Part shown: positions 1-64,000 of the stretch, piece after piece | Numbering within the stretch: the stretch's first letter is position 1 | How the letters are laid out: each line of letters begins with the position of its first letter | Assembly: GCF_000165735.1 (NCBI RefSeq) | Contig: NZ_GL538208.1 | Coordinates: forward strand, 358,682-422,681 | DNA length: 64,000 nt | Direction: 5' to 3' | From: Megasphaera micronuciformis F0359 | GTDB lineage: Bacteria > Bacillota > Negativicutes > Veillonellales > Megasphaeraceae | Position numbers and translations under genes: made by a program | Notes under the pieces: generated by a model | What the model was told of the DNA's origin: nothing | Databases searched by the model: none | The model's input: the letters and a program-made list of their open reading frames with translations, nothing else

Positions 1-45
1 ACATTTTGTTTCGGCTTTTATTGTGTGAAGAATCACAAAATCGTA

Positions 46-116
46 ACGCTACGATTAAAAGCAATAACGCTCCGAAAATCGTTAAAATGCTCCGATATTA
101 TTGACAACGCTCCGAT
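46..116. repeat. Four phased 10-bp direct repeats upstream of the AAA/subtilase operon
   Basis: Copies start at 46, 67, 87 and 107 and read ACGCTACGAT, ACGCTCCGAA, ATGCTCCGAT and ACGCTCCGAT, each at most two bases from ACGCTCCGAT. The 20-21 bp period is close to two helical turns, so bound proteins would lie on one DNA face. The first copy sits inside a perfect inverted repeat (AATCGTA 39-45, TACGATT 50-56). The last copy is in the promoter spacer and the third just upstream of the -35 box. This suggests an operator for cooperative repression, perhaps by the HTH protein of the third gene (inference). Replication iterons are an alternative. Confidence 0.7.
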
Positions 117-129
117 ATTATGATATTAT
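101..129 (+). promoter_or_regulatory. Sigma-70 promoter of the AAA/subtilase operon
   Basis: A perfect -35 box TTGACA (101-106) is followed after 17 bp by TATTAT (124-129). The first ATG at 154 follows a strong AAAGGAGG site at 141-148. The spacer carries the fourth direct repeat, so a bound regulator would block RNA polymerase. The strength of the promoter suggests that the operon must be actively repressed. Confidence 0.75.
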
Positions 130-153
130 CACCTCAGCCGAAAGGAGGCCTCT

Positions 154-1251
154 ATGTACTATACTGAGATTACCAAAATCATAGAAGCCGGCTTGAGAAA
201 AGATCCAACGAAAGTGGCAAGCTATTCACGTCTTCTTGCAAAAAAGTTAAGCGGCGATGGAGAAGAGCGTGCGAGCAGCAGAATTTTATCCGTACTGGAA
301 AAGATGGGAAATGGCCATACTGCTATGGATGCATTGACAGCCATGCCGGTGGATCAGGAAAGCCGACTTGATATTGCAGATATTGATTACGCCCCCGGTG
401 TCGATAATCTAATTTTAAGTGACTCTGCACAGAACATGCTAAATGATTTCAGAGATACAATCCAAAATAAAAGCAAGATGATATCTCTTGGACTTGAGTT
501 TCGTAGCACTCTATTGCTATATGGTCCTCCGGGATGTGGAAAAACGAGTGCGGCAAAGTATCTTGCCGCGGAACTAAAATTGCCGCTCGTTACTGCGAGA
601 TTCGATACTCTAATATCTTCTCTTTTAGGAAATACTGCGAAGAACATACACCGTATTTTTGATTTTGCGAAAAAACAACCCTGCATTTTATTTCTTGATG
701 AATTTGATGCTATTGCAAAGGCAAGGGATGATGCTCATGAACTTGGTGAACTAAAGAGAGTTGTTAATAGCCTGCTTCAAAATATTGACGACTTTTCGCA
801 GGATAGTATTTTGATTGCTGCTACAAATCACGCTCAAATGTTAGATTCCGCTGTTTGGAGAAGATTTCAGGCTGTTATTGAACTTCCTAAACCTGGAAAT
901 GTAGAGATACGTAAATTTATAGATCAGTTCCCTAAGGTCGCCGATGAAAGTGGCATCAATGAACCACAATGGAGAACTATTACGGACTCCATGGAAAATC
1001 TGGCGTATTCAGATATAAAAGATATTGTTCAAAATGTATTAAAAAAAGCTGTTCTTAAAGATAAAACAGAGATTGAATGTGCTGATTATCTGGTTGAAGT
1101 TTTTCTTTTTAAGAGGCACGGGAATTATAATCAGGAGGAAGCGGTTAAGTTTTTATATGACAACGGTGTTGCACAAAAGCAGATCGCAAGATATTACTCC
1201 ATATCCGAAAGACAAGTTAGAAATTTTCTGGGGAAGGGAGTGAATAAATAA
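154..1251 (+). CDS. ietA: AAA+ ATPase, IetA-like component of an IetAS module
   Basis: A 365-residue AAA+ ATPase. Walker A GPPGCGKT lies at 124-131, Walker B ILFLDE at 178-183, sensor-1 Asn near 225 and paired arginine-finger residues at 236-237. The FtsH/spastin-like AAA domain follows a helical N-terminal region. The last 40 residues look like a helix-turn-helix (QKQIARYYSISERQV), an addition worth noting. The stop overlaps the ATG of the subtilase gene by one base. A standalone AAA ATPase coupled to a large S8 protease is the arrangement of IetA/IetS, described as a toxin-antitoxin module on an Agrobacterium Ti plasmid and later listed among anti-phage systems. The likely job is to control or activate the partner protease. 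The symbol is assigned from architecture only. Confidence 0.75.
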   Translation: MYYTEITKIIEAGLRKDPTKVASYSRLLAKKLSGDGEERASSRILSVLEKMGNGHTAMDALTAMPVDQESRLDIADIDYAPGVDNLILSDSAQNMLNDFRDTIQNKSKMISLGLEFRSTLLLYGPPGCGKTSAAKYLAAELKLPLVTARFDTLISSLLGNTAKNIHRIFDFAKKQPCILFLDEFDAIAKARDDAHELGELKRVVNSLLQNIDDFSQDSILIAATNHAQMLDSAVWRRFQAVIELPKPGNVEIRKFIDQFPKVADESGINEPQWRTITDSMENLAYSDIKDIVQNVLKKAVLKDKTEIECADYLVEVFLFKRHGNYNQEEAVKFLYDNGVAQKQIARYYSISERQVRNFLGKGVNK

Positions 1252-3692
1252 TGGATAAGCTATTGCCAATCAAATTTTTTGAGAAGAGAAAAATTGACGA
1301 GCAACTTACAGAAGCCGGTGGTAATAATAAGCCTCCCAAGTGGGTCTTGAAAGATGGGGAACTCGCTGCTCACTCTCAGCATCTTACAATCGGTCTATCA
1401 AAGGTTGCCGCCAATTTCGAGATACATAAAAATGAGGAACATGCACTTCCAATGGTTATGACCACAGCCGTAACCGAGGAAGCTCTCGCAAAGACTCATA
1501 GAAAAGCTATCGTTGATCTTCTCAATAGTGACAGCAACGCCAACGTTATAGGTATTGAGCCTGATAGAAAGCTGAAATCCGAAACCGCAGCTGTTGATTC
1601 ATCCCGTATGGAGCCCAAGAAGGAAGAACCAAAAGAAACAAGAAGGCTACTATCCATTGTAGCAACAGACGAACTGATTTCAAATATCAACAGGGCCTTG
1701 CAGGATACGAAAGGCTCTGCAAAGATCATTTCTTCGATTGCTGATATCGAGCCTTTTGAAGCGTGGAGTGGTGATTATAATCCGGAAAACAAAGCCTATC
1801 GTGTGGTACTGATTAATTATCAGGATGCTCACAGGAATCAGTTAGCCCAGACGTTGTTTAAGAATCAATGTGCTGCACATGGAATTACAATCGACAGAGA
1901 AACACGGTATTCATCTGACATGAGACTATATAGGGTTAGTCTTGATTGTCTGGAAGAAATGGAGACCGTTCGTAATTTTGAGGGTGTCCAATCTATTGAA
2001 GAGGCGATACCAATTCGTGCGGATCTGGATTCATTTGATGCTATGTCCGTTCCTGCGGTAAAACGTCCTGTTGAAGGGAAAAAATATCCTGTTGTTGGTG
2101 TCCTTGACAGCGGCATTCAGAAAAACGGATATCTTTCCCCCTGGCTTCTTAGTCAGTCTGAAGAATATTACGAAGCGAGTCTGCAGGACAAAAGCCACGG
2201 TTCAATAGTTGCTTCTATTCTGGAATATAGCGATGAGTTAAATAATACGGATTATTCTTCTACAGATGGGGTGATGATGCTTGAGGCTGTAATCGCTCCT
2301 AATCTAAAGAAAGAGAATGTGTATCCTGAAGATTTGATAGACAATGTCCGTGACGCAATCGAGCGTCACCCGGATATAAAGATTTGGACGATGTCTGCAG
2401 GAACGACCGAAGAATGCGATACCAATTCTTTCTCAGAATACGGTATGGCACTGGACAACATAGAAGATGAAAACCATGTGCTGATCATTAAATCGGTCGG
2501 AAACAGTACGGCTTTTATGAATGGAGGCACTGAGAGGGTTGCCAAAATGGCGGACTCAGTGCGGTCTATCATTGTTGGGTCTATTGCAAATGCGAAAGGT
2601 AAATACGATTTTGCAGAAATTGATATGCCTTCTCCGTTCAGCAGAAAAGGCCCTGGACCCTCATATATCATAAAGCCAGACCTTGTTGCTTATGGTGGTA
2701 ACGCAGGTAAGCTCCCTGATGGCAGAATGACAACAACTGGAGTTAAGGCATTCGATGCTTCCGGTATTCCAACAAATGCGCCAGGCACCAGTTTTTCCAC
2801 GCCTTGGGTAGCACGAATTGCTGCGGAATTAGATTTCCTTTTGGATGGCGATTTTGATCCACTGCTAATAAAAGCCCTTATGATCCATAATTCCGTATAT
2901 CCTGCCGGAGATAAGATGACAATGGACGATAAGAAGAAATACATGGGTTTCGGTATGCCCAAGGGGACGGGAGATATACTTTATAATTCGGAAAATGAGA
3001 TAACGCTTGTTCTGAGGGACACTCTACAAAAGGGAATGTTTATTGATGTTCTCGATTTTCCATTTGCTGATAGCCTGATTGGATCTGATGGCAGATATCA
3101 TGGACAGATAACCGTTACAATGGTAAGCGCACCAATTTTGAGATCATCTGAGGCTGCAGAATATTGCCAGTCGAATATCAACGTTGCCTTCGGAACAATG
3201 GAAGATATACAGGAGAGAGATACAACTAAGCGAACCGTTAGAAATCCTTATGGTGCTAAGGATGCAAAAAATATTATTCAAGACAGCCTTTACAGTAGCA
3301 AAGTTTTTGATGTGTTGGAAGGAGAGGTTTTCGGTAGAGAACGCACCCTTCTGAAACTTGGACAGAAGTACTATCCCGTAAAGAAATATGCAGTTAATCT
3401 GGATGAGATGACGGAAGCTAACCGCAGAAATTATCTGGATGGCAGCAGGAAATGGTACATGAAGGTTGAGGGCCTTTTCAGAGATGCGGTTGAGCGAGAG
3501 GCAAGAGATACCGGAGAAGTGCTTGAGCAGGAATTTTGTATCCTTCTGACTATCCGAGATCCAGAAGGAAAGGCTCCTGTTTATAATGAGGTTACACAGC
3601 AATTACAGCAGAGAGGTTTCGTTTATTCGAATGTACGTCTCAAGAATGAAGTCAGAGAACATGTTCACATTGAGGAGGACAGCATAGGGTGA
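1251..3692 (+). CDS. ietS: Large subtilisin-like serine protease, IetS-like
   Basis: An 813-residue S8 peptidase without a signal peptide, so probably cytoplasmic. The catalytic triad is visible as Asp286 (VGVLDSGI), His316 (KSHGS) and Ser514 (GTSFSTP). About 270 residues precede the protease domain and about 280 follow it, far more than in a secreted subtilisin. The start overlaps the ATPase stop, with a GGGAAGGGA ribosome site at 1231-1239. This pairing matches IetS of the IetA/IetS module. In such systems the protease is presumed to be the effector and the ATPase its controller; the target is not evident. The triad looks complete, so the enzyme should be active. Confidence 0.75.
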   Translation: MDKLLPIKFFEKRKIDEQLTEAGGNNKPPKWVLKDGELAAHSQHLTIGLSKVAANFEIHKNEEHALPMVMTTAVTEEALAKTHRKAIVDLLNSDSNANVIGIEPDRKLKSETAAVDSSRMEPKKEEPKETRRLLSIVATDELISNINRALQDTKGSAKIISSIADIEPFEAWSGDYNPENKAYRVVLINYQDAHRNQLAQTLFKNQCAAHGITIDRETRYSSDMRLYRVSLDCLEEMETVRNFEGVQSIEEAIPIRADLDSFDAMSVPAVKRPVEGKKYPVVGVLDSGIQKNGYLSPWLLSQSEEYYEASLQDKSHGSIVASILEYSDELNNTDYSSTDGVMMLEAVIAPNLKKENVYPEDLIDNVRDAIERHPDIKIWTMSAGTTEECDTNSFSEYGMALDNIEDENHVLIIKSVGNSTAFMNGGTERVAKMADSVRSIIVGSIANAKGKYDFAEIDMPSPFSRKGPGPSYIIKPDLVAYGGNAGKLPDGRMTTTGVKAFDASGIPTNAPGTSFSTPWVARIAAELDFLLDGDFDPLLIKALMIHNSVYPAGDKMTMDDKKKYMGFGMPKGTGDILYNSENEITLVLRDTLQKGMFIDVLDFPFADSLIGSDGRYHGQITVTMVSAPILRSSEAAEYCQSNINVAFGTMEDIQERDTTKRTVRNPYGAKDAKNIIQDSLYSSKVFDVLEGEVFGRERTLLKLGQKYYPVKKYAVNLDEMTEANRRNYLDGSRKWYMKVEGLFRDAVEREARDTGEVLEQEFCILLTIRDPEGKAPVYNEVTQQLQQRGFVYSNVRLKNEVREHVHIEEDSIG

Positions 3693-4489
3693 TATCCAAG
3701 CAGCGGGAAGTATATCGCGTAACAAACTCGGAATGTGATAAAGTCAATTACGAACTTACCGAGTCTGAGGTTCTGAATCTTTATTATTCAGAGCCTCGGC
3801 TTGCTGTGCTTATGGATCTTGATGTCATCCGTTTGATAGACCGCCATCTTGTAGTAAATCTGAAAGAGTTTATTACTCCCAAAACAAATCATCTGACGGC
3901 ACATGCAAGAAGACACATTTCTAATTGTTGCGTAGGGATTCATTATATAAATGAGTTTGAGAGCCAACCGCTTTCTGTAACTATAAGCAGCACGCTTGAC
4001 ATTCTAATTCAATCAGCAAGCTTTTTGGAAAAGGCTTTTCCAGTTGTTGGTGCACAAACCGAAGTAGAACAAAACAAGGAATCAACACTGATCAATAAAG
4101 AAATTGACAGGCTTAATAAAATCATTATGAATCTTCCAGGGAGTTTCTCGGGTTCACTAAAAAGCCATATGGAAAGAAAAGGTTATACGGAGGAATTGTT
4201 ATCACAGGAGTCGTGGGTAAGTCTTAGCACAATAAAGCAGTATCGTCAGAAAGAAGAAAAAGAAAAGACACTTAAAACGGTAACGGCTCTTTGCATTGGA
4301 CTACATCTTCACCCGTGGCTGACAGAAGACTTGTTAAGGAAAGCGGGTATAGTTCCAAAAGCTACAAGGCAGGATGGTGCGTACAGATATTTATACACGG
4401 TCTTATATAAAGGGACAATCGAAGAGTGCAATGTATATTTGCGTTCTCAGAAATTGCAGGAGTTTAAGTTGCGTGAAAAAATGGCTTAG
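3689..4489 (+). CDS. Unrecognised protein with XRE-like helix-turn-helix; third gene of the IetAS-like operon
   Basis: A 266-residue protein starting at a GTG that overlaps the protease stop (GTGA), with GAGGAGG at 3672-3678, so it is translationally coupled. Residues about 155-220 look like an XRE-type helix-turn-helix followed by a helical segment (LTEDLLRKAG). The first 120 residues match no family I recognise; they contain a basic stretch near 70-76. A small linker at 125-150 is probably coiled. It may repress the operon through the phased repeats, or act as a sensor for the ATPase-protease pair. Both are inference. A strong terminator follows. Confidence 0.6.
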   Translation: MISKQREVYRVTNSECDKVNYELTESEVLNLYYSEPRLAVLMDLDVIRLIDRHLVVNLKEFITPKTNHLTAHARRHISNCCVGIHYINEFESQPLSVTISSTLDILIQSASFLEKAFPVVGAQTEVEQNKESTLINKEIDRLNKIIMNLPGSFSGSLKSHMERKGYTEELLSQESWVSLSTIKQYRQKEEKEKTLKTVTALCIGLHLHPWLTEDLLRKAGIVPKATRQDGAYRYLYTVLYKGTIEECNVYLRSQKLQEFKLREKMA

Positions 4490-4525
4490 TATATATAAGC
4501 GAAAACGATATAAAGAATTGGCAAA

Positions 4526-4560
4526 GGCCAGGGATAAAAAGTCCCTGGCCTATTTTTTTT
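4526..4560 (+). terminator. Intrinsic terminator after the IetAS-like operon
   Basis: A 9-bp perfect stem (GGCCAGGGA 4526-4534, TCCCTGGCC 4542-4550) with a 7-nt loop is followed by a run of eight T. It closes the three-gene operon. Confidence 0.9.
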
Positions 4561-4568
4561 GCTTTTTA

Positions 4569-4697
4569 GGACATTATTAATGTCCCTTGAGAAAGCCAAG
4601 TATTATGTGGAAACAGGCGGCATAAGCAATTATGACATTTTTAGAAAACCTACATTTTACAGGCGTTTTGAGGGCGTGAAGTGACATTTTAAATGTC
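4569..4697. promoter_or_regulatory. Two palindromes of the form GACATT-N3-AATGTC
   Basis: The first palindrome has arms GGACATTA (4569-4576) and TAATGTCC (4578-4585). The second has arms GACATTT (4683-4689) and AAATGTC (4691-4697). They share GACATTWTWAATGTC and are centred 113 bp apart, with a half-site (GACATTT) near 4633. The shared motif suggests two operators for one dimeric regulator upstream of the small basic gene at 4758. The regulator is unknown. Confidence 0.5.
4580..4684 (+). CDS. Possible 34-residue ORF between the two palindromes
   Basis: An ATG at 4580 opens a 34-codon frame ending in TGA at 4682-4684. The peptide is rich in aromatic and basic residues (YYVETGG, RKPTFYRRF). 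No convincing ribosome-binding site precedes it; the start lies inside the first palindrome and the stop touches the second. It may be the relic of a longer DNA-binding protein. I do not recognise it. Confidence 0.25.
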   Translation: MSLEKAKYYVETGGISNYDIFRKPTFYRRFEGVK

Positions 4698-4757
4698 TGT
4701 TGAATCAAAAGCTGTTCATATATCTTGTTAATAGAAACAGCAATGGAGGTGAATGAG

Positions 4758-4898
4758 ATGGCACGAAACAGTAAGCAGACTTCAAGACCTGTTGCTTCTA
4801 AGGCAAGCAAGATTTTGAAGGATGGACGCTATGGCAAAGACTCAAAGTCGGTAGCCGGAAGTGCGTTAGCACAGACCAGACCTGGAAAGAAAAAATAA
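4758..4898 (+). CDS. Small basic protein of the type carried by mobile elements
   Basis: A 46-residue, lysine-rich ORF starting at ATG 4758 with GGAGGTGA at 4745-4752. It contains VASKASKIL, an SVAGSALAQT stretch and a PGKKK tail. Small proteins with a similar KAS...AGSALAQ pattern occur in many accessory regions of Firmicutes and Proteobacteria, with no function assigned as far as I know. The strong ribosome site and family-like pattern make it likely to be expressed. The two palindromes upstream suggest regulation. Confidence 0.6.
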   Translation: MARNSKQTSRPVASKASKILKDGRYGKDSKSVAGSALAQTRPGKKK

Positions 4899-5176
4899 GG
4901 TCACTTAATTTATGGGCGGTGACAGATTAGATAATCAGCCCGCCCGTCCCCTTCGGGGGAAATTTCCAAATTAAATCTCTTAGTCCGAATAGCGCTATAA
5001 GGGCGGAGGGATGCATAAGAGTTCAATGCACAGCAATAAAAGCTGTGTTTGGAACGAAGATGCTCCCACCGTAGTTTCGTGCGCCCATTTTCGGCTGACG
5101 GAGCCTGTGGTCATCTTCAACCGCAGGCTCTTTTTGCATCCTTCCGTACCGCCCTCGGACGGAAAGGAATGCAAAG
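4899..5176 (+). other. Structured 278-bp leader region ahead of the sigma-like gene
   Basis: No convincing gene is seen here. The region holds successive hairpins: GGGCGG near 4914 pairing with CCGCCC near 4940, a UUCG-type tetraloop hairpin (CCCC 4948-4951, GGGG 4956-4959), and a terminator-like stem at 5101-5130. A short ORF at 5011-5199 overlaps the next gene in another frame and is not credible. The layout suggests an attenuator or structured leader RNA controlling the gene at 5177. Confidence 0.4.
5101..5135 (+). terminator. Terminator or attenuator upstream of the sigma-like gene
   Basis: GAGCCTGTGG (5101-5110) pairs with CCGCAGGCTC (5121-5130) with one wobble, followed by five T. It lies only about 40 bp before the start codon at 5177, which fits attenuation as well as termination of an upstream transcript. 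Confidence 0.65.
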
Positions 5177-5710
5177 ATGAAATTGAAGGTACGTTATGAC
5201 GAGAGCGTTCAGACAATCAATCTTGACGAGAAAGCAGCACAGGAAATGTGGGTAAGCCTCGGTTTTGAGGATGAGGAAACCGAGCAGGAAGAAAAGGAAC
5301 GCCGTATCCAGGAAGCTTTTGATGAGCAGTTCAATAGGCCTGAATACAACAACTGGCACAAGTTTGACCGCCATCGCGGCTACAGCAAGGCGCAGCCCGG
5401 AAAAGACGGCATCGAGGATGAGATCAATTCATCCGAACCATTAATGGACGAAGTCGCGGATGACCGCATTTTCCGCAAATACGAAATAGAACACGAAAAG
5501 AAAGAAGATTATGAAGCCGTATGCCGGTGGGTGCGTAAGATTCTGGTCAAAAAGCCGGAATGGGCCGATGCCTTTATAGCAGTTTATTTAAATGATGAAT
5601 CAATTCGCAACTACGCCGCTCGCATAGGAGCGGATGAAAACAACATCACGCAGAAACTGAAGCGGGCAAAGAAAAAACTTAGAGAAAATTATAAAAACCG
5701 TCAGATTTAA
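5177..5710 (+). CDS. Sigma-70-like helix-turn-helix regulator of a mobile element
   Basis: A 177-residue protein with an acidic N-terminal half and a C-terminal region (about 115-175) resembling sigma-70 region 4: a recruitment helix, then the helix-turn-helix around SIRNYAARIGADENNITQ and a basic KRAKKKLREN end. It has no region 2, so it is not a full sigma factor. Proteins of this kind occur in Firmicute integrative elements beside antirepressor and replication genes, as here. The ribosome site GGAAAGGA is at 5160-5167. Role inferred: transcriptional control of the element. Confidence 0.65.
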   Translation: MKLKVRYDESVQTINLDEKAAQEMWVSLGFEDEETEQEEKERRIQEAFDEQFNRPEYNNWHKFDRHRGYSKAQPGKDGIEDEINSSEPLMDEVADDRIFRKYEIEHEKKEDYEAVCRWVRKILVKKPEWADAFIAVYLNDESIRNYAARIGADENNITQKLKRAKKKLRENYKNRQI

Positions 5711-5778
5711 TCGTCTCCCAAGGCTACCACTTAGGAGGCAATGACATCCTCCGTAAAAAAATTAAGGAGGTAATTCTC

Positions 5779-6549
5779 ATGAATGAATTACAGGTTTTTA
5801 ACAATGCGGAGTTTGGCTCCGTACGCATAACCGTTATTGATGGTGAGCCTTTTCTTGTTGGCAAGGATGTGGCGGAGATTCTCGGATACCGAGACACATC
5901 CGATGCCCTTAAAAGGCATGTGGACGAAGAGGATAAGCTGACTCGGTGTTTCACCGACTCAGGTCAGAATCGTGAAATGTACATTATTAACGAATCCGGT
6001 CTTTATAGCCTTATCCTTCGCAGTCAGCTTCCAAAGGCGAGGAAGTTCAAAAGATGGGTGACGTCTGAGGTTCTTCCGGCGATTCGCAGACACGGCATGT
6101 ATGCGATTGATGAGATTTTAGAAAATCCGGATCTCGCCATTGCCGCGCTTACTCAGTTAAAGGAAGAGAGAGAGCGCAGAAAAGAACTGGAACTTACTAC
6201 GGCCATTCAGAATCAGCAGATTGCGGAACTTAAACCGAAGGCAAGCTACTATGACCTGATTTTGCAAAACAGGAACACGGTTCCGGTTACGCAGATTGCC
6301 AAGGATTACGGCATGAGCGGAAGAAGATTCAACGAACTGCTTCATGACCTCGGCATCCAGTATAAGTTCCGTAAAACCTGGCTTTTATATCAGCACTACG
6401 CGGATCTGGGATACACCCAGTCCAAGACGTTCGCCATTGATGCGGAGAAAAGCGTGATGCATACCTACTGGACGCAGAAAGGCAGACTTTTCCTTTATGA
6501 TCTTTTGAAAAATGAAGGAATCCTGCCGCTGATTGAACAGGAGGCATAA
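5779..6549 (+). CDS. Phage-type antirepressor with Bro-N and KilAC domains
   Basis: A 256-residue protein. The Bro-N domain (about 5-115) has the typical VGKDVAEILGYRDTSDALKR stretch and a KRWVTSEVLPAIRRHG end. A coiled linker (about 130-165) leads to a KilAC DNA-binding domain (about 165-250) with ITQIAKDYGMSGRRFNELL-like order. A perfect AAGGAGG site precedes the ATG. Such proteins counter phage repressors during induction. It marks this segment as derived from a phage or integrative element. The next gene starts two bases after its stop. Confidence 0.85.
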   Translation: MNELQVFNNAEFGSVRITVIDGEPFLVGKDVAEILGYRDTSDALKRHVDEEDKLTRCFTDSGQNREMYIINESGLYSLILRSQLPKARKFKRWVTSEVLPAIRRHGMYAIDEILENPDLAIAALTQLKEERERRKELELTTAIQNQQIAELKPKASYYDLILQNRNTVPVTQIAKDYGMSGRRFNELLHDLGIQYKFRKTWLLYQHYADLGYTQSKTFAIDAEKSVMHTYWTQKGRLFLYDLLKNEGILPLIEQEA

Positions 6550-6551
6550 GC

Positions 6552-6935
6552 ATGGAAGGCAAGATAATTTTTAACAACACGGCAAGGGCGGGAGAAAAAC
6601 CCGCCTTCCGCCCATTGGTATATATTTGCGCGCCTTATTCCGGTGCTGTGGAAGAGAATACGAAAAGAGCGGCCGCTTTCGCGAAGTATGCCTATGACAA
6701 AGGGAATATTCCGCTGACGGCGCATCTGCTGTTTCCTTTTATGGATGACACTGACGAAGAGGACAGGAGAATCGCCATTTTCATGGACATTGTCCTGATG
6801 GGTAAATGCCAGGAGGTCTGGGTATTTGGAAACGAAATTACCCGGGGAATGAGAATTGAAATTGAGAAAGCGAAGAAACGCAGACAGAAGGTCAGGTATT
6901 TCAACAGTAAATTCCAGGAGGTGGAGGAAAAATGA
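6552..6935 (+). CDS. DUF4406 protein, nucleoside deoxyribosyltransferase-like
   Basis: A 127-residue protein with a Rossmann-like start (YICAPYSG), a helix with NTKRAAAFAKYA, a central LTAHLLFPFMDD stretch and VWVFGNEITRGMRIEIEKAK. These fit the DUF4406 family, related in fold to nucleoside 2-deoxyribosyltransferases and common in phage genomes. The true substrate is unknown. It lies between the antirepressor and primase genes, overlapping the latter by four bases, so the three are one transcription unit. Confidence 0.7.
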   Translation: MEGKIIFNNTARAGEKPAFRPLVYICAPYSGAVEENTKRAAAFAKYAYDKGNIPLTAHLLFPFMDDTDEEDRRIAIFMDIVLMGKCQEVWVFGNEITRGMRIEIEKAKKRRQKVRYFNSKFQEVEEK

Positions 6936-8001
6936 GGGATCTTGCCATCGCCTATGGGAATAACCGTCAGGCGAAAAAATGGGTGAACAAAACCATAAGC
7001 TATGATGACTTGAAAGCGCGGCTTAAGGTGACCATTCGCACAACGGAGTCGGCGGAGGAATACGCCAAGATGAGCAGGGCGCAGCGTGATATCGCAAAAG
7101 ACCACGGAGGCTTTGTGGGCGGCGTGCTGAGAGGCGGCCGCCGCAAGGTGGATACCGTGGAGCTTCGTTCCATGATTGCGCTTGACGGAGACCGGATCGA
7201 TAAAACGTTTCTTGCTGATTATGAAAAAAGCGCGCCCTATGCTTCCTGCCTGTATACGACACATTCCAGCACCCCGGAGAATCCGAGGGTGCGTCTTGTG
7301 TTTCCGCTGACAAGGGATGTGACAACGGAAGAGTTTGTCGCCGTATCAAGGTATCTTGCTGAGATGCTCGGTATCGATTTCTTCGATGAATGTTCCTATC
7401 AGCCTAATCAGCTGATGTACTGGCCGTCCTCTCCGCAAAACGGCGTATTCGTGTTTAAGGAAACGGAGAAGGACTGGCTGAATCCTGATGATATTTTATC
7501 CGCTCACCTGGAGTGGACGGATCCCACAAGGCTTCCGACATCGTCTCGTGAGAGCAAGGCAAATCAGGTGACAAAGGAAAAGGTGAAGGAGCCACTCGCA
7601 AAAGATGGAACGGTCGGCCTATTCAATAGAGTCTATTTTCCAATCTCCCGAGCGCTGGAGGATTTCCTTTCCGATGTCTATGAACCGACGGATAATGAGA
7701 ACCGCTGGCATCTTATAACGTCATCCAGTATGGCGGGGGTGGAAATCATCGAGGATAAATTTGTGTATTCCCACCACGCCAAGGATCCCGCCTATCTGAA
7801 GCTCTGTAACGCCTTTGATATCGTCCGCATCCATAAGTTCGGCGATTTTGATGATAAGGAATCTTTTAAGGAAATGTGCGAGTTTGCTATGCAGCAGGAC
7901 GAAGTAAAGGTGGCTGCCGCAAACGAGAAGTTGTCAGAGGCGGAAGAGGACTTTTCCGATGTTGACGACTGGAAGAAAAAGCTCCGCTGTACCTCGAAGG
8001 G
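6932..8001 (+). pseudogene. Truncated phage/plasmid primase (VirE/VapE-type replication protein)
   Basis: The first about 355 residues resemble the N-terminal half of mobile-element primase-helicase proteins annotated virulence-associated E: residues IALDGDRIDKTFLADYE and YTTHSSTPENPRVRLVFPLT match the archaeo-eukaryotic primase-like domain. Full-length relatives are roughly twice this size and carry a helicase domain with Walker motifs; none is present. At about 8000 the frame enters DNA that encodes the C-terminus of a permease in another frame, adding a short meaningless tail that stops at 8083. A deletion or illegitimate recombination therefore removed the helicase half. Confidence 0.75.
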
Positions 8002-8232
8002 GCGGTTTTTTTTGGAACAATACCAGTGGCCGAAGCCCTTTTGGCAAAAGGGGCATTGCTTGGTACGATTCTCAGCTTTATGATGGCAGTTACCACACTC
8101 AGCCTTCCTTCTCTCATAATGCTGAAAAAGGTGATTAAACCAAAGCTGCTTGGAACGTTTATAGTCATCTGTACAGTGGGTATCATCATTGTCGGATATG
8201 GCTTCAATGCCATTGCGTACTTACTGGTTTAA
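8002..8232 (+). pseudogene. 3' fragment of a permease (ArsP/YraQ, DUF318-like)
   Basis: Reading in the frame ending at 8232, the sequence encodes FFGTIPVAEALLAKGALLG, then hydrophobic segments SFMMAVTTLSLPSLIMLKK and TFIVICTVGIIIVGYGF. This matches the C-terminal end of predicted permeases of the DUF318 group that often accompany arsenic-resistance genes. The 5' three quarters of the gene are missing, replaced by the truncated primase. It is followed after 13 bp by arsC, so the ars cluster was cut from the left. Confidence 0.65.
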
Positions 8233-8245
8233 GGAGGAAAATTAA

Positions 8246-8644
8246 ATGCATAAATCGAAAGTAGCATTTACTTGTGTTCATAACTCGTGTCGCAGCCAGA
8301 TAGCCGAAGCATTAGGCAGACATCTTGCGTCCGATGTATTTGAGAGCTATTCTGCCGGAACAGAAACAAAACCTCAGATCAATCAGGATGCAGTACGCTT
8401 GATGAAGCAAATATATGGCATTGATATGGAAAAAATGCAGTACAGCAAGCTTCTGTCAGATATCCCGCCCGTAGATGTAGTTATCACGATGGGCTGCAAT
8501 GTTAATTGTCCATTTCTTCCTTGCGCTGAGAGATTTGATTGGGGGTTGGATGATCCAACGGGAGCCGGTGATGAAGCTTTTATCGAGACAATTCTAGAAA
8601 TACACACGAAAATTGTAGAGCTTTCACAATATCTGATACAATAA
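8246..8644 (+). CDS. arsC: Arsenate reductase, low-molecular-weight phosphatase type
   Basis: A 132-residue protein with the phosphatase-like loop CVHNSCRS (Cys10 to Arg16), a SAGTE segment at 37-41, Cys84, Cys88 and Cys93, and the DDPTG segment near 102. The extra cysteines are typical of thioredoxin-coupled ArsC, which reduces arsenate to arsenite by a disulfide cascade. It has a clear AAGGAGG site and appears intact. Its neighbours, the permease fragment and the thioredoxin-like gene, are broken, so the operon may no longer confer full resistance unless export genes exist elsewhere. Confidence 0.85.
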   Translation: MHKSKVAFTCVHNSCRSQIAEALGRHLASDVFESYSAGTETKPQINQDAVRLMKQIYGIDMEKMQYSKLLSDIPPVDVVITMGCNVNCPFLPCAERFDWGLDDPTGAGDEAFIETILEIHTKIVELSQYLIQ

Positions 8645-8691
8645 TTTACGTATACAGTTAAAATATTTTTCGCTAAAGGAGGATAAGAAAT

Positions 8692-8918
8692 ATGAATATT
8701 AAGGTTTTAGGTGGTGGCTGTAAAAGTTGCTAGGCACTTTTGAGGTCAGTAAAAGAGGCGGTAGCAAACAAGGAAGTTCATGCTGAGGTTAAGTACATAA
8801 CCGATATGGAAAAATTATGGAATATGGGGTGATGAGCATGCCCGCCCTTATGATTGATGACAAAATTGTCTCTGCAGGAAAAGTGCTGAAGGCAAAGGAT
8901 GTAGAGAAACTACTATAA
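8692..8918 (+). pseudogene. Inactivated small thioredoxin/glutaredoxin-like gene
   Basis: The frame begins MNIKVLGGGCKSC and meets TAG at 8731-8733, immediately after the CxxC active site, where related proteins have lysine (AAG to TAG, one base). Further on, an A-run near 8809-8815 appears one base short, which shifts the frame; after it the typical end MSMPALMIDDKIVSAGKVL is readable to TAA at 8916-8918. It belonged to the redox-active disulfide protein family often encoded with permeases and arsC. Two independent lesions show decay. The ribosome site AAAGGAGGA is intact. Confidence 0.8.
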
Positions 8919-8944
8919 ATCTACTACTTTCTGATGATCCTAAT

Positions 8945-9236
8945 TCATTCGTTGAGTGGTAACATATCAAGTGAAATATTTTGTCTTTTTAAATTGTAAA
9001 ATCTTCAATATATTCAAATACAAACATTTGCAGTTCATTTAAAGAGTTATATGTTCTACAGTTAATTTCTTTTTTCTTGAGATATTTGAAGGAACATTCA
9101 CAACAGGCATTATCATAGGGATAGCCTTTCTTTGAGAAAGACTGCACCATATTTAAGGAATCCAATAACTGCCTGAAAGAGAAGGCTTTGTATTGGATTC
9201 CATGATCTGAATGAAACATTTTACTGTCTATTTAAT
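8945..9236 (-). mobile_element. Relic of an IS3-family transposase (OrfB C-terminus)
   Basis: The minus strand from about 9219 to 8989 encodes the end of an rve integrase core: HSDHGIQYKA with the second catalytic Asp, then KKGYPYDNACCECSFKYLKKKEI with the catalytic Glu. A one-base loss near 8992 shifts the frame; afterwards FYNLKRQNISLDMLPLNE restores the expected C-terminus, with a stop at 8945-8947. The N-terminal part and OrfA are missing and no terminal inverted repeats are recognisable. This is a dead remnant. Confidence 0.75.
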
Positions 9237-9535
9237 TGTAGTAAATAGTTACTGTCTGTGTCTGCTTTTTTAGTATAGATCCACAAGTGCGGCATATATT
9301 AGTGGAGAAAAAAAGAATATTTAAGTCTATGCTTTAAGGGAAGCTCAACAATCATCAGCAAAGCTATTAGATCATGTAATGCTGGTAGATTAAACGAAGT
9401 TTCTCTTAAAAAACAATAAGGAAAAATTCGCGGGAAATAGACCGACAAAAAGGCAAAATCCTGTGGAAATCAAGTATTTTGTGAGGTAAGATAATTGTAT
9501 ATAGATAAATTTGAATTGATTGGAGAGTGGAATAA
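9237..9535 (+). other. Non-coding or decayed stretch with coding-like fragments
   Basis: No intact gene. Two fragments look like former coding sequence on the plus strand: ALREAQQSSAKLLDHV (about 9335-9383) and KFAGNRPTKRQNPVEIKYFV (about 9424-9487). Both end quickly in stops. They could come from mobilisation genes, but I cannot assign them. The stretch separates the mobile region from the DNA repair gene. Confidence 0.35.
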
Positions 9536-9562
9536 ATAAATATCAAAGAAGAGTTATTTGCT

Positions 9563-10210
9563 TTGCAGGATATCTCATATGGAGATTTTCAGGCGAAACT
9601 GACTCCGGGGATTCCGAGAGAGCTGTTTATAGGGGTTAGAGTTCCGGAGGTCAGGAAACTTGCTAAAAAGCTTGCTAAGGAATCGAAAGTATCTAAATTT
9701 CTGAGAGATCTGCCGCATAAATACTATGATGAAAATATGCTCCACGGACTGCTTCTTTCTGAAATGAAGGATTATGATGCATGTATTGCAGCGATCGATA
9801 ATTTTTTGCCCTACGTAGATAATTGGGCTGTTTGCGATATCATGTCTCCTAAAATTTTCAATAAGAATAAAACGGCGCTTTTGGAAAAAATCAAAGAATG
9901 GTCAGGATCGGAAAAGACATATACTTGCCGCTTTGGAATTGAGATGTTAATGTCTTACTTTCTTGATGATGATTTTAGGTCTGAGTATCTGGAAATACCC
10001 GCTTCTGTTCATAGTGAAGAGTATTATGTCCAAATGGTGACTGCGTGGTTTTTTGCAACCGCACTGGCAAAGCAATGGGATACGACTATAAAATACATTG
10101 AAGATCATCGGTTAGATAGACGGATTCACAATAAGGCAATACAGAAAGCCCGTGAAAGTAACCGCATTACACCTAAACAAAAAGAGTATTTAAAGTCGCT
10201 TAAACGATAA
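9563..10210 (+). CDS. DNA alkylation repair enzyme, AlkD-like
   Basis: A HEAT-repeat protein of about 215 residues. Segments FIGVRVPEVRKLAKKLAKE, LHGLLLSEMKDYDACI, VDNWAVCDIMSPK and VQMVTAWFFATAL follow the AlkD-like DNA glycosylase pattern; these enzymes excise alkylated bases. The best family-like N-terminus (NIKEELFALQD) lies upstream of the TTG at 9563: that frame opens after a stop at 9533-9535, and the codon well spaced from the GGAGAG site (9522-9527) is ATA at 9536. Either ATA is used, the ancestral ATG mutated, or translation starts at TTG 9563, which has no good ribosome site. Confidence 0.8.
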   Translation: MQDISYGDFQAKLTPGIPRELFIGVRVPEVRKLAKKLAKESKVSKFLRDLPHKYYDENMLHGLLLSEMKDYDACIAAIDNFLPYVDNWAVCDIMSPKIFNKNKTALLEKIKEWSGSEKTYTCRFGIEMLMSYFLDDDFRSEYLEIPASVHSEEYYVQMVTAWFFATALAKQWDTTIKYIEDHRLDRRIHNKAIQKARESNRITPKQKEYLKSLKR

Positions 10211-10784
10211 CAGATTTAGTTTGCGCCGATCTGTGACCTGCACCATTATACGACATTCCCTTTGCCATTTTCCATCCTGCAACGAGTGTTAAGACTAAGT
10301 TCTTGATGTAGGGTTATCATCAGGGAAGTCTTGATACATATTGAGGCAGTCGCCTTGCTGGTAAGGAAGCGATAGCGACCGCAAGAGCAACCGGGACTTG
10401 AGTCAGTTGTCTTGCCGGTGAGGGAACGAAGTGACTGAAGCGGCAATGAAACTAACCATATCAAGACAACCCACGAACTTGAACTGAAGGTGAAAAGTGA
10501 GTGGTAGTTGTCTACGATTCCCATGTCAGGACGGCCCAAGAATGCAAGCCGAAGGCGAAGCATGATTGGCAGCCGTCTACGACTGAGGCGGTTGTCTTGT
10601 TGGTGAGGGAATGAAGTGACTGAAGTGACAATGAAACCGCCCATGTCAGGAAAGCCCACGAGTCAGATCCGTAGGCGATAGAGGAATGGATGCTTTCTAC
10701 GACTGAGGCAGTCGCCTTGCCGGTAAGGAAGCGATAGTCGACTTTGTTATGTCTTGAATAACAGGGTAAATAGTTAAAGTTGAG
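10211..10784. repeat. Array of alternating hairpin repeats with compensatory arms
   Basis: No credible gene. Two repeat types alternate. Type A (GAGGCAGTCGCCTTGCYGG...) starts near 10343, 10400, 10585 and 10705. Type B (CCATGTCAGG...TCTACGACTGAGGC) starts near 10456, 10521 and 10641. Each B unit encloses a stem whose two arms differ between units yet pair perfectly: AGACAAC/GTTGTCT (10464-10470, 10507-10513), GACGGC/GCCGTC (10530-10535, 10572-10577) and GAAAGC/GCTTTC (10650-10655, 10692-10697). The A units also fold, for example GGCGG/CCGCC around 10587-10641. The array ends about 45 bp before the next start codon. An ORF on the minus strand here (10246-10659) is only an effect of the repeat. 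Confidence 0.7.
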
Positions 10785-11825
10785 GTGAGTATTATAAACT
10801 TTTTTCTTTCGAGTCTGGGATTTTTTATAATAGCCGGCCTTACTTTATTTTTTACCGTGTTTTTGTATATTCGCCTTGTCGTAGCCGTTCGAGAGGGTCG
10901 TGACGTGCCTAAGTGGATGTATAAAGTAGGGCATGCCATAAAAGGACGGGGAAGTGATGTATATGAAGACGCTACGGACAGGGCGGCGTTAAATGAAGTC
11001 AATATCTATATCGTCGGGATATTGGTTGCGAGTGTTTTCGTATATTTTATTTTCTCCGACAAGTATTTTACGAATGATAGGGTTCTGTTCTGGACATATG
11101 CGGAGTTTGCCATTGTCGTCGGCCTGAGAATGGTCATAGGCTTGGGGTCTATCATCTTAGATATGGTGCTTCCCTCTAAGGGAAGGTGGGCATATAATCT
11201 CAGTTTGTCGGCGGCTGCCAATGCCGTGAAGGGCATGATTTTTATGTCCGCTTTTGTCTGCTCCTTAGTATTGAGTATAACGGGACTTCCCGAGAAGGCT
11301 CCGGTCGTTCAGGTAGACGGATATAATCTTGCAGTCGGACAAACTACGGCACAAGATTTGCTTGATGAAGGATTTTCCTTCTCAGGAAAGACAGAAAACG
11401 ATATTATTAAAAACAAGAGAAATGACCACTTTTACTATGGCGAGACAGTAGGGCTTGTTAAAGACGGGAATTCGTGCGGATATGTGAACTTGACGCCGGC
11501 TCGTGAAGATGAGGGGCGTGTTAAAGACTGTATTGTTACACGCTTCGGTATATCATCAAGAGATGCGATGTTTAATCGAGTAAAAATAGACGACAGATAT
11601 ATTGCGAGCCTATCTCTCGACGAGTTGAAGAAAAAAGATATGAGGGATATTTTTTCCCTTTCCCCTGTCAGCTATGAGGAAAACAAGGGAAACAAATACT
11701 TTTCCCTTAAAATGCAAACTCATCCGTACGGACTGTGGAATCGATATACCATAGACGTGAACTTTGTCGATGATCATAGGGAGCGTCGTTTTGAAGTATA
11801 TACACAACATACGATTTGGGAGTAG
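10785..11825 (+). CDS. Membrane protein of unknown function
   Basis: A 346-residue protein starting at GTG with TTGAGG just before it. Four hydrophobic segments are visible at about 5-30, 73-92, 98-126 and 146-165. A soluble C-terminal domain of about 175 residues follows (starting VQVDGYNLAVGQTTAQDLLDEG), with a mixed alpha/beta look and probably outside the membrane. I recognise no family. It is followed after 30 bp by the macrodomain gene on the same strand, so the two may be cotranscribed. Confidence 0.6.
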   Translation: MSIINFFLSSLGFFIIAGLTLFFTVFLYIRLVVAVREGRDVPKWMYKVGHAIKGRGSDVYEDATDRAALNEVNIYIVGILVASVFVYFIFSDKYFTNDRVLFWTYAEFAIVVGLRMVIGLGSIILDMVLPSKGRWAYNLSLSAAANAVKGMIFMSAFVCSLVLSITGLPEKAPVVQVDGYNLAVGQTTAQDLLDEGFSFSGKTENDIIKNKRNDHFYYGETVGLVKDGNSCGYVNLTPAREDEGRVKDCIVTRFGISSRDAMFNRVKIDDRYIASLSLDELKKKDMRDIFSLSPVSYEENKGNKYFSLKMQTHPYGLWNRYTIDVNFVDDHRERRFEVYTQHTIWE

Positions 11826-11855
11826 GCTGTTCATTAGTGAAGTGAGGCGACAGTT

Positions 11856-12650
11856 ATGACGCAGGATGAACGGTTGAATTTTTTAATAGAAGCTTTTAAG
11901 GCTGAGGCCAAGGAATATGAAAAGCTCTGTGTACCGGCAGATAGAGACGGAAAACGGCAATTGTTGCGAGGTCTTATGAATGTTCGTATGCCCGGCCCCA
12001 TGAGTGCTGAAGTATTGGCTGTCCAAGATGCGTATTTGCGTGAGCGGTCTGAGGAGAAGGGGATTATAGGACTCCAGGACATTCCTGTTATTCGCGACGG
12101 TTTGTCTGTTTGGCAAGGTGATATAACGCTACTTGCTGTCGATGCGATTGTCAATGCGGCTAATTCAGCTATGCTCGGTTGTTTTGTGCCGGGCCATAAT
12201 TGTATTGACAACTGCATTCAAACTTATGCAGGGGTTCAAATGCGGGCAGAATGTGATCGACAAATGAGGCTAATGAAGGAAAAATTCGGGAGAAACTATG
12301 TACAGCCGACATCGATTCCCATGCTGACGGAGGGATACAATCTTCCGGCAAAGAAGGTCGTACATATTGTCGGACCGATTGTTACGGGGGCTCTTACGGA
12401 AAAAGACGAGAAGGCTTTAGCCGATTGCTATACGAATACTTTGGATTTATGTATGCGTGAAGGTCTTACAAGTCTTGCTTTTTGCTGTATTTCTACAGGC
12501 GTGTTTCATTTCCCTAATGAGGAGGCGGCAGAGATTGCCGTGAATACCGTCAGAGGTTGGCAGGAAACGCATGGGAATGCTATGGAACGCATTATTTTTA
12601 ATGTGTTTAAGGATGAAGATAAAAAATATTATGAAACCCTCATGCGGTAA
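11856..12650 (+). CDS. Zinc-type macrodomain protein-ADP-ribose hydrolase
   Basis: A 264-residue protein with a helical N-terminal extension and a macrodomain from about 75 on. Motifs are GDIT (88-91), VNAANS (99-104), the zinc-binding loop GCFVPGHNCIDN (108-119, ligands Cys109, His114, Cys116) and STGVFHFP. This is the Zn-Macro class, which removes ADP-ribose from proteins. In staphylococci and streptococci the class sits with SirTM, a GcvH-like protein and a lipoate ligase; none is present here. Relatives usually have His after CIDNxI; here it is Gln122. The enzyme looks intact and cytoplasmic. Confidence 0.85.
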   Translation: MTQDERLNFLIEAFKAEAKEYEKLCVPADRDGKRQLLRGLMNVRMPGPMSAEVLAVQDAYLRERSEEKGIIGLQDIPVIRDGLSVWQGDITLLAVDAIVNAANSAMLGCFVPGHNCIDNCIQTYAGVQMRAECDRQMRLMKEKFGRNYVQPTSIPMLTEGYNLPAKKVVHIVGPIVTGALTEKDEKALADCYTNTLDLCMREGLTSLAFCCISTGVFHFPNEEAAEIAVNTVRGWQETHGNAMERIIFNVFKDEDKKYYETLMR

Positions 12651-12693
12651 AGATTGCTATATAAAAGTATGGATATCGATGACTTAGAGAAAG

Positions 12694-12735
12694 TGGCGAA
12701 GTGTTGTAGGTTTCAGTAGCATGCTTCGCCATTTC
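12694..12735 (+). terminator. Probable terminator after the macrodomain gene
   Basis: TGGCGAAG (12694-12701) pairs with CTTCGCCA (12724-12731), followed by TTTC. The loop is long (22 nt) and the T-run short. Confidence 0.5.
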
Positions 12736-12843
12736 TTGCGTATAACTACATGAAACGGTGTTCAGTCAGACTTAAATTTGATATATTTAAAGGCGAGATG
12801 AAATCCCGTATTTCTCAGACTAAGAGGTAAAGCAGGTGACGGC

Positions 12844-13977
12844 ATGGAAGGAAACTTTGAAGACGGCATGCTCCGGAAAATAGAAATAGATACGAGTCTT
12901 CCTTACGGAGAGGCTTGGGGTGACGGGTGTGAATTTCGTCAGCAATTGACAATAAGCTTGGACGGAACGGCGCATATACAGCGGTGCGGGTACGTGGGTA
13001 ATAATAAGGTATTTTTAGAAGACCGAACCTTTACGATGCTCGGTGACGATGCGGAATCTCTGTTTTCTTCTTTTGAAGAGTGCGAATTTCCCGAAGCGGA
13101 ATATCCTTTGGATATCAATGGGGGTATTTACGATGTAAAATTGACCGATACGGACGGCAGTGAATTACGTTATATCGGACGATTGGGAACGGATTTGTTC
13201 AGTGATGACAAAAGTTTATCCGATTGTGTTCGTGAAAAAACGGGAATTTCCAATTTATGGGTTTTTGACGGGAACCGTGATTGTATTACGTATTTGAAGA
13301 TAGAATATGAGCGGACGACGACCGTCTGTGTTACGGATATTGATGTTGAGCCGCTAAAGTGGACGTATAATGAAGTCTTGACGGTGGATTATGAGACACA
13401 GACCGTAGAAATTTCCCGTAAAATTGCAGACGGTTGCCGCGTGACGAACAGTTATTACGTCGAAGACGGCGTGCGTCGGTTGCTGAAGAGTCTCGATGCG
13501 AACGGATTCGATAAGATTGAGGGAAACCCGTCGGATGCCATAGATAATCCTTTGGATCGTCGTCTCTATACGGTAACGCTCATGACGAAGAGACGGGATA
13601 TGCAGGTGATTGCCGGTTCGTATGATAAGCGCAGCCTGCCCGCCATGTGGCCCGATTTGATGAACAAAATCTATTCTTTTATTTCCGCCTACGGAATAGG
13701 AGAGCTCTTTGATCGCCATACATATGCTAAGGCGAAGCGCTTGGCTACGGACTTTATTTATTGTCAAGTCGCTTTTTCACGCAGCAGTTATACGTACAGC
13801 TATATTGCCGATGAAGACATTTACAGAGAGGGCGATTTGGTCGTCGTTCCTGTAGGTCCGAGCAATGACGAACGGGTTGTGCGCATTGAACGCATCGACT
13901 ATTATTCGGCCGATGAGGTGCCTTATCCCGTAGAAAAGACGAAGCATATTATCAGAAAGTATGAAGAATCGAATTAA
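12844..13977 (+). CDS. Protein of unknown function
   Basis: A 377-residue, acidic, soluble protein with no signal peptide. The first 270 residues look beta-rich (DTSLPYGEAWGDGCEFR, LTVDYETQTVEISRK) and may contain two related halves. The last 65 residues form a separate piece with YIADEDIYREGDLVVVPVGP, VVRIERIDYYSADEVP and VEKTKHIIRKY, a pattern I associate with small uncharacterised domains found in Firmicutes. The start ATG is preceded by GCAGGTGACGGC, a weak ribosome site. No function can be assigned. Confidence 0.6.
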   Translation: MEGNFEDGMLRKIEIDTSLPYGEAWGDGCEFRQQLTISLDGTAHIQRCGYVGNNKVFLEDRTFTMLGDDAESLFSSFEECEFPEAEYPLDINGGIYDVKLTDTDGSELRYIGRLGTDLFSDDKSLSDCVREKTGISNLWVFDGNRDCITYLKIEYERTTTVCVTDIDVEPLKWTYNEVLTVDYETQTVEISRKIADGCRVTNSYYVEDGVRRLLKSLDANGFDKIEGNPSDAIDNPLDRRLYTVTLMTKRRDMQVIAGSYDKRSLPAMWPDLMNKIYSFISAYGIGELFDRHTYAKAKRLATDFIYCQVAFSRSSYTYSYIADEDIYREGDLVVVPVGPSNDERVVRIERIDYYSADEVPYPVEKTKHIIRKYEESN

Positions 13978-13987
13978 GTATGAATTT

Positions 13988-14020
13988 AACGCACTTGCTT
14001 TTTATGAGGGTGAGTGCGTT
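13988..14020 (+). terminator. Weak terminator
   Basis: AACGCACT (13988-13995) pairs with AGTGCGTT (14013-14020), just after the stop codon at 13975-13977. Confidence 0.5.
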
Positions 14021-14086
14021 TGTAGTATAATAACAGTTGAAAGCGAAATGGTTATTGAAGTTTTGTCGTGAGAAAGGATGAGGGTC

Positions 14087-14614
14087 ATGAATGATGTAAT
14101 AAAGGTATTAAAAGAACGACGCAGTGTGCGTAAGTTTAAAGGGGATATGCCGCCGAAGGACTTGGTTGATGAAGTTATTGAAGCGGGTCTTTATGCACCT
14201 AGCGGAAAGGGGCAGCAGGCGGCTATTGTTATTGCCGTGACGAATATGGATGTGCGTGAACGGTTACGCAAGGATAATGTGAAAATCGGTGGTTGGCAAG
14301 ATGATTTCGATCCTTTTTATGGGGCTCCCGTCATTTTAATCGTCTTAGGTAAAAAAGATTGGCCGACTCATGTGTATGACGGCAGTCTGGTTATGGGTAA
14401 TTTAATGAATGCCGCTCAGGCCGTAGGGCTTGGCAGTATTTGGATTCATCGGGCCAAGGAAGAGTTTGAAATGTCTGAATACAAACAACTGTTGCTTGAT
14501 TTGGGTATAGACGGAGAATGGGAAGGTATCGGTCACTGTGCTCTGGGATATGCGGACGGACCCGTAGCGGAAGCGGCTCCGCGCAAGGACAGTCGTGTGT
14601 ATCGCGTAGAATAG
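14087..14614 (+). CDS. Nitroreductase-family flavoprotein
   Basis: About 175 residues with the NfsA/NfsB-like start (LKERRSVRKFKGD), SGKGQQAAI for FMN contacts, and an MGNLMNAAQAVGLGSIWI helix. Such enzymes use FMN and NAD(P)H to reduce nitro groups, quinones or other electron acceptors; the physiological substrate is unclear. The ATG at 14087 is preferred over the in-frame ATG at 14078 because the AGAAAGG site (14071-14077) touches the latter. It is followed after 10 bp by a flavin reductase gene, suggesting that the two form a flavin-linked redox pair. Confidence 0.85.
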   Translation: MNDVIKVLKERRSVRKFKGDMPPKDLVDEVIEAGLYAPSGKGQQAAIVIAVTNMDVRERLRKDNVKIGGWQDDFDPFYGAPVILIVLGKKDWPTHVYDGSLVMGNLMNAAQAVGLGSIWIHRAKEEFEMSEYKQLLLDLGIDGEWEGIGHCALGYADGPVAEAAPRKDSRVYRVE

Positions 14615-14624
14615 GAGGTCTGTT

Positions 14625-15179
14625 GTGGAGACGGAACTTACGGGCAAGCAGGCCCCGATTATGCCTGAAGGGGTATTTATTATCGGTACGTACGATGAGA
14701 ACGGCGTTCCCAATGCTATGAATGCGGCTTGGGGTTCTCAGTCGGATTACGGTGAGATTACTCTCTTTTTGGCACCTCACAAGACGACGGAAAATGTAGT
14801 GAAAACCGGGGCCTTCACGGTTGCCTTCGGGACGAAAAAGACGGTTGAAATTGTCGATTATTTCGGAATTGAAACGGGGCATAAGGTTAATAAAATCGAC
14901 AAGGTCGGTTGTCATGTCCATAAGAGTGACCATGTAAATGCACCGATTATAGAAGAATTTCCCTATACCTTGGAATGTACGTGTAAAAGCTATGATGCCG
15001 AAACGGGAATCCTCATAGGGACTGTCGTGTCGGCCCAGGCGGATGAAGCGATTTTGACAAACGGTGTAGTGGACTATGAAAAGTTGGAACCCCTTGTTTT
15101 CGACATTGCCACGCGTACGTATCGGACTATCGGTCCCGTCGTAGCTCCGGCCTTTAAAATCGGCTTGAAGTATAAATAA
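14625..15179 (+). CDS. Flavin reductase / flavoredoxin-like protein
   Basis: A 184-residue FMN-binding split-barrel protein. The N-terminal MPEGVFIIGTYDENGVPNAM, HKTTENVVKTGAFTV and AAWGS segments fit flavoredoxins and flavin reductase-like proteins of anaerobes. It starts at GTG 14625 after an AGGAGG site. Placed right after a nitroreductase, it may supply reduced flavin or take electrons from the same donor. The terminator-like hairpin downstream ends the unit. Confidence 0.85.
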   Translation: METELTGKQAPIMPEGVFIIGTYDENGVPNAMNAAWGSQSDYGEITLFLAPHKTTENVVKTGAFTVAFGTKKTVEIVDYFGIETGHKVNKIDKVGCHVHKSDHVNAPIIEEFPYTLECTCKSYDAETGILIGTVVSAQADEAILTNGVVDYEKLEPLVFDIATRTYRTIGPVVAPAFKIGLKYK

Positions 15180-15199
15180 AAAGTTTATATATTACGAAT

Positions 15200-15272
15200 A
15201 AACACCCTCACTCCAAGATATATGGGAAATATAAATGAACGACCATTCTTTTTCCCGGGTGGGGGTGTTTTT
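15200..15272 (+). terminator. Long hairpin terminator between flavin reductase and TraX-like gene
   Basis: AAACACCCTCACTC (from 15200) pairs with GGGTGGGGGTGTTT (15257-15270) with minor mismatches, followed by TT. It shows that the upstream ATG at 15235 is inside the terminator and not a start. Confidence 0.6.
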
Positions 15273-15342
15273 GTATGCTAAGGCTCGGTTTTATGTTAGA
15301 ATGAAAGCCGTATACATTATGTCATTAAGGAGCAAGGCGGGA

Positions 15343-16185
15343 ATGAAGGGTGTCTTACCGTCTATTCGCCGTAAAAGGCGAATACCGACGTTAAACATAA
15401 CACAAATAAAATACGTGGCTGCGGCTCTTACGGTGTGCTTACTGTTTCATACGCTGTTTGCACCTATGGTCGATGTACCTGAATGGTTTATTGCCGTAGG
15501 CAGGCCGGCATTGCCCTTGTTTTTGTTTGCCGCGACGGAAGGGTATGTGCATACTCGTAGCCGGCAGGCTTATTTGAAGCGACTTTTGTCGTGCAGCATT
15601 CTTATGACGGCGGCGACTTTTGCCGTTCAGGAACTCTTTCCCAATCGTTATGAATTGTCACTTATGGGAAACGCCTTCGGTACACTGTTTATCTCTGTAC
15701 TGTACATGGTCGGCTGGGATAGACTGAATGAGGGATTGGCCTTAAAAGAAAGAAGCAAGATACGGGATGCCCTCTTTGTTTTCCTCCTTCCCGTAGCGGC
15801 TATTATGCCCCTTGCCGTTGTAGGAATATTGGCCGATACGGATATAAATCACGTAGTACTTCAGGCATTGACCTTCCTGGCACTATGTATTCCCAATTTT
15901 TTTGTCATTTCTCACGGCGTTCTCTATATTCTCCTGGGGCTTTTATTATACGTATTTCATGAAAAAAGGGTCGTTCAAGCGGTTATCGTCATTTTGTACG
16001 GCTTGTGGTTTCAATATATTTATGGAGGCGGTGAATGGTGTATTGCCTTGGCAGCTATCCCCGTGTGGCTCTATAACGGAGAAAAAGGCAGGGGAAGAAA
16101 ATCCTTCTTCTACGGTTTTTACCCTGTAGCCGTCATTGCTTTGTACATTCTTTCATGGCTGGTTGACCGATTTATCGTCATGTAA
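15343..16185 (+). CDS. TraX-like polytopic membrane protein
   Basis: About 280 residues, nearly all hydrophobic, with about eight membrane segments. It starts with NITQIKYVAAALTVCLLFH, then a GRPALPLFLFAATEGY segment and a RSRQAYLKRLL loop, as in TraX family proteins (named after the F-plasmid pilin acetylase, but widespread on Firmicute chromosomes without conjugation). The ATG at 15343 has AAGGAG at 15327-15332; upstream ATGs lie in or near the terminator. Function here is uncertain; acyl transfer to an envelope component is an inference from the family. Confidence 0.7.
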   Translation: MKGVLPSIRRKRRIPTLNITQIKYVAAALTVCLLFHTLFAPMVDVPEWFIAVGRPALPLFLFAATEGYVHTRSRQAYLKRLLSCSILMTAATFAVQELFPNRYELSLMGNAFGTLFISVLYMVGWDRLNEGLALKERSKIRDALFVFLLPVAAIMPLAVVGILADTDINHVVLQALTFLALCIPNFFVISHGVLYILLGLLLYVFHEKRVVQAVIVILYGLWFQYIYGGGEWCIALAAIPVWLYNGEKGRGRKSFFYGFYPVAVIALYILSWLVDRFIVM

Positions 16186-16258
16186 AGATGTATTCATATT
16201 GTGTGCACGGCCGAAGTATCGGCCTGCCTATACATTTTATTAATGAGGGGGAGTTTTC

Positions 16259-16747
16259 ATGAAAAAAGTATGGATGGCAGCTGTTTTAACGGCCGCACTT
16301 TCCGTAGGAACGGCAGCTTTTGCAGCGGATAACACGGATTTATCGACATTACCGCAAGTGTATGCGAAAGACAGTCTTTTTACGCTCGACAAAGAACACG
16401 TAGCCGGCGGTAACGGTACTTTGCACGGCAAGTTTGCCTTTGCCCGCACATCGGCCACACAAGAACAAGCTATTAAGGAAATCGGTCGTATGACCTTGAA
16501 CAAGGGAGAGTCAGTAGGGCTTCATATGCATGGCGTTAATGAAGATGCGTATATTATCTTGGACGGTGAAGGTATCTTTACGGACAGCAACGGTAAGGAG
16601 TATGTTGTTCGGTCCGGCGATATTACCATTGCCCGTCCGGGACAAAAACATGCGTTGCGCAATGAAAAGAAAAAGCCTTTGGTATTCCTCGATATTATCG
16701 CTCAAAACGATACATATGCGGCTAATCATCAACAGGATAAGAAATAA
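16259..16747 (+). CDS. Secreted cupin-domain protein
   Basis: A 162-residue protein with a classic signal peptide (MKKVWMAAVLTAALSVGTAAFA, cleavage after AFA). The mature part has a single cupin barrel: GLHMHGVNEDAYIILDGEG gives the first metal-binding motif and GDITIARPGQKHAL the second. Three His and a Glu are the probable metal ligands. The protein should act in the periplasm. Substrate unknown; small cupins may bind sugars or act as dioxygenases or isomerases. AT-rich spacers separate it from both neighbours. Confidence 0.8.
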   Translation: MKKVWMAAVLTAALSVGTAAFAADNTDLSTLPQVYAKDSLFTLDKEHVAGGNGTLHGKFAFARTSATQEQAIKEIGRMTLNKGESVGLHMHGVNEDAYIILDGEGIFTDSNGKEYVVRSGDITIARPGQKHALRNEKKKPLVFLDIIAQNDTYAANHQQDKK

Positions 16748-16829
16748 AACAGAGTATGGATAAAGCGGGAGGGGAGATGATATAATAAATTACACTACGT
16801 AATTATTTTTATCATATAAGGAGAAACGT

Positions 16830-17462
16830 ATGAATAAGAAAAAACTGATTTTCGGCGGGGTCATCCTTGTTCTCGTCTTGGTTGCAGCGTGGTATTTTAT
16901 GTACTTTACCAAGACGCCGGGGTATGCTTTGAACCAGGCTCGTGAAGCGTATACAAAGCATGATGTCGCAACCTTCAAAAAGTATGTGGATGTAGAATCT
17001 ATTGTCGGTAGCGGTTATGATGATTTTGTGGCCGTAGCTATGGAGTCGCCGGAGATTAAAGATAATCCTATGAACGGGTTGGCATCGGCTATGTTCCAAG
17101 GCATGAAGGGACAAATCGTACCGATCGTAAGCAGTGAAATTTACAGCAGTGTAGGGAAAAAGTTGGAAGGCGACTTGCCTTCGGCACAGGATAAAGCGGC
17201 TGCCGAAAAGGTAAGACAGGAATCGGGCATTGATGATTTGACATTTAAGGACATAGGGTCTGTAAAAGAAAACGGCGACAGTGCTGTCGTGCCTGTCACC
17301 TTTACGTCAGAGAGCCTCAACCAGGACTTTACCTTCGAGATCGCTATGGAAAAGAAGGCCGGCAATTGGAAGGCTGTTAAGGTCAACAACTTCAAAGACT
17401 TCCTTAAACTTGTAGAAAAGCAAAACGATAGTCAAAACAGTCAGGAACAGTCGGGAAAATAG
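16830..17462 (+). CDS. DUF2939-like membrane-anchored protein
   Basis: A 210-residue protein with one N-terminal membrane segment (about 6-26) and an extracytoplasmic domain. TPGYALNQAREAYTKHDVATFKKYVDVES is the start of a DUF2939-like domain, and the C-terminal part (SAVVPVTFTSESLNQDFTFEI, WKAVKVNNFKDFL) is a small beta fold. The tail is glutamine- and serine-rich. The role is not known. A strong terminator follows. Confidence 0.75.
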   Translation: MNKKKLIFGGVILVLVLVAAWYFMYFTKTPGYALNQAREAYTKHDVATFKKYVDVESIVGSGYDDFVAVAMESPEIKDNPMNGLASAMFQGMKGQIVPIVSSEIYSSVGKKLEGDLPSAQDKAAAEKVRQESGIDDLTFKDIGSVKENGDSAVVPVTFTSESLNQDFTFEIAMEKKAGNWKAVKVNNFKDFLKLVEKQNDSQNSQEQSGK

Positions 17463-17474
17463 ACAGGTTCCGGG

Positions 17475-17503
17475 AGGAGCTCTCGAAAGGGAGCTCCTTT
17501 TTT
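17475..17503 (+). terminator. Intrinsic terminator
   Basis: AGGAGCTC (17475-17482) pairs with GAGCTCCT (17491-17498), with a short loop and a run of T to 17503. Confidence 0.9.
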
Positions 17504-17679
17504 GCGGCAAAGGAATCTTGTCGGTCGAATGCACATGTTACAGGTAATAGAAAACATAGTTTTGCAGGAAACGGTTACAGATTTTTAAAAATAGGGTGAG
17601 ATATGGAGACCTGCATAACGACATATGATATAATTCGCATCATACACACTGTACTATATACACAGAAAGAGGTGCCGTA

Positions 17680-17883
17680 ATGGCTACATTGATGCAAAAA
17701 GATGTTTTGTTGGAAGGCGTGTTTCAGGCTTTAGGGTATGCGCATGGGGCTAATGCGGATGAAGCGACTATTAACGAACTGCAGGAATTGAAGCAAAAAC
17801 TATACGGCTCCAAGCCGGAAGATCTGGACTTTCAGGAAATAATATCTTATATAAAGGAAAATATTGAGAAATACAAGGGATAA
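17680..17883 (+). CDS. Small helical protein of unknown function
   Basis: A 67-residue, acidic, probably all-helical protein with AGAAAGAGG-like ribosome site upstream and its own promoter-like TATAAT near 17628. It contains a central heptad-like stretch (ATINELQELKQKLYG). I recognise no family. It stands alone between two terminators. Confidence 0.55.
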   Translation: MATLMQKDVLLEGVFQALGYAHGANADEATINELQELKQKLYGSKPEDLDFQEIISYIKENIEKYKG

Positions 17884-17946
17884 AAGAGACACAGTCCTTA
17901 TTACGGGTCAATCGTAGCGATACGGCCCGGAGTACGGGTAACATTA

Positions 17947-17978
17947 AAGCGGCTATAGCATTTTTGCTATAGCCGCTT
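17947..17978. terminator. Bidirectional terminator
   Basis: A 14-bp perfect stem (17947-17960 and 17965-17978) with a TTTT loop lies between the small plus-strand gene and the minus-strand oxidoreductase. Confidence 0.85.
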
Positions 17979-17989
17979 ATGTATTGATC

Positions 17990-19507
17990 TTATTTATGTT
18001 CGTAGTAGTATCTCGTCCACATGGTGATTTCCTGTAAGGACGGATGGGGCGTCATGGTTTCGCCGATGGTGTAAACGGACTGAGGTACGAGATCGCGGGT
18101 CAGGCCGCTTTCACGCAGTTTTTTGACTGTCGGTGAGGCGATTTCTTCGTGACGAATGACAAAAGGTTGGGGGCCGGCATTCATAAGGTTAATGAAGGGT
18201 TGGATGAGAATAGAGGCTTCATGTCCGATAATGTGAGCACCCAAGAGGTGTTTCGTTTTTTTGTCGATAACGAGTTTTACGAAACCGTCGTCGGGATTTC
18301 CTTGCTCAAAGCCGAGGGCATAGCCTTTGGCTGCCGTCGAGTAATGGTTGACGGCAATATCCACGTCGTATCCCGCTTTTTTTGCATTTGCTTCCGTAAG
18401 GCCTACTTGTGCCGCTTCAGGATAGGTGTAGGTTACTGCCGGGACGAGATCGTATCTGGCCCAACGCCAATCCTTCGGTTCGTGATTTTCAAAGAGGTTG
18501 TGGGAAATGATTTCCGCTTCGTAGTTGGCTTTGTGGCGGAAGGGAGCTAAGCCGTTAATATCGCCGAGAGCCCAAATTCCTTCGGCCGCTGTTTCAAGAA
18601 ATTCATTCGTTTCAATGTACCCTCGTTTGTCAAGCGTAACATCCGTATTTTCCAAGTGCAAAAGATCTGTCGTCGGTTTAACGCCCGGAGCGATAAGGAT
18701 TTCTTCAGCGGCAACGCTGCCTTCTTCACCTGTCGAGCGGTCTTTAAAACGGAGAACTTTGAGTCCGTCTTTTAGTTCGACGGAGACCGTGTCTTTATTT
18801 AATTCTACGTCTATACCGTAATTTTTAAATTGTGTGAGTAAGAAGGCCGAGACATCTTCGTCATCCTTAGGTAAGAGGCGAACGTTATGTTGAACAATAG
18901 TGACCTTTGTGCCCGCCGCATTGAAAACATGGCCGAACTCACAACCGATGGGGCCGCCGCCGACAATGATTAAACTCTTATACGGCTTTTGCGGATATTT
19001 ATTGCCGAAGAGACTTTCCGAGGTAACATACCCGGCTTCTTCCAAGCCCGGAAGGACAGGAATATTTGTTTTTGCCCCCGTACCGAGGATGATTTTATCA
19101 CCCGAAATATCAGCTTGCGAACCGTCATTCAGATTGATGTGCAGGTCTTTTTTATCTGTAAAAGAAGCCGTACCTTCGTAAATATCGATATTTTCCATAG
19201 ACGCGTAGTAGTCTCTGGTTCCTTGAGAGGCGGGATTTAAAAAGCCCCAAAGGCGGTCGGAAACGGTTTGCCAATTAATAGAGGCCGGACCGGATACGAC
19301 GCCTAGGCGTTCCGCTTCCTTTATTTCACGGACGTAGTTGGCGGCCGTTACCAGAATTTTGGTGGGAATACAGCCGCGGTTGAGGCAGGTGCCCCCGAAC
19401 TTCCCCTTTTCTACAATGGCTATATGAAGGCCCTGACGAACTGCGGCATCCACAACGATGTTGGCAGCGCCCGTGCCTATAACAACTAAATCATAGTGTT
19501 TGTGCAT
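17990..19507 (-). CDS. Pyridine nucleotide-disulfide oxidoreductase (dihydrolipoamide dehydrogenase/mycothione reductase-like)
   Basis: A 505-residue flavoprotein. VVIGTGAANIVVDAA binds FAD, GTCLNRGCIPTK (about 39-50) carries the redox disulfide, IIVGGGPIGCEFGHVF binds NAD(P)H and WALGDINGLAPF is the second FAD motif. The C-terminal dimerisation domain keeps the TPHPS motif, where most relatives have HPT. No lipoate enzyme or thiol-biosynthesis gene is nearby, so the substrate disulfide is not identified. It is the only minus-strand gene in this part of the window. Confidence 0.85.
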   Translation of the reverse strand: MHKHYDLVVIGTGAANIVVDAAVRQGLHIAIVEKGKFGGTCLNRGCIPTKILVTAANYVREIKEAERLGVVSGPASINWQTVSDRLWGFLNPASQGTRDYYASMENIDIYEGTASFTDKKDLHINLNDGSQADISGDKIILGTGAKTNIPVLPGLEEAGYVTSESLFGNKYPQKPYKSLIIVGGGPIGCEFGHVFNAAGTKVTIVQHNVRLLPKDDEDVSAFLLTQFKNYGIDVELNKDTVSVELKDGLKVLRFKDRSTGEEGSVAAEEILIAPGVKPTTDLLHLENTDVTLDKRGYIETNEFLETAAEGIWALGDINGLAPFRHKANYEAEIISHNLFENHEPKDWRWARYDLVPAVTYTYPEAAQVGLTEANAKKAGYDVDIAVNHYSTAAKGYALGFEQGNPDDGFVKLVIDKKTKHLLGAHIIGHEASILIQPFINLMNAGPQPFVIRHEEIASPTVKKLRESGLTRDLVPQSVYTIGETMTPHPSLQEITMWTRYYYEHK

Positions 19508-19610
19508 GATGAAACATCCTTTCTATACAAATGAAGTACAGTTTATAATCATTATAGCCGAAGTGGCGATTTTTGCAAGGACAAAAGGTTAAAGTCCGGC
19601 GTGCCGTTTC

Positions 19611-19639
19611 TTGTCAACCCTTATAATCTGTGATATGAT
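19611..19639 (+). promoter_or_regulatory. Promoter of the tig-clpP-clpX cluster
   Basis: TTGTCA (19611-19616) and TATGAT (19634-19639) are separated by exactly 17 bp and lie about 70 bp before the trigger factor start. Confidence 0.7.
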
Positions 19640-19708
19640 GATAAACGTATTAAAATGATTTCGATAAATCAATATAGGCATAAGAACCATGAGGAGGAAC
19701 TGTTCAGA

Positions 19709-21160
19709 ATGAAAGTAACCGTTAATGAAGTAGACCAACATAAAGTAACCTTGCATATCGAAGTATCTGCTGAAGATGCTGCCAAGGGTGCTGCTGCGGC
19801 TGTAAAGAATCTTGCAAACCGTGTCAATATTCCCGGCTTCCGTAAAGGGAAGGCACCGCGCATGGTGTTGGAAAGCTTCTTAGGTAAAGATGCCGTAAAA
19901 GAAGAAATTTTTGAAGTTGTTGCATCGAAGGCGTACAACGATGCTCTTCAGGAACAAGGAATTACGCCCGTAACGGATCCGGATATTAACCGCATTTGCG
20001 ATGAAAAGGGCAAAGACTTCGTCTTTGAAGCTACGCTCACGAAGAAACCGGAAGTTAAATTGGGTGAATATAAAGGCATTAAGGCTGCTAAGGAAGCCGT
20101 TGAAGTAACGGATGAAGACGTTGCCAAAGAATTGGTAAACTTGCAGAAAACACATGCAAAAATGGCTCCCGCTCCGGAAGGTGCCAAGGTTGAAGACGGT
20201 GACTATGCCGTTATCGACTTTAAAGGAACCATTGACGGCGTTGCCTTTGAAGGCGGTGAAGGTAAGGCATATCCTTTGCAAATCGGTTCGGGCAGCTTTA
20301 TTCCCGGCTTTGAAGAACAGCTCATCGGTTTGAAAGCCGGTGACAGCAAGGATGTAAAAGTTCCTTTCCCGGAAGATTACTTCCAGAAGGATCTGGCAGG
20401 TAAGGAAGCCGTGTTTGCCGTAACCGTTCAGGATATTAAACGCAGCGAATTGCCGCCCGTCGATGCCGATTTTGCGGAACTTGTAGGCAAATTCAAGACT
20501 GTTGACGAATTGAAGGCCGACGTTCGCGGACGCCTTGAAAAGAGTGCTAAGTTTAAAGCTACGGAAGCCTTTAACAACGAAGTTTTGAAGAAAGCTATTG
20601 ACAATGCATCCGTCGATATTCCCGAAGTGATGGTCGAACAGAAAGTCGATCAGATGGTTGAAGAGTTCGAACTGAAATTACAGGCTCAGAACATGCACCT
20701 TCACGACTATTTGGAATATACGAAGCAGGATGAAAAAGATTTCCGTGCTCAGTATCTGGATGCGGCCAAGGAAAACGTCAAGATGGACCTCGTTCTCGAA
20801 GCCATTGCCAATGCTGAACATATTGAAGTCAAAGAATTGGATCTTCAGGCGGAAATCATTACGATGGCTCGCAACTTCGGTGCCGATCCGCAGGAAGTCT
20901 ATAAGATTATTATGAAAGAACGACGCATTCCGATGCTCGTACAGTCCGTGGGCCGCAAGAAGGCTGCCGGCTTCATCCTTTCCAATGCCGTAGATACGAA
21001 CGCTAAGGAGGAAAAGGCTGAAGAAGAAAAAGCCGAAAAGAAACCGGCCAAGAAGACGGCTACGAAAGCCGCTGCCAAAGATGAAGAGGCAGAAGCAAAG
21101 CCGGATAAAAAAACGACTAAACGGACTACTAAGAAGAAAGAAGATGCACCGGAAGCGTAA
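19709..21160 (+). CDS. tig: Trigger factor, ribosome-associated chaperone and peptidyl-prolyl isomerase
   Basis: About 483 residues. The N-terminal ribosome-binding domain has the signature GFRKGKAPR. The central FKBP-type isomerase domain contains [20 protein letters not shown], and the C-terminal chaperone arms follow. It binds nascent chains at the ribosome exit. The ATG at 19709 has GAGGAGG at 19691-19697, so the ATG at 19655 is too early. After the normal end (about residue 430) there is an extra tail of about 50 residues made of Lys, Ala, Glu and Thr ([16 protein letters not shown]), histone H1-like, which is longer than in most relatives. Confidence 0.95.
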
Positions 21161-21180
21161 GAACCGAGAGGAGCCTTACG

Positions 21181-21789
21181 ATGAAAATGCAATATGTACC
21201 GATTGTCGTAGAACAGTCGTCTCAAGGTGAACGCAGTTACGATATTTATTCGCGTTTATTAAAGGATCGCATTATCTTTTTAACGGGAGCTATTGACGAT
21301 ACGGTCGCCAACAGTGTGATTGCTCAGCTTCTGTTTTTGGAAGCCGATAATCCCGATAAGGACATTCATTTATACATTAACAGCCCCGGCGGTGTCGTAA
21401 CCGCCGGTATGGCTATTTATGATACCATGCGTTATATTAAGCCCGATGTTTCCACTATTTGCGTAGGTTCGGCAGCTTCCATGGCTTCCGTTCTTCTGAC
21501 GGCGGGAACGAAGGGAAAACGTTTTGCATTACCTCATTCGCAGGTCATGATTCATCAACCCTTGGGCGGAGTTCAGGGTCAGGCGTCGGATATTGAAATC
21601 CACGCTCGCGAAATCCTGCGTATGCGCAAAGAATTAAACGGCATTTTGGCAACTCATACAGGTCAGCCTGTGGACGTTATCGAAAAGGATACGGAACGGG
21701 ATAACTTCATGACTGCCGAAGAAGCCAAAGCATACGGCCTTGTCGATGAAATCCTTATCAGACCGGGTGATGCGGCCGTAAAAGGCTAA
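21181..21789 (+). CDS. clpP: ATP-dependent Clp protease proteolytic subunit
   Basis: A 202-residue serine protease with the triad Ser100 (AASMA), His125 (VMIHQP) and Asp174 (ERDNF). It forms the double-ring chamber that degrades proteins fed by ClpX or other Clp ATPases. It lies 20 bp after tig and 23 bp before clpX, with a good GAGAGGAG site, in the usual bacterial order. Confidence 0.97.
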
Positions 21790-21812
21790 AATCCGGAAGG
21801 GGGTAAGGAAAG

Positions 21813-23066
21813 TTGCCGAAAGACACTCATAAAGATGAACCGCGTTGCAGTTTTTGCGGACGTACGCAAGACGACGTAAAGAAACTGATCGCCGGTCCGG
21901 GAGTCTATATTTGCGACGAATGTATTAATGTAGCACAGACGATTCTGGACGACGAACTGGAAGAAGAGGAAGAAGCACCGGCCTTTGAAATGAAGGAATT
22001 GCCTACCCCTCATGAAATCAAGAAAAACCTGGACGATTATGTTATCGGTCAGGAAGCGGCTAAGAAAACTTTGTCTGTAGCCGTATACAATCATTACAAA
22101 CGCTTGCAGTCCAACAGCAACAAGGACAAGGACGATGTGGAGTTACAGAAATCAAACATTGTCATGGTCGGTCCTACGGGTAGCGGTAAGACCTTGTTGG
22201 CACAAACGTTGGCCAAGTTTCTGGACGTTCCCTTTGCTATTGCCGATGCGACGAGTCTGACTGAAGCCGGCTATGTAGGGGAAGATGTGGAAAACTGCCT
22301 GCTCAAATTGATTCAGGCGGCGGACTTTGATATTGCCAAGGCTGAAAGAGGCATTATCTATATCGATGAAATCGATAAGATTGCCAGAAAGTCTGAAAAT
22401 CCGTCGATTACACGTGATGTTTCCGGAGAAGGCGTTCAACAGGCTTTGTTGAAAATCCTCGAAGGTACGGAAGCCAATGTACCTCCCCAAGGAGGTCGTA
22501 AGCATCCTCATCAGGAAATGTTGCAAATCGATACAACGAATATTCTCTTTATTTGCGGCGGTGCCTTTGACGGCATCGATAAGACTATTCGCAGTCGCCG
22601 TACGGAGAAAAACATGGGCTTCGGCGCCGATATTCATAAGAAAAATGAAGAATCGGTAGAAGAACTGTTGAAAGAAATCATTCCTACGGACTTGCAGAAG
22701 TTCGGTCTCATTCCCGAATTGATCGGTCGACTTCCCGTGCTGGTTACGTTAAATCCCTTAGATGAAGAAGCGATGATACATATTTTGACGGAGCCTAAAA
22801 ATGCTCTTGTTAAGCAGTATCAGAAGATGCTCGGCATGGATGACGTAAAACTTACGTTTACGGATGATGCTCTAAAAGCCATTGCCGAAGAAGCGCTGCG
22901 TCGTAAGACGGGTGCTCGTGGTCTTCGCTCCATTATTGAACGGATTATGCTGGATGTCATGTTTGATGCACCTTCGCGTAAGGATGTGGAAGAGTGTATT
23001 GTCACTAAAGAAAGTGTTGTTGACGGCAAGGCTCCTCAGCTAAAATTGAGATCATCGGATTCGTAG
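21813..23066 (+). CDS. clpX: ClpX, ATPase subunit of the ClpXP protease
   Basis: A 417-residue AAA+ unfoldase. The zinc-binding domain has Cys12, Cys15, Cys34 and Cys37. Walker A GPTGSGKT is at 120-127, and the pore and IGF-type loops that engage ClpP follow ([11 protein letters not shown] region). It starts at TTG 21813 after a GAAGGGGGTAAGG site. It selects and unfolds substrates for ClpP. A hairpin terminator separates it from lon. Confidence 0.97.
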
Positions 23067-23070
23067 TTAC

Positions 23071-23108
23071 AGAACTCATTTTCTGCCAAGGAAATGAGTT
23101 CTCTTTTT
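23071..23108 (+). terminator. Terminator between clpX and lon
   Basis: AGAACTCATTT (23071-23081) pairs perfectly with AAATGAGTTCT (23092-23102), followed by C and five T. lon therefore probably has its own promoter or depends on read-through. Confidence 0.9.
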
Positions 23109-23142
23109 CTAACGAGCTCTTGCGGAAAAGAAGGTGAAACAA

Positions 23143-25455
23143 ATGGAAGAAAGCAATATAATATCCGTACCCCTCGTCACGCTTCGAGGGATTGTCGTAT
23201 TTCCTAAATTGGTGAGTCATATTGATATCGGTCGGGAACGTTCTATGGAAGCCGTTGAAAAGGCCATGGATACCAATCGTCTTCTGATGGTGGCCACACA
23301 AATAGACGAAAGTGAAGAAAATCCCGGCATAGACGGCATTTATCACATCGGTACTTTGGTCAAAATTCAGCAGATGCTTCGCATGCCCGGCGGCGGTATT
23401 CGTATTCTTGTAGACGGATTGTATCGTGCCGTCATTAACGGCTTTTCGGAACGGGCCGCATACCTGGAAGTAGCTGTTGAAGAAATTCCCGAATTCATGG
23501 GCGATCCTATGGAGGAGGAAGCGTTGCGGCGCGTCATGTACAAGCGCTTTGAAGAATGGCTGAAACGCGTTAAAGACGGTGAAGAAATTACGGAACGCCT
23601 GCAGTCCGTTGACGGTCCGGGTGTCTTGGCCGACTTTATAGTTTCCAAACTGCCTGTGCAACTTCAAGTTCAACAGCAACTCTTGGAAACGTCCAATGTA
23701 AGTGAAAGACTTAGACGTGTAACGGGACTTCTCGATATTGAAACGGATATTGCCCGCTTGGAAGCGGAAATCTCCAAGGAAGTTCGTACCCAAATCGATA
23801 AACAACAGCGGGAATATTATTTGCGCGAAAAAATTCGCGTCATTCACGGTGAATTGGGTGATAAGGTAGATAAAGACGCGGAAGTTAATGAGTTACGCGA
23901 GACGATTAAGAAGGCGGCCTTGCCCGAGTATGTGGAAAAGGCGTTGCTAAAGGAAACGGATCGCCTTGATCAGATGCCGCCCATGATGGCTGAGTCGGCT
24001 ATTGTCCGTACGTATATAGATTGGGTCCTGGCCTTGCCGTGGACGAAAGAATCGGAAGATAATCGGGATCTGAAAAATGCGCAGACCGTATTGGAACATG
24101 ATCACTACGGGTTGGAAAAGGTGAAGGAACGGATTATTGAATATTTGGCCGTACGGCAGTTAACCGACTCGGCTAAGGGTCCTATCTTATGCCTTGTAGG
24201 TCCGCCCGGCACGGGTAAAACAAGTATTGCCCGCTCTATCGCCTCGGCTATGGGTCGTAAGTATGTGCGTGTTTCCTTGGGCGGCGTAAAGGATGAAGCG
24301 GAAATTCGCGGTCATCGTCGAACTTATATCGGGGCTTTGCCCGGCCGAATTATAACGGGTATGAAGCAGGCGGGTACGAAAAATCCGGTTTTTCTTCTTG
24401 ATGAAGTGGATAAGCTGGCATCGGATTTGCGCGGTGATCCGTCGGCAGCTTTACTGGAAGTATTGGACCCGGAACAAAATGATACGTTTACGGATCATTT
24501 CATCGATTTGCCTTATGACTTGTCGAAGGTTTTCTGGATCATGACGGCCAATGTGGCGGGAAATATTCCCCGCCCCTTGTTGGATCGTATGGAAATTATC
24601 GACTTTTCCAGTTATACGGAAGATGAAAAGGTACAAATTGCCAAGAAGTATTTAGTACCCAAGCAATTGAAAGAAACGGGGTTAAAAGGAAAAGGGATTA
24701 AGTTCTCTGACAGCGTATTACGGCGTATTATTCGCGATTATACGAGAGAATCCGGTGTAAGAACCTTGGAAAAGACTATCGGAGCCGTTTGCCGCAAATT
24801 GGCCAAAGCCGTTTTGCTGGAAGAACATGCCGACTTATCTGTTACCGTTAAGCGCTTACCCGATTTCTTGGGACCTGTCAAGTTCCTGACTCCTGAAAGA
24901 AAGCAGAAGAACGCTGTCGGCTTGGTCACGGGTTTGGCATGGACGCAAGTGGGAGGAGAGGTCTTGGAAACGGAAGTGGCTACCGTTCCCGGAAAGGGCT
25001 CCCTTATTTTGACAGGCCGGTTGGGTGATGTCATGAAGGAATCGGCTACGGCCGCTGTTACCTATGTGCGCCGTCGTGCCGAATCGTTGGATCTTCCCGT
25101 CGACTTCAATCAGAAGACGGACATACACATTCATTTGCCTGAAGGCGCTATTCCCAAAGACGGACCTTCGGCAGGCATTACCATGGCTACGGCCATTGCG
25201 TCGGCACTGACGGGACAACCTGTGCGCCATGATGTAGCTATGACGGGAGAAATTACGTTGCGCGGCAATGTTCTTCCCGTAGGCGGCATTAAGGAAAAGG
25301 TCATTGCTGCACACCGGGCAGGAATCAAAAAAATTCTGCTACCTGAAGCCAATAAAAGAGATATGTCCGATGTACCGCAGACTGTCAAAGACGATGTGAA
25401 ATTCGTTTTCGTAAACCACATGGATCAAGTACTGGAACAGGCGTTGGTGAAATAA
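23143..25455 (+). CDS. lon: Lon ATP-dependent protease
   Basis: About 770 residues in the usual order: N-terminal substrate domain, AAA+ module with Walker A GPPGTGKT, and the C-terminal protease domain with the Ser676 (PKDGPSAG)/Lys719 (GGIKEK) dyad. It removes misfolded and regulatory proteins in the cytoplasm. The ATG at 23143 is chosen over GTG 23134 because the latter overlaps the AAGAAGG ribosome site. Its stop overlaps the engB start. Confidence 0.97.
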
Positions 25456-26111
25456 TGGAACGCAGAGATATAGCTTTGATTAATCCCAAGTATTTAACAT
25501 CTGCCGTTGAAGCCAAGCAATATCCTTGCGAGGAACGGCCGGAAATTGCCTTTTTAGGCCGTTCCAATGTAGGGAAATCCAGTCTCATCAATTCCTTATG
25601 CAATCAGCGCGGCTTGGCTAAGGTCAGCGGAGCACCGGGGAAGACACGGACTATAAACTTCTTTACGGGAGAACTTCGTGAACGCGTTGATGGCGAGTCG
25701 ACACGACACCCCGTATACCTTGTCGACTTACCCGGTTACGGCTTTGCCAAGACGGGCGGTAAGAATCGGGATTTGTGGAGTCGTTTTATCGGTGACTATA
25801 TTCAGTCGTCAAAAAGATTGGTTCTGTTATGCCTCTTAGTGGATTTGCGTCATCCCGGGCTGTATTTGGACGGAGAAGCCTATGCATGGCTTCGTAACAA
25901 TGACATTCCCTTACAGATTGTCTGCACTAAGTCGGATAAGCTGAATCAATCGGAAAAGCAAAAAAATTTAAACGAGATTAATCGTTTATTTCCTACGGAA
26001 TATGCAGCTCTTGCTTACTCGTCTTTAAAGGGGCAAGGTAAGAATCGACTCATAGAAAGATTCTATGACGTAGTCCGTGGGCGCTTCGTTGACTATGAGC
26101 ATACGGTATGA
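25455..26111 (+). CDS. engB: Ribosome-assembly GTPase EngB (YihA/YsxC)
   Basis: A 218-residue TRAFAC-class GTPase. The G1 motif is GRSNVGKSS, followed by the G2 region GKTRTINFF, G3 DLPGYG and G4 TKSD. It is needed for assembly of the large ribosomal subunit. The lon-engB order is common in Firmicutes, and the one-base stop/start overlap shows coupling. The promoter of the cobalamin locus overlaps its last codons. Confidence 0.95.
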   Translation: MERRDIALINPKYLTSAVEAKQYPCEERPEIAFLGRSNVGKSSLINSLCNQRGLAKVSGAPGKTRTINFFTGELRERVDGESTRHPVYLVDLPGYGFAKTGGKNRDLWSRFIGDYIQSSKRLVLLCLLVDLRHPGLYLDGEAYAWLRNNDIPLQIVCTKSDKLNQSEKQKNLNEINRLFPTEYAALAYSSLKGQGKNRLIERFYDVVRGRFVDYEHTV

Positions 26112-26117
26112 TATATT
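26089..26117 (+). promoter_or_regulatory. Promoter of the cobalamin locus, inside the engB end
   Basis: TTGACT (26089-26094) and TATATT (26112-26117) are separated by 17 bp. Transcription would start near 26124, just before the riboswitch. Confidence 0.65.
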
Positions 26118-26138
26118 CATAACGTAATCTAAAAAAGA

Positions 26139-26330
26139 ATAAGGTACAGTCAGGTGTCTAACGACCTAACAGAGAAGTCCGGTGCAATACCGGCGCGGTC
26201 CCGCCGCTGTAAGGAAGAGGGAGATTGCAAGATGTCACTGCATGGAAATGCGGGAAGGCGCAATCGACCGATGATGCCGAGCCAGAAGAACTGCCTGACG
26301 AAGAGTCACCGGTATGACCTGCGAGCGATG
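26139..26330 (+). promoter_or_regulatory. Cobalamin riboswitch
   Basis: The conserved core is readable: AAGTCCGGTGCAATACCGG with CGCGGTCCCGCCGCTGTAA (about 26174-26211), then CACTGCATGG, GGGAAGGCGC, and a B12-box segment GCCAGAAGAACTGCCTG (26281-26297). It binds adenosyl- or related cobalamins and normally turns the downstream genes off when B12 is plentiful. The linked terminator at 26358-26388 gives the off state. The first gene is the TonB-dependent receptor. Confidence 0.95.
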
Positions 26331-26357
26331 GGTAGGAGATTTATGCAAAACAGCAGA

Positions 26358-26388
26358 GGCTGCAAGGTGATATCTTGCGGCCTTTTTT
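26358..26388 (+). terminator. Riboswitch-controlled terminator
   Basis: GGCTGCAAG (26358-26366) pairs with CTTGCGGCC (26374-26382) with one wobble, then six T. It lies between the riboswitch and the ribosome-binding site of the TonB receptor gene. Confidence 0.85.
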
Positions 26389-26406
26389 GTATTTGGAGGA
26401 ATCGAT

Positions 26407-28296
26407 TTGTCGGAAAAACGACGAGTATCGGCCTGTCTTTGCTGTGCGGTTCTGTCTTTGGGAAGTATCGTATACGGTGCTGCCGGAGATGATGATAAGG
26501 ATACGACGATTCGCGTAACTACGCGACCGATTATTGTAACGGCCTATCGAAACACGGGAGCTTACGGCGGAGCGGAATTGCCGGAAGCACAAAAAACGGT
26601 TGTGACGGAAAAACAAATCAGTGCCAACAATTATAAGACGGTTGAAGATGTGTTACGGCAAGTGAACGGGGTCACGTTAAACAGTATGGTTCCCGGGGCC
26701 ACTTCTTTCGTGAGGATTAACGGTGACGACAGAGTCAATATTCTCGTAGATGGACAGAGTCTGGCCAATGCACAAGGTTCGTCGTACGGTCGGGGGATGG
26801 TTGACTTGTCGACCTTGCCGGGGGTCGATAATATCAGTGCCGTTGAAGTTGTCAAAGGAGCCGGGTCGGTCCGTTACGGTGCCGGCTCCGTAGGCGGGAC
26901 GATTAATATTATTACAAAAAAAGGTAAGAAAAATCGGACGGTTTTCGATACGGCTTTCGGCTCATGGGGAAAGGAATATTACAGTCTTCTACAGGAAGGA
27001 TCAAAGGGAGATACGAGTTGGTTCATGTCGGGAAGCCTTGATAAAAAGGATTATTATAAGTTTCCCGAAAGTGCTCGATCGGATAAAGCGGCAGGTGATA
27101 ATCGGGCCAAGTCTTTGACCTTCCGTATGGATAGAAAGCTGAACAAGTCGCAATCTATGACCTTGGATATTTCGCATAAAGATTCACGAGGGCATGCGGT
27201 CAGCTTTGATTCTCCGTACGGCATCGCTCACCGAAAATTTTCGGTCAAGCAGTATAAACCCCTGGAAAGGCTTAGCAATAATGTGAGCTTTACGTGGAAC
27301 TTCAGAGAAAATACGAGTACGCCCGGACATATTCGGTATTTTAACGACTATTCGAAAACGTGGTGGACCAACCGTTTCCATACAAGAACGCAGGGGATTC
27401 AGGCTGAACGCTCGTGGATGACGAAGTATCATTTCTTTACCTTAGGGACGGAATGGACCTTGGATTCGGGTTCCAATGACGGAGCTAATTATAAGAATAA
27501 AAAGAAGTCGAACAGGGCCGTATACGGCGAAGATATGATCGTTTATAAAAAATGGTCGTTTACACCGGGCTTGCGGTTGGACAAAAACAGTCATTTCGGT
27601 TTTCACAAGACGCCGCGACTGGCTGTAGAATATCGTGCCGGCGACAATTTAAATATATACGGTTCGTGGAGCCGGGTTTATACGGCCCCTCGTTTGAATG
27701 ATATGTATTATAACGGGGCTCGGTCACGCGGCAATCCGGATCTGAAGCCTGAAAGCGGATATTCTCAGACTGTGGGATTGGATTGGGCGATGACTAAAAA
27801 TACGTTGTTGCGCTTCAGTCTTTTTCACAGTTATTTGAATGATGCCATTCGTTGGGATCGTAGCATCACTCCTTATGAAGTTCGCAATCTCAATAAGGAA
27901 GATAAACGAGGAATCGATTTGTCGTTACAGCATAAAATAGGTGCGGCTTGGGATTGGGAGTTGGCATATACGTATACGAAGATTAAAATCGATGAAGGTC
28001 GCGGTATGCGAAGAGATCCGTCCAATAGTCAACCCAACGGGTATCGAGCTTCATTGCAATATCATGAGGGTAAATGGAAGGTAAATTTGCAACTGTCAGC
28101 CGGAACGGGCCGAGAAGATCGGTATTATGTCAAGAAAACGTATGCAACGTGGGATCTCAATGCCAGCTACAGTGCCAATAAGCGACTTACCCTGTACGGC
28201 GTCGTTCATAATTTGACCGATGACGGTTATGATTTATATCACGGTTATCCGGACAGCGGTCGCAGCTATTTATTCGGTATGAAGTATTCGTTTTAA
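26407..28296 (+). CDS. btuB: TonB-dependent outer membrane receptor, BtuB-like
   Basis: A 629-residue outer membrane protein with a signal peptide (to about VYGA, residue 25), a TonB-box-like RPIIVTAYR segment, a plug domain with VVKGAGSVRYGAGSVGGTINI and a 22-strand type barrel ending in the typical terminal Phe (KYSF). TTG at 26407 has GGAGGA at 26396-26400. Control by the B12 riboswitch and the transporter genes that follow point to uptake of cobalamin or a corrinoid. A siderophore or haem receptor would be the alternative without this context. Confidence 0.88.
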   Translation: MSEKRRVSACLCCAVLSLGSIVYGAAGDDDKDTTIRVTTRPIIVTAYRNTGAYGGAELPEAQKTVVTEKQISANNYKTVEDVLRQVNGVTLNSMVPGATSFVRINGDDRVNILVDGQSLANAQGSSYGRGMVDLSTLPGVDNISAVEVVKGAGSVRYGAGSVGGTINIITKKGKKNRTVFDTAFGSWGKEYYSLLQEGSKGDTSWFMSGSLDKKDYYKFPESARSDKAAGDNRAKSLTFRMDRKLNKSQSMTLDISHKDSRGHAVSFDSPYGIAHRKFSVKQYKPLERLSNNVSFTWNFRENTSTPGHIRYFNDYSKTWWTNRFHTRTQGIQAERSWMTKYHFFTLGTEWTLDSGSNDGANYKNKKKSNRAVYGEDMIVYKKWSFTPGLRLDKNSHFGFHKTPRLAVEYRAGDNLNIYGSWSRVYTAPRLNDMYYNGARSRGNPDLKPESGYSQTVGLDWAMTKNTLLRFSLFHSYLNDAIRWDRSITPYEVRNLNKEDKRGIDLSLQHKIGAAWDWELAYTYTKIKIDEGRGMRRDPSNSQPNGYRASLQYHEGKWKVNLQLSAGTGREDRYYVKKTYATWDLNASYSANKRLTLYGVVHNLTDDGYDLYHGYPDSGRSYLFGMKYSF

Positions 28297-28305
28297 GGAG
28301 TTTTT

Positions 28306-29256
28306 ATGGTAAAGAAACTTTTGTGTTTGTGTATGGCCGTCTTCGCACTTGTTGCTTGCGGGTGCGGTTCGGATAAAAGTGATACGTCACAAAACGCCGG
28401 TCAGGCTTATGCCGTTATTACGGATGATACGGGAAAAACGGTAACTCTTGATAAGAAGCCGCAGCGAGTCGTAGTGTTGTCATCATCTCTTATGAATTTT
28501 GCCGCCGATGTAGGCGGTGAACTGGCAGGTAGACCGACGATTAAGTCGGACGACGCAAAGGTTCCCGATAGCTATCAGTCCGTCCCGGAAGTAGGGCCTG
28601 TTTTTAATGTCAGTGCCGAGGCGGTTATTGCCTTAAAGCCGGACCTGATTATTGCCAGCAAGTCGCAACACGAGGCGTTGGTTCCCTTGTTTGAACAAAA
28701 CGGAATCAAGGTTGTGGTTCTCACCTCTAAAACGTATGATGATGTAAAGCGGAATATGACTATATTCGGGCAGATTTTTGATAAAAAGGAAATAGCTGAA
28801 CAACATATTGCGGATATGGATAAAAAAATTGAGGATATTCGTCATAAATTCCCGGGAAATCATAAGAAGATCGCTATTATTCACGCTACGCCCAGTCAAG
28901 TATCCGTAGAAATGAAGAACTCCATTGCCGGAAGCTGTGCCGACATTCTGGGGCTTGATAATGTAGCGGCTGACGGACAAGTTACATCAAGTGATGCCCA
29001 GGTGCCGTACTCTATGGAAAAACTGGCTCAGGACAATCCGGATATCATCTTCATTACGACTATGGGAAAGAAAGAAAAAGTGGAGAAGAAGATGAAGACC
29101 GAATTTCAAAACAGTCCGGCATGGTCCGTTTTGGAAGCCGTTAAAAACGGTCGTGTCTATGTACTTCCTGAAAATCTCTTCTTATTAAATCCGGGTCTAA
29201 ATTATCCGGAAAGCGTGGAATATATGGGTCGGGCCGTATACGGAGAATTACATTGA
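28306..29256 (+). CDS. btuF: Corrinoid ABC transporter substrate-binding lipoprotein
   Basis: A 316-residue periplasmic binding protein with lipobox LVAC (lipidated Cys18). It is a helical-backbone (BtuF/FecB-like) protein: DDTGKTVTLDKKPQRVVVLSS starts the first lobe and ALKPDLIIAS the typical ligand segment. It would bind corrinoid in the periplasm and hand it to the permease. It begins 10 bp after the receptor gene, and its stop overlaps the permease start. Confidence 0.85.
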   Translation: MVKKLLCLCMAVFALVACGCGSDKSDTSQNAGQAYAVITDDTGKTVTLDKKPQRVVVLSSSLMNFAADVGGELAGRPTIKSDDAKVPDSYQSVPEVGPVFNVSAEAVIALKPDLIIASKSQHEALVPLFEQNGIKVVVLTSKTYDDVKRNMTIFGQIFDKKEIAEQHIADMDKKIEDIRHKFPGNHKKIAIIHATPSQVSVEMKNSIAGSCADILGLDNVAADGQVTSSDAQVPYSMEKLAQDNPDIIFITTMGKKEKVEKKMKTEFQNSPAWSVLEAVKNGRVYVLPENLFLLNPGLNYPESVEYMGRAVYGELH

Positions 29257-30242
29257 TGGGTGCTGAAAAAGGTATAAAACGATTGTCTCTTTTACTCTTT
29301 ATGGCCGCTTTTCTTGCCTTTTTTGCCGTTTTATCCGTGTCTCAGGGAGCGGCGCAGATTGATTTGCAGGCCGTCATTCAGGCTCTTTACGGAGACGGAC
29401 AATCGACGACGGATCAGATTATTCGCAATATTCGGTTACCTCGTACCGTTACGGGCATGTTTGTAGGCATTAATCTGGCCCTGTCGGGAGCCGTTTTGCA
29501 GGCTGTTATGAAGAATCCCCTGGCGGATCCGCATATTATCGGTGTTTCGTCCGGGGCCGGGCTGGCGGGAATTGCAGTTATGCTGGTTTTTCCGGCCTAT
29601 ACCTCGTTCATTGTACCGGCCGCTTTTTGCGGTGCCATGGCGGCCGCCGGACTGGTGTATGTCTTGGCATGGAAAAACGGGATTCGTCCCGTACGACTGA
29701 TCCTCGCCGGCGTAGCCGTATCAGCTCTGTTAGGGGCCTGCATTTCCGGCCTTTTGATTTTTTACAGTGACCGGGTACACGGGGCCTTGATGTGGATGGT
29801 CGGCGGGCTATCGGCGAAGAGTTGGGTTGATGTATCCCTCATTTGGCCCTATTCGCTGGCCGGCTTTTTGACGGCCGTAGGAGGAGCCTATTATTTGAAT
29901 ATTCTTCAATTGGGTGACGATACGGCTAAAGGGTTAGGGCTTAATACGGAGTTGACACGTGTCGTTTTTACGGCCATAGCCGCTGTTTTGGCTGCCAGTG
30001 CCGTGAGTGTAGCCGGCTTATTGGGGTTTGTAGGTCTTATTGTGCCTCACGTGGCACGTCTTATTATCGGTACGGATTATAGGTATATTATGCCCGCTTC
30101 AGCTTTATTGGGAGCTATGTTGGTCACCCTAAGCGATACCTTGGCACGGTTGCTGTTAGCACCTATGGAGCTTCCTGTAGGGGTCATCATGGCATTTTGG
30201 GGAGCTCCGTTTTTTCTCTTCCTGTTAAGGAGGGATGTATAA
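29256..30242 (+). CDS. btuC: ABC transporter permease, BtuC/FecCD family
   Basis: About 328 residues with around ten membrane segments. Family motifs are RLPRTVTGMFVGINLALSGAVLQ, NPLADPHIIGVSSGAGLA and GLLGFVGLIVPHVARLI, the last contacting the ATPase. The ATG at 29256 overlaps the upstream stop (TGATG). It forms the inner membrane channel with the ATPase that follows. Confidence 0.9.
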   Translation: MGAEKGIKRLSLLLFMAAFLAFFAVLSVSQGAAQIDLQAVIQALYGDGQSTTDQIIRNIRLPRTVTGMFVGINLALSGAVLQAVMKNPLADPHIIGVSSGAGLAGIAVMLVFPAYTSFIVPAAFCGAMAAAGLVYVLAWKNGIRPVRLILAGVAVSALLGACISGLLIFYSDRVHGALMWMVGGLSAKSWVDVSLIWPYSLAGFLTAVGGAYYLNILQLGDDTAKGLGLNTELTRVVFTAIAAVLAASAVSVAGLLGFVGLIVPHVARLIIGTDYRYIMPASALLGAMLVTLSDTLARLLLAPMELPVGVIMAFWGAPFFLFLLRRDV

Positions 30243-31027
30243 TGGCCGATTCCATTCTTACGGTTAGCGATTTATCGTGTGAAGCCGGCGGTAAGACAGT
30301 GCTGCACGGGTTGAATCTACATATTGAAAGACATGCCGTTACTGCCGTTATCGGGCCGAACGGATGCGGTAAAAGTACCCTTTTGGGTTGCATGTGTCGT
30401 CTGCGACAACCGTCAGCCGGGGAGATTACCTTAAGCGGGCGAAGTATTCGGACGTACAAGCGTAAGGAATTAGCTCGTAAGATGGCTATTTTGACACAAC
30501 AGGACGAGTTTCCCCATCGTATTACGGTTCAGGAACTGGTAGAAGCGGGACGGTTTGCTCATAAAAGTTTTCTACGCAGTGATGACCGTAACGGTAAGGC
30601 TGCTGTAAAGAATGCGATGGAGATTACACGGACGAGTGAATTCTCGCAGCGACAGGTACATACCTTATCGGGAGGCGAAAGACAGCGAGTACGTATGGCT
30701 ATGGCCTTGGCGCAAGAGCCGCAACTGTTGCTCTTAGATGAACCGGGGACCTATTTGGATATACGCCACCAGTTGGAAATTATGGATTTACTGGTGAAGT
30801 TAAAGAAAGAGCGACAAATGACCATCGTCATTGTTTTGCATGATATCAATCAGGCAGCCCTTTATGCCGACTATACGGTAGCGATGAAAGACGGCCGCAT
30901 ACAAGCGTACGGGAAGACTGACGAAGTAATTACGCGTCAGTTGGTGGAACAGGTGTTTGACCTGAACGTGAACGAGTTCGTTTCGTCCAATGGCGAGACG
31001 GTGCTCATGCCGTCAGGAAATAAATAA
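30242..31027 (+). CDS. btuD: ABC transporter ATPase, BtuD/FepC-like
   Basis: About 261 residues with Walker A GPNGCGKST, signature LSGGERQRV, Walker B LLLLDEP and an IVLHDINQAA switch-histidine region. The ATG at 30242 overlaps the permease stop and has AAGGAGGG at 30227-30234. It powers import by the preceding permease. Confidence 0.9.
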   Translation: MADSILTVSDLSCEAGGKTVLHGLNLHIERHAVTAVIGPNGCGKSTLLGCMCRLRQPSAGEITLSGRSIRTYKRKELARKMAILTQQDEFPHRITVQELVEAGRFAHKSFLRSDDRNGKAAVKNAMEITRTSEFSQRQVHTLSGGERQRVRMAMALAQEPQLLLLDEPGTYLDIRHQLEIMDLLVKLKKERQMTIVIVLHDINQAALYADYTVAMKDGRIQAYGKTDEVITRQLVEQVFDLNVNEFVSSNGETVLMPSGNK

Positions 31028-31046
31028 ATTTTATGAGGTGGTAGCA

Positions 31047-32048
31047 ATGAAAAAAAGTATGTTGAAACGACTCTGTGCAGTATCTTTGGCGAGTCTTGCT
31101 TTAGGAACTTTTACGGGCCTTCCCGCACAGGCCGGATATACGTTGAATCCGGAAGTAAAGGATGCGACGCCCGCTTTGAAGCAGGCTGCCGAAATCGGTG
31201 TGAGAAAGCATGAAACACCGGAATTGGCTAAAGAAAAAAACAAGGATGCTATTCTCGTGCTCAGCTTCGGCACGACGTACAAAGACAGTCGTGTCAAGAC
31301 GATTGAAAAGACGGTTTCCGATATTCAGGCTGCCCATCCCGATGTAAAGACGGTCTTGGCGTTTACATCTCATATTATTGTGGATCGTATTGCCGAAAAA
31401 GAAGGAAAGATGATTCCCACTCCCGAAAAAGCATTGGATCAACTCAAAAAAGAAGGCTATACGCGTGTAGCCATTACGTCTCTCGATGTTATTCCCGGTA
31501 TGGAATATGCATATGATACGGCTATTTACGACTTGTATAAAAATGATTTCAAGAAGATGACTGTAGGCACGCCTATTATGTACTGGATGGGTCAGGAAGA
31601 TCAGCGTGACGACGTGGCTGAATTCGTCGAGGCTTTGAAAACGCAGTTGCCGAAGACAGATAATCATACGGCGGTTCTCGTCATGGCCCACGGTACTCCC
31701 CACCCGGCTAATGCATACTATTCCGTTGTACAAAATCGTATCGATTCGGCAGGACTTAAAAATGTGTACATTTATTCTGTAGAAGGTTGGCCCCATTTGG
31801 ATACGGTTATTCCGCAATTGAAGGCCAAGGGAATTAAAGAAGTTACCATTATGCCTATGATGATGGTTGCCGGCGACCATGCCAACAACGATATGGCAGG
31901 AGCTGAACCTGATTCACATAAGAGTATTTTGGAAAAAGAAGGCTTTAAGGTACAGACGTATATTCACGGCTTAGGAGAAAATCAGGCGGTTCGAAAGATG
32001 TTCGTAGAACGGGCTAATGAAGCTTGGGATGCACTGGAAAAAGAATAA
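31047..32048 (+). CDS. cbiK: Exported sirohydrochlorin cobaltochelatase CbiK
   Basis: About 333 residues. A clear signal peptide (KKSMLKRLCAVSLASLALG, cleavage after PAQA near residue 29) precedes a class II chelatase. The metal and catalytic residues are visible: His in VMAHGTPHP, Glu in YSVEGWPH and His in VAGDHANND. CbiK inserts cobalt into sirohydrochlorin at the start of anaerobic B12 synthesis. A periplasmic CbiK is known from Desulfovibrio. It is placed between the uptake genes and the cbi biosynthesis genes. No cytoplasmic copy lies in this window, so either this protein works on the outside or the signal is not cleaved. Confidence 0.9.
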   Translation: MKKSMLKRLCAVSLASLALGTFTGLPAQAGYTLNPEVKDATPALKQAAEIGVRKHETPELAKEKNKDAILVLSFGTTYKDSRVKTIEKTVSDIQAAHPDVKTVLAFTSHIIVDRIAEKEGKMIPTPEKALDQLKKEGYTRVAITSLDVIPGMEYAYDTAIYDLYKNDFKKMTVGTPIMYWMGQEDQRDDVAEFVEALKTQLPKTDNHTAVLVMAHGTPHPANAYYSVVQNRIDSAGLKNVYIYSVEGWPHLDTVIPQLKAKGIKEVTIMPMMMVAGDHANNDMAGAEPDSHKSILEKEGFKVQTYIHGLGENQAVRKMFVERANEAWDALEKE

Positions 32049-32105
32049 TTGAACGTGGTACAATAATTCGGTAATGTATCTCATTTAGAAGGAGAGGCCG
32101 AGGTT

Positions 32106-33245
32106 ATGGACCGGGAATACTATGCTGTAAAAGACGGCAAAAAATTGCGTTGCGGTTACACTACGGGTACGTGTGCGACGGCAGCGGCGAGTGCGGCGGC
32201 TATGATGCTGTTTTCACACCGAAATGTGGATACGGTACGTGTTGAAACGCCTAAGGGCGTTACGTTGGACTTGGAAACAGAGGATGCCGTTTTTTTTGAA
32301 AACACAGCGACTTGCGCCGTTCGAAAGGATGCGGGAGATGATCCGGATATAACCGACGGCCTCCTTATTTTTGCCACCGTGACCTATGCGTACGGAGACG
32401 ATATTATTCTTAAGGGCGGTAAGGGTGTCGGCACGGTGACTAAAGAGGGAATGTCGTCACCTGTCGGCGAGGCCGCTATCAATCCGACGCCGCGGCGTAT
32501 GATTACGGAAGCGGTGCGCAAGGTGATGGACGATTTTAAGTATAAGGGCGGACTGGAAGTCACTATATCCATTCCCGGAGGCGAAGAACTGGCACGTAAG
32601 ACCTTTAATCCCAGACTGGGTATTGTAGGGGGATTATCGGTCCTGGGAACATCGGGTATCGTCGATCCTATGAGCGAGCAGGCTTTAATCGATACGATTC
32701 ACGTAGAAATGAATTCTCGTCGAGCCGCGGGAGATGAGCACTTACTGGCCTTTTTCGGTAATTACGGCGTCGATTTTGCCGCTTCGGAATGGCAAATGAA
32801 TACGCAAGACAGAGTTACATGCAGTAATTATGTCGGTGAAATGCTCGATTATGCGGCGTACTTGCAGTTTAAGGACGTACTTTTAATCGGTCATGTCGGT
32901 AAGATGCTAAAACTGGCCCAGGGAATTATGAATACCCATTCCCGATACGGTGACGGCAGAACTACGTTCCTGGCTATGGAAGCCATGTTTGCCGGTGCTT
33001 GTGTAGAGACGGGTAAGGCCGTTTATGAAAGTCTGACGACGGATATGGCTCTTGACATACTGGAAGAGGCGGGCGTTTTGGAGCCGGTCTTGCAAAAGGC
33101 GACGGAGAAGGTTGCTTATTATATGCAGGCACGCGTACACGGAGCTTTGAAAACGGAAGCCGTCTTATTTTCCAATAAGCGCGGAATTATGGGGATGACG
33201 CAAGGCGCAACTGAACTAATCCGGTTTCACGGAGGAGGAAAATAA
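32106..33245 (+). CDS. cbiD: Cobalt-precorrin-5B C1-methyltransferase CbiD
   Basis: A 379-residue protein with the family start RCGYTTGTCATAAASAA and the GGLSVLGTSGIV segment. It methylates C1 of the corrin ring during anaerobic cobalamin synthesis. The ATG at 32106 follows a GAAGGAGAGG site. Its stop overlaps the cbiL start. Confidence 0.95.
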   Translation: MDREYYAVKDGKKLRCGYTTGTCATAAASAAAMMLFSHRNVDTVRVETPKGVTLDLETEDAVFFENTATCAVRKDAGDDPDITDGLLIFATVTYAYGDDIILKGGKGVGTVTKEGMSSPVGEAAINPTPRRMITEAVRKVMDDFKYKGGLEVTISIPGGEELARKTFNPRLGIVGGLSVLGTSGIVDPMSEQALIDTIHVEMNSRRAAGDEHLLAFFGNYGVDFAASEWQMNTQDRVTCSNYVGEMLDYAAYLQFKDVLLIGHVGKMLKLAQGIMNTHSRYGDGRTTFLAMEAMFAGACVETGKAVYESLTTDMALDILEEAGVLEPVLQKATEKVAYYMQARVHGALKTEAVLFSNKRGIMGMTQGATELIRFHGGGK

Positions 33246-33958
33246 TGAAAGGAAGATTGTATTGCATCGGCTTGGGGCCGGGAGATCCCGAACTGGTTAC
33301 TGTGAAAGCTTTGCGGCTCATGAAAGAATGTTCCGTATGGTTTATTCCTCAAAGCGGGCCGGATAAGGAGACAGCCGGTCGGATTTTGCAAGCTGCCGCG
33401 GATTATGCGGATGAAGACTTGCAGGCATCCAAGACGATTGTTAAATTGGCCTTTCCCATGACTCGAAGTGAAGAAATTTTAGAAGAGGCTCATAGAAAGA
33501 ATGCGGAAATTATAGAGGCGTATTTGGATAAGGGAGAAGATGCGGCTCTATTTACACTCGGTTGTCCTACTGTATATGCATCATGTTCTTATGTGGAAAG
33601 ACGAGTCGCCCTCGCCGGGTATGATACACAAATCGTTCCGGGTGTCACCAGTTTTTGCGCGGCGGCAGCGGCCTTGGGGACGAGTTTATGTGAGAAAGAT
33701 GAACCTCTTCTGGTGGTGCCTGCGAATCGCAATGATTTGGCAGACCTTCTCGATGTGCCGGGAAATACGATTATCATGAAGCCGTCATCAGCCAATGACA
33801 AAATAAGACCTCTTTTAGAAAAAAAGGGGCTAATTTCAATGGCATCTATGGTACAACAATGCGGTACGAAGGAAGAGAAAATCTTCTCTTCACTTGAAGG
33901 AACCGTTCCTCATAGTTATTTTTCAGTTATTCTCGTTAAGAAAGAAGAATTGATATGA
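33245..33958 (+). CDS. cbiL: Cobalt-factor II C20-methyltransferase CbiL
   Basis: A 237-residue SAM-dependent tetrapyrrole methyltransferase with GLGPGDPELVTVKAL at the start, LGCPTVYASCSYV in the middle and the PGVTSFCAAAAALG loop. Its long N-terminal spacing and GPDKETAG segment fit CbiL/CobI rather than the other methylases here. Overlaps cbiF by four bases. Confidence 0.92.
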   Translation: MKGRLYCIGLGPGDPELVTVKALRLMKECSVWFIPQSGPDKETAGRILQAAADYADEDLQASKTIVKLAFPMTRSEEILEEAHRKNAEIIEAYLDKGEDAALFTLGCPTVYASCSYVERRVALAGYDTQIVPGVTSFCAAAAALGTSLCEKDEPLLVVPANRNDLADLLDVPGNTIIMKPSSANDKIRPLLEKKGLISMASMVQQCGTKEEKIFSSLEGTVPHSYFSVILVKKEELI

Positions 33959-34713
33959 TACATTTTGTCGGAGCCGGCCCGGGAGCCCCCGATTTAATTA
34001 CTGTAAGGGGTAAAAAACTTTTAGAGGAAGCGGATCTTATTATTTATGCCGGGTCCTTGGTCAATAAAGAACTTTTAACGAATGCTAAAGAAAGCTGCAT
34101 TGTCAAAGACAGTGCTTCCATGACCTTGGAAGAAGTATTAAAAGCCATGGAGGAATCAGAGGCAAAAGGGTTTGTGACGGTTCGCCTGCATACGGGAGAT
34201 CCGTGCTTGTACGGCGCCATAAGAGAACAGATGGATGCCTTAGATAAAAAGGGGATTGACTATGATTACACGCCGGGGGTCAGCTCTTTTTCTGCAGCCG
34301 CTGCAGCGTTACGGGCTGAGTACACCTTGCCGGGTATTAGCCAATCGGTAATCATTACGAGAACAGCCGGACGGACGCCCGTACCCGATAAACAGACCAT
34401 TGTCGATTATGCACAGCACGGAACGACGATGGTTGTCTTTCTCAGCACGGGGCTTGTTGAAAAATTGGCAATTCAATTGGTTGAAGGCGGCTATACGGCG
34501 CAAACGCCGGCGGCTGTCGTATATAAGGCCTCGTGGCCCGAAGAAAGAGTATATCGTTGTACTGTAGGAACCTTGGCGGAAACGGTTCATGCACATCATT
34601 TAAAGAATACGGCACTTATTCTGGTGGGACCTTTCTTGTCATCGGCCTATGAACGGAGTAAATTATACGATCCCGAATTTACTCACGGATTCAGAAAGGG
34701 CAATAAGGAATAA
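33955..34713 (+). CDS. cbiF: Cobalt-precorrin-4 C11-methyltransferase CbiF
   Basis: A 252-residue methyltransferase with HFVGAGPGAPDLITVRG, then IYAGSLVN and RLHTGDPCLYGAIREQMD, which are hallmarks of CbiF/CobM. It uses SAM to methylate C11. It begins at an ATG that overlaps the cbiL stop. Confidence 0.95.
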   Translation: MIHFVGAGPGAPDLITVRGKKLLEEADLIIYAGSLVNKELLTNAKESCIVKDSASMTLEEVLKAMEESEAKGFVTVRLHTGDPCLYGAIREQMDALDKKGIDYDYTPGVSSFSAAAAALRAEYTLPGISQSVIITRTAGRTPVPDKQTIVDYAQHGTTMVVFLSTGLVEKLAIQLVEGGYTAQTPAAVVYKASWPEERVYRCTVGTLAETVHAHHLKNTALILVGPFLSSAYERSKLYDPEFTHGFRKGNKE

Positions 34714-34723
34714 AGGGCATCTC

Positions 34724-35767
34724 ATGAAGGCATATATATTTTTCTTTACAAAGCATGGCGGTGAGACGGCTCTGAAAATCAATGAGGCACTTTTGCAAGA
34801 AGGCGTGGAATCACGTGTTTTTACGACGGTTCGTCAGGTTGAAAAGAATAAGCTTTTTGAAACTTCACCTCACGGCTTTTCGGTTCTTGCAGCCGAGGCT
34901 TTTTCTCAGAAAAACGTGTTGATTGTAGTCGGTGCGGCCGGTATTGCCGTGCGTCTCGTGGCTCCGTTAGTCAAACGAAAGGATTCGGACTCACCGGTTC
35001 TCGTGGCGGATGAAAAAGGAACTTTTGTCATTCCTCTTTTGTCGGGACACATTGGCGGTGCCAACGAGATTGCCCGTATGTTGGCTCGTCACTTGGGGGC
35101 CGTGCCGGTTATAACGACGGCAACAGACGTTAACGGCTTATTCGCTGTTGACGAATGGGCGGCACGCAAGGGGTTCTTTTTATCGTCTTTAAAGGCAGCT
35201 AAAGATTTTGCCGCTTCTTTGCTCGCAAGAGGAAGCGCCGGTGTTGTCAGTGACTTTCCTTTAACGGGCAGTTTGCCGCCGGGACTTACAGAAGGAATAC
35301 ATGAGGAAGCGGGCATGGCCGTTACTGTAAGAACGGATACGCATCCGTTTGCGAAGACCGTATGTGTTTATCCGCCGTTTTTACATGTCGGCGTCGGCTG
35401 TCGACGCGGTAAAAGCGTTGAAGATCTCGAAGGGTACATACGTGAGGTGCTGGAAATGTCGAAATTATCTCCACTAAGTGTAGCGGATGTTAATACCGTC
35501 GATGTTAAGGCTGATGAAAAGGGATTGATTGAATGTGCCGAACGGTTCGGCGTGCCTTTGCGCACCTATTCGCCCGGAGAATTAATGAAGGTACCGGGAA
35601 TTTTTACGACTTCCGATTTCGTTCGTTCCCAAGTCGGGACGGATAATGTGTGTGAACGAGCAGCTGCGGCCGCAGCGAAAGAAAGCGTACCCCTTGTTCG
35701 TAAGCAACATCGTGACGGAATGACTGTAGCCGTGTTTGTAGAAAAGAAAGAGATTTCATGGAAATAG
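34724..35767 (+). CDS. cbiG: Cobalt-precorrin-5A hydrolase CbiG
   Basis: About 347 residues with VGAAGIAVRLVAPLVKRK and LLSGHIGGANEIARMLA in the N-terminal domain and HVGVGCRRGKSVEDLEGYI in the C-terminal one. It opens the delta-lactone and releases acetaldehyde (C2 unit), the ring-contraction step of the anaerobic route. The ATG at 34724 is taken because the frame upstream overlaps cbiF. Confidence 0.93.
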   Translation: MKAYIFFFTKHGGETALKINEALLQEGVESRVFTTVRQVEKNKLFETSPHGFSVLAAEAFSQKNVLIVVGAAGIAVRLVAPLVKRKDSDSPVLVADEKGTFVIPLLSGHIGGANEIARMLARHLGAVPVITTATDVNGLFAVDEWAARKGFFLSSLKAAKDFAASLLARGSAGVVSDFPLTGSLPPGLTEGIHEEAGMAVTVRTDTHPFAKTVCVYPPFLHVGVGCRRGKSVEDLEGYIREVLEMSKLSPLSVADVNTVDVKADEKGLIECAERFGVPLRTYSPGELMKVPGIFTTSDFVRSQVGTDNVCERAAAAAAKESVPLVRKQHRDGMTVAVFVEKKEISWK

Positions 35768-35776
35768 GAGACAGTG

Positions 35777-36508
35777 ATGAAGGGAAAAATTTATGTTATC
35801 GGTCTCGGTCCCGGCGGTAAGCAGGACATGACTTACAGGGCCGTAGCCGCCTTGCATGAATGTGATGTTATTGCAGGCTATACAACTTATATCGATTTGA
35901 TTAAAGCCGATTTTGCGGATAAAGAATTTATCGTTACCGGTATGAGAAAGGAAACGGAGCGTTGTAAGGCTGCTGTGGAAACGGCACGGCAAGGAAAAAC
36001 CGTAGCCATGGTTTCGAGCGGCGATGCGGGTATTTACGGTATGGCAGGCATTATGTATGAAGTGGCCGAAGCGTATGACGATGTGGATATTGAGGTTGTC
36101 CCGGGCATTACGGCAGCCGGATCGGGCGGTGCCTTATTGGGGGCTCCTCTTGTTGCCGATTCATGCCTTATTTCTTTGAGTGATTTATTGACACCGTTGG
36201 AAAAGATTATGAAACGCGTCGAGGCGGCGGCGGAGACGGATTTTGTCATTTGTTTATATAATCCGGCCAGCAAGGGGCGGCCCGATTATTTGAAGCAGGC
36301 TTGTCAGATTATCCGAAATTACAGAGAGGATAAAACGCCTGTCGGCATTGTGCGCAATATCGGTAGAAGTGAAGAGTCGGTGCGTATTATGACATTGGCC
36401 GAAGCAACGGATGCTCAAGTCGATATGTTTACGACCGTCATTATCGGTAACAGTCGTACAAGGATTATTAAAGATAAGATGGTAACGCCGCGCGGTTACC
36501 GCTTATGA
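35777..36508 (+). CDS. cbiH: Cobalt-factor III C17-methyltransferase CbiH
   Basis: About 243 residues: YVIGLGPGGKQDMTYRA, AGYTTYIDLI and SSGDAGIYGMAGIMYE are typical of CbiH/CobJ, which methylates C17 and contracts the ring. The stop overlaps cbiJ (ATGA). Confidence 0.93.
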   Translation: MKGKIYVIGLGPGGKQDMTYRAVAALHECDVIAGYTTYIDLIKADFADKEFIVTGMRKETERCKAAVETARQGKTVAMVSSGDAGIYGMAGIMYEVAEAYDDVDIEVVPGITAAGSGGALLGAPLVADSCLISLSDLLTPLEKIMKRVEAAAETDFVICLYNPASKGRPDYLKQACQIIRNYREDKTPVGIVRNIGRSEESVRIMTLAEATDAQVDMFTTVIIGNSRTRIIKDKMVTPRGYRL

Positions 36509-37260
36509 GTTTGCGGATATGGATTGCCGCAGGTACGACGGAAGGCCGCCTGTTGGCAGAAGATCTGGCCGATGAAAATGTAGAATTAGCCGTTACGGTG
36601 GCTACGGAATACGGAGCCTCGTTAATTATTGATAAGCCCAATGTGAGCGTCCTTGACAAGCGTCTTAATGACAGGGGTATGGCGGAATTTATAGATCAAT
36701 TTAAACCGGACTTGGCCATCGATGCGACGCATCCCTATGCGGCCATGGTGACAGAGACGATGCGTCGCGTTTGCGAAAAAAAAGGTGTCGTTTATAAGCG
36801 GCTGTTAAGACCGCCGACGGATGAAGAAGATTGCCTGCGATTTTCATCTGTTGAAGAGGCGGCGGCATGGCTTGATGAAAAAGAAGGTGTAATTTTTCTT
36901 ACGACGGGTAGTAAGGATTTACATAAGTTTGCGACTATACGTAATTATGAACAGCGGCTTGTAGCGCGTATTTTGCCTGTTCGAGAATCACTTGATAAGG
37001 CCTTGGACAACGGGTATATACCGTCTCGCATTATTGCTATGCAGGGGCCTTTTTCCGTAGACTTGAATACGGCTATGTTTAAAGAGTTTCAATCCTCTTG
37101 GGTCGTAACGAAGAATTCCGGTTCCGTCGGCGGATTTTCACAGAAGCTGGAAGCCGCCCGAGCCGCAAGAGCTAAGCTGATCGTTATTGAACGACCTGAA
37201 GATGCGGGAAGTTCGTATGAAGAAATACGGGATTTTGTAAAGAGTCAGACGGAGGCATGA
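36505..37260 (+). CDS. cbiJ: Cobalt-precorrin-6A reductase CbiJ
   Basis: A 251-residue CobK/CbiJ-family reductase. AGTTEGRLLAEDL and IDATHPYAAMVTETMRRVC are its motifs. It reduces the C18-C19 double bond with a nicotinamide cofactor. It is followed one base later by cbiET. Confidence 0.9.
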   Translation: MSLRIWIAAGTTEGRLLAEDLADENVELAVTVATEYGASLIIDKPNVSVLDKRLNDRGMAEFIDQFKPDLAIDATHPYAAMVTETMRRVCEKKGVVYKRLLRPPTDEEDCLRFSSVEEAAAWLDEKEGVIFLTTGSKDLHKFATIRNYEQRLVARILPVRESLDKALDNGYIPSRIIAMQGPFSVDLNTAMFKEFQSSWVVTKNSGSVGGFSQKLEAARAARAKLIVIERPEDAGSSYEEIRDFVKSQTEA

Positions 37261-37261
37261 G

Positions 37262-38494
37262 ATGCTGACAGTCCATATTATCGGGACAGGTCCGGGGTCT
37301 TCGGAGCTGTTGACCAAAAGTGCCGAAAAAGCCTTGAATGAGGCGACAATCGTTGTAGGTGATACACGACTGTTGTCTGAAATGACTGAGGGGAAACGGT
37401 GCATACAAACATATAAGGTTGATGAGATTCGGCAAATTGTGCTGGAAGCAGATGAAAAGAAAGATTGTCTTGCCGTTCTCGTGTCGGGAGATGTGGGTTT
37501 TTATAGCTTGGCCAAGTTACTTACAGATATACCGGGTTGCCGAATCGTTCGTCATCCCGGTATCAGCAGTCTCGTCTATTTTGCGGCACGCACGTCTACG
37601 AGTTGGGATGATATGTATCTCATGAGCCGTCACGGCAGAGACGGAAACCTTACCGGTGCCGTTATGACACATAAAAAGGTCTTTTGCCTTACCGGCGGAA
37701 AAGGCGGGTCCGTTCGGGACTTATGTGAAGAGCTTTGTCGCAACGGCTTGGGGCAGGTTAAGGTAACGGTAGGAGAACGCCTTTCATATGAAGAGGAACG
37801 GATTTGTACCTTAACGGCATCTGAAGGCGCCAAAGAGGTATTCGATCCTTTAGCCGTCATGGTCGTTGAAAACGAAGGGGCTCAGCCGATAGTCACTCCT
37901 GTTCACGGTTGGGATGATTCACTGTTTTTGAGAGGCAAGGCGCCGATGACGAAGCAGGAAGTACGTGCCTTGGCTATATCGAAGCTTCGCCCCGAAGCCG
38001 ATCACATCGTTTACGACATAGGTGCCGGGACAGGGTCTTGTTCCGTAGAATTGGCCTTTCAAGTGCCGTACGGTAAGGTGTACGGCTTTGAAATAAATGA
38101 AGAGGCCGCTACGTTGGCAGAAGCTAATAAGGAGCGGTTTAACGCATGTAATCTGGAAATTATTCGCGGCAATGCCTTGGAAAAAATCGTAAATATGCCA
38201 TGCCCCGATCGAGTTTTTATTGGCGGAACAAAGGGAAATTTGAAAGAAATTTTAGATATATTATATAAAAAGAATGCTTACTGTCGGATTGTTATTACGG
38301 CCATTACCTTGGAAACGGCGGGAGCCGTGACGGCTTATTATAAAGAACATACGGATTATGAATTGGAAACAACACAATTATTTGCTTCCGAGGGTAGGCG
38401 GGTCGGTCCGTATACCTTAATGGAAGGGCATAATCCCGTTTATGTTATGACGGCCTATCGCAAGGAGGCGGAGTATGAAGGTCAGAGTAAGTAG
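37262..38494 (+). CDS. cbiET: Fused CbiE-CbiT: precorrin-6Y C5,15-methyltransferase and decarboxylase
   Basis: A 410-residue two-domain protein. Residues about 1-200 are CbiE (HIIGTGPGSSELLT, VSGDVGFYSLA); 220-405 are CbiT with the SAM motif YDIGAGTGSCSVELA. The fusion (CobL-like) adds methyls at C5 and C15 and removes the C12 acetate carboxyl. The 3' end overlaps cbiA by 20 bases. Confidence 0.94.
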   Translation: MLTVHIIGTGPGSSELLTKSAEKALNEATIVVGDTRLLSEMTEGKRCIQTYKVDEIRQIVLEADEKKDCLAVLVSGDVGFYSLAKLLTDIPGCRIVRHPGISSLVYFAARTSTSWDDMYLMSRHGRDGNLTGAVMTHKKVFCLTGGKGGSVRDLCEELCRNGLGQVKVTVGERLSYEEERICTLTASEGAKEVFDPLAVMVVENEGAQPIVTPVHGWDDSLFLRGKAPMTKQEVRALAISKLRPEADHIVYDIGAGTGSCSVELAFQVPYGKVYGFEINEEAATLAEANKERFNACNLEIIRGNALEKIVNMPCPDRVFIGGTKGNLKEILDILYKKNAYCRIVITAITLETAGAVTAYYKEHTDYELETTQLFASEGRRVGPYTLMEGHNPVYVMTAYRKEAEYEGQSK

Positions 38495-39851
38495 AATTTT
38501 ATTGGCCGCTCCGTCCAGCGGTAGCGGTAAGACGACAGTCGTCATGGCCGTAACAGGGGGTTTTAAGCGTAAAGGACTCGGTGTACAGGCTTTTAAAGTC
38601 GGACCCGACTATATAGACCCCATGTTTCATCGTGCCGTAACGGGAGTAGAAGCTCATAATCTGGATCTTTTTTTGTGCGGCGGTCACGGCAAGGGAGAAG
38701 ATGTATGTAAGGAAATCCTTTCTCGACATGGAGAAAAGGCGGATATTTGCGTTCTTGAAGGGGCTATGGGATTTTATGACGGACTGGGACTTTCAAGCGA
38801 TTTCAGTGCTTATGACACGGCATGTCGATTGGAAACACCGGTTGTTCTTGTCGTTAACGGAAGAGGATCGGCTCTTTCGACAGCAGCCGTACTGAAAGGG
38901 CTTGCCGAGTTTCGCAGGGACAGTCATGTTGTCGGCTTTATTGTCAATCATATAAAGCCCGGAGTCTACCTCTTTTATAAGGAGTTATGGGAAAAAGAAT
39001 CGGGCCTCAAGGCGTACGGGTGTTTTCCGGATTTACCGGACGGGGCCTTGAAAAGTCGCCACTTAGGACTTGTAACGGCGGATGAGATAGATGATTTACA
39101 GCATAAAGCAGGGATTTTGGCAGAAGCGGCTCTGGAATATATAGACTTAGACGGCTTAGCGGCTCTGGCAGAGGAAGCTCCTCCGGTATCTTATATACCC
39201 AAAGATATAAAAGCGGTCGGTCAGGCAACCATAGCCGTTGCCAGGGATGAGGCCTTCTGTTTTTATTATGAAGACGGTTTGAATGAATTGGTTCGTTACG
39301 GTGCAAAGATTGTTGAATTCAGTCCTCTGCATGATAAACAGTTGCCGCCTTGTGACGGTCTCTATATAGGGGGCGGGTATCCGGAGCTTTATGCCGAAAC
39401 ATTAAGTAATAATGAGTCTATGCGTTTCAGTATTCAAAAAGCCGTTCAGGCGGGTCTCCCCTGTGTAGGAGAATGTGGCGGCTATATGTACTTGGCCGAA
39501 AGTTTCCGGCATGAAGGAACAGTATTACCCATGGTTCATGTCGTGCCGGGCAGAATTTCCATGACGAATCGATTGGTCGGATTCGGTTATGCCGAAATGA
39601 CGGCTCATGAAGATAATCTGTTATATTCCGCTGCAGAGACGATGAGGGCTCATGAATTTCATTACTCGCAAAGTACCGACTCAGGGTCAGCCTTTACTAT
39701 TACGAAGAGGGGAAGACGTGCGGCGGGAGAGGCGGTTTTTGCTAAAGGGAGTATTTTTGCCGGCTATCCGCATTTTCACTTTAGCGGAGAAACAAAGGCC
39801 GCCGAACGATTTGTAAGAGCTTGCGTCAATTTTCGCAAGAAGGAGAAATAA
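38475..39851 (+). CDS. cbiA: Cobyrinate a,c-diamide synthase CbiA
   Basis: A 458-residue amidotransferase. The N-terminal P-loop-like APSSGSGKTTVV binds ATP, and the class I glutaminase domain has GECGGYMYLAE with the nucleophilic Cys. It amidates side chains a and c. Its stop overlaps the cbiC start. CbiP for the remaining four amidations is not in the window. Confidence 0.95.
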   Translation: MKVRVSRILLAAPSSGSGKTTVVMAVTGGFKRKGLGVQAFKVGPDYIDPMFHRAVTGVEAHNLDLFLCGGHGKGEDVCKEILSRHGEKADICVLEGAMGFYDGLGLSSDFSAYDTACRLETPVVLVVNGRGSALSTAAVLKGLAEFRRDSHVVGFIVNHIKPGVYLFYKELWEKESGLKAYGCFPDLPDGALKSRHLGLVTADEIDDLQHKAGILAEAALEYIDLDGLAALAEEAPPVSYIPKDIKAVGQATIAVARDEAFCFYYEDGLNELVRYGAKIVEFSPLHDKQLPPCDGLYIGGGYPELYAETLSNNESMRFSIQKAVQAGLPCVGECGGYMYLAESFRHEGTVLPMVHVVPGRISMTNRLVGFGYAEMTAHEDNLLYSAAETMRAHEFHYSQSTDSGSAFTITKRGRRAAGEAVFAKGSIFAGYPHFHFSGETKAAERFVRACVNFRKKEK

Positions 39852-40492
39852 TGGATATAGAACATGTATTACCGCAAGATATTGAAAAGAGAAGTATGCA
39901 AATTATTGAGGAAGAGTTGGGAGAAGTGCGTCTGGATCCGGATAAGAAGGATATTATTAAACGGGTTATTCATACCAGTGCGGATTTTGAATACGCTCAT
40001 AAGCTTCGATTCAGTGATAATGCCGTCGAGTCGGCACTGAATGCCATTCGTCACGGGTGTACCATCCTGACGGATACCAATATGGCCCGCACCGGTATTA
40101 ATACAGGGGCTTTGAAGAAGACGGGCGGCGCAAAGATATGTTACATGGCAGACGAAGAGGTGGCTGAAAAAGCTAAGGCGAATGGAACGACGCGGGCTAC
40201 AGCCAGTATGGATAAGGCTTGCGATATAAAAGGCCCGCTTATTGTGGCCGTAGGAAATGCACCTACTGCACTGTTTCGCTTGGCTGATTTAATTGATGAG
40301 GGTAAGATAGCACCGGACTTGGTTATCGGTGTGCCTGTCGGGTTTGTCAACGTTATTCAAGCCAAGGAACGAATCATGACCTGCAAGGTTCCTTATATAG
40401 TTGCCGCAGGCCGTAAGGGCGGCAGTAATGTGGCGGCTGCTATTTTCAACGCTCTTTTATATAAGGTTATACGAGGCGAAGATACGAAATGA
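39851..40492 (+). CDS. cbiC: Cobalt-precorrin-8 methylmutase CbiC
   Basis: About 213 residues with the catalytic His in RVIHTSADFEY and the segment GCTILTDTNMARTGIN. It moves a methyl from C11 to C12, giving cobyrinic acid. Start at ATG 39851, coupled to the cbiA stop with AAGAAGGAGA before it; four-base overlap with the next gene. Confidence 0.95.
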   Translation: MDIEHVLPQDIEKRSMQIIEEELGEVRLDPDKKDIIKRVIHTSADFEYAHKLRFSDNAVESALNAIRHGCTILTDTNMARTGINTGALKKTGGAKICYMADEEVAEKAKANGTTRATASMDKACDIKGPLIVAVGNAPTALFRLADLIDEGKIAPDLVIGVPVGFVNVIQAKERIMTCKVPYIVAAGRKGGSNVAAAIFNALLYKVIRGEDTK

Positions 40493-41493
40493 TGATTCAA
40501 AAGGCGATACTTCATGTTTTGGATTTCGGCACAAGCATGTGCCTTCTTTCTCAAAAAGAGTTAGATTTATCTATTGAGACTGTCGATGATTATGTGTCTA
40601 AGCGTGTCGAAAAGTCGTTACACGATCCGGCCGGGCGAACGGGTATATTTTATGAAACGTCGGCAGTTAAACGACAGTTGGAAGCTTATGCATCTCAAGA
40701 CTTATCCTTTCAGGAGTTGGCCGACGGTTTGGCTAAAGCGGTTTTCGAGAGTTTGAAACTTCAGGCTGAGGCAGATACGACAGATCTTTTGGTCGTTTCT
40801 TTTAAGGATGAGGCGCAAAGAGAAGGCATTGCCCTTTTCTTTTTGGAAAACCGCACGGCTTATACACACCGGATTATGACGGATGAGGATGGGGTGTATA
40901 GTCAGATTATTGAATATCAGGCCGTTTTACCGGGACTGATGCAAAAGGCGGAGGCCTATGTATTTATAGACTTAAGCGACTTTACGCTTCGCTTTGTCGA
41001 TAAGAAACGAAGTATTAACGGCGAAGACGTGTATGCTTTGCCTGAGTTGATTTTACAATGTACGACTGTATTATCCGGGAAGGAAACAGTGAAAAAGACC
41101 GAAAAGTTACTGACCAAAGTAGCCGAAGAATACGGTAAGAACCCTGTCGAGGCACTGGCCAAAGGGAAACAGTATTTGGCACAAACGGCTGAAACAGGCA
41201 GCAACTTTGCTCCTCAAGCCTTCGGTGAAGCCGCCTTTGCAGGCGAGCCCTCTTTGCAGGGTACCTTTACGGAGAAACTGAGACAGGCCAAAGACATACC
41301 GAAAGAAGTGAAAGTGGAATCTCGTTTCGCAGAACGGACGGGCACGGTACATAAAATAAAGACGGATACGGGTATTGAAATTACCTTTCCGTCCGCCTAT
41401 ATGGAAAATCCCGATTTTATACAATTTTTCACAAGGCCTGACGGAACCTTGTCTATTGAATTAAAGGGAATCGGTAAAATTATTAATAAGTAA
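40489..41493 (+). CDS. Nucleoid-associated protein, YejK/NdpA-like
   Basis: A 334-residue cytoplasmic protein whose start (IQKAILHVLDFG) and C-terminal half (RTGTVHKIKTDTGIEITFP) fit the 37-kDa nucleoid-associated protein family. Homologues in gamma-proteobacteria bind DNA in the nucleoid. Its ATG overlaps the cbiC stop, so it is cotranscribed with the B12 genes; a link to B12 is not evident and may be only operon growth. A terminator follows. Confidence 0.75.
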   Translation: MMIQKAILHVLDFGTSMCLLSQKELDLSIETVDDYVSKRVEKSLHDPAGRTGIFYETSAVKRQLEAYASQDLSFQELADGLAKAVFESLKLQAEADTTDLLVVSFKDEAQREGIALFFLENRTAYTHRIMTDEDGVYSQIIEYQAVLPGLMQKAEAYVFIDLSDFTLRFVDKKRSINGEDVYALPELILQCTTVLSGKETVKKTEKLLTKVAEEYGKNPVEALAKGKQYLAQTAETGSNFAPQAFGEAAFAGEPSLQGTFTEKLRQAKDIPKEVKVESRFAERTGTVHKIKTDTGIEITFPSAYMENPDFIQFFTRPDGTLSIELKGIGKIINK

Positions 41494-41496
41494 AAC

Positions 41497-41530
41497 AAAG
41501 AGGCCATGACCTGTAAGGTCATGGCCTTTA
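41497..41530. terminator. Bidirectional terminator at the end of the cobalamin locus
   Basis: AGGCCATGACC (41501-41511) pairs with GGTCATGGCCT (41517-41527), with A-rich and T-rich flanks serving both the plus-strand operon and the minus-strand gene next to it. Confidence 0.9.
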
Positions 41531-41540
41531 AGTGCTAGCC

Positions 41541-42266
41541 TTATTTATTGGACAGGTTCATCACATATGATGCCGTCATATCTACAGAGAGAACATCAAT
41601 CCAGTGAAAAACGGAAAGAACACGGCAAACTGCAAAGATGCGGCTGTGGTCTTGAATAAAAGCGCGTACGTCGGCGAAGCGTTCCTTTTCTGAAGGCAAT
41701 GATAAATAGCCTGAAACGGCACTGTCAATTAATTCGTTTGTCGGCCATTCTTCACGGAAGCAACTTTGAAGAAAGAGAAATAAGTCGATGGTTTGCGGGT
41801 CGGTTTTTAAAAAAGGCACCTTATTTTCCCAGTCCAGGAAGGTGATTTTTTGTTCTTGTCCATGCCATGTAATGTCGCGGATTGCCGGGCGACCGTGCCA
41901 AAATCCGTGAGAGTGAAGGGTCGCCAAGGCGTGTCCGGCGTTAAAGAAAATATTCTTACTTTCTTCAACCGAGAGTCTTTTAGCTACTACTTGTAAAGGG
42001 GTTCCCGTGTCCTCGGTAACGATAAAGTCATCGCATAATAAGACAACGGGAGGGGCCAAGGGAACCGCTTCATTTACAGAAAGCATTTTATAAGCTTCTC
42101 TGTAGAAAGCCGTATCGGGACTGCTCTTGGCAAAGGTGTTACGTCCGTTGCTCATGCGGCGCTTAATATAGTAATTTATATCGTTATATATAAAGGGAAT
42201 GACGCGACGTTGAGCATTTTTTTCAATAGCCAGTAAGGCGGCTGATTTCAGCTTTTTATCCAACAT
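41541..42266 (-). CDS. Kinase-like phosphotransferase (LPS-core-kinase-like fold)
   Basis: About 241 residues. It keeps the protein-kinase-like elements ATLHSHGFWHGRPAIRDI (catalytic-loop region) and ITFLDWENK (metal-binding Asp). This small family resembles WaaP/Kdo-type kinases and aminoglycoside phosphotransferases. In a diderm host it may phosphorylate a lipopolysaccharide core sugar, but the substrate is inferred. The ATG at 42266 has AGAAAGG six bases upstream; longer upstream frames lack this. Confidence 0.6.
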   Translation of the reverse strand: MLDKKLKSAALLAIEKNAQRRVIPFIYNDINYYIKRRMSNGRNTFAKSSPDTAFYREAYKMLSVNEAVPLAPPVVLLCDDFIVTEDTGTPLQVVAKRLSVEESKNIFFNAGHALATLHSHGFWHGRPAIRDITWHGQEQKITFLDWENKVPFLKTDPQTIDLFLFLQSCFREEWPTNELIDSAVSGYLSLPSEKERFADVRAFIQDHSRIFAVCRVLSVFHWIDVLSVDMTASYVMNLSNK

Positions 42267-42450
42267 AATGTACCTTTCTTTGACGTAAATCAGTATAAAT
42301 TCAGTATAGACAGGACTGTTTTTTCTGTCAATGAACAGGAGAATATCGTTACAGGACTTCATAAGTTGCAGAGCCGTATTTGACGAATTTATAGCCATAG
42401 TATAGAATTATAGAAACTCATGTTATTTAGTTATTAATTGGAGGCACTTT

Positions 42451-43230
42451 ATGAAAACTACGAAAAAAGGTCTGTTATTTGCTGCACTTGCCGTTTCCCT
42501 GGCTACACTTCCGGGGCAATTTGCTCAAGCCCGGGATGTTGCGGCACAACCTGTAGACGTAGCAACGGCACAGGCTATGGTTAACCAGTGGAATAAGAAT
42601 TGGTATGCAGCCGACGGCCAATTCATTATGTCACTTGAAGGCGGTAATATTAACGGATGCCCCATTTTGAGCGGCTCTGTTGCTCGCACGGATAGAGAAA
42701 CCGTCGGTAACTTTAAGATTCAGGAACCGGAACGGGTTCGTGATATTGTTATTAAGCACAGCGGCATGGGGATGCATGAACAGCTCGTTATCGATAATGT
42801 GTGGAACTTGTCGCCGTATAACTATGCGGCACACTATGAATCGGTAGGGGGTATTTACCTCGGCGAAACGAAGGCACAGGTTGAAGCTGTTTACGGCAAG
42901 CCTATTCGTTCCAACTGGACGTCTGAGGTTGAAACGTGGTACTACGACAGCTTGGGATTACAAATGGACTTTGAAGCAGGCCGTGTCGTATCGATTACCT
43001 TTAAGGCAACTGGCGATCGTCGTTTAGATCGGACGGGCTTTGATTGCAAGACAAGTCCTGAAGAATTTGCACGCCTTTATCCTACCGGCGCAGTTCCGCA
43101 AAAGGGCGGCGTTTACTATATTGCAGACGGTGAATTCCTAGACTTTACGCATTACCCCGACTCCCTTACCTTATCCATTTATAATCATCATGTACAGGAA
43201 CCGCAGTATGTTCCTCAAAAAGCTTTATAA
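42451..43230 (+). CDS. Secreted protein of unknown function, BamE-like segment
   Basis: A 259-residue protein with a signal peptide (LLFAALAVSLATLPGQFAQA, cleavage near residue 27). The mature part includes GIYLGETKAQVEAVYGKPI, which resembles the small SmpA/BamE or lipoprotein repeat in which a Gly-Thr-Val/Tyr-Gly pattern recurs. It has no lipobox. It is probably periplasmic. The function is unknown; it ends at a strong terminator. Confidence 0.6.
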   Translation: MKTTKKGLLFAALAVSLATLPGQFAQARDVAAQPVDVATAQAMVNQWNKNWYAADGQFIMSLEGGNINGCPILSGSVARTDRETVGNFKIQEPERVRDIVIKHSGMGMHEQLVIDNVWNLSPYNYAAHYESVGGIYLGETKAQVEAVYGKPIRSNWTSEVETWYYDSLGLQMDFEAGRVVSITFKATGDRRLDRTGFDCKTSPEEFARLYPTGAVPQKGGVYYIADGEFLDFTHYPDSLTLSIYNHHVQEPQYVPQKAL

Positions 43231-43249
43231 GAGTGTAGATAATGCAATG

Positions 43250-43283
43250 AAAAGGCAGCTCCGAGAGGGGCTGCCTTTTGTGT
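43250..43283 (+). terminator. Intrinsic terminator
   Basis: AAAGGCAGCTCC (43251-43262) pairs with GGGGCTGCCTTT (43267-43278) except for one mismatch, followed by a T-rich end. Confidence 0.8.
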
Positions 43284-43389
43284 CTTTTTAACCGGATGAA
43301 CTGCAGCATTTACAAGGGGTGGGGTCCATATTAGAATAAAGGCTGTATGAGCATCATAGATTCGTAGGGGAGAAGGTGCTGTGGGACAA

Positions 43390-43509
43390 ATGAAGATACA
43401 ACAAGAGATTATTAAAAAAGTGAATGCCTATATAGTTAATTGGAAATTGCAGCAATGGGGGGTTGCAAGTGGTTTGGTTTCAGCAATTTACGATCCAGAG
43501 GAAAATTAA
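43390..43509 (+). CDS. Possible 39-residue ORF ahead of the AT-rich membrane protein
   Basis: An ATG at 43390 opens a 39-codon frame (KIQQEIIKKVNAYIVNWKLQQWGV) that overlaps the next gene. A ribosome-like GGAGAAGG lies about 20 bp upstream. It may be a short gene or a decayed end of one; I do not recognise it. Confidence 0.25.
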   Translation: MKIQQEIIKKVNAYIVNWKLQQWGVASGLVSAIYDPEEN

Positions 43510-44509
43510 ATTTAAAGTAATGGTTTTTATCTTTATACTGGCAGGCCTTTTTACTGGGTGGCTTTTATTCAGCCGTGGCAAGGAAGGAGTAGAGTGGGGA
43601 CCACTTACTGTTCTTGAGATTAATTCAGGTGATTCTTGTACTTTTGTTTATCCTCAGGAAAGGTATTATCATGTCACGTTGGATAGAAACAAGCTTGTAT
43701 TTCCGGAAATAATCAATCATCAGGCTTGTGATTGTAAAATTGATGATGATAAAATTCTTGTTGCTTATATCAATACGCAATCTCCCAGTGAATTAATTTT
43801 TAAAGTGATTACCGAAGGTAATAGCCAGCGGCGGATTATATTGGAAACATTAAGCAATCAACGAATAGAAGAAGGTGCTTATCCTAAAATTTATATTACT
43901 GAGAGATCCTATTATGTTTTGTCTGGGCGTTTTCTGTATAAACTAAGTAAAGCGAATTTGAAAATAGAAAAAATACAATTGGAAAGTTATGAAACTCCAT
44001 TGATTACGAGGGATGGAAGGTTATTTTTTAGACAGGGTGATTTCCTTGTTTTGGATGAAGATTATGGTGATAAAAAGATGTTACCGTTATCCTCTAAGGA
44101 AAGAGTTCGTGGATGGGGAATTGAAGGAGAATCGGTTATTATCGAGAGGAAAGATATGGCGAAAATGGTATCGTTAAAAGATGAAACGCAAACCAAACTT
44201 AGAACTCCTAGCTATGGGAGCTTGAACGTTGTTGGAAATATGGGCCATATTGCTATTATTCTATTTTCTCACACAAGTGGTGAAGTTCCCCTATTCGATC
44301 CGGCGTTGGCAGCTTATTCGATAATTGACCATGTCGACTATTGGTATTATTCTCCGTATTTATATGATGCTGTTCAACATAAATTTTATGATATACCTGA
44401 CGAAGTCAAACAATTATTTCCTAGCCATGATGCCTCACTAACGGGGTATTGCGCTCCTCTGAATCTAAAGTTAATTGAAGCAGAATTTCATCAATACATG
44501 GATAATTGA
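43463..44509 (+). CDS. Membrane-anchored protein of unknown function, AT-rich
   Basis: Up to 348 residues. One membrane segment lies near the start (VFIFILAGLFTGWLLF) and the rest is a beta-rich extracytoplasmic domain, perhaps with repeated blades. The start is unclear: TTG 43463 follows a G-run, while ATG 43520 would begin at the membrane helix but has no ribosome site. Its AT-rich codons differ from the genes around it, which suggests transfer. Position before the toxin-like relic fits an accessory cassette, but no function can be given. Confidence 0.5.
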   Translation: MQVVWFQQFTIQRKIKFKVMVFIFILAGLFTGWLLFSRGKEGVEWGPLTVLEINSGDSCTFVYPQERYYHVTLDRNKLVFPEIINHQACDCKIDDDKILVAYINTQSPSELIFKVITEGNSQRRIILETLSNQRIEEGAYPKIYITERSYYVLSGRFLYKLSKANLKIEKIQLESYETPLITRDGRLFFRQGDFLVLDEDYGDKKMLPLSSKERVRGWGIEGESVIIERKDMAKMVSLKDETQTKLRTPSYGSLNVVGNMGHIAIILFSHTSGEVPLFDPALAAYSIIDHVDYWYYSPYLYDAVQHKFYDIPDEVKQLFPSHDASLTGYCAPLNLKLIEAEFHQYMDN

Positions 44510-44600
44510 GGGAACAATAGTGTATATACCGCAAGAGGGTATCTGTTCTGGATAAGGAATCTGCGATGAAGAAAAAGAAATTAGGCAGATTTTAACGTAA

Positions 44601-44891
44601 GACTCTTATTTCTCAAAAAATGATTTTAAGTTTAGCGTACGCGTTCTTGTTTCCTCAGATGGAACCTATCAACAGACGAATACATTTGAAGCGGGAGGAG
44701 ACATTTATACTATTGCCGGTATCGATCAATATAATCGGATTTATGGTGTTGATGCAAACGGAAATACGGCGTATTTAGACAAACAATATAATATAGGAGG
44801 CGATCGAACCGCTACTTCTACCGGAAAGCGTGATGAATTTGGACACCTTATTGGCATTGCCAATGATACGGGAAGCTGTAAAACTAAATGA
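44601..44891 (+). pseudogene. Coding fragment without a start, upstream of the toxin-like relic
   Basis: An open frame of 96 codons bounded by stops at 44598-44600 and 44889-44891 has no initiation codon with a ribosome site. It reads as a protein piece (VRVLVSSDGTYQQTNTFEAG, DIYTIAGIDQYNRIYGVDA). It overlaps the next ORF in another frame, which suggests a frameshift or a recombination join between two genes. Family unknown. Confidence 0.4.
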
Positions 44892-45462
44892 TTGGGTATT
44901 GCCGGGTGGTATCCATGCATGGTATGACAGAGTGAATCAGAAAACGGGAGAAGTTATTGTCACAGACGGTATCGGTGAATACACGACGGCGCAAATAAAG
45001 AATCCGGGTATTTCTTCTGGAGTGACAGAAGCTGCAATGATGCCGCCGAATAATACGCCAGACCCGTCCGATTTAGCCGACTTACTGTTACAGAGCCAAC
45101 AGCAACATAATAATGATCAGCCAGATTATTCGAATGATACGTTATATCTGTATGCAAAGAATGTAAGTAGAGCCCTGTTAGAACAGGTCTTGGACCGTAT
45201 AGGCGGGAAATATGGCGCATCGCATTTGGGGACGGCCGCTATTACTGGCAGTGGTGTTGTGACTGATTATCTACAAGGTAAAAGTGCTGAAGATATTTTA
45301 TTAAATGCAATACTTACTGGAATGGCTGGTAAAGTAGGATAAACAATTGGTGGAGGTCTAAATCTGAAACCAGAAATCACGTCAGGATTATTTGCGGCAG
45401 GCGCAGATACTTATAGTGATCAGGCCGATAATGAAAAACAAAAAATGAATATAAATAAATGA
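44830..45462 (+). pseudogene. C-terminal piece of a possible haemagglutinin/polymorphic-toxin-like protein
   Basis: The frame runs from GTG/ATG at 44830/44833 to TAA at 45340-45342, then continues open in the same frame to TGA at 45460-45462. An in-frame stop thus cuts a longer protein. The part LPGGIHAWYDRVNQKTGEV, glycine-rich AAITGSGVVTDYLQGKSAEDILLNAI and ITSGLFAAGADTYSD resembles the pre-toxin region of large surface toxins of contact-dependent type. This assignment is weak. No N-terminal secretion part is in the window. Confidence 0.45.
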
Positions 45463-45466
45463 GGTA

Positions 45467-45869
45467 ATGTCAATGATTTCAATTCAAGATATTAAAGGGG
45501 TTCTTGCTACGATCGGAATAATATTAGTGTTTTCCTATGGTGGGGTTTATATTATTCATAAAATTTTTCGAAAAGAGTTTTTGCGTATTTATAGATATAG
45601 TATTTCTCTTATTGCAGGAGGTGTGATATTATATATAAATTTAATTGGTTTTAGTATTTTCTTCTTATTGTGCTAAACGATATTCGATTTGGTTATTTGT
45701 GATAGGCTGTGTAGGATTTACGTTGCTCTTTTATAGTAAAAGTGTTTTAGCTAAATGCGAGCATAAAAAAGAAGAATATAGAAAATTGCCTTGTAGCACT
45801 AAAAAACTAGCTATATATGATACTATTATGTCTATTGTATTGATTATTAAATACTATCTGATCAATTAA
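45467..45869 (+). pseudogene. Small membrane protein split by a frameshift, possible immunity gene
   Basis: Two overlapping frames (45467-45676 and 45645-45869) together encode hydrophobic segments GVLATIGIILVFSYGGVYII, ISLIAGGVILYINLIGFSIFFLL, then IWLFVIGCVGFTLLFYS and TIMSIVLIIKYYLI. They read as one polytopic protein of about 130 residues interrupted near the T-rich stretch at 45645-45680. It lies four bases after the toxin-like relic, the place of an immunity gene. Alternatively they are two small membrane proteins. Confidence 0.4.
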
Positions 45870-46415
45870 ACTATTGAAAGGTAGAACATTGTGGGAGAGG
45901 TGTGTTCGATAAATATGAGTAAAGAATAAAAATCTAAAAGTTTATTGGAGATGCAAAAGATGGTTGTAATCCTAAAAGAATAGCCAAGAATCTTCACTTG
46001 GGATGACGATTACCGGCGAGGCCATCAGCGGTGTGGATGCCGGATTCTAGGAGGAAAAATATGAGACGGTATTATTAAAGTTGTTGGAAAAGAAATGCAG
46101 GCTCAGCTTTATCATGATACGAATCACGCGCTGAATCAGTTGGGAATCTTTTAACCCGAAAGATTTGGAAGGAAGGTGAAAATCGACTAGATACATTTTG
46201 AAAAAACTTAAAGCTGTGGGTCATCTGCAAATCTGAATTTGGCTATCGACGATGAAAATAAATCGGGAATAGCTTTATCAGAACTAAGTCGTTGATTGAA
46301 TGGCAAAAAAACATGCTGACGGATCGTAAAGAATACCGGGGCGTGATACTAAAATGATACTATTTTTTTAAAAACGGCCCAAATGAGGCTAATTTTGAAA
46401 AAATGATACCATAAA
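45870..46415 (+). other. Decayed stretch with coding-like fragments
   Basis: No intact gene. Short pieces read as former coding sequence, for example TITGEAISGVDAGF (about 46003-46048) and IIKVVGKEMQAQLYHDTNHALNQLGIF (about 46074-46154), all ended by stops. Together with the fragments before it this is a graveyard of one or more toxin-like or surface-protein genes. Confidence 0.4.
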
Positions 46416-46445
46416 AATGGCTTAGTGAAGCCATTCTCGTTTTTA
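46416..46445 (+). terminator. Hairpin terminator
   Basis: AATGGCTT (46416-46423) pairs with AAGCCATT (46428-46435), four-base loop, followed by CTCGTTTTT. Confidence 0.7.
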
Positions 46446-46485
46446 CGAAATGCCGATGGAGTAGATTGAAAACAAGTACAAGTAA

Positions 46486-46534
46486 AAAGAAAAGGGTGCA
46501 ATAGGAGAGATACTCCCGTTGCACCCTTTTCTTT
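46486..46534. terminator. Bidirectional terminator with a 16-bp perfect stem
   Basis: AAAGAAAAGGGTGCAA (46486-46501) pairs perfectly with TTGCACCCTTTTCTTT (46519-46534). It can end both the decayed plus-strand region and the minus-strand gdhA transcript. Confidence 0.85.
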
Positions 46535-46616
46535 AAGGGCCGAAACGATAATCTTGCTGTTTTGGGTGAAAGGCCTTCTGAAAAGAAGACGGGGGTTTGC
46601 GGCCCGAAGGGGGCTA

Positions 46617-47966
46617 TTAGAATACGCCCTGTTCAACCATAGCTGTAGCTACGCGTTCGAAGCCGGCAATGTTAGCACCTGCCACCAGGTTATAACCGAG
46701 GCCGTTGCGTTCTGCAGCATCGACGGAATTCTTGTAAATCGTGTCCATAATGTTCTTCAAGCGAGCGTCGACTTCTTCTTCAGTCCATACGAGACGTTCG
46801 CTGTTCTGGCTCATTTCCAGAGCGGAAACGGATACGCCGCCGGCGTTAACTGCCTTGGACGGAGCGACAACCATATCTTTTTGTTCCAAGAGATATTTCA
46901 AGGCTTCGTTCGTTGTCGGCATGTTGGCAACTTCGATGTAGTAACGAACGCCGTTAGCAACGATTTGTTTAGCTTCTTCCATGTGAACGTCGTTTTGCAT
47001 AGCCGAAGGCATGATGATGTCGGCTTTAACGCCCCAAGGCTTCTGACCGGCATGGAATTCTACGCCGAATTTATCAGCATAATCCTGAACGCGGTTGCGG
47101 CCGCTCGTACGCATTTCAATGAGGTAATCAATCTTTTCGGGTGTTACGACACCTTCGGGATCGTATACATATCCGTCCGGACCGGAGAGGGTAACAACTT
47201 TAGCACCCAATTCGGCAGCTTTTTTACAAATACCCCAGCAAACGTTACCGAAACCGGAAGCGGCAATCGTTTTGCCTTTAATGTCGACATTATCATGTTT
47301 GAGTACGTTTTCCAAGTAGTAAACAGCACCGTAACCCGTTGCTTCCGGACGGATAAGGGAGCCGCCGTAGCTGAAGCCTTTACCTGTGAGGACGCCGTTT
47401 TCGAAAGTACCTTTTAAGCGGCGATATTCACCGTAGAGGAAACCGATTTCACGACCGCCTACGCCCATGTCACCGGCAGGTACGTCAATGTCCGGGCTGA
47501 TATAGCGATACAGAGCCTGCATGAAGCTTTGGCAGAAACGCATGATTTCGGCATCCGATTTGCCGGAAGGATCGAAGTCGGAGCCACCCTTGCCGCCGCC
47601 GATAGGAAGACCTGTCAAAGCATTTTTGAAAATCTGTTCGAAACCGAGGAACTTAATGATACCGGGATATACGTTCGGCTGGAAACGAAGGCCGCCTTTG
47701 TAGGGCCCGATTGCTCCGTTGAACTGACAGCGATAACCGATATTCGTGTGGATTTCTCCCTTGTCGTCTTCCCAGACAACGCGGAAGGTAAACATTCTTT
47801 CCGGTTCAACAATACGGTTCAAGATATCGAGCTTTTCATACTCGGGATGTTTTTCGATAACCGGTTCGAGAGAAGATAATACTTCTTCAACCGTTTGTAC
47901 GAATTCCGGTTCATTGGCATGTTTCTTCTTCACGTTTTCAATTACCGATGCGAGATACTTGTTCAT
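46617..47966 (-). CDS. gdhA: NADP-type glutamate dehydrogenase
   Basis: A 449-residue hexameric-type enzyme. The family segments are YKGGLRFQPNV, PIGGGKGGSDFDP with the catalytic Lys, and AASGFGNVCWG for the nucleotide. Its length and the N-terminal spacing match NADP-dependent small GDHs, which fix ammonium on 2-oxoglutarate. An AAAGGAGGA site precedes the ATG. Single gene with its own promoter on the minus strand. Confidence 0.95.
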   Translation of the reverse strand: MNKYLASVIENVKKKHANEPEFVQTVEEVLSSLEPVIEKHPEYEKLDILNRIVEPERMFTFRVVWEDDKGEIHTNIGYRCQFNGAIGPYKGGLRFQPNVYPGIIKFLGFEQIFKNALTGLPIGGGKGGSDFDPSGKSDAEIMRFCQSFMQALYRYISPDIDVPAGDMGVGGREIGFLYGEYRRLKGTFENGVLTGKGFSYGGSLIRPEATGYGAVYYLENVLKHDNVDIKGKTIAASGFGNVCWGICKKAAELGAKVVTLSGPDGYVYDPEGVVTPEKIDYLIEMRTSGRNRVQDYADKFGVEFHAGQKPWGVKADIIMPSAMQNDVHMEEAKQIVANGVRYYIEVANMPTTNEALKYLLEQKDMVVAPSKAVNAGGVSVSALEMSQNSERLVWTEEEVDARLKNIMDTIYKNSVDAAERNGLGYNLVAGANIAGFERVATAMVEQGVF

Positions 47967-48090
47967 TAAAAAATCCTCCTTTTACACCTTTGGTTTAATT
48001 GGAATGATACGTTAATCTTTTGCGAGGCAAGATGGCAGATAACTTTGTAAGTCATCTCATAGATTTGTTTTCCTCGCTTACCTGTTTTTA

Positions 48091-48119
48091 CTATAGCATT
48101 TTTATAATTACTTGTGAAC
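48091..48119 (-). promoter_or_regulatory. Promoter of gdhA
   Basis: On the minus strand TTCACA (48119-48114) and TATAGT (48096-48091) are 17 bp apart. The 150 bp beyond it, to about 48290, are very AT-rich and gene-free and could act as an UP element. Confidence 0.6.
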
Positions 48120-48300
48120 AGTACAAGGTTTAACGTCGCTTAATTAGAGAAGGTTAAAAGAGTAACAATCTGTAATTATTTAAGATAATGTTAGATAAAA
48201 TTATAAAATTAAAAAGAAGGGATGATAAATAACTTTAAATTATTTCAATTATACTTTTAAATCATAGACGGTAAGGCATGTATATAAAAACAATCTGTAT

Positions 48301-48338
48301 AAAAATATCCCCTTCAAGAATGAATCCTGAAGGGGATA
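48301..48338 (-). terminator. Terminator of the acyltransferase gene
   Basis: TATCCCCTTCA (48306-48316) pairs with TGAAGGGGATA (48328-48338). On the minus strand it is followed by a run of T, just past the acyltransferase stop at 48344. Confidence 0.85.
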
Positions 48339-48343
48339 AGATA

Positions 48344-49450
48344 TTATTTTCCGCGCAGGCAGACTGCCAGAAAACGGGGTAAGGGAAGGTTCTGTAAAAA
48401 GGCGGCACAGGTTGCCGCAGCAACGGTAACGAATATATAAATAAGGATAATCGGCAGAGCACTTAAAACGATGCCGAAGTGGGCTGCCGTTCCCGTACAA
48501 AGACTGAGAAATACAGGATGTACCAAGTAGACAAGATAGGATTTATCGCCTAAGAAGGAGAATAGCCTATCCGTATTGACGGAGACGGGGCGACATTGCC
48601 ACAGGTAAAGAAAAAAGAGAATAGATGACAAGGTGTAGATCATACCGACGGGACTCAGTTGGTGAACAGTATACACCGCACCGAGTGCATCATAGTGAAG
48701 CACGTGCATGACACCGATGTAGGAGGCAACCATGGCGGCGGCGGAGAAGACTTGGAAAAGGATGATCCCCTTGCCATGGTGAGATAAGAAGGCCGTAACG
48801 GCTTCAAATTTCTCAGCAGTGAAAGCCCCGAACATGAAAATAAATATATAGTGGAATACTACCCAGTTTAGTCGATAAGAAGCGGCGTCTTTCAGCCAGT
48901 CGTTCGTACCCGTATAGGTAAACAGATAGGATGACCAGAAATTAAAGGCCAGATTCGCCAAAAAGAGCACGGTGAAGGAAAAGAAGGGGGCCTTTAACAT
49001 GTAAGCTAACAGCCTGCGCCACAAGGGCATGAGAAGGTAAAACCAAAGGAGAATGACGAGAAAATATATGTGATACATGGCTAGCCCGTATGTCAGTGTT
49101 TTGAATACGGCAGAAGGACTGAAAATACCGAAATTGCGGCTGAGAACGGCTGTATACAACATATAAAAAAAAGACCAGGTTATATAGGGGAGCAATACGG
49201 TCTTAAGGCGTCTTTTTAAGTAAGCACCGTAGTCAAAAGGAGCTGACAGCGGTTGACTGCAGAACATGCCGAAGGCGGAGAGAAAAAAGAAGGCCGGCAC
49301 GGAAAAGCGTGAGAGGATTTCCAAGAGACCGATAAGGGCCAGATTGGGAGTAGGATTTGAAAGTGCGGCGGAGCCTACGTGAATGCCGATAACACCGAGC
49401 ATGCAAAGGCCGCGCATATAGTTAATAGAGCGGATGAATCGTTTTGACAT
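48344..49450 (-). CDS. Acyltransferase-3 family membrane protein
   Basis: About 368 residues with about ten membrane segments. It opens with the family pattern RSINYMRGLCMLGVIGIHVG, with the catalytic His in the first segment. Such proteins acylate sugars of surface polysaccharide or lipid. The ATG at 49450 has AGAGGTG upstream; a longer frame reaches back into the divergent promoter and is less likely. The substrate is unknown. Confidence 0.8.
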   Translation of the reverse strand: MSKRFIRSINYMRGLCMLGVIGIHVGSAALSNPTPNLALIGLLEILSRFSVPAFFFLSAFGMFCSQPLSAPFDYGAYLKRRLKTVLLPYITWSFFYMLYTAVLSRNFGIFSPSAVFKTLTYGLAMYHIYFLVILLWFYLLMPLWRRLLAYMLKAPFFSFTVLFLANLAFNFWSSYLFTYTGTNDWLKDAASYRLNWVVFHYIFIFMFGAFTAEKFEAVTAFLSHHGKGIILFQVFSAAAMVASYIGVMHVLHYDALGAVYTVHQLSPVGMIYTLSSILFFLYLWQCRPVSVNTDRLFSFLGDKSYLVYLVHPVFLSLCTGTAAHFGIVLSALPIILIYIFVTVAAATCAAFLQNLPLPRFLAVCLRGK

Positions 49451-49531
49451 AAGCACCTCTATGACATACAATACACAATATATATGTGTTATTATAGCAA
49501 TGCGAACGGCTTTTCGGTAGAGGTGATTTCC

Positions 49532-50041
49532 ATGAATGACGGCAGATTGCATAACTTAGTGCGAGGAGCTATACTTTTGGCTTTGGCAGTTGTATTGCAG
49601 GGAATGCGTTTGATAATACCCGTGCCGACACCGATAAGTATGTTTTTAATCGGTTCGGCCGTCAATGCCTGCCTGGTTCTTATTGCTCGTACGACAGGGC
49701 GTACGCAGGGTGTAACGGCAGCCGTATTGTTGCCCGTTTTTGCTTGGTTGGAGGGAATGTTGCCCTTGTGGTTTTTCATCTTTCCCGTTATGGTCGGAAA
49801 TATTGTTTTCGTACTTCTCGTCAATGCGGCAAGGGGACGAGGAATTTACGGTGCGGCTTTTGTCAAAGCCTTCGTATTGTACAGTGCTTTTTTTGTGCTT
49901 TTACAAGTTGTTGAAGTTCCGAACCGTATCGGAGCCGGTATCCTTTTTGTCATGAGTTGGCCGCAAATCGTAACGGGTCTTATCGGCATCGGTATTGCCT
50001 TATATGCACAAAAACGGTTGGCGGAAGTGACGAAAAAATAA
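49532..50041 (+). CDS. Small integral membrane protein, ECF-transporter S-component-like
   Basis: About 169 residues with five or six membrane helices: RGAILLALAVVLQGMRL at the start, TPISMFLIGSAVNACLVLIA and PVMVGNIVFVLLVNAA. The size and helix plan fit S components of ECF vitamin transporters. It precedes DUF3592 and folate genes, so folate or a pterin is a possible substrate (inference only). The ATG at 49532 has AGAGGTG upstream. Confidence 0.65.
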   Translation: MNDGRLHNLVRGAILLALAVVLQGMRLIIPVPTPISMFLIGSAVNACLVLIARTTGRTQGVTAAVLLPVFAWLEGMLPLWFFIFPVMVGNIVFVLLVNAARGRGIYGAAFVKAFVLYSAFFVLLQVVEVPNRIGAGILFVMSWPQIVTGLIGIGIALYAQKRLAEVTKK

Positions 50042-50061
50042 ATTGTTAGGAGTCGTCAAAG

Positions 50062-50460
50062 ATGGATTTATTGCGTCAGATTCCCCTGATTATGGGGGTT
50101 TTGTTTATAGCTATCGGTGTTTTTCACGGTTGGAAATTGCGTAGCGTCGTACGGCGGTGTACCGTTTATGCGGACGGAGTCGTAGCGGGATTTCATGAAG
50201 TTAAAACTCGCAGTGGGGTTATGTACTATCCGGTTATCGAGTTTTCAGTTGAGCATAAAAAAATTCGGGCAGAGTATAAATTCGGGGCTTCCGAATGGGA
50301 ATTCAAGGCGGGAGATAAGGCTACACTTCGTTATAATGCGGAGAATCCTGAAGAAATTTATTTATATCATTCATTACCCCTGTGGAAACAGTATTTATCA
50401 TCGCTATGTATTATTATAGGCGGGCTTATCTTTGTTTGGACATATTCGTATTTTCTCTAA
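50062..50460 (+). CDS. DUF3592-like membrane protein
   Basis: A 132-residue protein with membrane segments at both ends (about 9-23 and 110-130) and a beta domain between them (VYADGVVAGFHEV, YYPVIEFSV). This is the DUF3592 plan; no function is known. It sits 20 bp after the preceding gene and 15 bp before folE in one apparent operon. Confidence 0.7.
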   Translation: MDLLRQIPLIMGVLFIAIGVFHGWKLRSVVRRCTVYADGVVAGFHEVKTRSGVMYYPVIEFSVEHKKIRAEYKFGASEWEFKAGDKATLRYNAENPEEIYLYHSLPLWKQYLSSLCIIIGGLIFVWTYSYFL

Positions 50461-50475
50461 GGCGAGGTGAAGGTC

Positions 50476-51063
50476 GTGACGGAAGAAAGACAGGTCGATG
50501 TACAAGCCGCAACTGACGGTATACGACAGTTTTTAAATGCCTGGGGAATAGATTTAGAAAAGACCGGGATGGCGGATACCCCTATGCGGGTTGTTGAAGC
50601 GTACGGCGAATTCTTTTCCGGACTTAACCGTACGGATGAAGACCTTTGGAAGAACCCTATTCAAACGGACACGACAGGAATTGTCGCTCTTCGTAATTTA
50701 GAATATTATTCTTTGTGTGAACATCATTTATTGCCTTTCTTCGGAACCGTAAGTATTGCTTATTTGCCGAAAAACGGAAAAATAGCCGGCTTCGGCCGTT
50801 TTGCCGATGCCGTGGCCGTTTATGCCCGGCGTCCGCAATTACAGGAACGGATGACGGAGGAGCTATGCCGGAGTATAGAAAAAGGCCTTGATACGGCAGG
50901 GGTTCTGGTCATGGTCCGGGGCAGACATTTATGCCTTTCTATGCGCAATCCTCTAGCAGGAAAGTCGGAGATTATGACGGTTGCCGCACGAGGAGCTCTG
51001 GAAGCCGGGAGTTCCTTATATGAGAGAGCTTTAAAGCTACTGGAGGAACACGGAGATGAATGA
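50476..51063 (+). CDS. folE: GTP cyclohydrolase I
   Basis: About 195 residues. Zinc and active-site residues are in YSLCEHHLLPFFG (Cys, His) and RGRHLCLSMRN (His, Cys), with GFGRFADAVAVYARRPQLQERM between. It makes 7,8-dihydroneopterin triphosphate, the first step of folate synthesis. GTG at 50476 is preferred over GTG 50467, which is inside the ribosome site GAGGTGAAGG. The end overlaps folP. Confidence 0.95.
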   Translation: MTEERQVDVQAATDGIRQFLNAWGIDLEKTGMADTPMRVVEAYGEFFSGLNRTDEDLWKNPIQTDTTGIVALRNLEYYSLCEHHLLPFFGTVSIAYLPKNGKIAGFGRFADAVAVYARRPQLQERMTEELCRSIEKGLDTAGVLVMVRGRHLCLSMRNPLAGKSEIMTVAARGALEAGSSLYERALKLLEEHGDE

Positions 51064-51913
51064 GAAAGAACGTCGTTATCAATGGTCGGACGGAAAAGAA
51101 TTGATCATCGGTAAGAAAACCTTGGTCATGGGGATTTTGAACGTAACGAGTGATTCTTTTTCGGACGGAGGCAAGTGGAATACGGTAGACAAGGCTTTAG
51201 CACATATGGAAGAGATGGTAAATGATGGAGCCGATATTATAGATATAGGTGCCGAATCCTCTCGCCCCGGCTTTGTTCCTGTCGGAGCAAAAGAGGAAAT
51301 CTCAATTTTATCACAATTTTTACCGCATATTGTTAAAAAATGCCCTGTTCCCGTTTCGGTAGATACGTTTAAAGCGGAAACGGCGGAATATGCAGCCAAA
51401 GAAGGTGTACATCTGCTTAACGATATCTGGGGATTGCAGTATGAAAAGGAACCGGGAGAAATGGCGGCAGTGGCTGCCAAATACGGCCTTCCGGTCGTGG
51501 TTATGCATAACTGTAACAATACACATTATTCCGACATAATTAAAAACATGAAAGAGTTTTTTAACAAATCCCTTAATATAGCGGAAATAGCGGGTATCCC
51601 GAAGGAGCATATTATCCTTGACCCGGGTATCGGCTTCGGCAAAACCTTTGAGCAAAACATATATGTGTTACAAAATTTAAATAAATTTATGTCGCTTCCC
51701 TATCCCTTTCTTTTGGGAACCTCGCGCAAGGGCTTTTTGGGGAAAATCCTCGATATGCCCGTAACGGAGCGTGTTGAAGGGACCGGAGCTACTTGCGTTT
51801 TGGGTATAGCTGCAGGTTGTAACATTGTGCGCGTTCATGATGTCAAAGAGATTGCCCGCATGTGTCGTGTAGCGGATGTATTGTGCGGGAACGAGAATTT
51901 TAGTGTACAATAA
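51056..51913 (+). CDS. folP: Dihydropteroate synthase
   Basis: A 285-residue TIM-barrel enzyme with MGILNVTSDSFSDGG, DIGAESSRPG and DPGIGFGKTFEQN. It condenses pterin diphosphate with p-aminobenzoate and is the sulfonamide target. Overlaps folE by eight bases. Confidence 0.96.
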   Translation: MNEKERRYQWSDGKELIIGKKTLVMGILNVTSDSFSDGGKWNTVDKALAHMEEMVNDGADIIDIGAESSRPGFVPVGAKEEISILSQFLPHIVKKCPVPVSVDTFKAETAEYAAKEGVHLLNDIWGLQYEKEPGEMAAVAAKYGLPVVVMHNCNNTHYSDIIKNMKEFFNKSLNIAEIAGIPKEHIILDPGIGFGKTFEQNIYVLQNLNKFMSLPYPFLLGTSRKGFLGKILDMPVTERVEGTGATCVLGIAAGCNIVRVHDVKEIARMCRVADVLCGNENFSVQ

Positions 51914-51927
51914 CGGAGGAAGGACTA

Positions 51928-52293
51928 ATGGATGAAATAATCATTACCGGAATTGCCTGTAAAGGCTATCACGGGTGCCTTCCGGAAGAACGAGTAAAAG
52001 GGCAGCCTTTTATTGTAGATTTGGCCTTACGACTGGATTTGAAGGATGCCGGTTTGACAGATGACTTACAACGTACGATTGATTACGGTGAAGTCTGTAA
52101 CACTGTAGTCGCCATTGTTGAAGGAAAGCCGTTCAACTTAATCGAATCTTTGGCTTATGCCATTGGAGACAGATTGTTGGAACAGTTTTCTCTTTTGGTT
52201 TCCGTTGCAGTTACATTGCACAAACCAGAAGCGCCTATCGGTTGCTCCTTCACGGATGTAGCCGTGCGGACAGAGAGATTCAGACATGAATAG
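51928..52293 (+). CDS. folB: Dihydroneopterin aldolase
   Basis: A 121-residue protein with the family pattern IACKGYHGCLPEER, TIDYGEVCNTV and LIESLAYAIGDRLL. It cleaves dihydroneopterin to the hydroxymethyl pterin. It overlaps folK by eight bases. Confidence 0.95.
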   Translation: MDEIIITGIACKGYHGCLPEERVKGQPFIVDLALRLDLKDAGLTDDLQRTIDYGEVCNTVVAIVEGKPFNLIESLAYAIGDRLLEQFSLLVSVAVTLHKPEAPIGCSFTDVAVRTERFRHE

Positions 52294-52801
52294 GTTTTAT
52301 ATCGGACTGGGGTCCAACAGTGGGGACAGAGACGAGTATATGACTCGTGCTCTACAAAGCTTGGGAGCGGATAAGGACATAAAGGTACAAGGTTTTTCTT
52401 CCCTTTATGAAACGCCGCCGTGGGGGGTTACGAATCAACGGCCCTTTTTAAATGCCGTCGTCGCCATCGACACGGATTTAAAAGGAGAAGCTTTGTTGCA
52501 ACGTTGCCGTACTATAGAAGCGGAGTTAGGCAGAGTTCGCCACTGCAAGTGGGGCGCCAGGACAATTGATCTGGATTTGCTTTTTTCGGAACGGGAAGAG
52601 TGTCATACGGAGTTTTTGGAAATGCCTCATCCGTATTTAACACAACGAGCTTTCGTACTGGTGCCATTAATGCAAGTTGCAGGTAATTGCGAGATACAAG
52701 GGAAACCGCTGGGTGACTGGTTGAGCCGGCTGACGAATGTGAATGAAATCAAGGAAGTAAAACGGCCTGTGAGGGGGTATTTGCAATGGAAAGAATTTTA
52801 A
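52286..52801 (+). CDS. folK: Hydroxymethyl-dihydropterin pyrophosphokinase
   Basis: A 171-residue kinase with GLGSNSGDRDEYMTRAL, LYETPPWGVTNQRPFLNA, and the metal motif RTIDLDLLFSE. It adds diphosphate to the pterin. Its last 16 bases overlap the start of the response regulator gene, an unusual coupling. Confidence 0.95.
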   Translation: MNRFYIGLGSNSGDRDEYMTRALQSLGADKDIKVQGFSSLYETPPWGVTNQRPFLNAVVAIDTDLKGEALLQRCRTIEAELGRVRHCKWGARTIDLDLLFSEREECHTEFLEMPHPYLTQRAFVLVPLMQVAGNCEIQGKPLGDWLSRLTNVNEIKEVKRPVRGYLQWKEF

Positions 52802-53466
52802 TTGCCGATGATGAAGCGTTAATGAGACAGCTTGTTGCCGATTTTTTACGTCCCGAAGGATATGAAGTCCTGGAAGCTGTAGACGGAAAACAGGCTTTGG
52901 ACATTTTTAATGAACAGAAGCCGGACTTGGTCCTGCTGGATGTTATGATGCCCGGTTATGACGGTTGGACGGTGTGCAGAGAAATTCGCCGCACATCGAC
53001 GGTTCCTATTATCATGATTACGGCGAAAGATGAAGAAATCGACCAACTCTTTGCCTATGATTTAGGTGTGGACGATTATATTACAAAGCCTTTCAGCCCG
53101 AAACTTTTGGTAGCTAAAATGAAGGCGTTGTTACGCAGATTACACGGTGAAGGGGAAGAAAACGGCGCCGATGCCGTACCGGCGGAAGGTGTGGCCATTG
53201 ACCGTGAAGCGCATCAGGTTCTTATTGACGGTAAGAGTACGGATCTCAGTCCGACGGAATATAAATTACTCAATTATTTGATGACGAATGCCGGAAAGGC
53301 TTTGAGTCGTCGCCAGATTTTGAATAAAGTTTGGAACTATGAGTATTACGGGGATCTTCGAACGGTTGATACTCATATTAACCGATTGCGTATTAAATTG
53401 GGGAATCGCGGTTCTTATATTCAAACCGTCCGCGGTTACGGGTATCGTTACGATAAACAACAATGA
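52786..53466 (+). CDS. OmpR/PhoB-type response regulator
   Basis: A 226-residue regulator with receiver domain (acidic pocket Asp8-Asp9, phosphoacceptor Asp52 in LLDVMMPG, Lys in YITKPFSP) and a C-terminal winged helix (TEYKLLNYLMTNAGKALSRRQIL). Partner kinase follows with a four-base overlap. The signal and target genes are unknown. The gene belongs to the folate transcript because of the overlap with folK. Confidence 0.92.
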   Translation: MERILIADDEALMRQLVADFLRPEGYEVLEAVDGKQALDIFNEQKPDLVLLDVMMPGYDGWTVCREIRRTSTVPIIMITAKDEEIDQLFAYDLGVDDYITKPFSPKLLVAKMKALLRRLHGEGEENGADAVPAEGVAIDREAHQVLIDGKSTDLSPTEYKLLNYLMTNAGKALSRRQILNKVWNYEYYGDLRTVDTHINRLRIKLGNRGSYIQTVRGYGYRYDKQQ

Positions 53467-55004
53467 GAAACGTTTCGCTTCGCCAAAAAGTCGGGTTCGG
53501 CCTTGTGGGCTTTACCCTTACCTTTGTATTGACCCTGATTTTAGTCATCGGTTTTGCCTTTGAGCCCATTTATTACGGAATTCAGCGGCATAATATGGCG
53601 ACCTTGGCTGAAGACGTCGGCCGTATCTATAAGGCCGAAGGGTCTACGGGGATTCAGAAAATCAATGAACTTACCGACTCGACAAGTGCCGATGTCTTCG
53701 TCATTGATCAAGGCGTGCTGGTATACTTATCGGGTGCGGATCGTACTAGGGTTTTGAGTGATTCAACCGAAGAAGAGACGGCATCGCAGGGACGCCGATT
53801 AATACAGTCGGCCAGGGCGAATGTGCCTCAGCATATTCGTATTATCGTATCTTTGCTGCGCGGATATGATCCGCCGGAAGAAGATTTGAACAAGATCATG
53901 TACTATACGGATAATAATAGTGACAGCATTCGATTTTACAGTCTTGTTTCCCGCATTAGTGACCATGCGTATGTAACTATAAGTCAGCCATTGGCCCCGT
54001 TGCGGGAAAATGTGAAAATTGTTCAGCGATTTATCCTGATGTTAGGACTTATTTGGATAGCCTTGGCCTTGTGGGGGGCTTTCCATTATTCAAAGAAATT
54101 GACCGACCCTTTGTATGAATTAAAAGGGATTGCTATGCACATGGCTCATCTTGATTTTTCGCGCAAATGGGAGCGAACCGGTACGAGTGAAGAAATCAGT
54201 ATGGTCGGTGAGACTCTGAACACCCTGTCGTCTAAGCTGAATCAGGCACTGGAAGATTTGCAGCAGAGTAATACGGCCTTGCAGGTTCAGCTAGACAAGG
54301 CTACTGAAATCGAGTACATGCGCAAATCCTTCATATCCGCAGTATCTCATGAATTAAAGACTCCCTTAGCCATCATTCAAGGCTATGCGGAGGCCTTGGA
54401 AGATTTGCAAAATCTTCCTGTAGAGACGCAGGAACACTATTGCTCGGTCATTTGTTCGGAAACGAGGAAGATGGACGGTCTGGTTCGTGACCTGCTCAAC
54501 TTATCGCGATTGGAAGCAGGACGCTTGCAACTGGAATTGACGGATTTTGATTTTGCCGCTTTGATGGAAGAATCGAAGATACGCTTTAAAGAGCCGGCTA
54601 AAGAAAAGGGCATTCACCTGTTCTGGGCCTTGCCTGACGAAATGCCTTGTTACGGCGACCCGGGACGCTATGATATTATTCTCAACAACTTCTTATCCAA
54701 TGCTATCGATTATACGCCTGTAAACGGTTGTATTAAAGTAACCGTTACGGTGGAAGAATCGGACTATTTGATAGAAGTGTTTAACGAAGGTGAGACTATA
54801 CCGGAAGAGTTCCATACACGTATATGGGAACCTTTTTTCAAGGTTGACTCGTCACATACGCGAGATGCTCAGCGTAAGTTCGGCGGACACGGCCTAGGTC
54901 TCGGCATTGTAGCGTCATTACTTACCTTGCACGAACAGCGGTATGGTGTACGCAATGAAAAAGACGGTGTTACCTTCTGGTTCACCGTCGCAAAAGAAAA
55001 ATAA
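53463..55004 (+). CDS. Membrane sensor histidine kinase
   Basis: A 513-residue kinase. Two membrane segments (about 10-32 and 190-212) enclose an extracytoplasmic sensor domain; then HAMP, the dimerisation helix with His296 (SHELKTPLAI), and the ATPase domain with NNFLSNAIDYT (N box) and GGHGLGLGIVASLL (G box). It would phosphorylate the preceding regulator. A terminator follows. Confidence 0.92.
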   Translation: MRNVSLRQKVGFGLVGFTLTFVLTLILVIGFAFEPIYYGIQRHNMATLAEDVGRIYKAEGSTGIQKINELTDSTSADVFVIDQGVLVYLSGADRTRVLSDSTEEETASQGRRLIQSARANVPQHIRIIVSLLRGYDPPEEDLNKIMYYTDNNSDSIRFYSLVSRISDHAYVTISQPLAPLRENVKIVQRFILMLGLIWIALALWGAFHYSKKLTDPLYELKGIAMHMAHLDFSRKWERTGTSEEISMVGETLNTLSSKLNQALEDLQQSNTALQVQLDKATEIEYMRKSFISAVSHELKTPLAIIQGYAEALEDLQNLPVETQEHYCSVICSETRKMDGLVRDLLNLSRLEAGRLQLELTDFDFAALMEESKIRFKEPAKEKGIHLFWALPDEMPCYGDPGRYDIILNNFLSNAIDYTPVNGCIKVTVTVEESDYLIEVFNEGETIPEEFHTRIWEPFFKVDSSHTRDAQRKFGGHGLGLGIVASLLTLHEQRYGVRNEKDGVTFWFTVAKEK

Positions 55005-55017
55005 TATTATATTGTTT

Positions 55018-55060
55018 TTAAAATGCTCTTGTCCCCAAAGAGGGATGAGAGCATTTTTTT
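55018..55060. terminator. Terminator between convergent genes
   Basis: AAATGCTCTT (55021-55030) pairs with GAGAGCATTT (55047-55056), then a T-run. It overlaps the last codons of the small minus-strand gene, so it ends the two-component transcript while lying inside the other gene. Confidence 0.75.
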
Positions 55061-55248
55061 AAAGTCAGCCTGTCAATGAGATGTCCCGCTTCCTCCAAAT
55101 CAATATCCTCTTTTTTTCCGTCGTGCTCAAAAACACAGACGGGGGATTCTGTGCCGACTTCGCCGCCGGGCAAGTAAATATATTCCTGTGTTTTCGTATC
55201 GCCGAAGATAATACCGGCCAGTAGGTGTTTTTTAGCAATTTGGCTCAT
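55018..55248 (-). CDS. Small protein of unknown function
   Basis: A 76-residue acidic protein (GIIFGDTKTQEYIYLPGG, VCVFEHDGKKEDIDLEEA). It starts one base after the phosphoesterase stop on the minus strand, and its last codons form the hairpin terminator. I recognise no family. Confidence 0.5.
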   Translation of the reverse strand: MSQIAKKHLLAGIIFGDTKTQEYIYLPGGEVGTESPVCVFEHDGKKEDIDLEEAGHLIDRLTLKKCSHPSLGTRAF

Positions 55249-55249
55249 C

Positions 55250-55975
55250 TTAATGGTCCTTATTCATAATTTCGCTTATATCCAAGAGCTTGCAGTCTCT
55301 GTAGTCCGCCGACACGAGGTGCAACAGCGTGCCGTTAAAGATACGGGGGAACATGGTATTCGGTTGCATGCCGTGTAAATGGCCGAACACACAGAGAGGA
55401 ACTTTGTACTTTTCCAATAATTCCGTAAACCCGCTCGGTTTGGTCAAGTCGCAGACAGGCGGATAGTGAAGTAGCAAGACGGTATGGCGACAACCGAGCT
55501 TTTCCGCTTCCTGAAGCGTTCTCTCCACACGTAAGAGTTCGCGTCTGTACGGCTTGTCGTCTTGAGGGGAACGATAGTGAATGTCGCCGGGGCTGATCCA
55601 TCCATGGGTTCCGCAGACGGCAAATTCTTTGTTTTCCGTTTCCATAACCGTACCGTAGAGGTAGTACATATTATTTTCGTTATCCAGACGATTAAGCTTA
55701 CCGGCACTTTCCCACCAGTAATCGTGGTTGCCGCGAATAATGATTTTTTTACCCGGCAAGGCTCTGATTTCGTCCAAGTCCTCTTGAGCTTCTTTAAGGT
55801 GCATAGCCCAAGAGGTATCGCCGGCAATGAGAACCGTATCGTCATCACTGACACGCGAACGCCAGTCTTCTTGAATTCGTTGCCAATGATTTGTCCAACG
55901 CGGGCCGAAGACGTCCATCGGTTTTTTCGCAGGCGTTCCGGATAAGTGTAAATCTCCTATTGCAAATAAACGCAT
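55250..55975 (-). CDS. Metallophosphoesterase
   Basis: A 241-residue calcineurin-like enzyme with the full metal motif set: AIGDLHLSG, IAGDTSWAM, IRGNHDYWW and a final VFGHLHG. It may be a phosphodiesterase or phosphatase; its substrate is unknown. It is the second gene of a three-gene minus-strand set, three bases after the DUF4931 gene. Confidence 0.85.
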   Translation of the reverse strand: MRLFAIGDLHLSGTPAKKPMDVFGPRWTNHWQRIQEDWRSRVSDDDTVLIAGDTSWAMHLKEAQEDLDEIRALPGKKIIIRGNHDYWWESAGKLNRLDNENNMYYLYGTVMETENKEFAVCGTHGWISPGDIHYRSPQDDKPYRRELLRVERTLQEAEKLGCRHTVLLLHYPPVCDLTKPSGFTELLEKYKVPLCVFGHLHGMQPNTMFPRIFNGTLLHLVSADYRDCKLLDISEIMNKDH

Positions 55976-55978
55976 AGA

Positions 55979-56773
55979 TTAATCCTTTATTGATAAAAGT
56001 TTATTTTTTAAAGCTCGGACTGTTTCCAGGCGAGAATTTTCGTCCGTAATTTGAGGGATTCTATATCCTACGTACAACGGATTGGTCAAAAAGCGGGGAA
56101 CCGCTTTGGCAAAGATTCCCGGTTTTTCGGGGAAATAGTAAAAGTAAAGATTATAACTGTCCGTAAATTGAGCGTAACGTTCAGTTATGTATCCGGCTGT
56201 CAACTGTAAGTACCGGGAAAAATCGCTAAAGCCGCGGTCATGATGAAGAATCAGGTTGAATTCGTTGAAACCTATAAGGGGATGATCGGAAAGATTTACT
56301 TCCAAATCGGGTGTAGCCAAGACGACTTGACCCTTTAAGTGCTCAATACGTACGTCGCAATGGTAGTCATACTCTTTCAAACCGATGACCTGCATGTGCG
56401 GATGGTGGATAGTCCCGCCGGAAAGACGCCCGTAGTTGCGGTAAAAGAGAACGGACTTAAATTGCCTGTTCTGTCTCATAATCATCCACTTCGACACGGC
56501 AAAATGCAGTAAGCTTTCAGCATATTCAGGCGTGTAATGGGTAAACTCGCCGTCGTCGTTGTCCGTTTCTATGATTAAGGTCGGATCTGTATTTTTTAAA
56601 ACGGGAAAGGCATTTTTAAGCCAGATCATAGGACCCTTTTTATCTAAAATCCCTTTTAAATGAGGAACATCACAAAAGGGACAATACTTTTCGTGTCGCC
56701 GTACCGTATTCGGTTTTTGTTTACCTATGGCCAAATCGAACTCTAACGGCTTATCGTAGTCCCTGTTTGTCAT
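55979..56773 (-). CDS. DUF4931 protein, GalT/HIT-like
   Basis: About 264 residues. The N-terminal CPFCDVPHL is a zinc-type Cys-x-x-Cys pair, and TIHHPHMQVIG carries the HxHxQ motif of galactose-1-phosphate uridylyltransferases and HIT enzymes. This suggests a nucleotide or sugar-phosphate transfer activity; the true substrate is unknown. The start at 56773 has GGAAGGAG seven bases before it. Confidence 0.7.
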   Translation of the reverse strand: MTNRDYDKPLEFDLAIGKQKPNTVRRHEKYCPFCDVPHLKGILDKKGPMIWLKNAFPVLKNTDPTLIIETDNDDGEFTHYTPEYAESLLHFAVSKWMIMRQNRQFKSVLFYRNYGRLSGGTIHHPHMQVIGLKEYDYHCDVRIEHLKGQVVLATPDLEVNLSDHPLIGFNEFNLILHHDRGFSDFSRYLQLTAGYITERYAQFTDSYNLYFYYFPEKPGIFAKAVPRFLTNPLYVGYRIPQITDENSRLETVRALKNKLLSIKD

Positions 56774-56873
56774 CGTATCGCTCCTTCCGTGTAGTATATA
56801 TTGTAGCATACTGAATATGGTTTTTAAATCGTGTGATATAATTAAACATATTGAGTGAAAAGGAAATATACCG

Positions 56874-57932
56874 GTGAAAAATTCAGATAAGTGGCCACTT
56901 TTATTGTTGGAGTGGTTTAGTAAAAACCGCCGACCACTGCCCTGGCGCAGTGAAGGTAAGCGAGATCCTTATGCCGTATGGGTGTCGGAAGTCATGTCGC
57001 AGCAAACCAAGGTGGAGACTGTAAAACCGTATTATGAAAGTTGGATGGAGCAGTTCCCTTCCGTAGCGGAACTGGCTGCTGCGGATGAGCAGGATGTCTT
57101 GCGTCAGTGGCAAGGATTGGGATATTATTCGCGAGCTAAAAACTTGCTGACTGCCGTACGGGAAGTTCAAAATAAATACGGTGGCGTTATTCCCAGTGAA
57201 AAAGCGGAACTGCTTACCTTGAAAGGTGTAGGCGACTATACGGCAGGAGCTATTTCAAGTCTTGCCTATAATCGTCCCGTAGCGGCTGTAGACGGCAATG
57301 TTTTGCGTGTTCTGGCAAGGTTATACAAGATTGAAGAAAATATTTTGTCGACAAATGTAAAAAAAGAGGTTACACGACTTGTGGAGTCGCAGATTCCGCC
57401 GGGTAGAGCCGGAGATTTCAACGAAGCACTTATGGAATTCGGTGCCGTTATTTGCATTCCCAAGTATCCGCGGTGCTCGGATTGCCCTTTAGCAGATTTT
57501 TGCGAAGCCAAGGCTGCGGGTATGGAGACGGTCTTGCCCGTGCGCCTTGCTTCTAAAAAACAGACTGAAGAGAAATATGCCGTATTAGTATGTCGCAGAA
57601 ATAAGTCCGTTCTGGTCCGGCAGCGGCCGGATCGCGGACTTCTGGCATCTATGTGGGAGTTTCCGGCCGTACGCGGCGAAGAAGGACGGGCAGAAGAAAA
57701 GCTGAAGGATTTAATGGCGTCCGTAGGAATATCCGTTTTCATAGAACCTGAGATTGTCATGAAGATTAAACATGTTTTTTCTCATAAAAAATGGCATCTT
57801 TCCGTATATGAAGGCCAATATACGGGCGGAAATTTGACAGAAAAGGAGAAGTGGCAGTGGTTGCCGGTTTGTGAGTACACGTCTTTGCCATGGGCAGGGC
57901 CGCACGGTAAAATCACGGCTTTACTATCATGA
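56874..57932 (+). CDS. mutY: Adenine DNA glycosylase MutY
   Basis: A 352-residue enzyme with the helix-hairpin-helix GLGYYSRAKNL and LKGVGDYTAGAI, catalytic VDGNVLRVLARL and the iron-sulfur cysteines in CIPKYPRCSDCPLADFC. The C-terminal part is the NUDIX-like 8-oxoG-reading domain. It removes A opposite 8-oxoguanine. The stop overlaps the next gene. Confidence 0.95.
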   Translation: MKNSDKWPLLLLEWFSKNRRPLPWRSEGKRDPYAVWVSEVMSQQTKVETVKPYYESWMEQFPSVAELAAADEQDVLRQWQGLGYYSRAKNLLTAVREVQNKYGGVIPSEKAELLTLKGVGDYTAGAISSLAYNRPVAAVDGNVLRVLARLYKIEENILSTNVKKEVTRLVESQIPPGRAGDFNEALMEFGAVICIPKYPRCSDCPLADFCEAKAAGMETVLPVRLASKKQTEEKYAVLVCRRNKSVLVRQRPDRGLLASMWEFPAVRGEEGRAEEKLKDLMASVGISVFIEPEIVMKIKHVFSHKKWHLSVYEGQYTGGNLTEKEKWQWLPVCEYTSLPWAGPHGKITALLS

Positions 57933-59125
57933 AAGGTTGGTTTTTAGTTCTCTTTCTAATCATTACTGCCGGCGGATCCGTTTTGTCGGCAGCAGCTTTT
58001 TTTTATATTGCAAAATCTCAATCCAAGTTCGTAAAGATTCTTGTTTTTGCCCTTTGTACCCTTGTCATTGCTATAGGTGTACGCTTTTACGAAGAAACGT
58101 ACTACAGCTTTTATGATATGTCTTACATTAAGGGGCTGCAGTATGCGGCTATGGCCGGATTGGATTGGCTGATCACCTGGTTTGCGCTCCTTCCTTTGGT
58201 CATCGTAGGGACGGCTGTCGCCTTTATAAAAAGACACGGGAAAAGGGGCGGAGTTCATAAGGTCCATAGTGTCGACACAGGGCGACGGAGGTTTTTGAAG
58301 AGGGCCGTCTTAGTCCCCGTCGGGGCGGGACTTGTTACGACCTTCGGACTGACGGACGGGAATGCGTGTGTTGTTACAGAGCGACAGACTCTCACTTTCA
58401 AGTCGCTGCCTGCCGAATTGGACGGCTATATTATAGGCCACATATCGGATATGCACGTAGGTGTTTTCTTAGGGCCGGATGATTTAGGCCGAGCTATTGA
58501 CAAGGTAGCCGAAAATAATGCGGATATACTCGTTATTACGGGTGATTTGGCTGATGAAATGTGTCTGGTACCCGAGTGCGGAGACGTATTGGCCGGAAAG
58601 GTATCCCGTTTTCGCGACGGCATATATTTTTGCTACGGTAACCATGAATATTTTCATGACGTACAATATGTGACGACTATGTTGAAAAATGCGGGAGTGC
58701 ATATTTTACGTAATGAAGGGGTTGTTGTTCGGCCGCAGCGTTTTCCCGGTCAAGCTTTTTTTCTGGCAGCTACGGATTACAGCTTTGCCAAGACGAGGGA
58801 AGCCTTTGAACGGCAAGCTAAGGAATTTACGAAGCAGGCTCTTCGAGGCAGGCCGCAGGACATGTTTGCCGTTTTATTGGCTCATCATCCCGATTTTTTC
58901 GATCCGGCCGCCGTAGCCGGCGTATCTTTGGTCTTGTCAGGCCATACGCACGGCGGACAGCTGGTTTTCGCAGCTCCCGTAGCGTCTCTTAAATATGCTT
59001 ATTTAAGGGGACTGTATCGGCAAGGTGATACCTATTGCTATGTTAATCGGGGAACAGGTCATTGGTTGCCTTTGCGCATCGGTTGTTCCAGAGAAATTAC
59101 GATTCATACCTTGCATACGGTATAG
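57929..59125 (+). CDS. Membrane-anchored metallophosphoesterase, YkuE/YaeI-like
   Basis: A 398-residue protein. Three membrane segments lie in the first 95 residues, then an RRRFLKRAV stretch that resembles a Tat motif but is internal. The phosphoesterase domain has HISDMHVG, ITGDLADE, CYGNHEYF and SGHTHGGQ. Family members act on membrane phospholipids or sugar phosphates. It is coupled to mutY by ATGA. Confidence 0.85.
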   Translation: MKGWFLVLFLIITAGGSVLSAAAFFYIAKSQSKFVKILVFALCTLVIAIGVRFYEETYYSFYDMSYIKGLQYAAMAGLDWLITWFALLPLVIVGTAVAFIKRHGKRGGVHKVHSVDTGRRRFLKRAVLVPVGAGLVTTFGLTDGNACVVTERQTLTFKSLPAELDGYIIGHISDMHVGVFLGPDDLGRAIDKVAENNADILVITGDLADEMCLVPECGDVLAGKVSRFRDGIYFCYGNHEYFHDVQYVTTMLKNAGVHILRNEGVVVRPQRFPGQAFFLAATDYSFAKTREAFERQAKEFTKQALRGRPQDMFAVLLAHHPDFFDPAAVAGVSLVLSGHTHGGQLVFAAPVASLKYAYLRGLYRQGDTYCYVNRGTGHWLPLRIGCSREITIHTLHTV

Positions 59126-59134
59126 GAAAAATGA

Positions 59135-59163
59135 TTGACGACGGGTTGGGACTATATTACTAT
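59135..59163 (+). promoter_or_regulatory. Promoter of the NifX-like gene
   Basis: TTGACG (59135-59140) and TACTAT (59158-59163) are separated by 17 bp, 45 bp before the start. Confidence 0.65.
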
Positions 59164-59207
59164 TATCAAGCAAGTATATAGAAGATATTTAAAGGAGGCT
59201 TATGCTC

Positions 59208-59573
59208 ATGAAAATAGCAGTACCGTATGAAGACGGAAAGGTATTTCAGCATTTTGGCAGGGCGAGAGAAATCAAGTTGTATACGGTCGAAAACGGTGCC
59301 GTAACGGCAGCTCACCTCGTTGCCAATGAAGCGGAAGGTCACGGAGCGGTGACTCGACTTTTGAAAGAATTGGGTGTCAATATCGTTATTTGCGGCAATA
59401 TCGGCGGTTGTGCGCAGAAGGCCGTACGTGAAAGCGGGATGGAGCTGTATGCGGGTGTTATTGCTCGTGCCGATGATGCGGTTAACGCATTTTTATCAAA
59501 TAATCTTGCATATGACCCCGAGGTAGGGTGTCACGAATTTGATGATGACCCCAATCATACGTGTCAGGGGTAA
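59208..59573 (+). CDS. Dinitrogenase iron-molybdenum cofactor-like protein (NifX/NafY-type)
   Basis: About 121 residues of the NifB/NifX-type domain: MKIAVPYEDGKVFQHFGRA and VNIVICGNIGGCAQKAV are typical. These proteins carry Fe-S or Fe-Mo cofactor precursors, but many occur in bacteria without nitrogenase and have unknown roles. The ATG at 59208 has AAAGGAGG nine bases upstream. It ends at a terminator. Confidence 0.8.
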   Translation: MKIAVPYEDGKVFQHFGRAREIKLYTVENGAVTAAHLVANEAEGHGAVTRLLKELGVNIVICGNIGGCAQKAVRESGMELYAGVIARADDAVNAFLSNNLAYDPEVGCHEFDDDPNHTCQG

Positions 59574-59588
59574 TAAGTATTGACCCAA

Positions 59589-59628
59589 GAGAACTGCGTA
59601 AACATTATGTTTCGCAGTTCTCCTGTTG
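59589..59628 (+). terminator. Intrinsic terminator
   Basis: GAGAACTGCG (59589-59598) pairs perfectly with CGCAGTTCTC (59613-59622), followed by a T-rich end. Confidence 0.8.
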
Positions 59629-59652
59629 TTTAAGGAAGGAGGGGAGAGATAG

Positions 59653-61017
59653 ATGAAGTTCGGCGGTCCTATCGATATGTTGCACGGCTCGTTATGGGAT
59701 AAGGTTTTGGCCTTTACCTTGCCATTGGTGGCAACGGCTTTGTTGCAACAATTATACAATGGTGCGGATTTGACCGTGTTGGGACAATTTGTGGGCAAAC
59801 AGGCCATGGCGGCCGTAGGCAACGACATTCCCGTAGTAGGGCTTTTTTTATCCCTCTTGCTCGGCTTATCCTTGGGCGGTAACGTAGTCGTTGCCCAGCT
59901 TTTGGGCGGCGGTAAGTATAAAGAAGCCTCAAAGGCTGTTCATACCGCCTTTGCCTTGTCTCTGATTATAGGCATTCTTCTTCTCGTTGTAGGTCAGGTA
60001 TTTGCCGTTCCGGCCTTACATCTTCTGGGCGTTCCCAAAGAAATACTACCGGAAGCGGAATTATACATGCGTATTTATTTTTCCGGAGTACCCTTTGTCA
60101 GCCTTTATAACTTTCAGGCGGCTTTATTTCGCAGTCGCGGAGAAGTTACCATACCTTTGGCTGCTTTATTTGTAGCCAGTATGTTGAATATAGTTTTGGA
60201 TTTAATAAGTGTAACCGTCTTTGATTTGGGACTGGCCGGAGTGGCGGGGGGTACGGTTATTGCCAATATGACGGCATCGGGTATTTTATTCTTTGCTCTA
60301 TATAAAAGGAACGATGTTCTGTCTGTTCGAATTAAGGACCTGACCTTTCATAAGGAACATCTAAAGAGAATGTTGTCTATCGGAATGCCGGCAGGAATTC
60401 AAGGGATGGTTTTTTCCGTAGCCAATCTTATCATTCAAACGGCCATTAACAGCTTGGGGCCCGATGCCATGGCCGCATCGGCTGCTTCTTTTATCTTGGA
60501 AATTAATGTTTATGTTATTCTTATGTCCTTTGGGCAAGCGACTACAACCTTTGTAGGACAAAATTTCGGAGCACGGCAGATTCATCGCTGTCGGCAGGTC
60601 ACGACGTTATGTATGAAAATGAGTGTAGCTGTATTTGTCGTTATGGCCGCCTTTGTTTATGTTAAAGGGGAAGCCGTGTTGCATATCTTTACGAGTGATC
60701 CGGCTGTCATAGAGTTGGGGTTGATTCGCATACACTATGTTGTCGAATTGGAGATTTTGAATATTTGTATGGAAGTGCTTTCCGGTGCCATGCGCGGCTA
60801 CGGCTTTTCCTTGCCGCCGGCTATTGTGACACTCATCGGTATTTGTGCGGTGCGGATTATTTGGGTATATACGGTTTTTGCCGCCAATCCCGGATTTTCC
60901 GTTCTTATGATGATCTATCCTATCAGCTGGGGCATTACGACTGTACTGTTATTTGCATTATATAGGTGGTATATGCATCGTTTGACAGGACAACTTAAAG
61001 GGGGCTGCGGAGCTTAA
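59653..61017 (+). CDS. MATE family multidrug/Na+ antiporter
   Basis: A 454-residue transporter with about twelve membrane segments in two related halves, beginning with the family pattern KVLAFTLPLVATALLQQLYNGAD. It exports drugs or metabolites using a sodium or proton gradient. The ribosome site GGAGGGGAG is well placed. Confidence 0.9.
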   Translation: MKFGGPIDMLHGSLWDKVLAFTLPLVATALLQQLYNGADLTVLGQFVGKQAMAAVGNDIPVVGLFLSLLLGLSLGGNVVVAQLLGGGKYKEASKAVHTAFALSLIIGILLLVVGQVFAVPALHLLGVPKEILPEAELYMRIYFSGVPFVSLYNFQAALFRSRGEVTIPLAALFVASMLNIVLDLISVTVFDLGLAGVAGGTVIANMTASGILFFALYKRNDVLSVRIKDLTFHKEHLKRMLSIGMPAGIQGMVFSVANLIIQTAINSLGPDAMAASAASFILEINVYVILMSFGQATTTFVGQNFGARQIHRCRQVTTLCMKMSVAVFVVMAAFVYVKGEAVLHIFTSDPAVIELGLIRIHYVVELEILNICMEVLSGAMRGYGFSLPPAIVTLIGICAVRIIWVYTVFAANPGFSVLMMIYPISWGITTVLLFALYRWYMHRLTGQLKGGCGA

Positions 61018-61034
61018 AGTATACTGCAGTAGTG

Positions 61035-61064
61035 TTGTAAAGGGTCTTGACGACGTGTTATAAT
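61035..61064 (+). promoter_or_regulatory. Promoter of the rseC-like gene
   Basis: TTGTAA (61035-61040) is 18 bp before a perfect TATAAT (61059-61064). Confidence 0.65.
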
Positions 61065-61107
61065 CTAGTCGAAGTCATAGATTACTAAGTAACAGAGGTG
61101 TTTTAAT

Positions 61108-61530
61108 ATGAGAACCAATACGGGTACGATAGAAGAAGTGTTGCCCAACGGTATGGTACGTATACAGACCAATCGTAACAGCTTGTATTCGCCGTGCAGT
61201 GCATCCCTTTGTGCCGACAATGTGGTTATAGATGCAGTCAATAAGATCGGTGCAAAAAAAGGCGAATATGTGGAATTTACGATTCCCGATGAACATATGG
61301 TATCGGGAGCGCTGTTGTGTTTCGGATTACCGTTGCTTCTTATTTTGTTGTGTGCCGTTGCCGGTGCCTATATAGGCCCGCAGGCTTTCGGAACGTCGAC
61401 ACAAAACGGAGCTATTATCGGGTTTTGTATCGGTATACCTATTGCCATTGCAGCTATTAAGACTTATGACCTGGTTATGAAGTCGCACAATAACAGATCG
61501 GAAGTTATTGCCCTTGTAGATGAAGAATAG
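61108..61530 (+). CDS. RseC/MucC-family membrane protein
   Basis: A 140-residue protein with a Cys-rich cytoplasmic start (SPCSASLC) and two membrane segments (about 74-92, 104-124). It belongs to the SoxR-reducing RseC family, proteins linked with Rnf-type electron transport or envelope stress. The role in this organism is not known. The peroxiredoxin gene follows after 11 bp. Confidence 0.75.
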   Translation: MRTNTGTIEEVLPNGMVRIQTNRNSLYSPCSASLCADNVVIDAVNKIGAKKGEYVEFTIPDEHMVSGALLCFGLPLLLILLCAVAGAYIGPQAFGTSTQNGAIIGFCIGIPIAIAAIKTYDLVMKSHNNRSEVIALVDEE

Positions 61531-61541
61531 GAGAGATATAT

Positions 61542-61997
61542 ATGATGCTTGCAACGGGGACGAAAGCTCCTGATTTTACACTGGCTGATCAAAGGGGAAA
61601 AGCAGTCAGCTTATCCGATTTTAAAGGTAAGAAGGTCGTTCTGTATTTTTACGCTGAAGACGATACAAAGGGGTGTACCAATCAAGCCCAACGCTTTGCG
61701 GAATTACAGCCGGAGTTTGCAGACAAGAATGCTGTCATTGTCGGCATCAGTAAGGATACGGCAGAGTCTCATAAGAATTTTGCCGAGAAATATAGTCTGC
61801 CCTTTACCATCTTGGCGGATCCGGATAAAAAAGTTATCAATATGTACGGTGTATGGGGTGAAAAGAAGCTGTACGGTAAGACCGTAACAGGGCTTATTCG
61901 TACAACCTATATTATTGATGAAGACGGTATGATTGAAAAAGTATTCCCCAACGTACGGGCTGCGTATAACGCAGGCAAGATGTTAAAAGAAATATAA
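61542..61997 (+). CDS. Peroxiredoxin of the Bcp/PrxQ type with one cysteine
   Basis: A 151-residue peroxidase: PDFTLADQRGKAVSLSDFKGK, LYFYAEDDTKGCTNQA with peroxidatic Cys45, and the Arg-containing LIRTTYIIDEDG. It has no other Cys, so it should be a one-cysteine enzyme that needs an external thiol. The usual Pro in the active-site P-x-x-x-T-x-x-C motif is Ala38, while Thr42 stays. Whether it still reduces peroxides well is uncertain. Confidence 0.85.
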   Translation: MMLATGTKAPDFTLADQRGKAVSLSDFKGKKVVLYFYAEDDTKGCTNQAQRFAELQPEFADKNAVIVGISKDTAESHKNFAEKYSLPFTILADPDKKVINMYGVWGEKKLYGKTVTGLIRTTYIIDEDGMIEKVFPNVRAAYNAGKMLKEI

Positions 61998-62017
61998 AGT
62001 AGATGCAGATATAAAGA

Positions 62018-62060
62018 AAGAACGGTATGGAAGATTCATTTTCCATGCCGTTCTTTTTTG
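62018..62060. terminator. Strong terminator between convergent genes
   Basis: AAGAACGGTATGGAA (62018-62032) pairs with TTCCATGCCGTTCTT (62041-62055) with one wobble, then T-run. It serves the plus-strand peroxiredoxin transcript and perhaps the minus-strand flavodoxin. Confidence 0.85.
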
Positions 62061-62070
62061 GTGTAGAATT

Positions 62071-62541
62071 TTATAAACTTTTATCCGCTTTTATAAGGCC
62101 GAGCCAGCCGGCCGTATCGCATCGTTTTAAGCGAATGTGATCGAAAGGATATTTAATAATACTTTGGGGACAGACCTTTTTTAAGGTTGTCAAACTTTTT
62201 AAAATATTACTGTTCGTAGCCGTAGAAAAAGGAATGACGGTTTTTTCCTTTAAGTCGCAACGACTTAAAAATTCGGAGAAAAAGGCGGGTATATCGGAAA
62301 ACCATACGGGAAAGCCTACAAAAACCGTATCATATGACGAAAGGTCCGGAACGGGAGTAGCCGTTTCGGGGACTATATCTTTTTTACGTTCTTTACGTAC
62401 GCGTAAAATCGATTGTAAATAGTTTCCATACGGTTCTTTCGGTTCTACTTTTAAAGTATCGCAAGGAATAGTTTGACAAACTCGATGGGCAAGAGCCTCT
62501 GTGTTTCCCGAACGGGAACAGTATAATATAATGGCCTTCAT
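62071..62541 (-). CDS. Flavodoxin-like protein
   Basis: About 156 residues. The FMN phosphate loop CSRSGNTEALA follows the first strand (KAIILY), and FVGFPVWFSDIPAFFSEFLSR is the central flavodoxin-like part. It probably carries electrons or works as a quinone reductase. The start at 62541 has GGAGATGA upstream. The gene stands alone. Confidence 0.85.
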   Translation of the reverse strand: MKAIILYCSRSGNTEALAHRVCQTIPCDTLKVEPKEPYGNYLQSILRVRKERKKDIVPETATPVPDLSSYDTVFVGFPVWFSDIPAFFSEFLSRCDLKEKTVIPFSTATNSNILKSLTTLKKVCPQSIIKYPFDHIRLKRCDTAGWLGLIKADKSL

Positions 62542-62709
62542 GTAATCATCTCCTTTACGGAAAAAAGGCGTAAATTCATTGTACCTTTCAAAACACACTT
62601 TGTCCAATACGAGAAGATGAAAAAATAATGTATACATGAGTTTGAGTAATTGACAGGCAGAAGCTCCATCCGTATGATAATAATAAATGATTACAGAGGA
62701 GGAATATAT

Positions 62710-63921
62710 ATGAATACTTTGGTATCGCCTGAAAACACATGGGTATTGCTCGCTATCATGTGTTCGGCTGCCGGAATATCTATTTACTTAGAGCAACATT
62801 ATGCATGGGCCTCGAAACTTTCGGGAGCTATTATAGCCTTAGTTTTTGCATTGGTACTGGTTAATTTGCAGATTATTCCGACGTCGGCTCCCTTGTTCGA
62901 CGATGTTGTCTGGGGATTTGCCGTTCCCATTGCCATTCCTTTGCTTTTGCTGCAAGCTAATATGCGTAAAATCTGGAAAGAGACGGGACGGATGTTTTTT
63001 ATCTTCCTTATCGGTTCCGTCGGCACGGTAGCCGGAGCTTTGCTCGGATATGCCGTACTCGGTTCCTATATACCGGATCTAAACAGTGTAGCTGCCATGA
63101 TCACAGGTTCATACATTGGCGGCGGTGTTAATTTCACGGCTTTGGCAGATGCATTTAAGGTTAAAGGGACCGTTATTTCCGCTACTGTTGTGGCCGACAA
63201 TCTGAATATGGCTATTTACTTTTTAATCCTCATTGCCGTTGCAGGGAATGCTTTTTTCAGAAAGTATTATACGCACCCTCATATTGATGACGTTGCCGCA
63301 AACGGCAAGTCTGAAGACGGAGAAACATTGGCAGCTAAATATTGGGGCAGAAAAGAGATTTCTTTAAAAGATATTGCTTTAAATCTTATGTATGCCGTCA
63401 TTGTCGTAGCTGTCTCCAAGGCTATTGCGGCCTTCTTCGGTACGGTTGTTCCCAAGGATACGGGCCTTTTGCAGATGTGTAACACCTTTTTCGGTAGTCA
63501 GTATGTGTGGATTACCTTACTTGCCATGTGTTTTGCTACTTTCTGCCACAAGCAGGTAGCCTCTATGAACGGATCACAGGAAATCGGAACGTACTTTATT
63601 TATCTTTTCTTCTTTGTTATCGGCGTTCCCGCATCAATTTCCGAAATTATTCAAAATGCTCCCTTGTTGCTCGTATTTTGTCTTATTGTTGTCCTTGTCA
63701 ATATGGCTTTTTGCTTTGTTTTCGGGAAACTCTTCAAGTTTGATTTGGAAGACATTATCTTGGCGTCCAATGCCAATATCGGCGGACCGACGACGGCGGC
63801 CGGCATGGCGATTTCTCAAGGATGGTATCGTCTTGTAGGGCCGTGTATGCTCGTCGGTACTTTCGGCTATGTTATCGGTACGTATTTGGGAATTATTGTA
63901 GGCAGTATGCTCGGACTTTAA
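62710..63921 (+). CDS. DUF819 family membrane protein
   Basis: About 403 residues with about ten membrane segments. Family features are LPxxAPxFDxVW-like TSAPLFDDVVWGFAVPIAIPLLLLQ, GSYIGGGVNFTALADAF and SNANIGGPTTAAGMA. DUF819 proteins are predicted transporters related to amino acid or carboxylate carriers; the substrate is unknown. The ATG at 62710 has GAGGAGGAA upstream. It is probably in one unit with the partial gene after it. Confidence 0.85.
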   Translation: MNTLVSPENTWVLLAIMCSAAGISIYLEQHYAWASKLSGAIIALVFALVLVNLQIIPTSAPLFDDVVWGFAVPIAIPLLLLQANMRKIWKETGRMFFIFLIGSVGTVAGALLGYAVLGSYIPDLNSVAAMITGSYIGGGVNFTALADAFKVKGTVISATVVADNLNMAIYFLILIAVAGNAFFRKYYTHPHIDDVAANGKSEDGETLAAKYWGRKEISLKDIALNLMYAVIVVAVSKAIAAFFGTVVPKDTGLLQMCNTFFGSQYVWITLLAMCFATFCHKQVASMNGSQEIGTYFIYLFFFVIGVPASISEIIQNAPLLLVFCLIVVLVNMAFCFVFGKLFKFDLEDIILASNANIGGPTTAAGMAISQGWYRLVGPCMLVGTFGYVIGTYLGIIVGSMLGL

Positions 63922-63943
63922 GGTATTACAGGGGGGATGACCG

Positions 63944-64000
63944 ATGGCGTATGTTTTTGACGGACATTCGGATATATTATGTCATGTTGCTAAGCATAGA
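63944..64000 (+). CDS. Start of a membrane-dipeptidase-like gene (partial)
   Basis: The 19 codons in the window read VFDGHSDILCHV near the start, matching the metal-binding DGHxD start of renal-dipeptidase type M19 enzymes, which cut dipeptides. GGGGGGATGACCG precedes the ATG. Only the N-terminus is seen, so the call is tentative. Confidence 0.55.
   Translation, partial: MAYVFDGHSDILCHVAKHR

Follow-up and report, generated by a model that had tools for sequence, protein, structure and literature searches.

The operon at the start of the window (the whole 64,000-nucleotide stretch of Megasphaera micronuciformis F0359 DNA analysed here) is best read as an autoregulated toxin-antitoxin operon that combines an AAA+ antitoxin with a helically phased direct-repeat operator. 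Phased arrays with different letters stand before many IetAS relatives, suggesting that the antitoxin ATPase IetA reads DNA and switches off its own operon. We consider it likely, with a probability of about 0.72, that the repeats form an operator array for autoregulation, to which IetA binds via its C-terminal helix-turn-helix (HTH) domain, thereby repressing its own operon.

Repeat array and operon

The features concerned, in window coordinates, are as follows.

1-24, + strand: 3' half of a terminator-like hairpin (AAAAGCTGA...TCGGCTTTTATT) of the upstream operon, assigned by eye; the hairpin starts, also by eye, about 10-15 bases 5' of the window
40-55, no strand: palindrome ATCGTA-ACGC-TACGAT, enclosing repeat copy 1
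45-54, + strand: repeat copy 1, AACGCTACGA
66-75, + strand: repeat copy 2, AACGCTCCGA
86-95, + strand: repeat copy 3, AATGCTCCGA
101-106, + strand: -35 element TTGACA
106-115, + strand: repeat copy 4, AACGCTCCGA, in the promoter spacer
124-129, + strand: -10 element TATTAT, with a 17-bp spacer at 107-123
154-1251, + strand: IetA, AAA+ ATPase (antitoxin), with a predicted C-terminal HTH at residues about 327-360 (PADLOC, AlphaFold)
1251-3692, + strand: IetS, S8 subtilase (toxin), its start overlapping the IetA stop (PADLOC, Pfam Peptidase_S8)
3689-4489, + strand: accessory protein of 266 aa, akin to the C-terminal portion of ImmA/IrrE-like HTH proteins

The start-to-start distances of the four AACGCTCCGA-like 10-mers are 21, 20 and 20 bp, and these are the same repeats that an earlier note on this DNA had placed at 46, 67, 87 and 107, in a register one base off. 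Its description of a palindrome around the first copy was accurate, as was its placement of the last copy inside the spacer of TTGACA/TATTAT, where ACGCTCCGAT at 107-116 lies entirely between the two elements. Two copies of GATATTAT also stand in tandem across the -10 region (113-128). When window positions 1-150 were shuffled with dinucleotide composition preserved, chains of at least three phased copies (at most one mismatch, spacing 19-22) appeared in 0 of 3000 shuffles and two copies in 48, and a pattern search of the 1.76-Mb genome returned no second adjacent phased pair of the window repeat elsewhere. The repeated sites overlap the operon promoter, as is expected of an autoregulated toxin-antitoxin operon.

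Profile matches of the predicted proteins identify the operon as an IetAS toxin-antitoxin/anti-phage pair with a third gene behind it. IetA matches the PADLOC IetA profile over residues 2-361 (6.1e-129), and the adjacent subtilase matches the IetS profile (7.7e-271) and carries the catalytic motifs DSG, HG and GTSFSTP in its translation. With an AAA+ IetA followed by an overlapping S8 subtilase and strong PADLOC matches, the pair resembles IetAS/IteAS (Gao_Iet), from which it differs in having a third gene and in that both proteins fall below the NCBIfam equivalog cut-offs (366 bits against 510 for IteA, 346 bits against 900 for IteS). Among the best matches to solved structures, IetA was near only p97/Cdc48-type AAA domains, and none near IetS was found. 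Relatives of IetAS on SGI1 (PMC5006074) and in mycoplasmas (PMC8562856) are functional toxin-antitoxin pairs.

Directly upstream of the window (L003 7146-9975), the translations read as a C5 DNA methyltransferase, a protein that is possibly a restriction enzyme, and a Vsr-like endonuclease, so that the surroundings resemble a defence island. Further into the window, a short permease-like fragment (ORF 8026-8232) overlaps the end of ORF 6932-8083, which suggests a deletion or insertion junction.

Two-turn phasing across the IetAS family

IetA loci were gathered from genomes, viral contigs, plasmids and phages and retained only where an IetS gene lay directly downstream, and the 150 bp upstream of each of 52 divergent operons with an HTH-bearing IetA were scanned for repeats at lags of 5-65. 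Lag 21 yielded 147 repeat matches where 12 were expected (z 19.8) and lag 20 yielded 87 against 12, with lags 41, 42 and 61-63 likewise raised. Three stretches of coding DNA within IetA gave no lag signal, and other promoters in the IetAS loci showed a weak one (73 vs 30 at lags 20 and 21 combined, nothing at 41/42). At the level of single operons, three copies at 20-22 bp reached p<=0.05 in 27 of the 52 and p<=0.01 in 19; the spacings of the clear arrays, for which the search admitted only 20-22 bp, were 21 (47 times), 20 (18) and 22 (3). The register of the arrays relative to the -35 element was non-random modulo 21 (Rayleigh p 0.004). Judged from these upstream regions, the IetAS family keeps its two-turn phasing while the letters change, in support of the earlier proposal that an operator-like array covers the promoter from one face of the helix. 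The same note had looked to homologous operons for the same repeats; the phased architecture recurs there, whereas the exact letters were seen again only in L038 (9521-9946), an almost identical island of a different assembly, its upstream context differing from that of the window.

Arrays before other IetAS operons are built from TAACGT, TTACGTT, ATAACAA, TTTGATTCG, CGTTC and GGTAAA, among others. The promoter of a 58%-identical IetA (L118, 5951-6000) reads TTGACA-TCGCTCCGATTTTATG-TTATTAT, near the window promoter and its spacer copy, and the repeats upstream of it are TTTTGATTCG; since the spacer resembles that of the window and the upstream repeats differ, the letters of an array may be replaced over time with the spacer site retained. 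The repeat sequences track IetA phylogeny, the motif correlating with the HTH at r 0.28 (Mantel). In partial Mantel tests the coefficient was 0.10 for the HTH and 0.20 for the AAA core, which explains the motif at least as well, and the test did not single out the HTH over the rest of IetA as the part that the repeats track. The genome contains another complete IetAS operon at a distance of 58 kb (G000:C33:300786; L004 2784-6217), next to an ORF resembling a transposase. Its IetA is 48% identical to that of the window and its own, different array consists of ATAACAA at 20/21 bp; different arrays at two loci in one genome are consistent with locus-specific readers.

The C-terminal domain of IetA as candidate reader

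The C-terminus of the ATPase, which had been noted as HTH-like, is confidently modelled by AlphaFold as a tri-helical HTH (pLDDT about 95), whether it is predicted by itself or within the whole protein. Among solved structures it comes nearest to resolvase, ParB, sigma region 4 and LuxR-type HTHs, matches that are weak as homology evidence, the best Foldseek E-value being 0.35 and not significant alone, and HTH_23 weakly matched 18 of 41 members at E<=0.1. The predicted fold would provide the DNA-binding domain that the antitoxin of an autoregulated operon carries.

Phased repeats go with this domain. Operons whose IetA lacks the HTH and ends after the AAA lid have far fewer of them (Mann-Whitney p 0.002; 0.027 with stricter clusters), and 4 of 14 reach p<=0.05 individually, HTH presence being assigned here from reading C-termini rather than from a curated model for each protein. 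A subclade with another HTH (L149, L145, L013, L205, L150 and L148) shows no significant 21-bp arrays; instead, TGTACGAA-like sites stand in pairs at 10-11 bp intervals before the -35 element and, in most members, recur after the -10 element. Significant pairs of this kind occur in 5 of these 6 operons vs 2 of 88 others (Fisher 2e-6).

Other explanations of the array

An unlikely alternative is that the array serves IetA as an activator or nucleation platform, either by raising expression, in the manner of a sensor or UP-like site, or as a centromere- or iteron-like site. The latter version would link the array to the plasmid incompatibility described for ietAS; however, no partition partner was seen adjoining the operon in the window. 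As for activation, several arrays in the family end just upstream of the -35 element, where activators bind, and SgiAT expressed from its own promoter gave no post-segregational killing, for which its authors suggested a need for positive activation (PMC5006074). In the window and in several relatives, however, the last copy lies within the -35/-10 spacer, which favours repression.

The 266-aa product of the third gene, with its XRE-like HTH, was named in the earlier note as a possible binder; it is an improbable repressor, although it is encoded in the same operon and matches HTH_3 weakly (E 0.041). No homologue was found at those other IetAS loci that had been gathered when it was sought, and phased arrays occur family-wide without it. 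In L038, moreover, an in-frame 387-bp deletion takes out its HTH region and all four repeats are kept. The lack of conservation and the natural copy that retains its repeats without the HTH both argue against this protein as the binder. It is akin to the C-terminal part of proteins of about 650 aa with an HExxH-type region, which we read as ImmA/IrrE-like, and a viral scan for it returned no match.

Intrinsic curvature from phased A-tracts, with no dedicated reader or with a general host nucleoid protein, would account for an interval of 21 bp, equal to two helical turns, and for the AT-richness of many arrays. It is nevertheless very unlikely to be the explanation. When only repeats matching at three or more G/C positions were counted, the signal persisted and lag 21 became sharper (55 vs 1.5), so that the arrays are not merely phased A-tracts; repeat sequences also vary between families, and HTH-less IetA genes show little signal. 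Coincidence, or common descent of a few sequences, is barely credible, for although related loci are not independent samples, the shuffles yielded no comparable chain, harmonics appear at 41/42 and 61-63, and divergent clusters with different letters keep the signal where coding DNA has none.

A proposed model of autoregulation

In the autoregulatory reading, several subunits of IetA, probably held together as a single AAA+ oligomer, would use their HTH domains to occupy cooperatively the sites that recur every two helical turns along one DNA face. RNA polymerase would be blocked by the copy that lies between -35 and -10, and in relatives also by one immediately 5' of the -35 element, and IetA and IetS would thereby be kept low and balanced. 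Repression would be relieved when IetA is depleted or occupied, and release might likewise occur upon infection or, as the earlier note also proposed, plasmid loss. A more speculative and rather unlikely extension makes IetA a self-reading AAA+ antitoxin in which promoter occupancy is governed directly by the ATPase or substrate state, according to whether IetA is engaged with IetS or with a phage signal; on this view the array would belong to an infection sensor instead of serving simple feedback, and quickly changing array/HTH pairs would keep co-resident IetAS systems apart.

The HTH-linked operator architecture offers a concrete hypothesis for how IetAS is restrained and triggered, one that would account for the DNA-binding domain predicted on an antitoxin ATPase. 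The phased array could also serve as a sequence signature for locating functional IetAS promoters. A literature search yielded no description of IetAS operator arrays or of DNA binding by IetA; as many subscription papers lay outside that search, the novelty of the arrays is provisional.

Comparison with known systems

ParR/parC and the omega regulators likewise use phased direct repeats on one helical face, bound cooperatively by a small DNA-binding fold. The present array, in contrast, adjoins genes for IetA, IetS and an HTH protein, with no ribbon-helix-helix adaptor and no ParM/actin-kind NTPase or motor; its spacing is 20-21 bp and its likely reader is an AAA+ protein. In type II toxin-antitoxin autoregulation, the antitoxin gene comes first, the sites lie over the promoter and the antitoxin bears the DNA-binding domain, an arrangement that the window operon shares insofar as its predicted domain is concerned. 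It departs from that scheme in that the antitoxin is an AAA+ ATPase, and in that a long array of direct repeats two turns apart takes the place of one or two palindromes.
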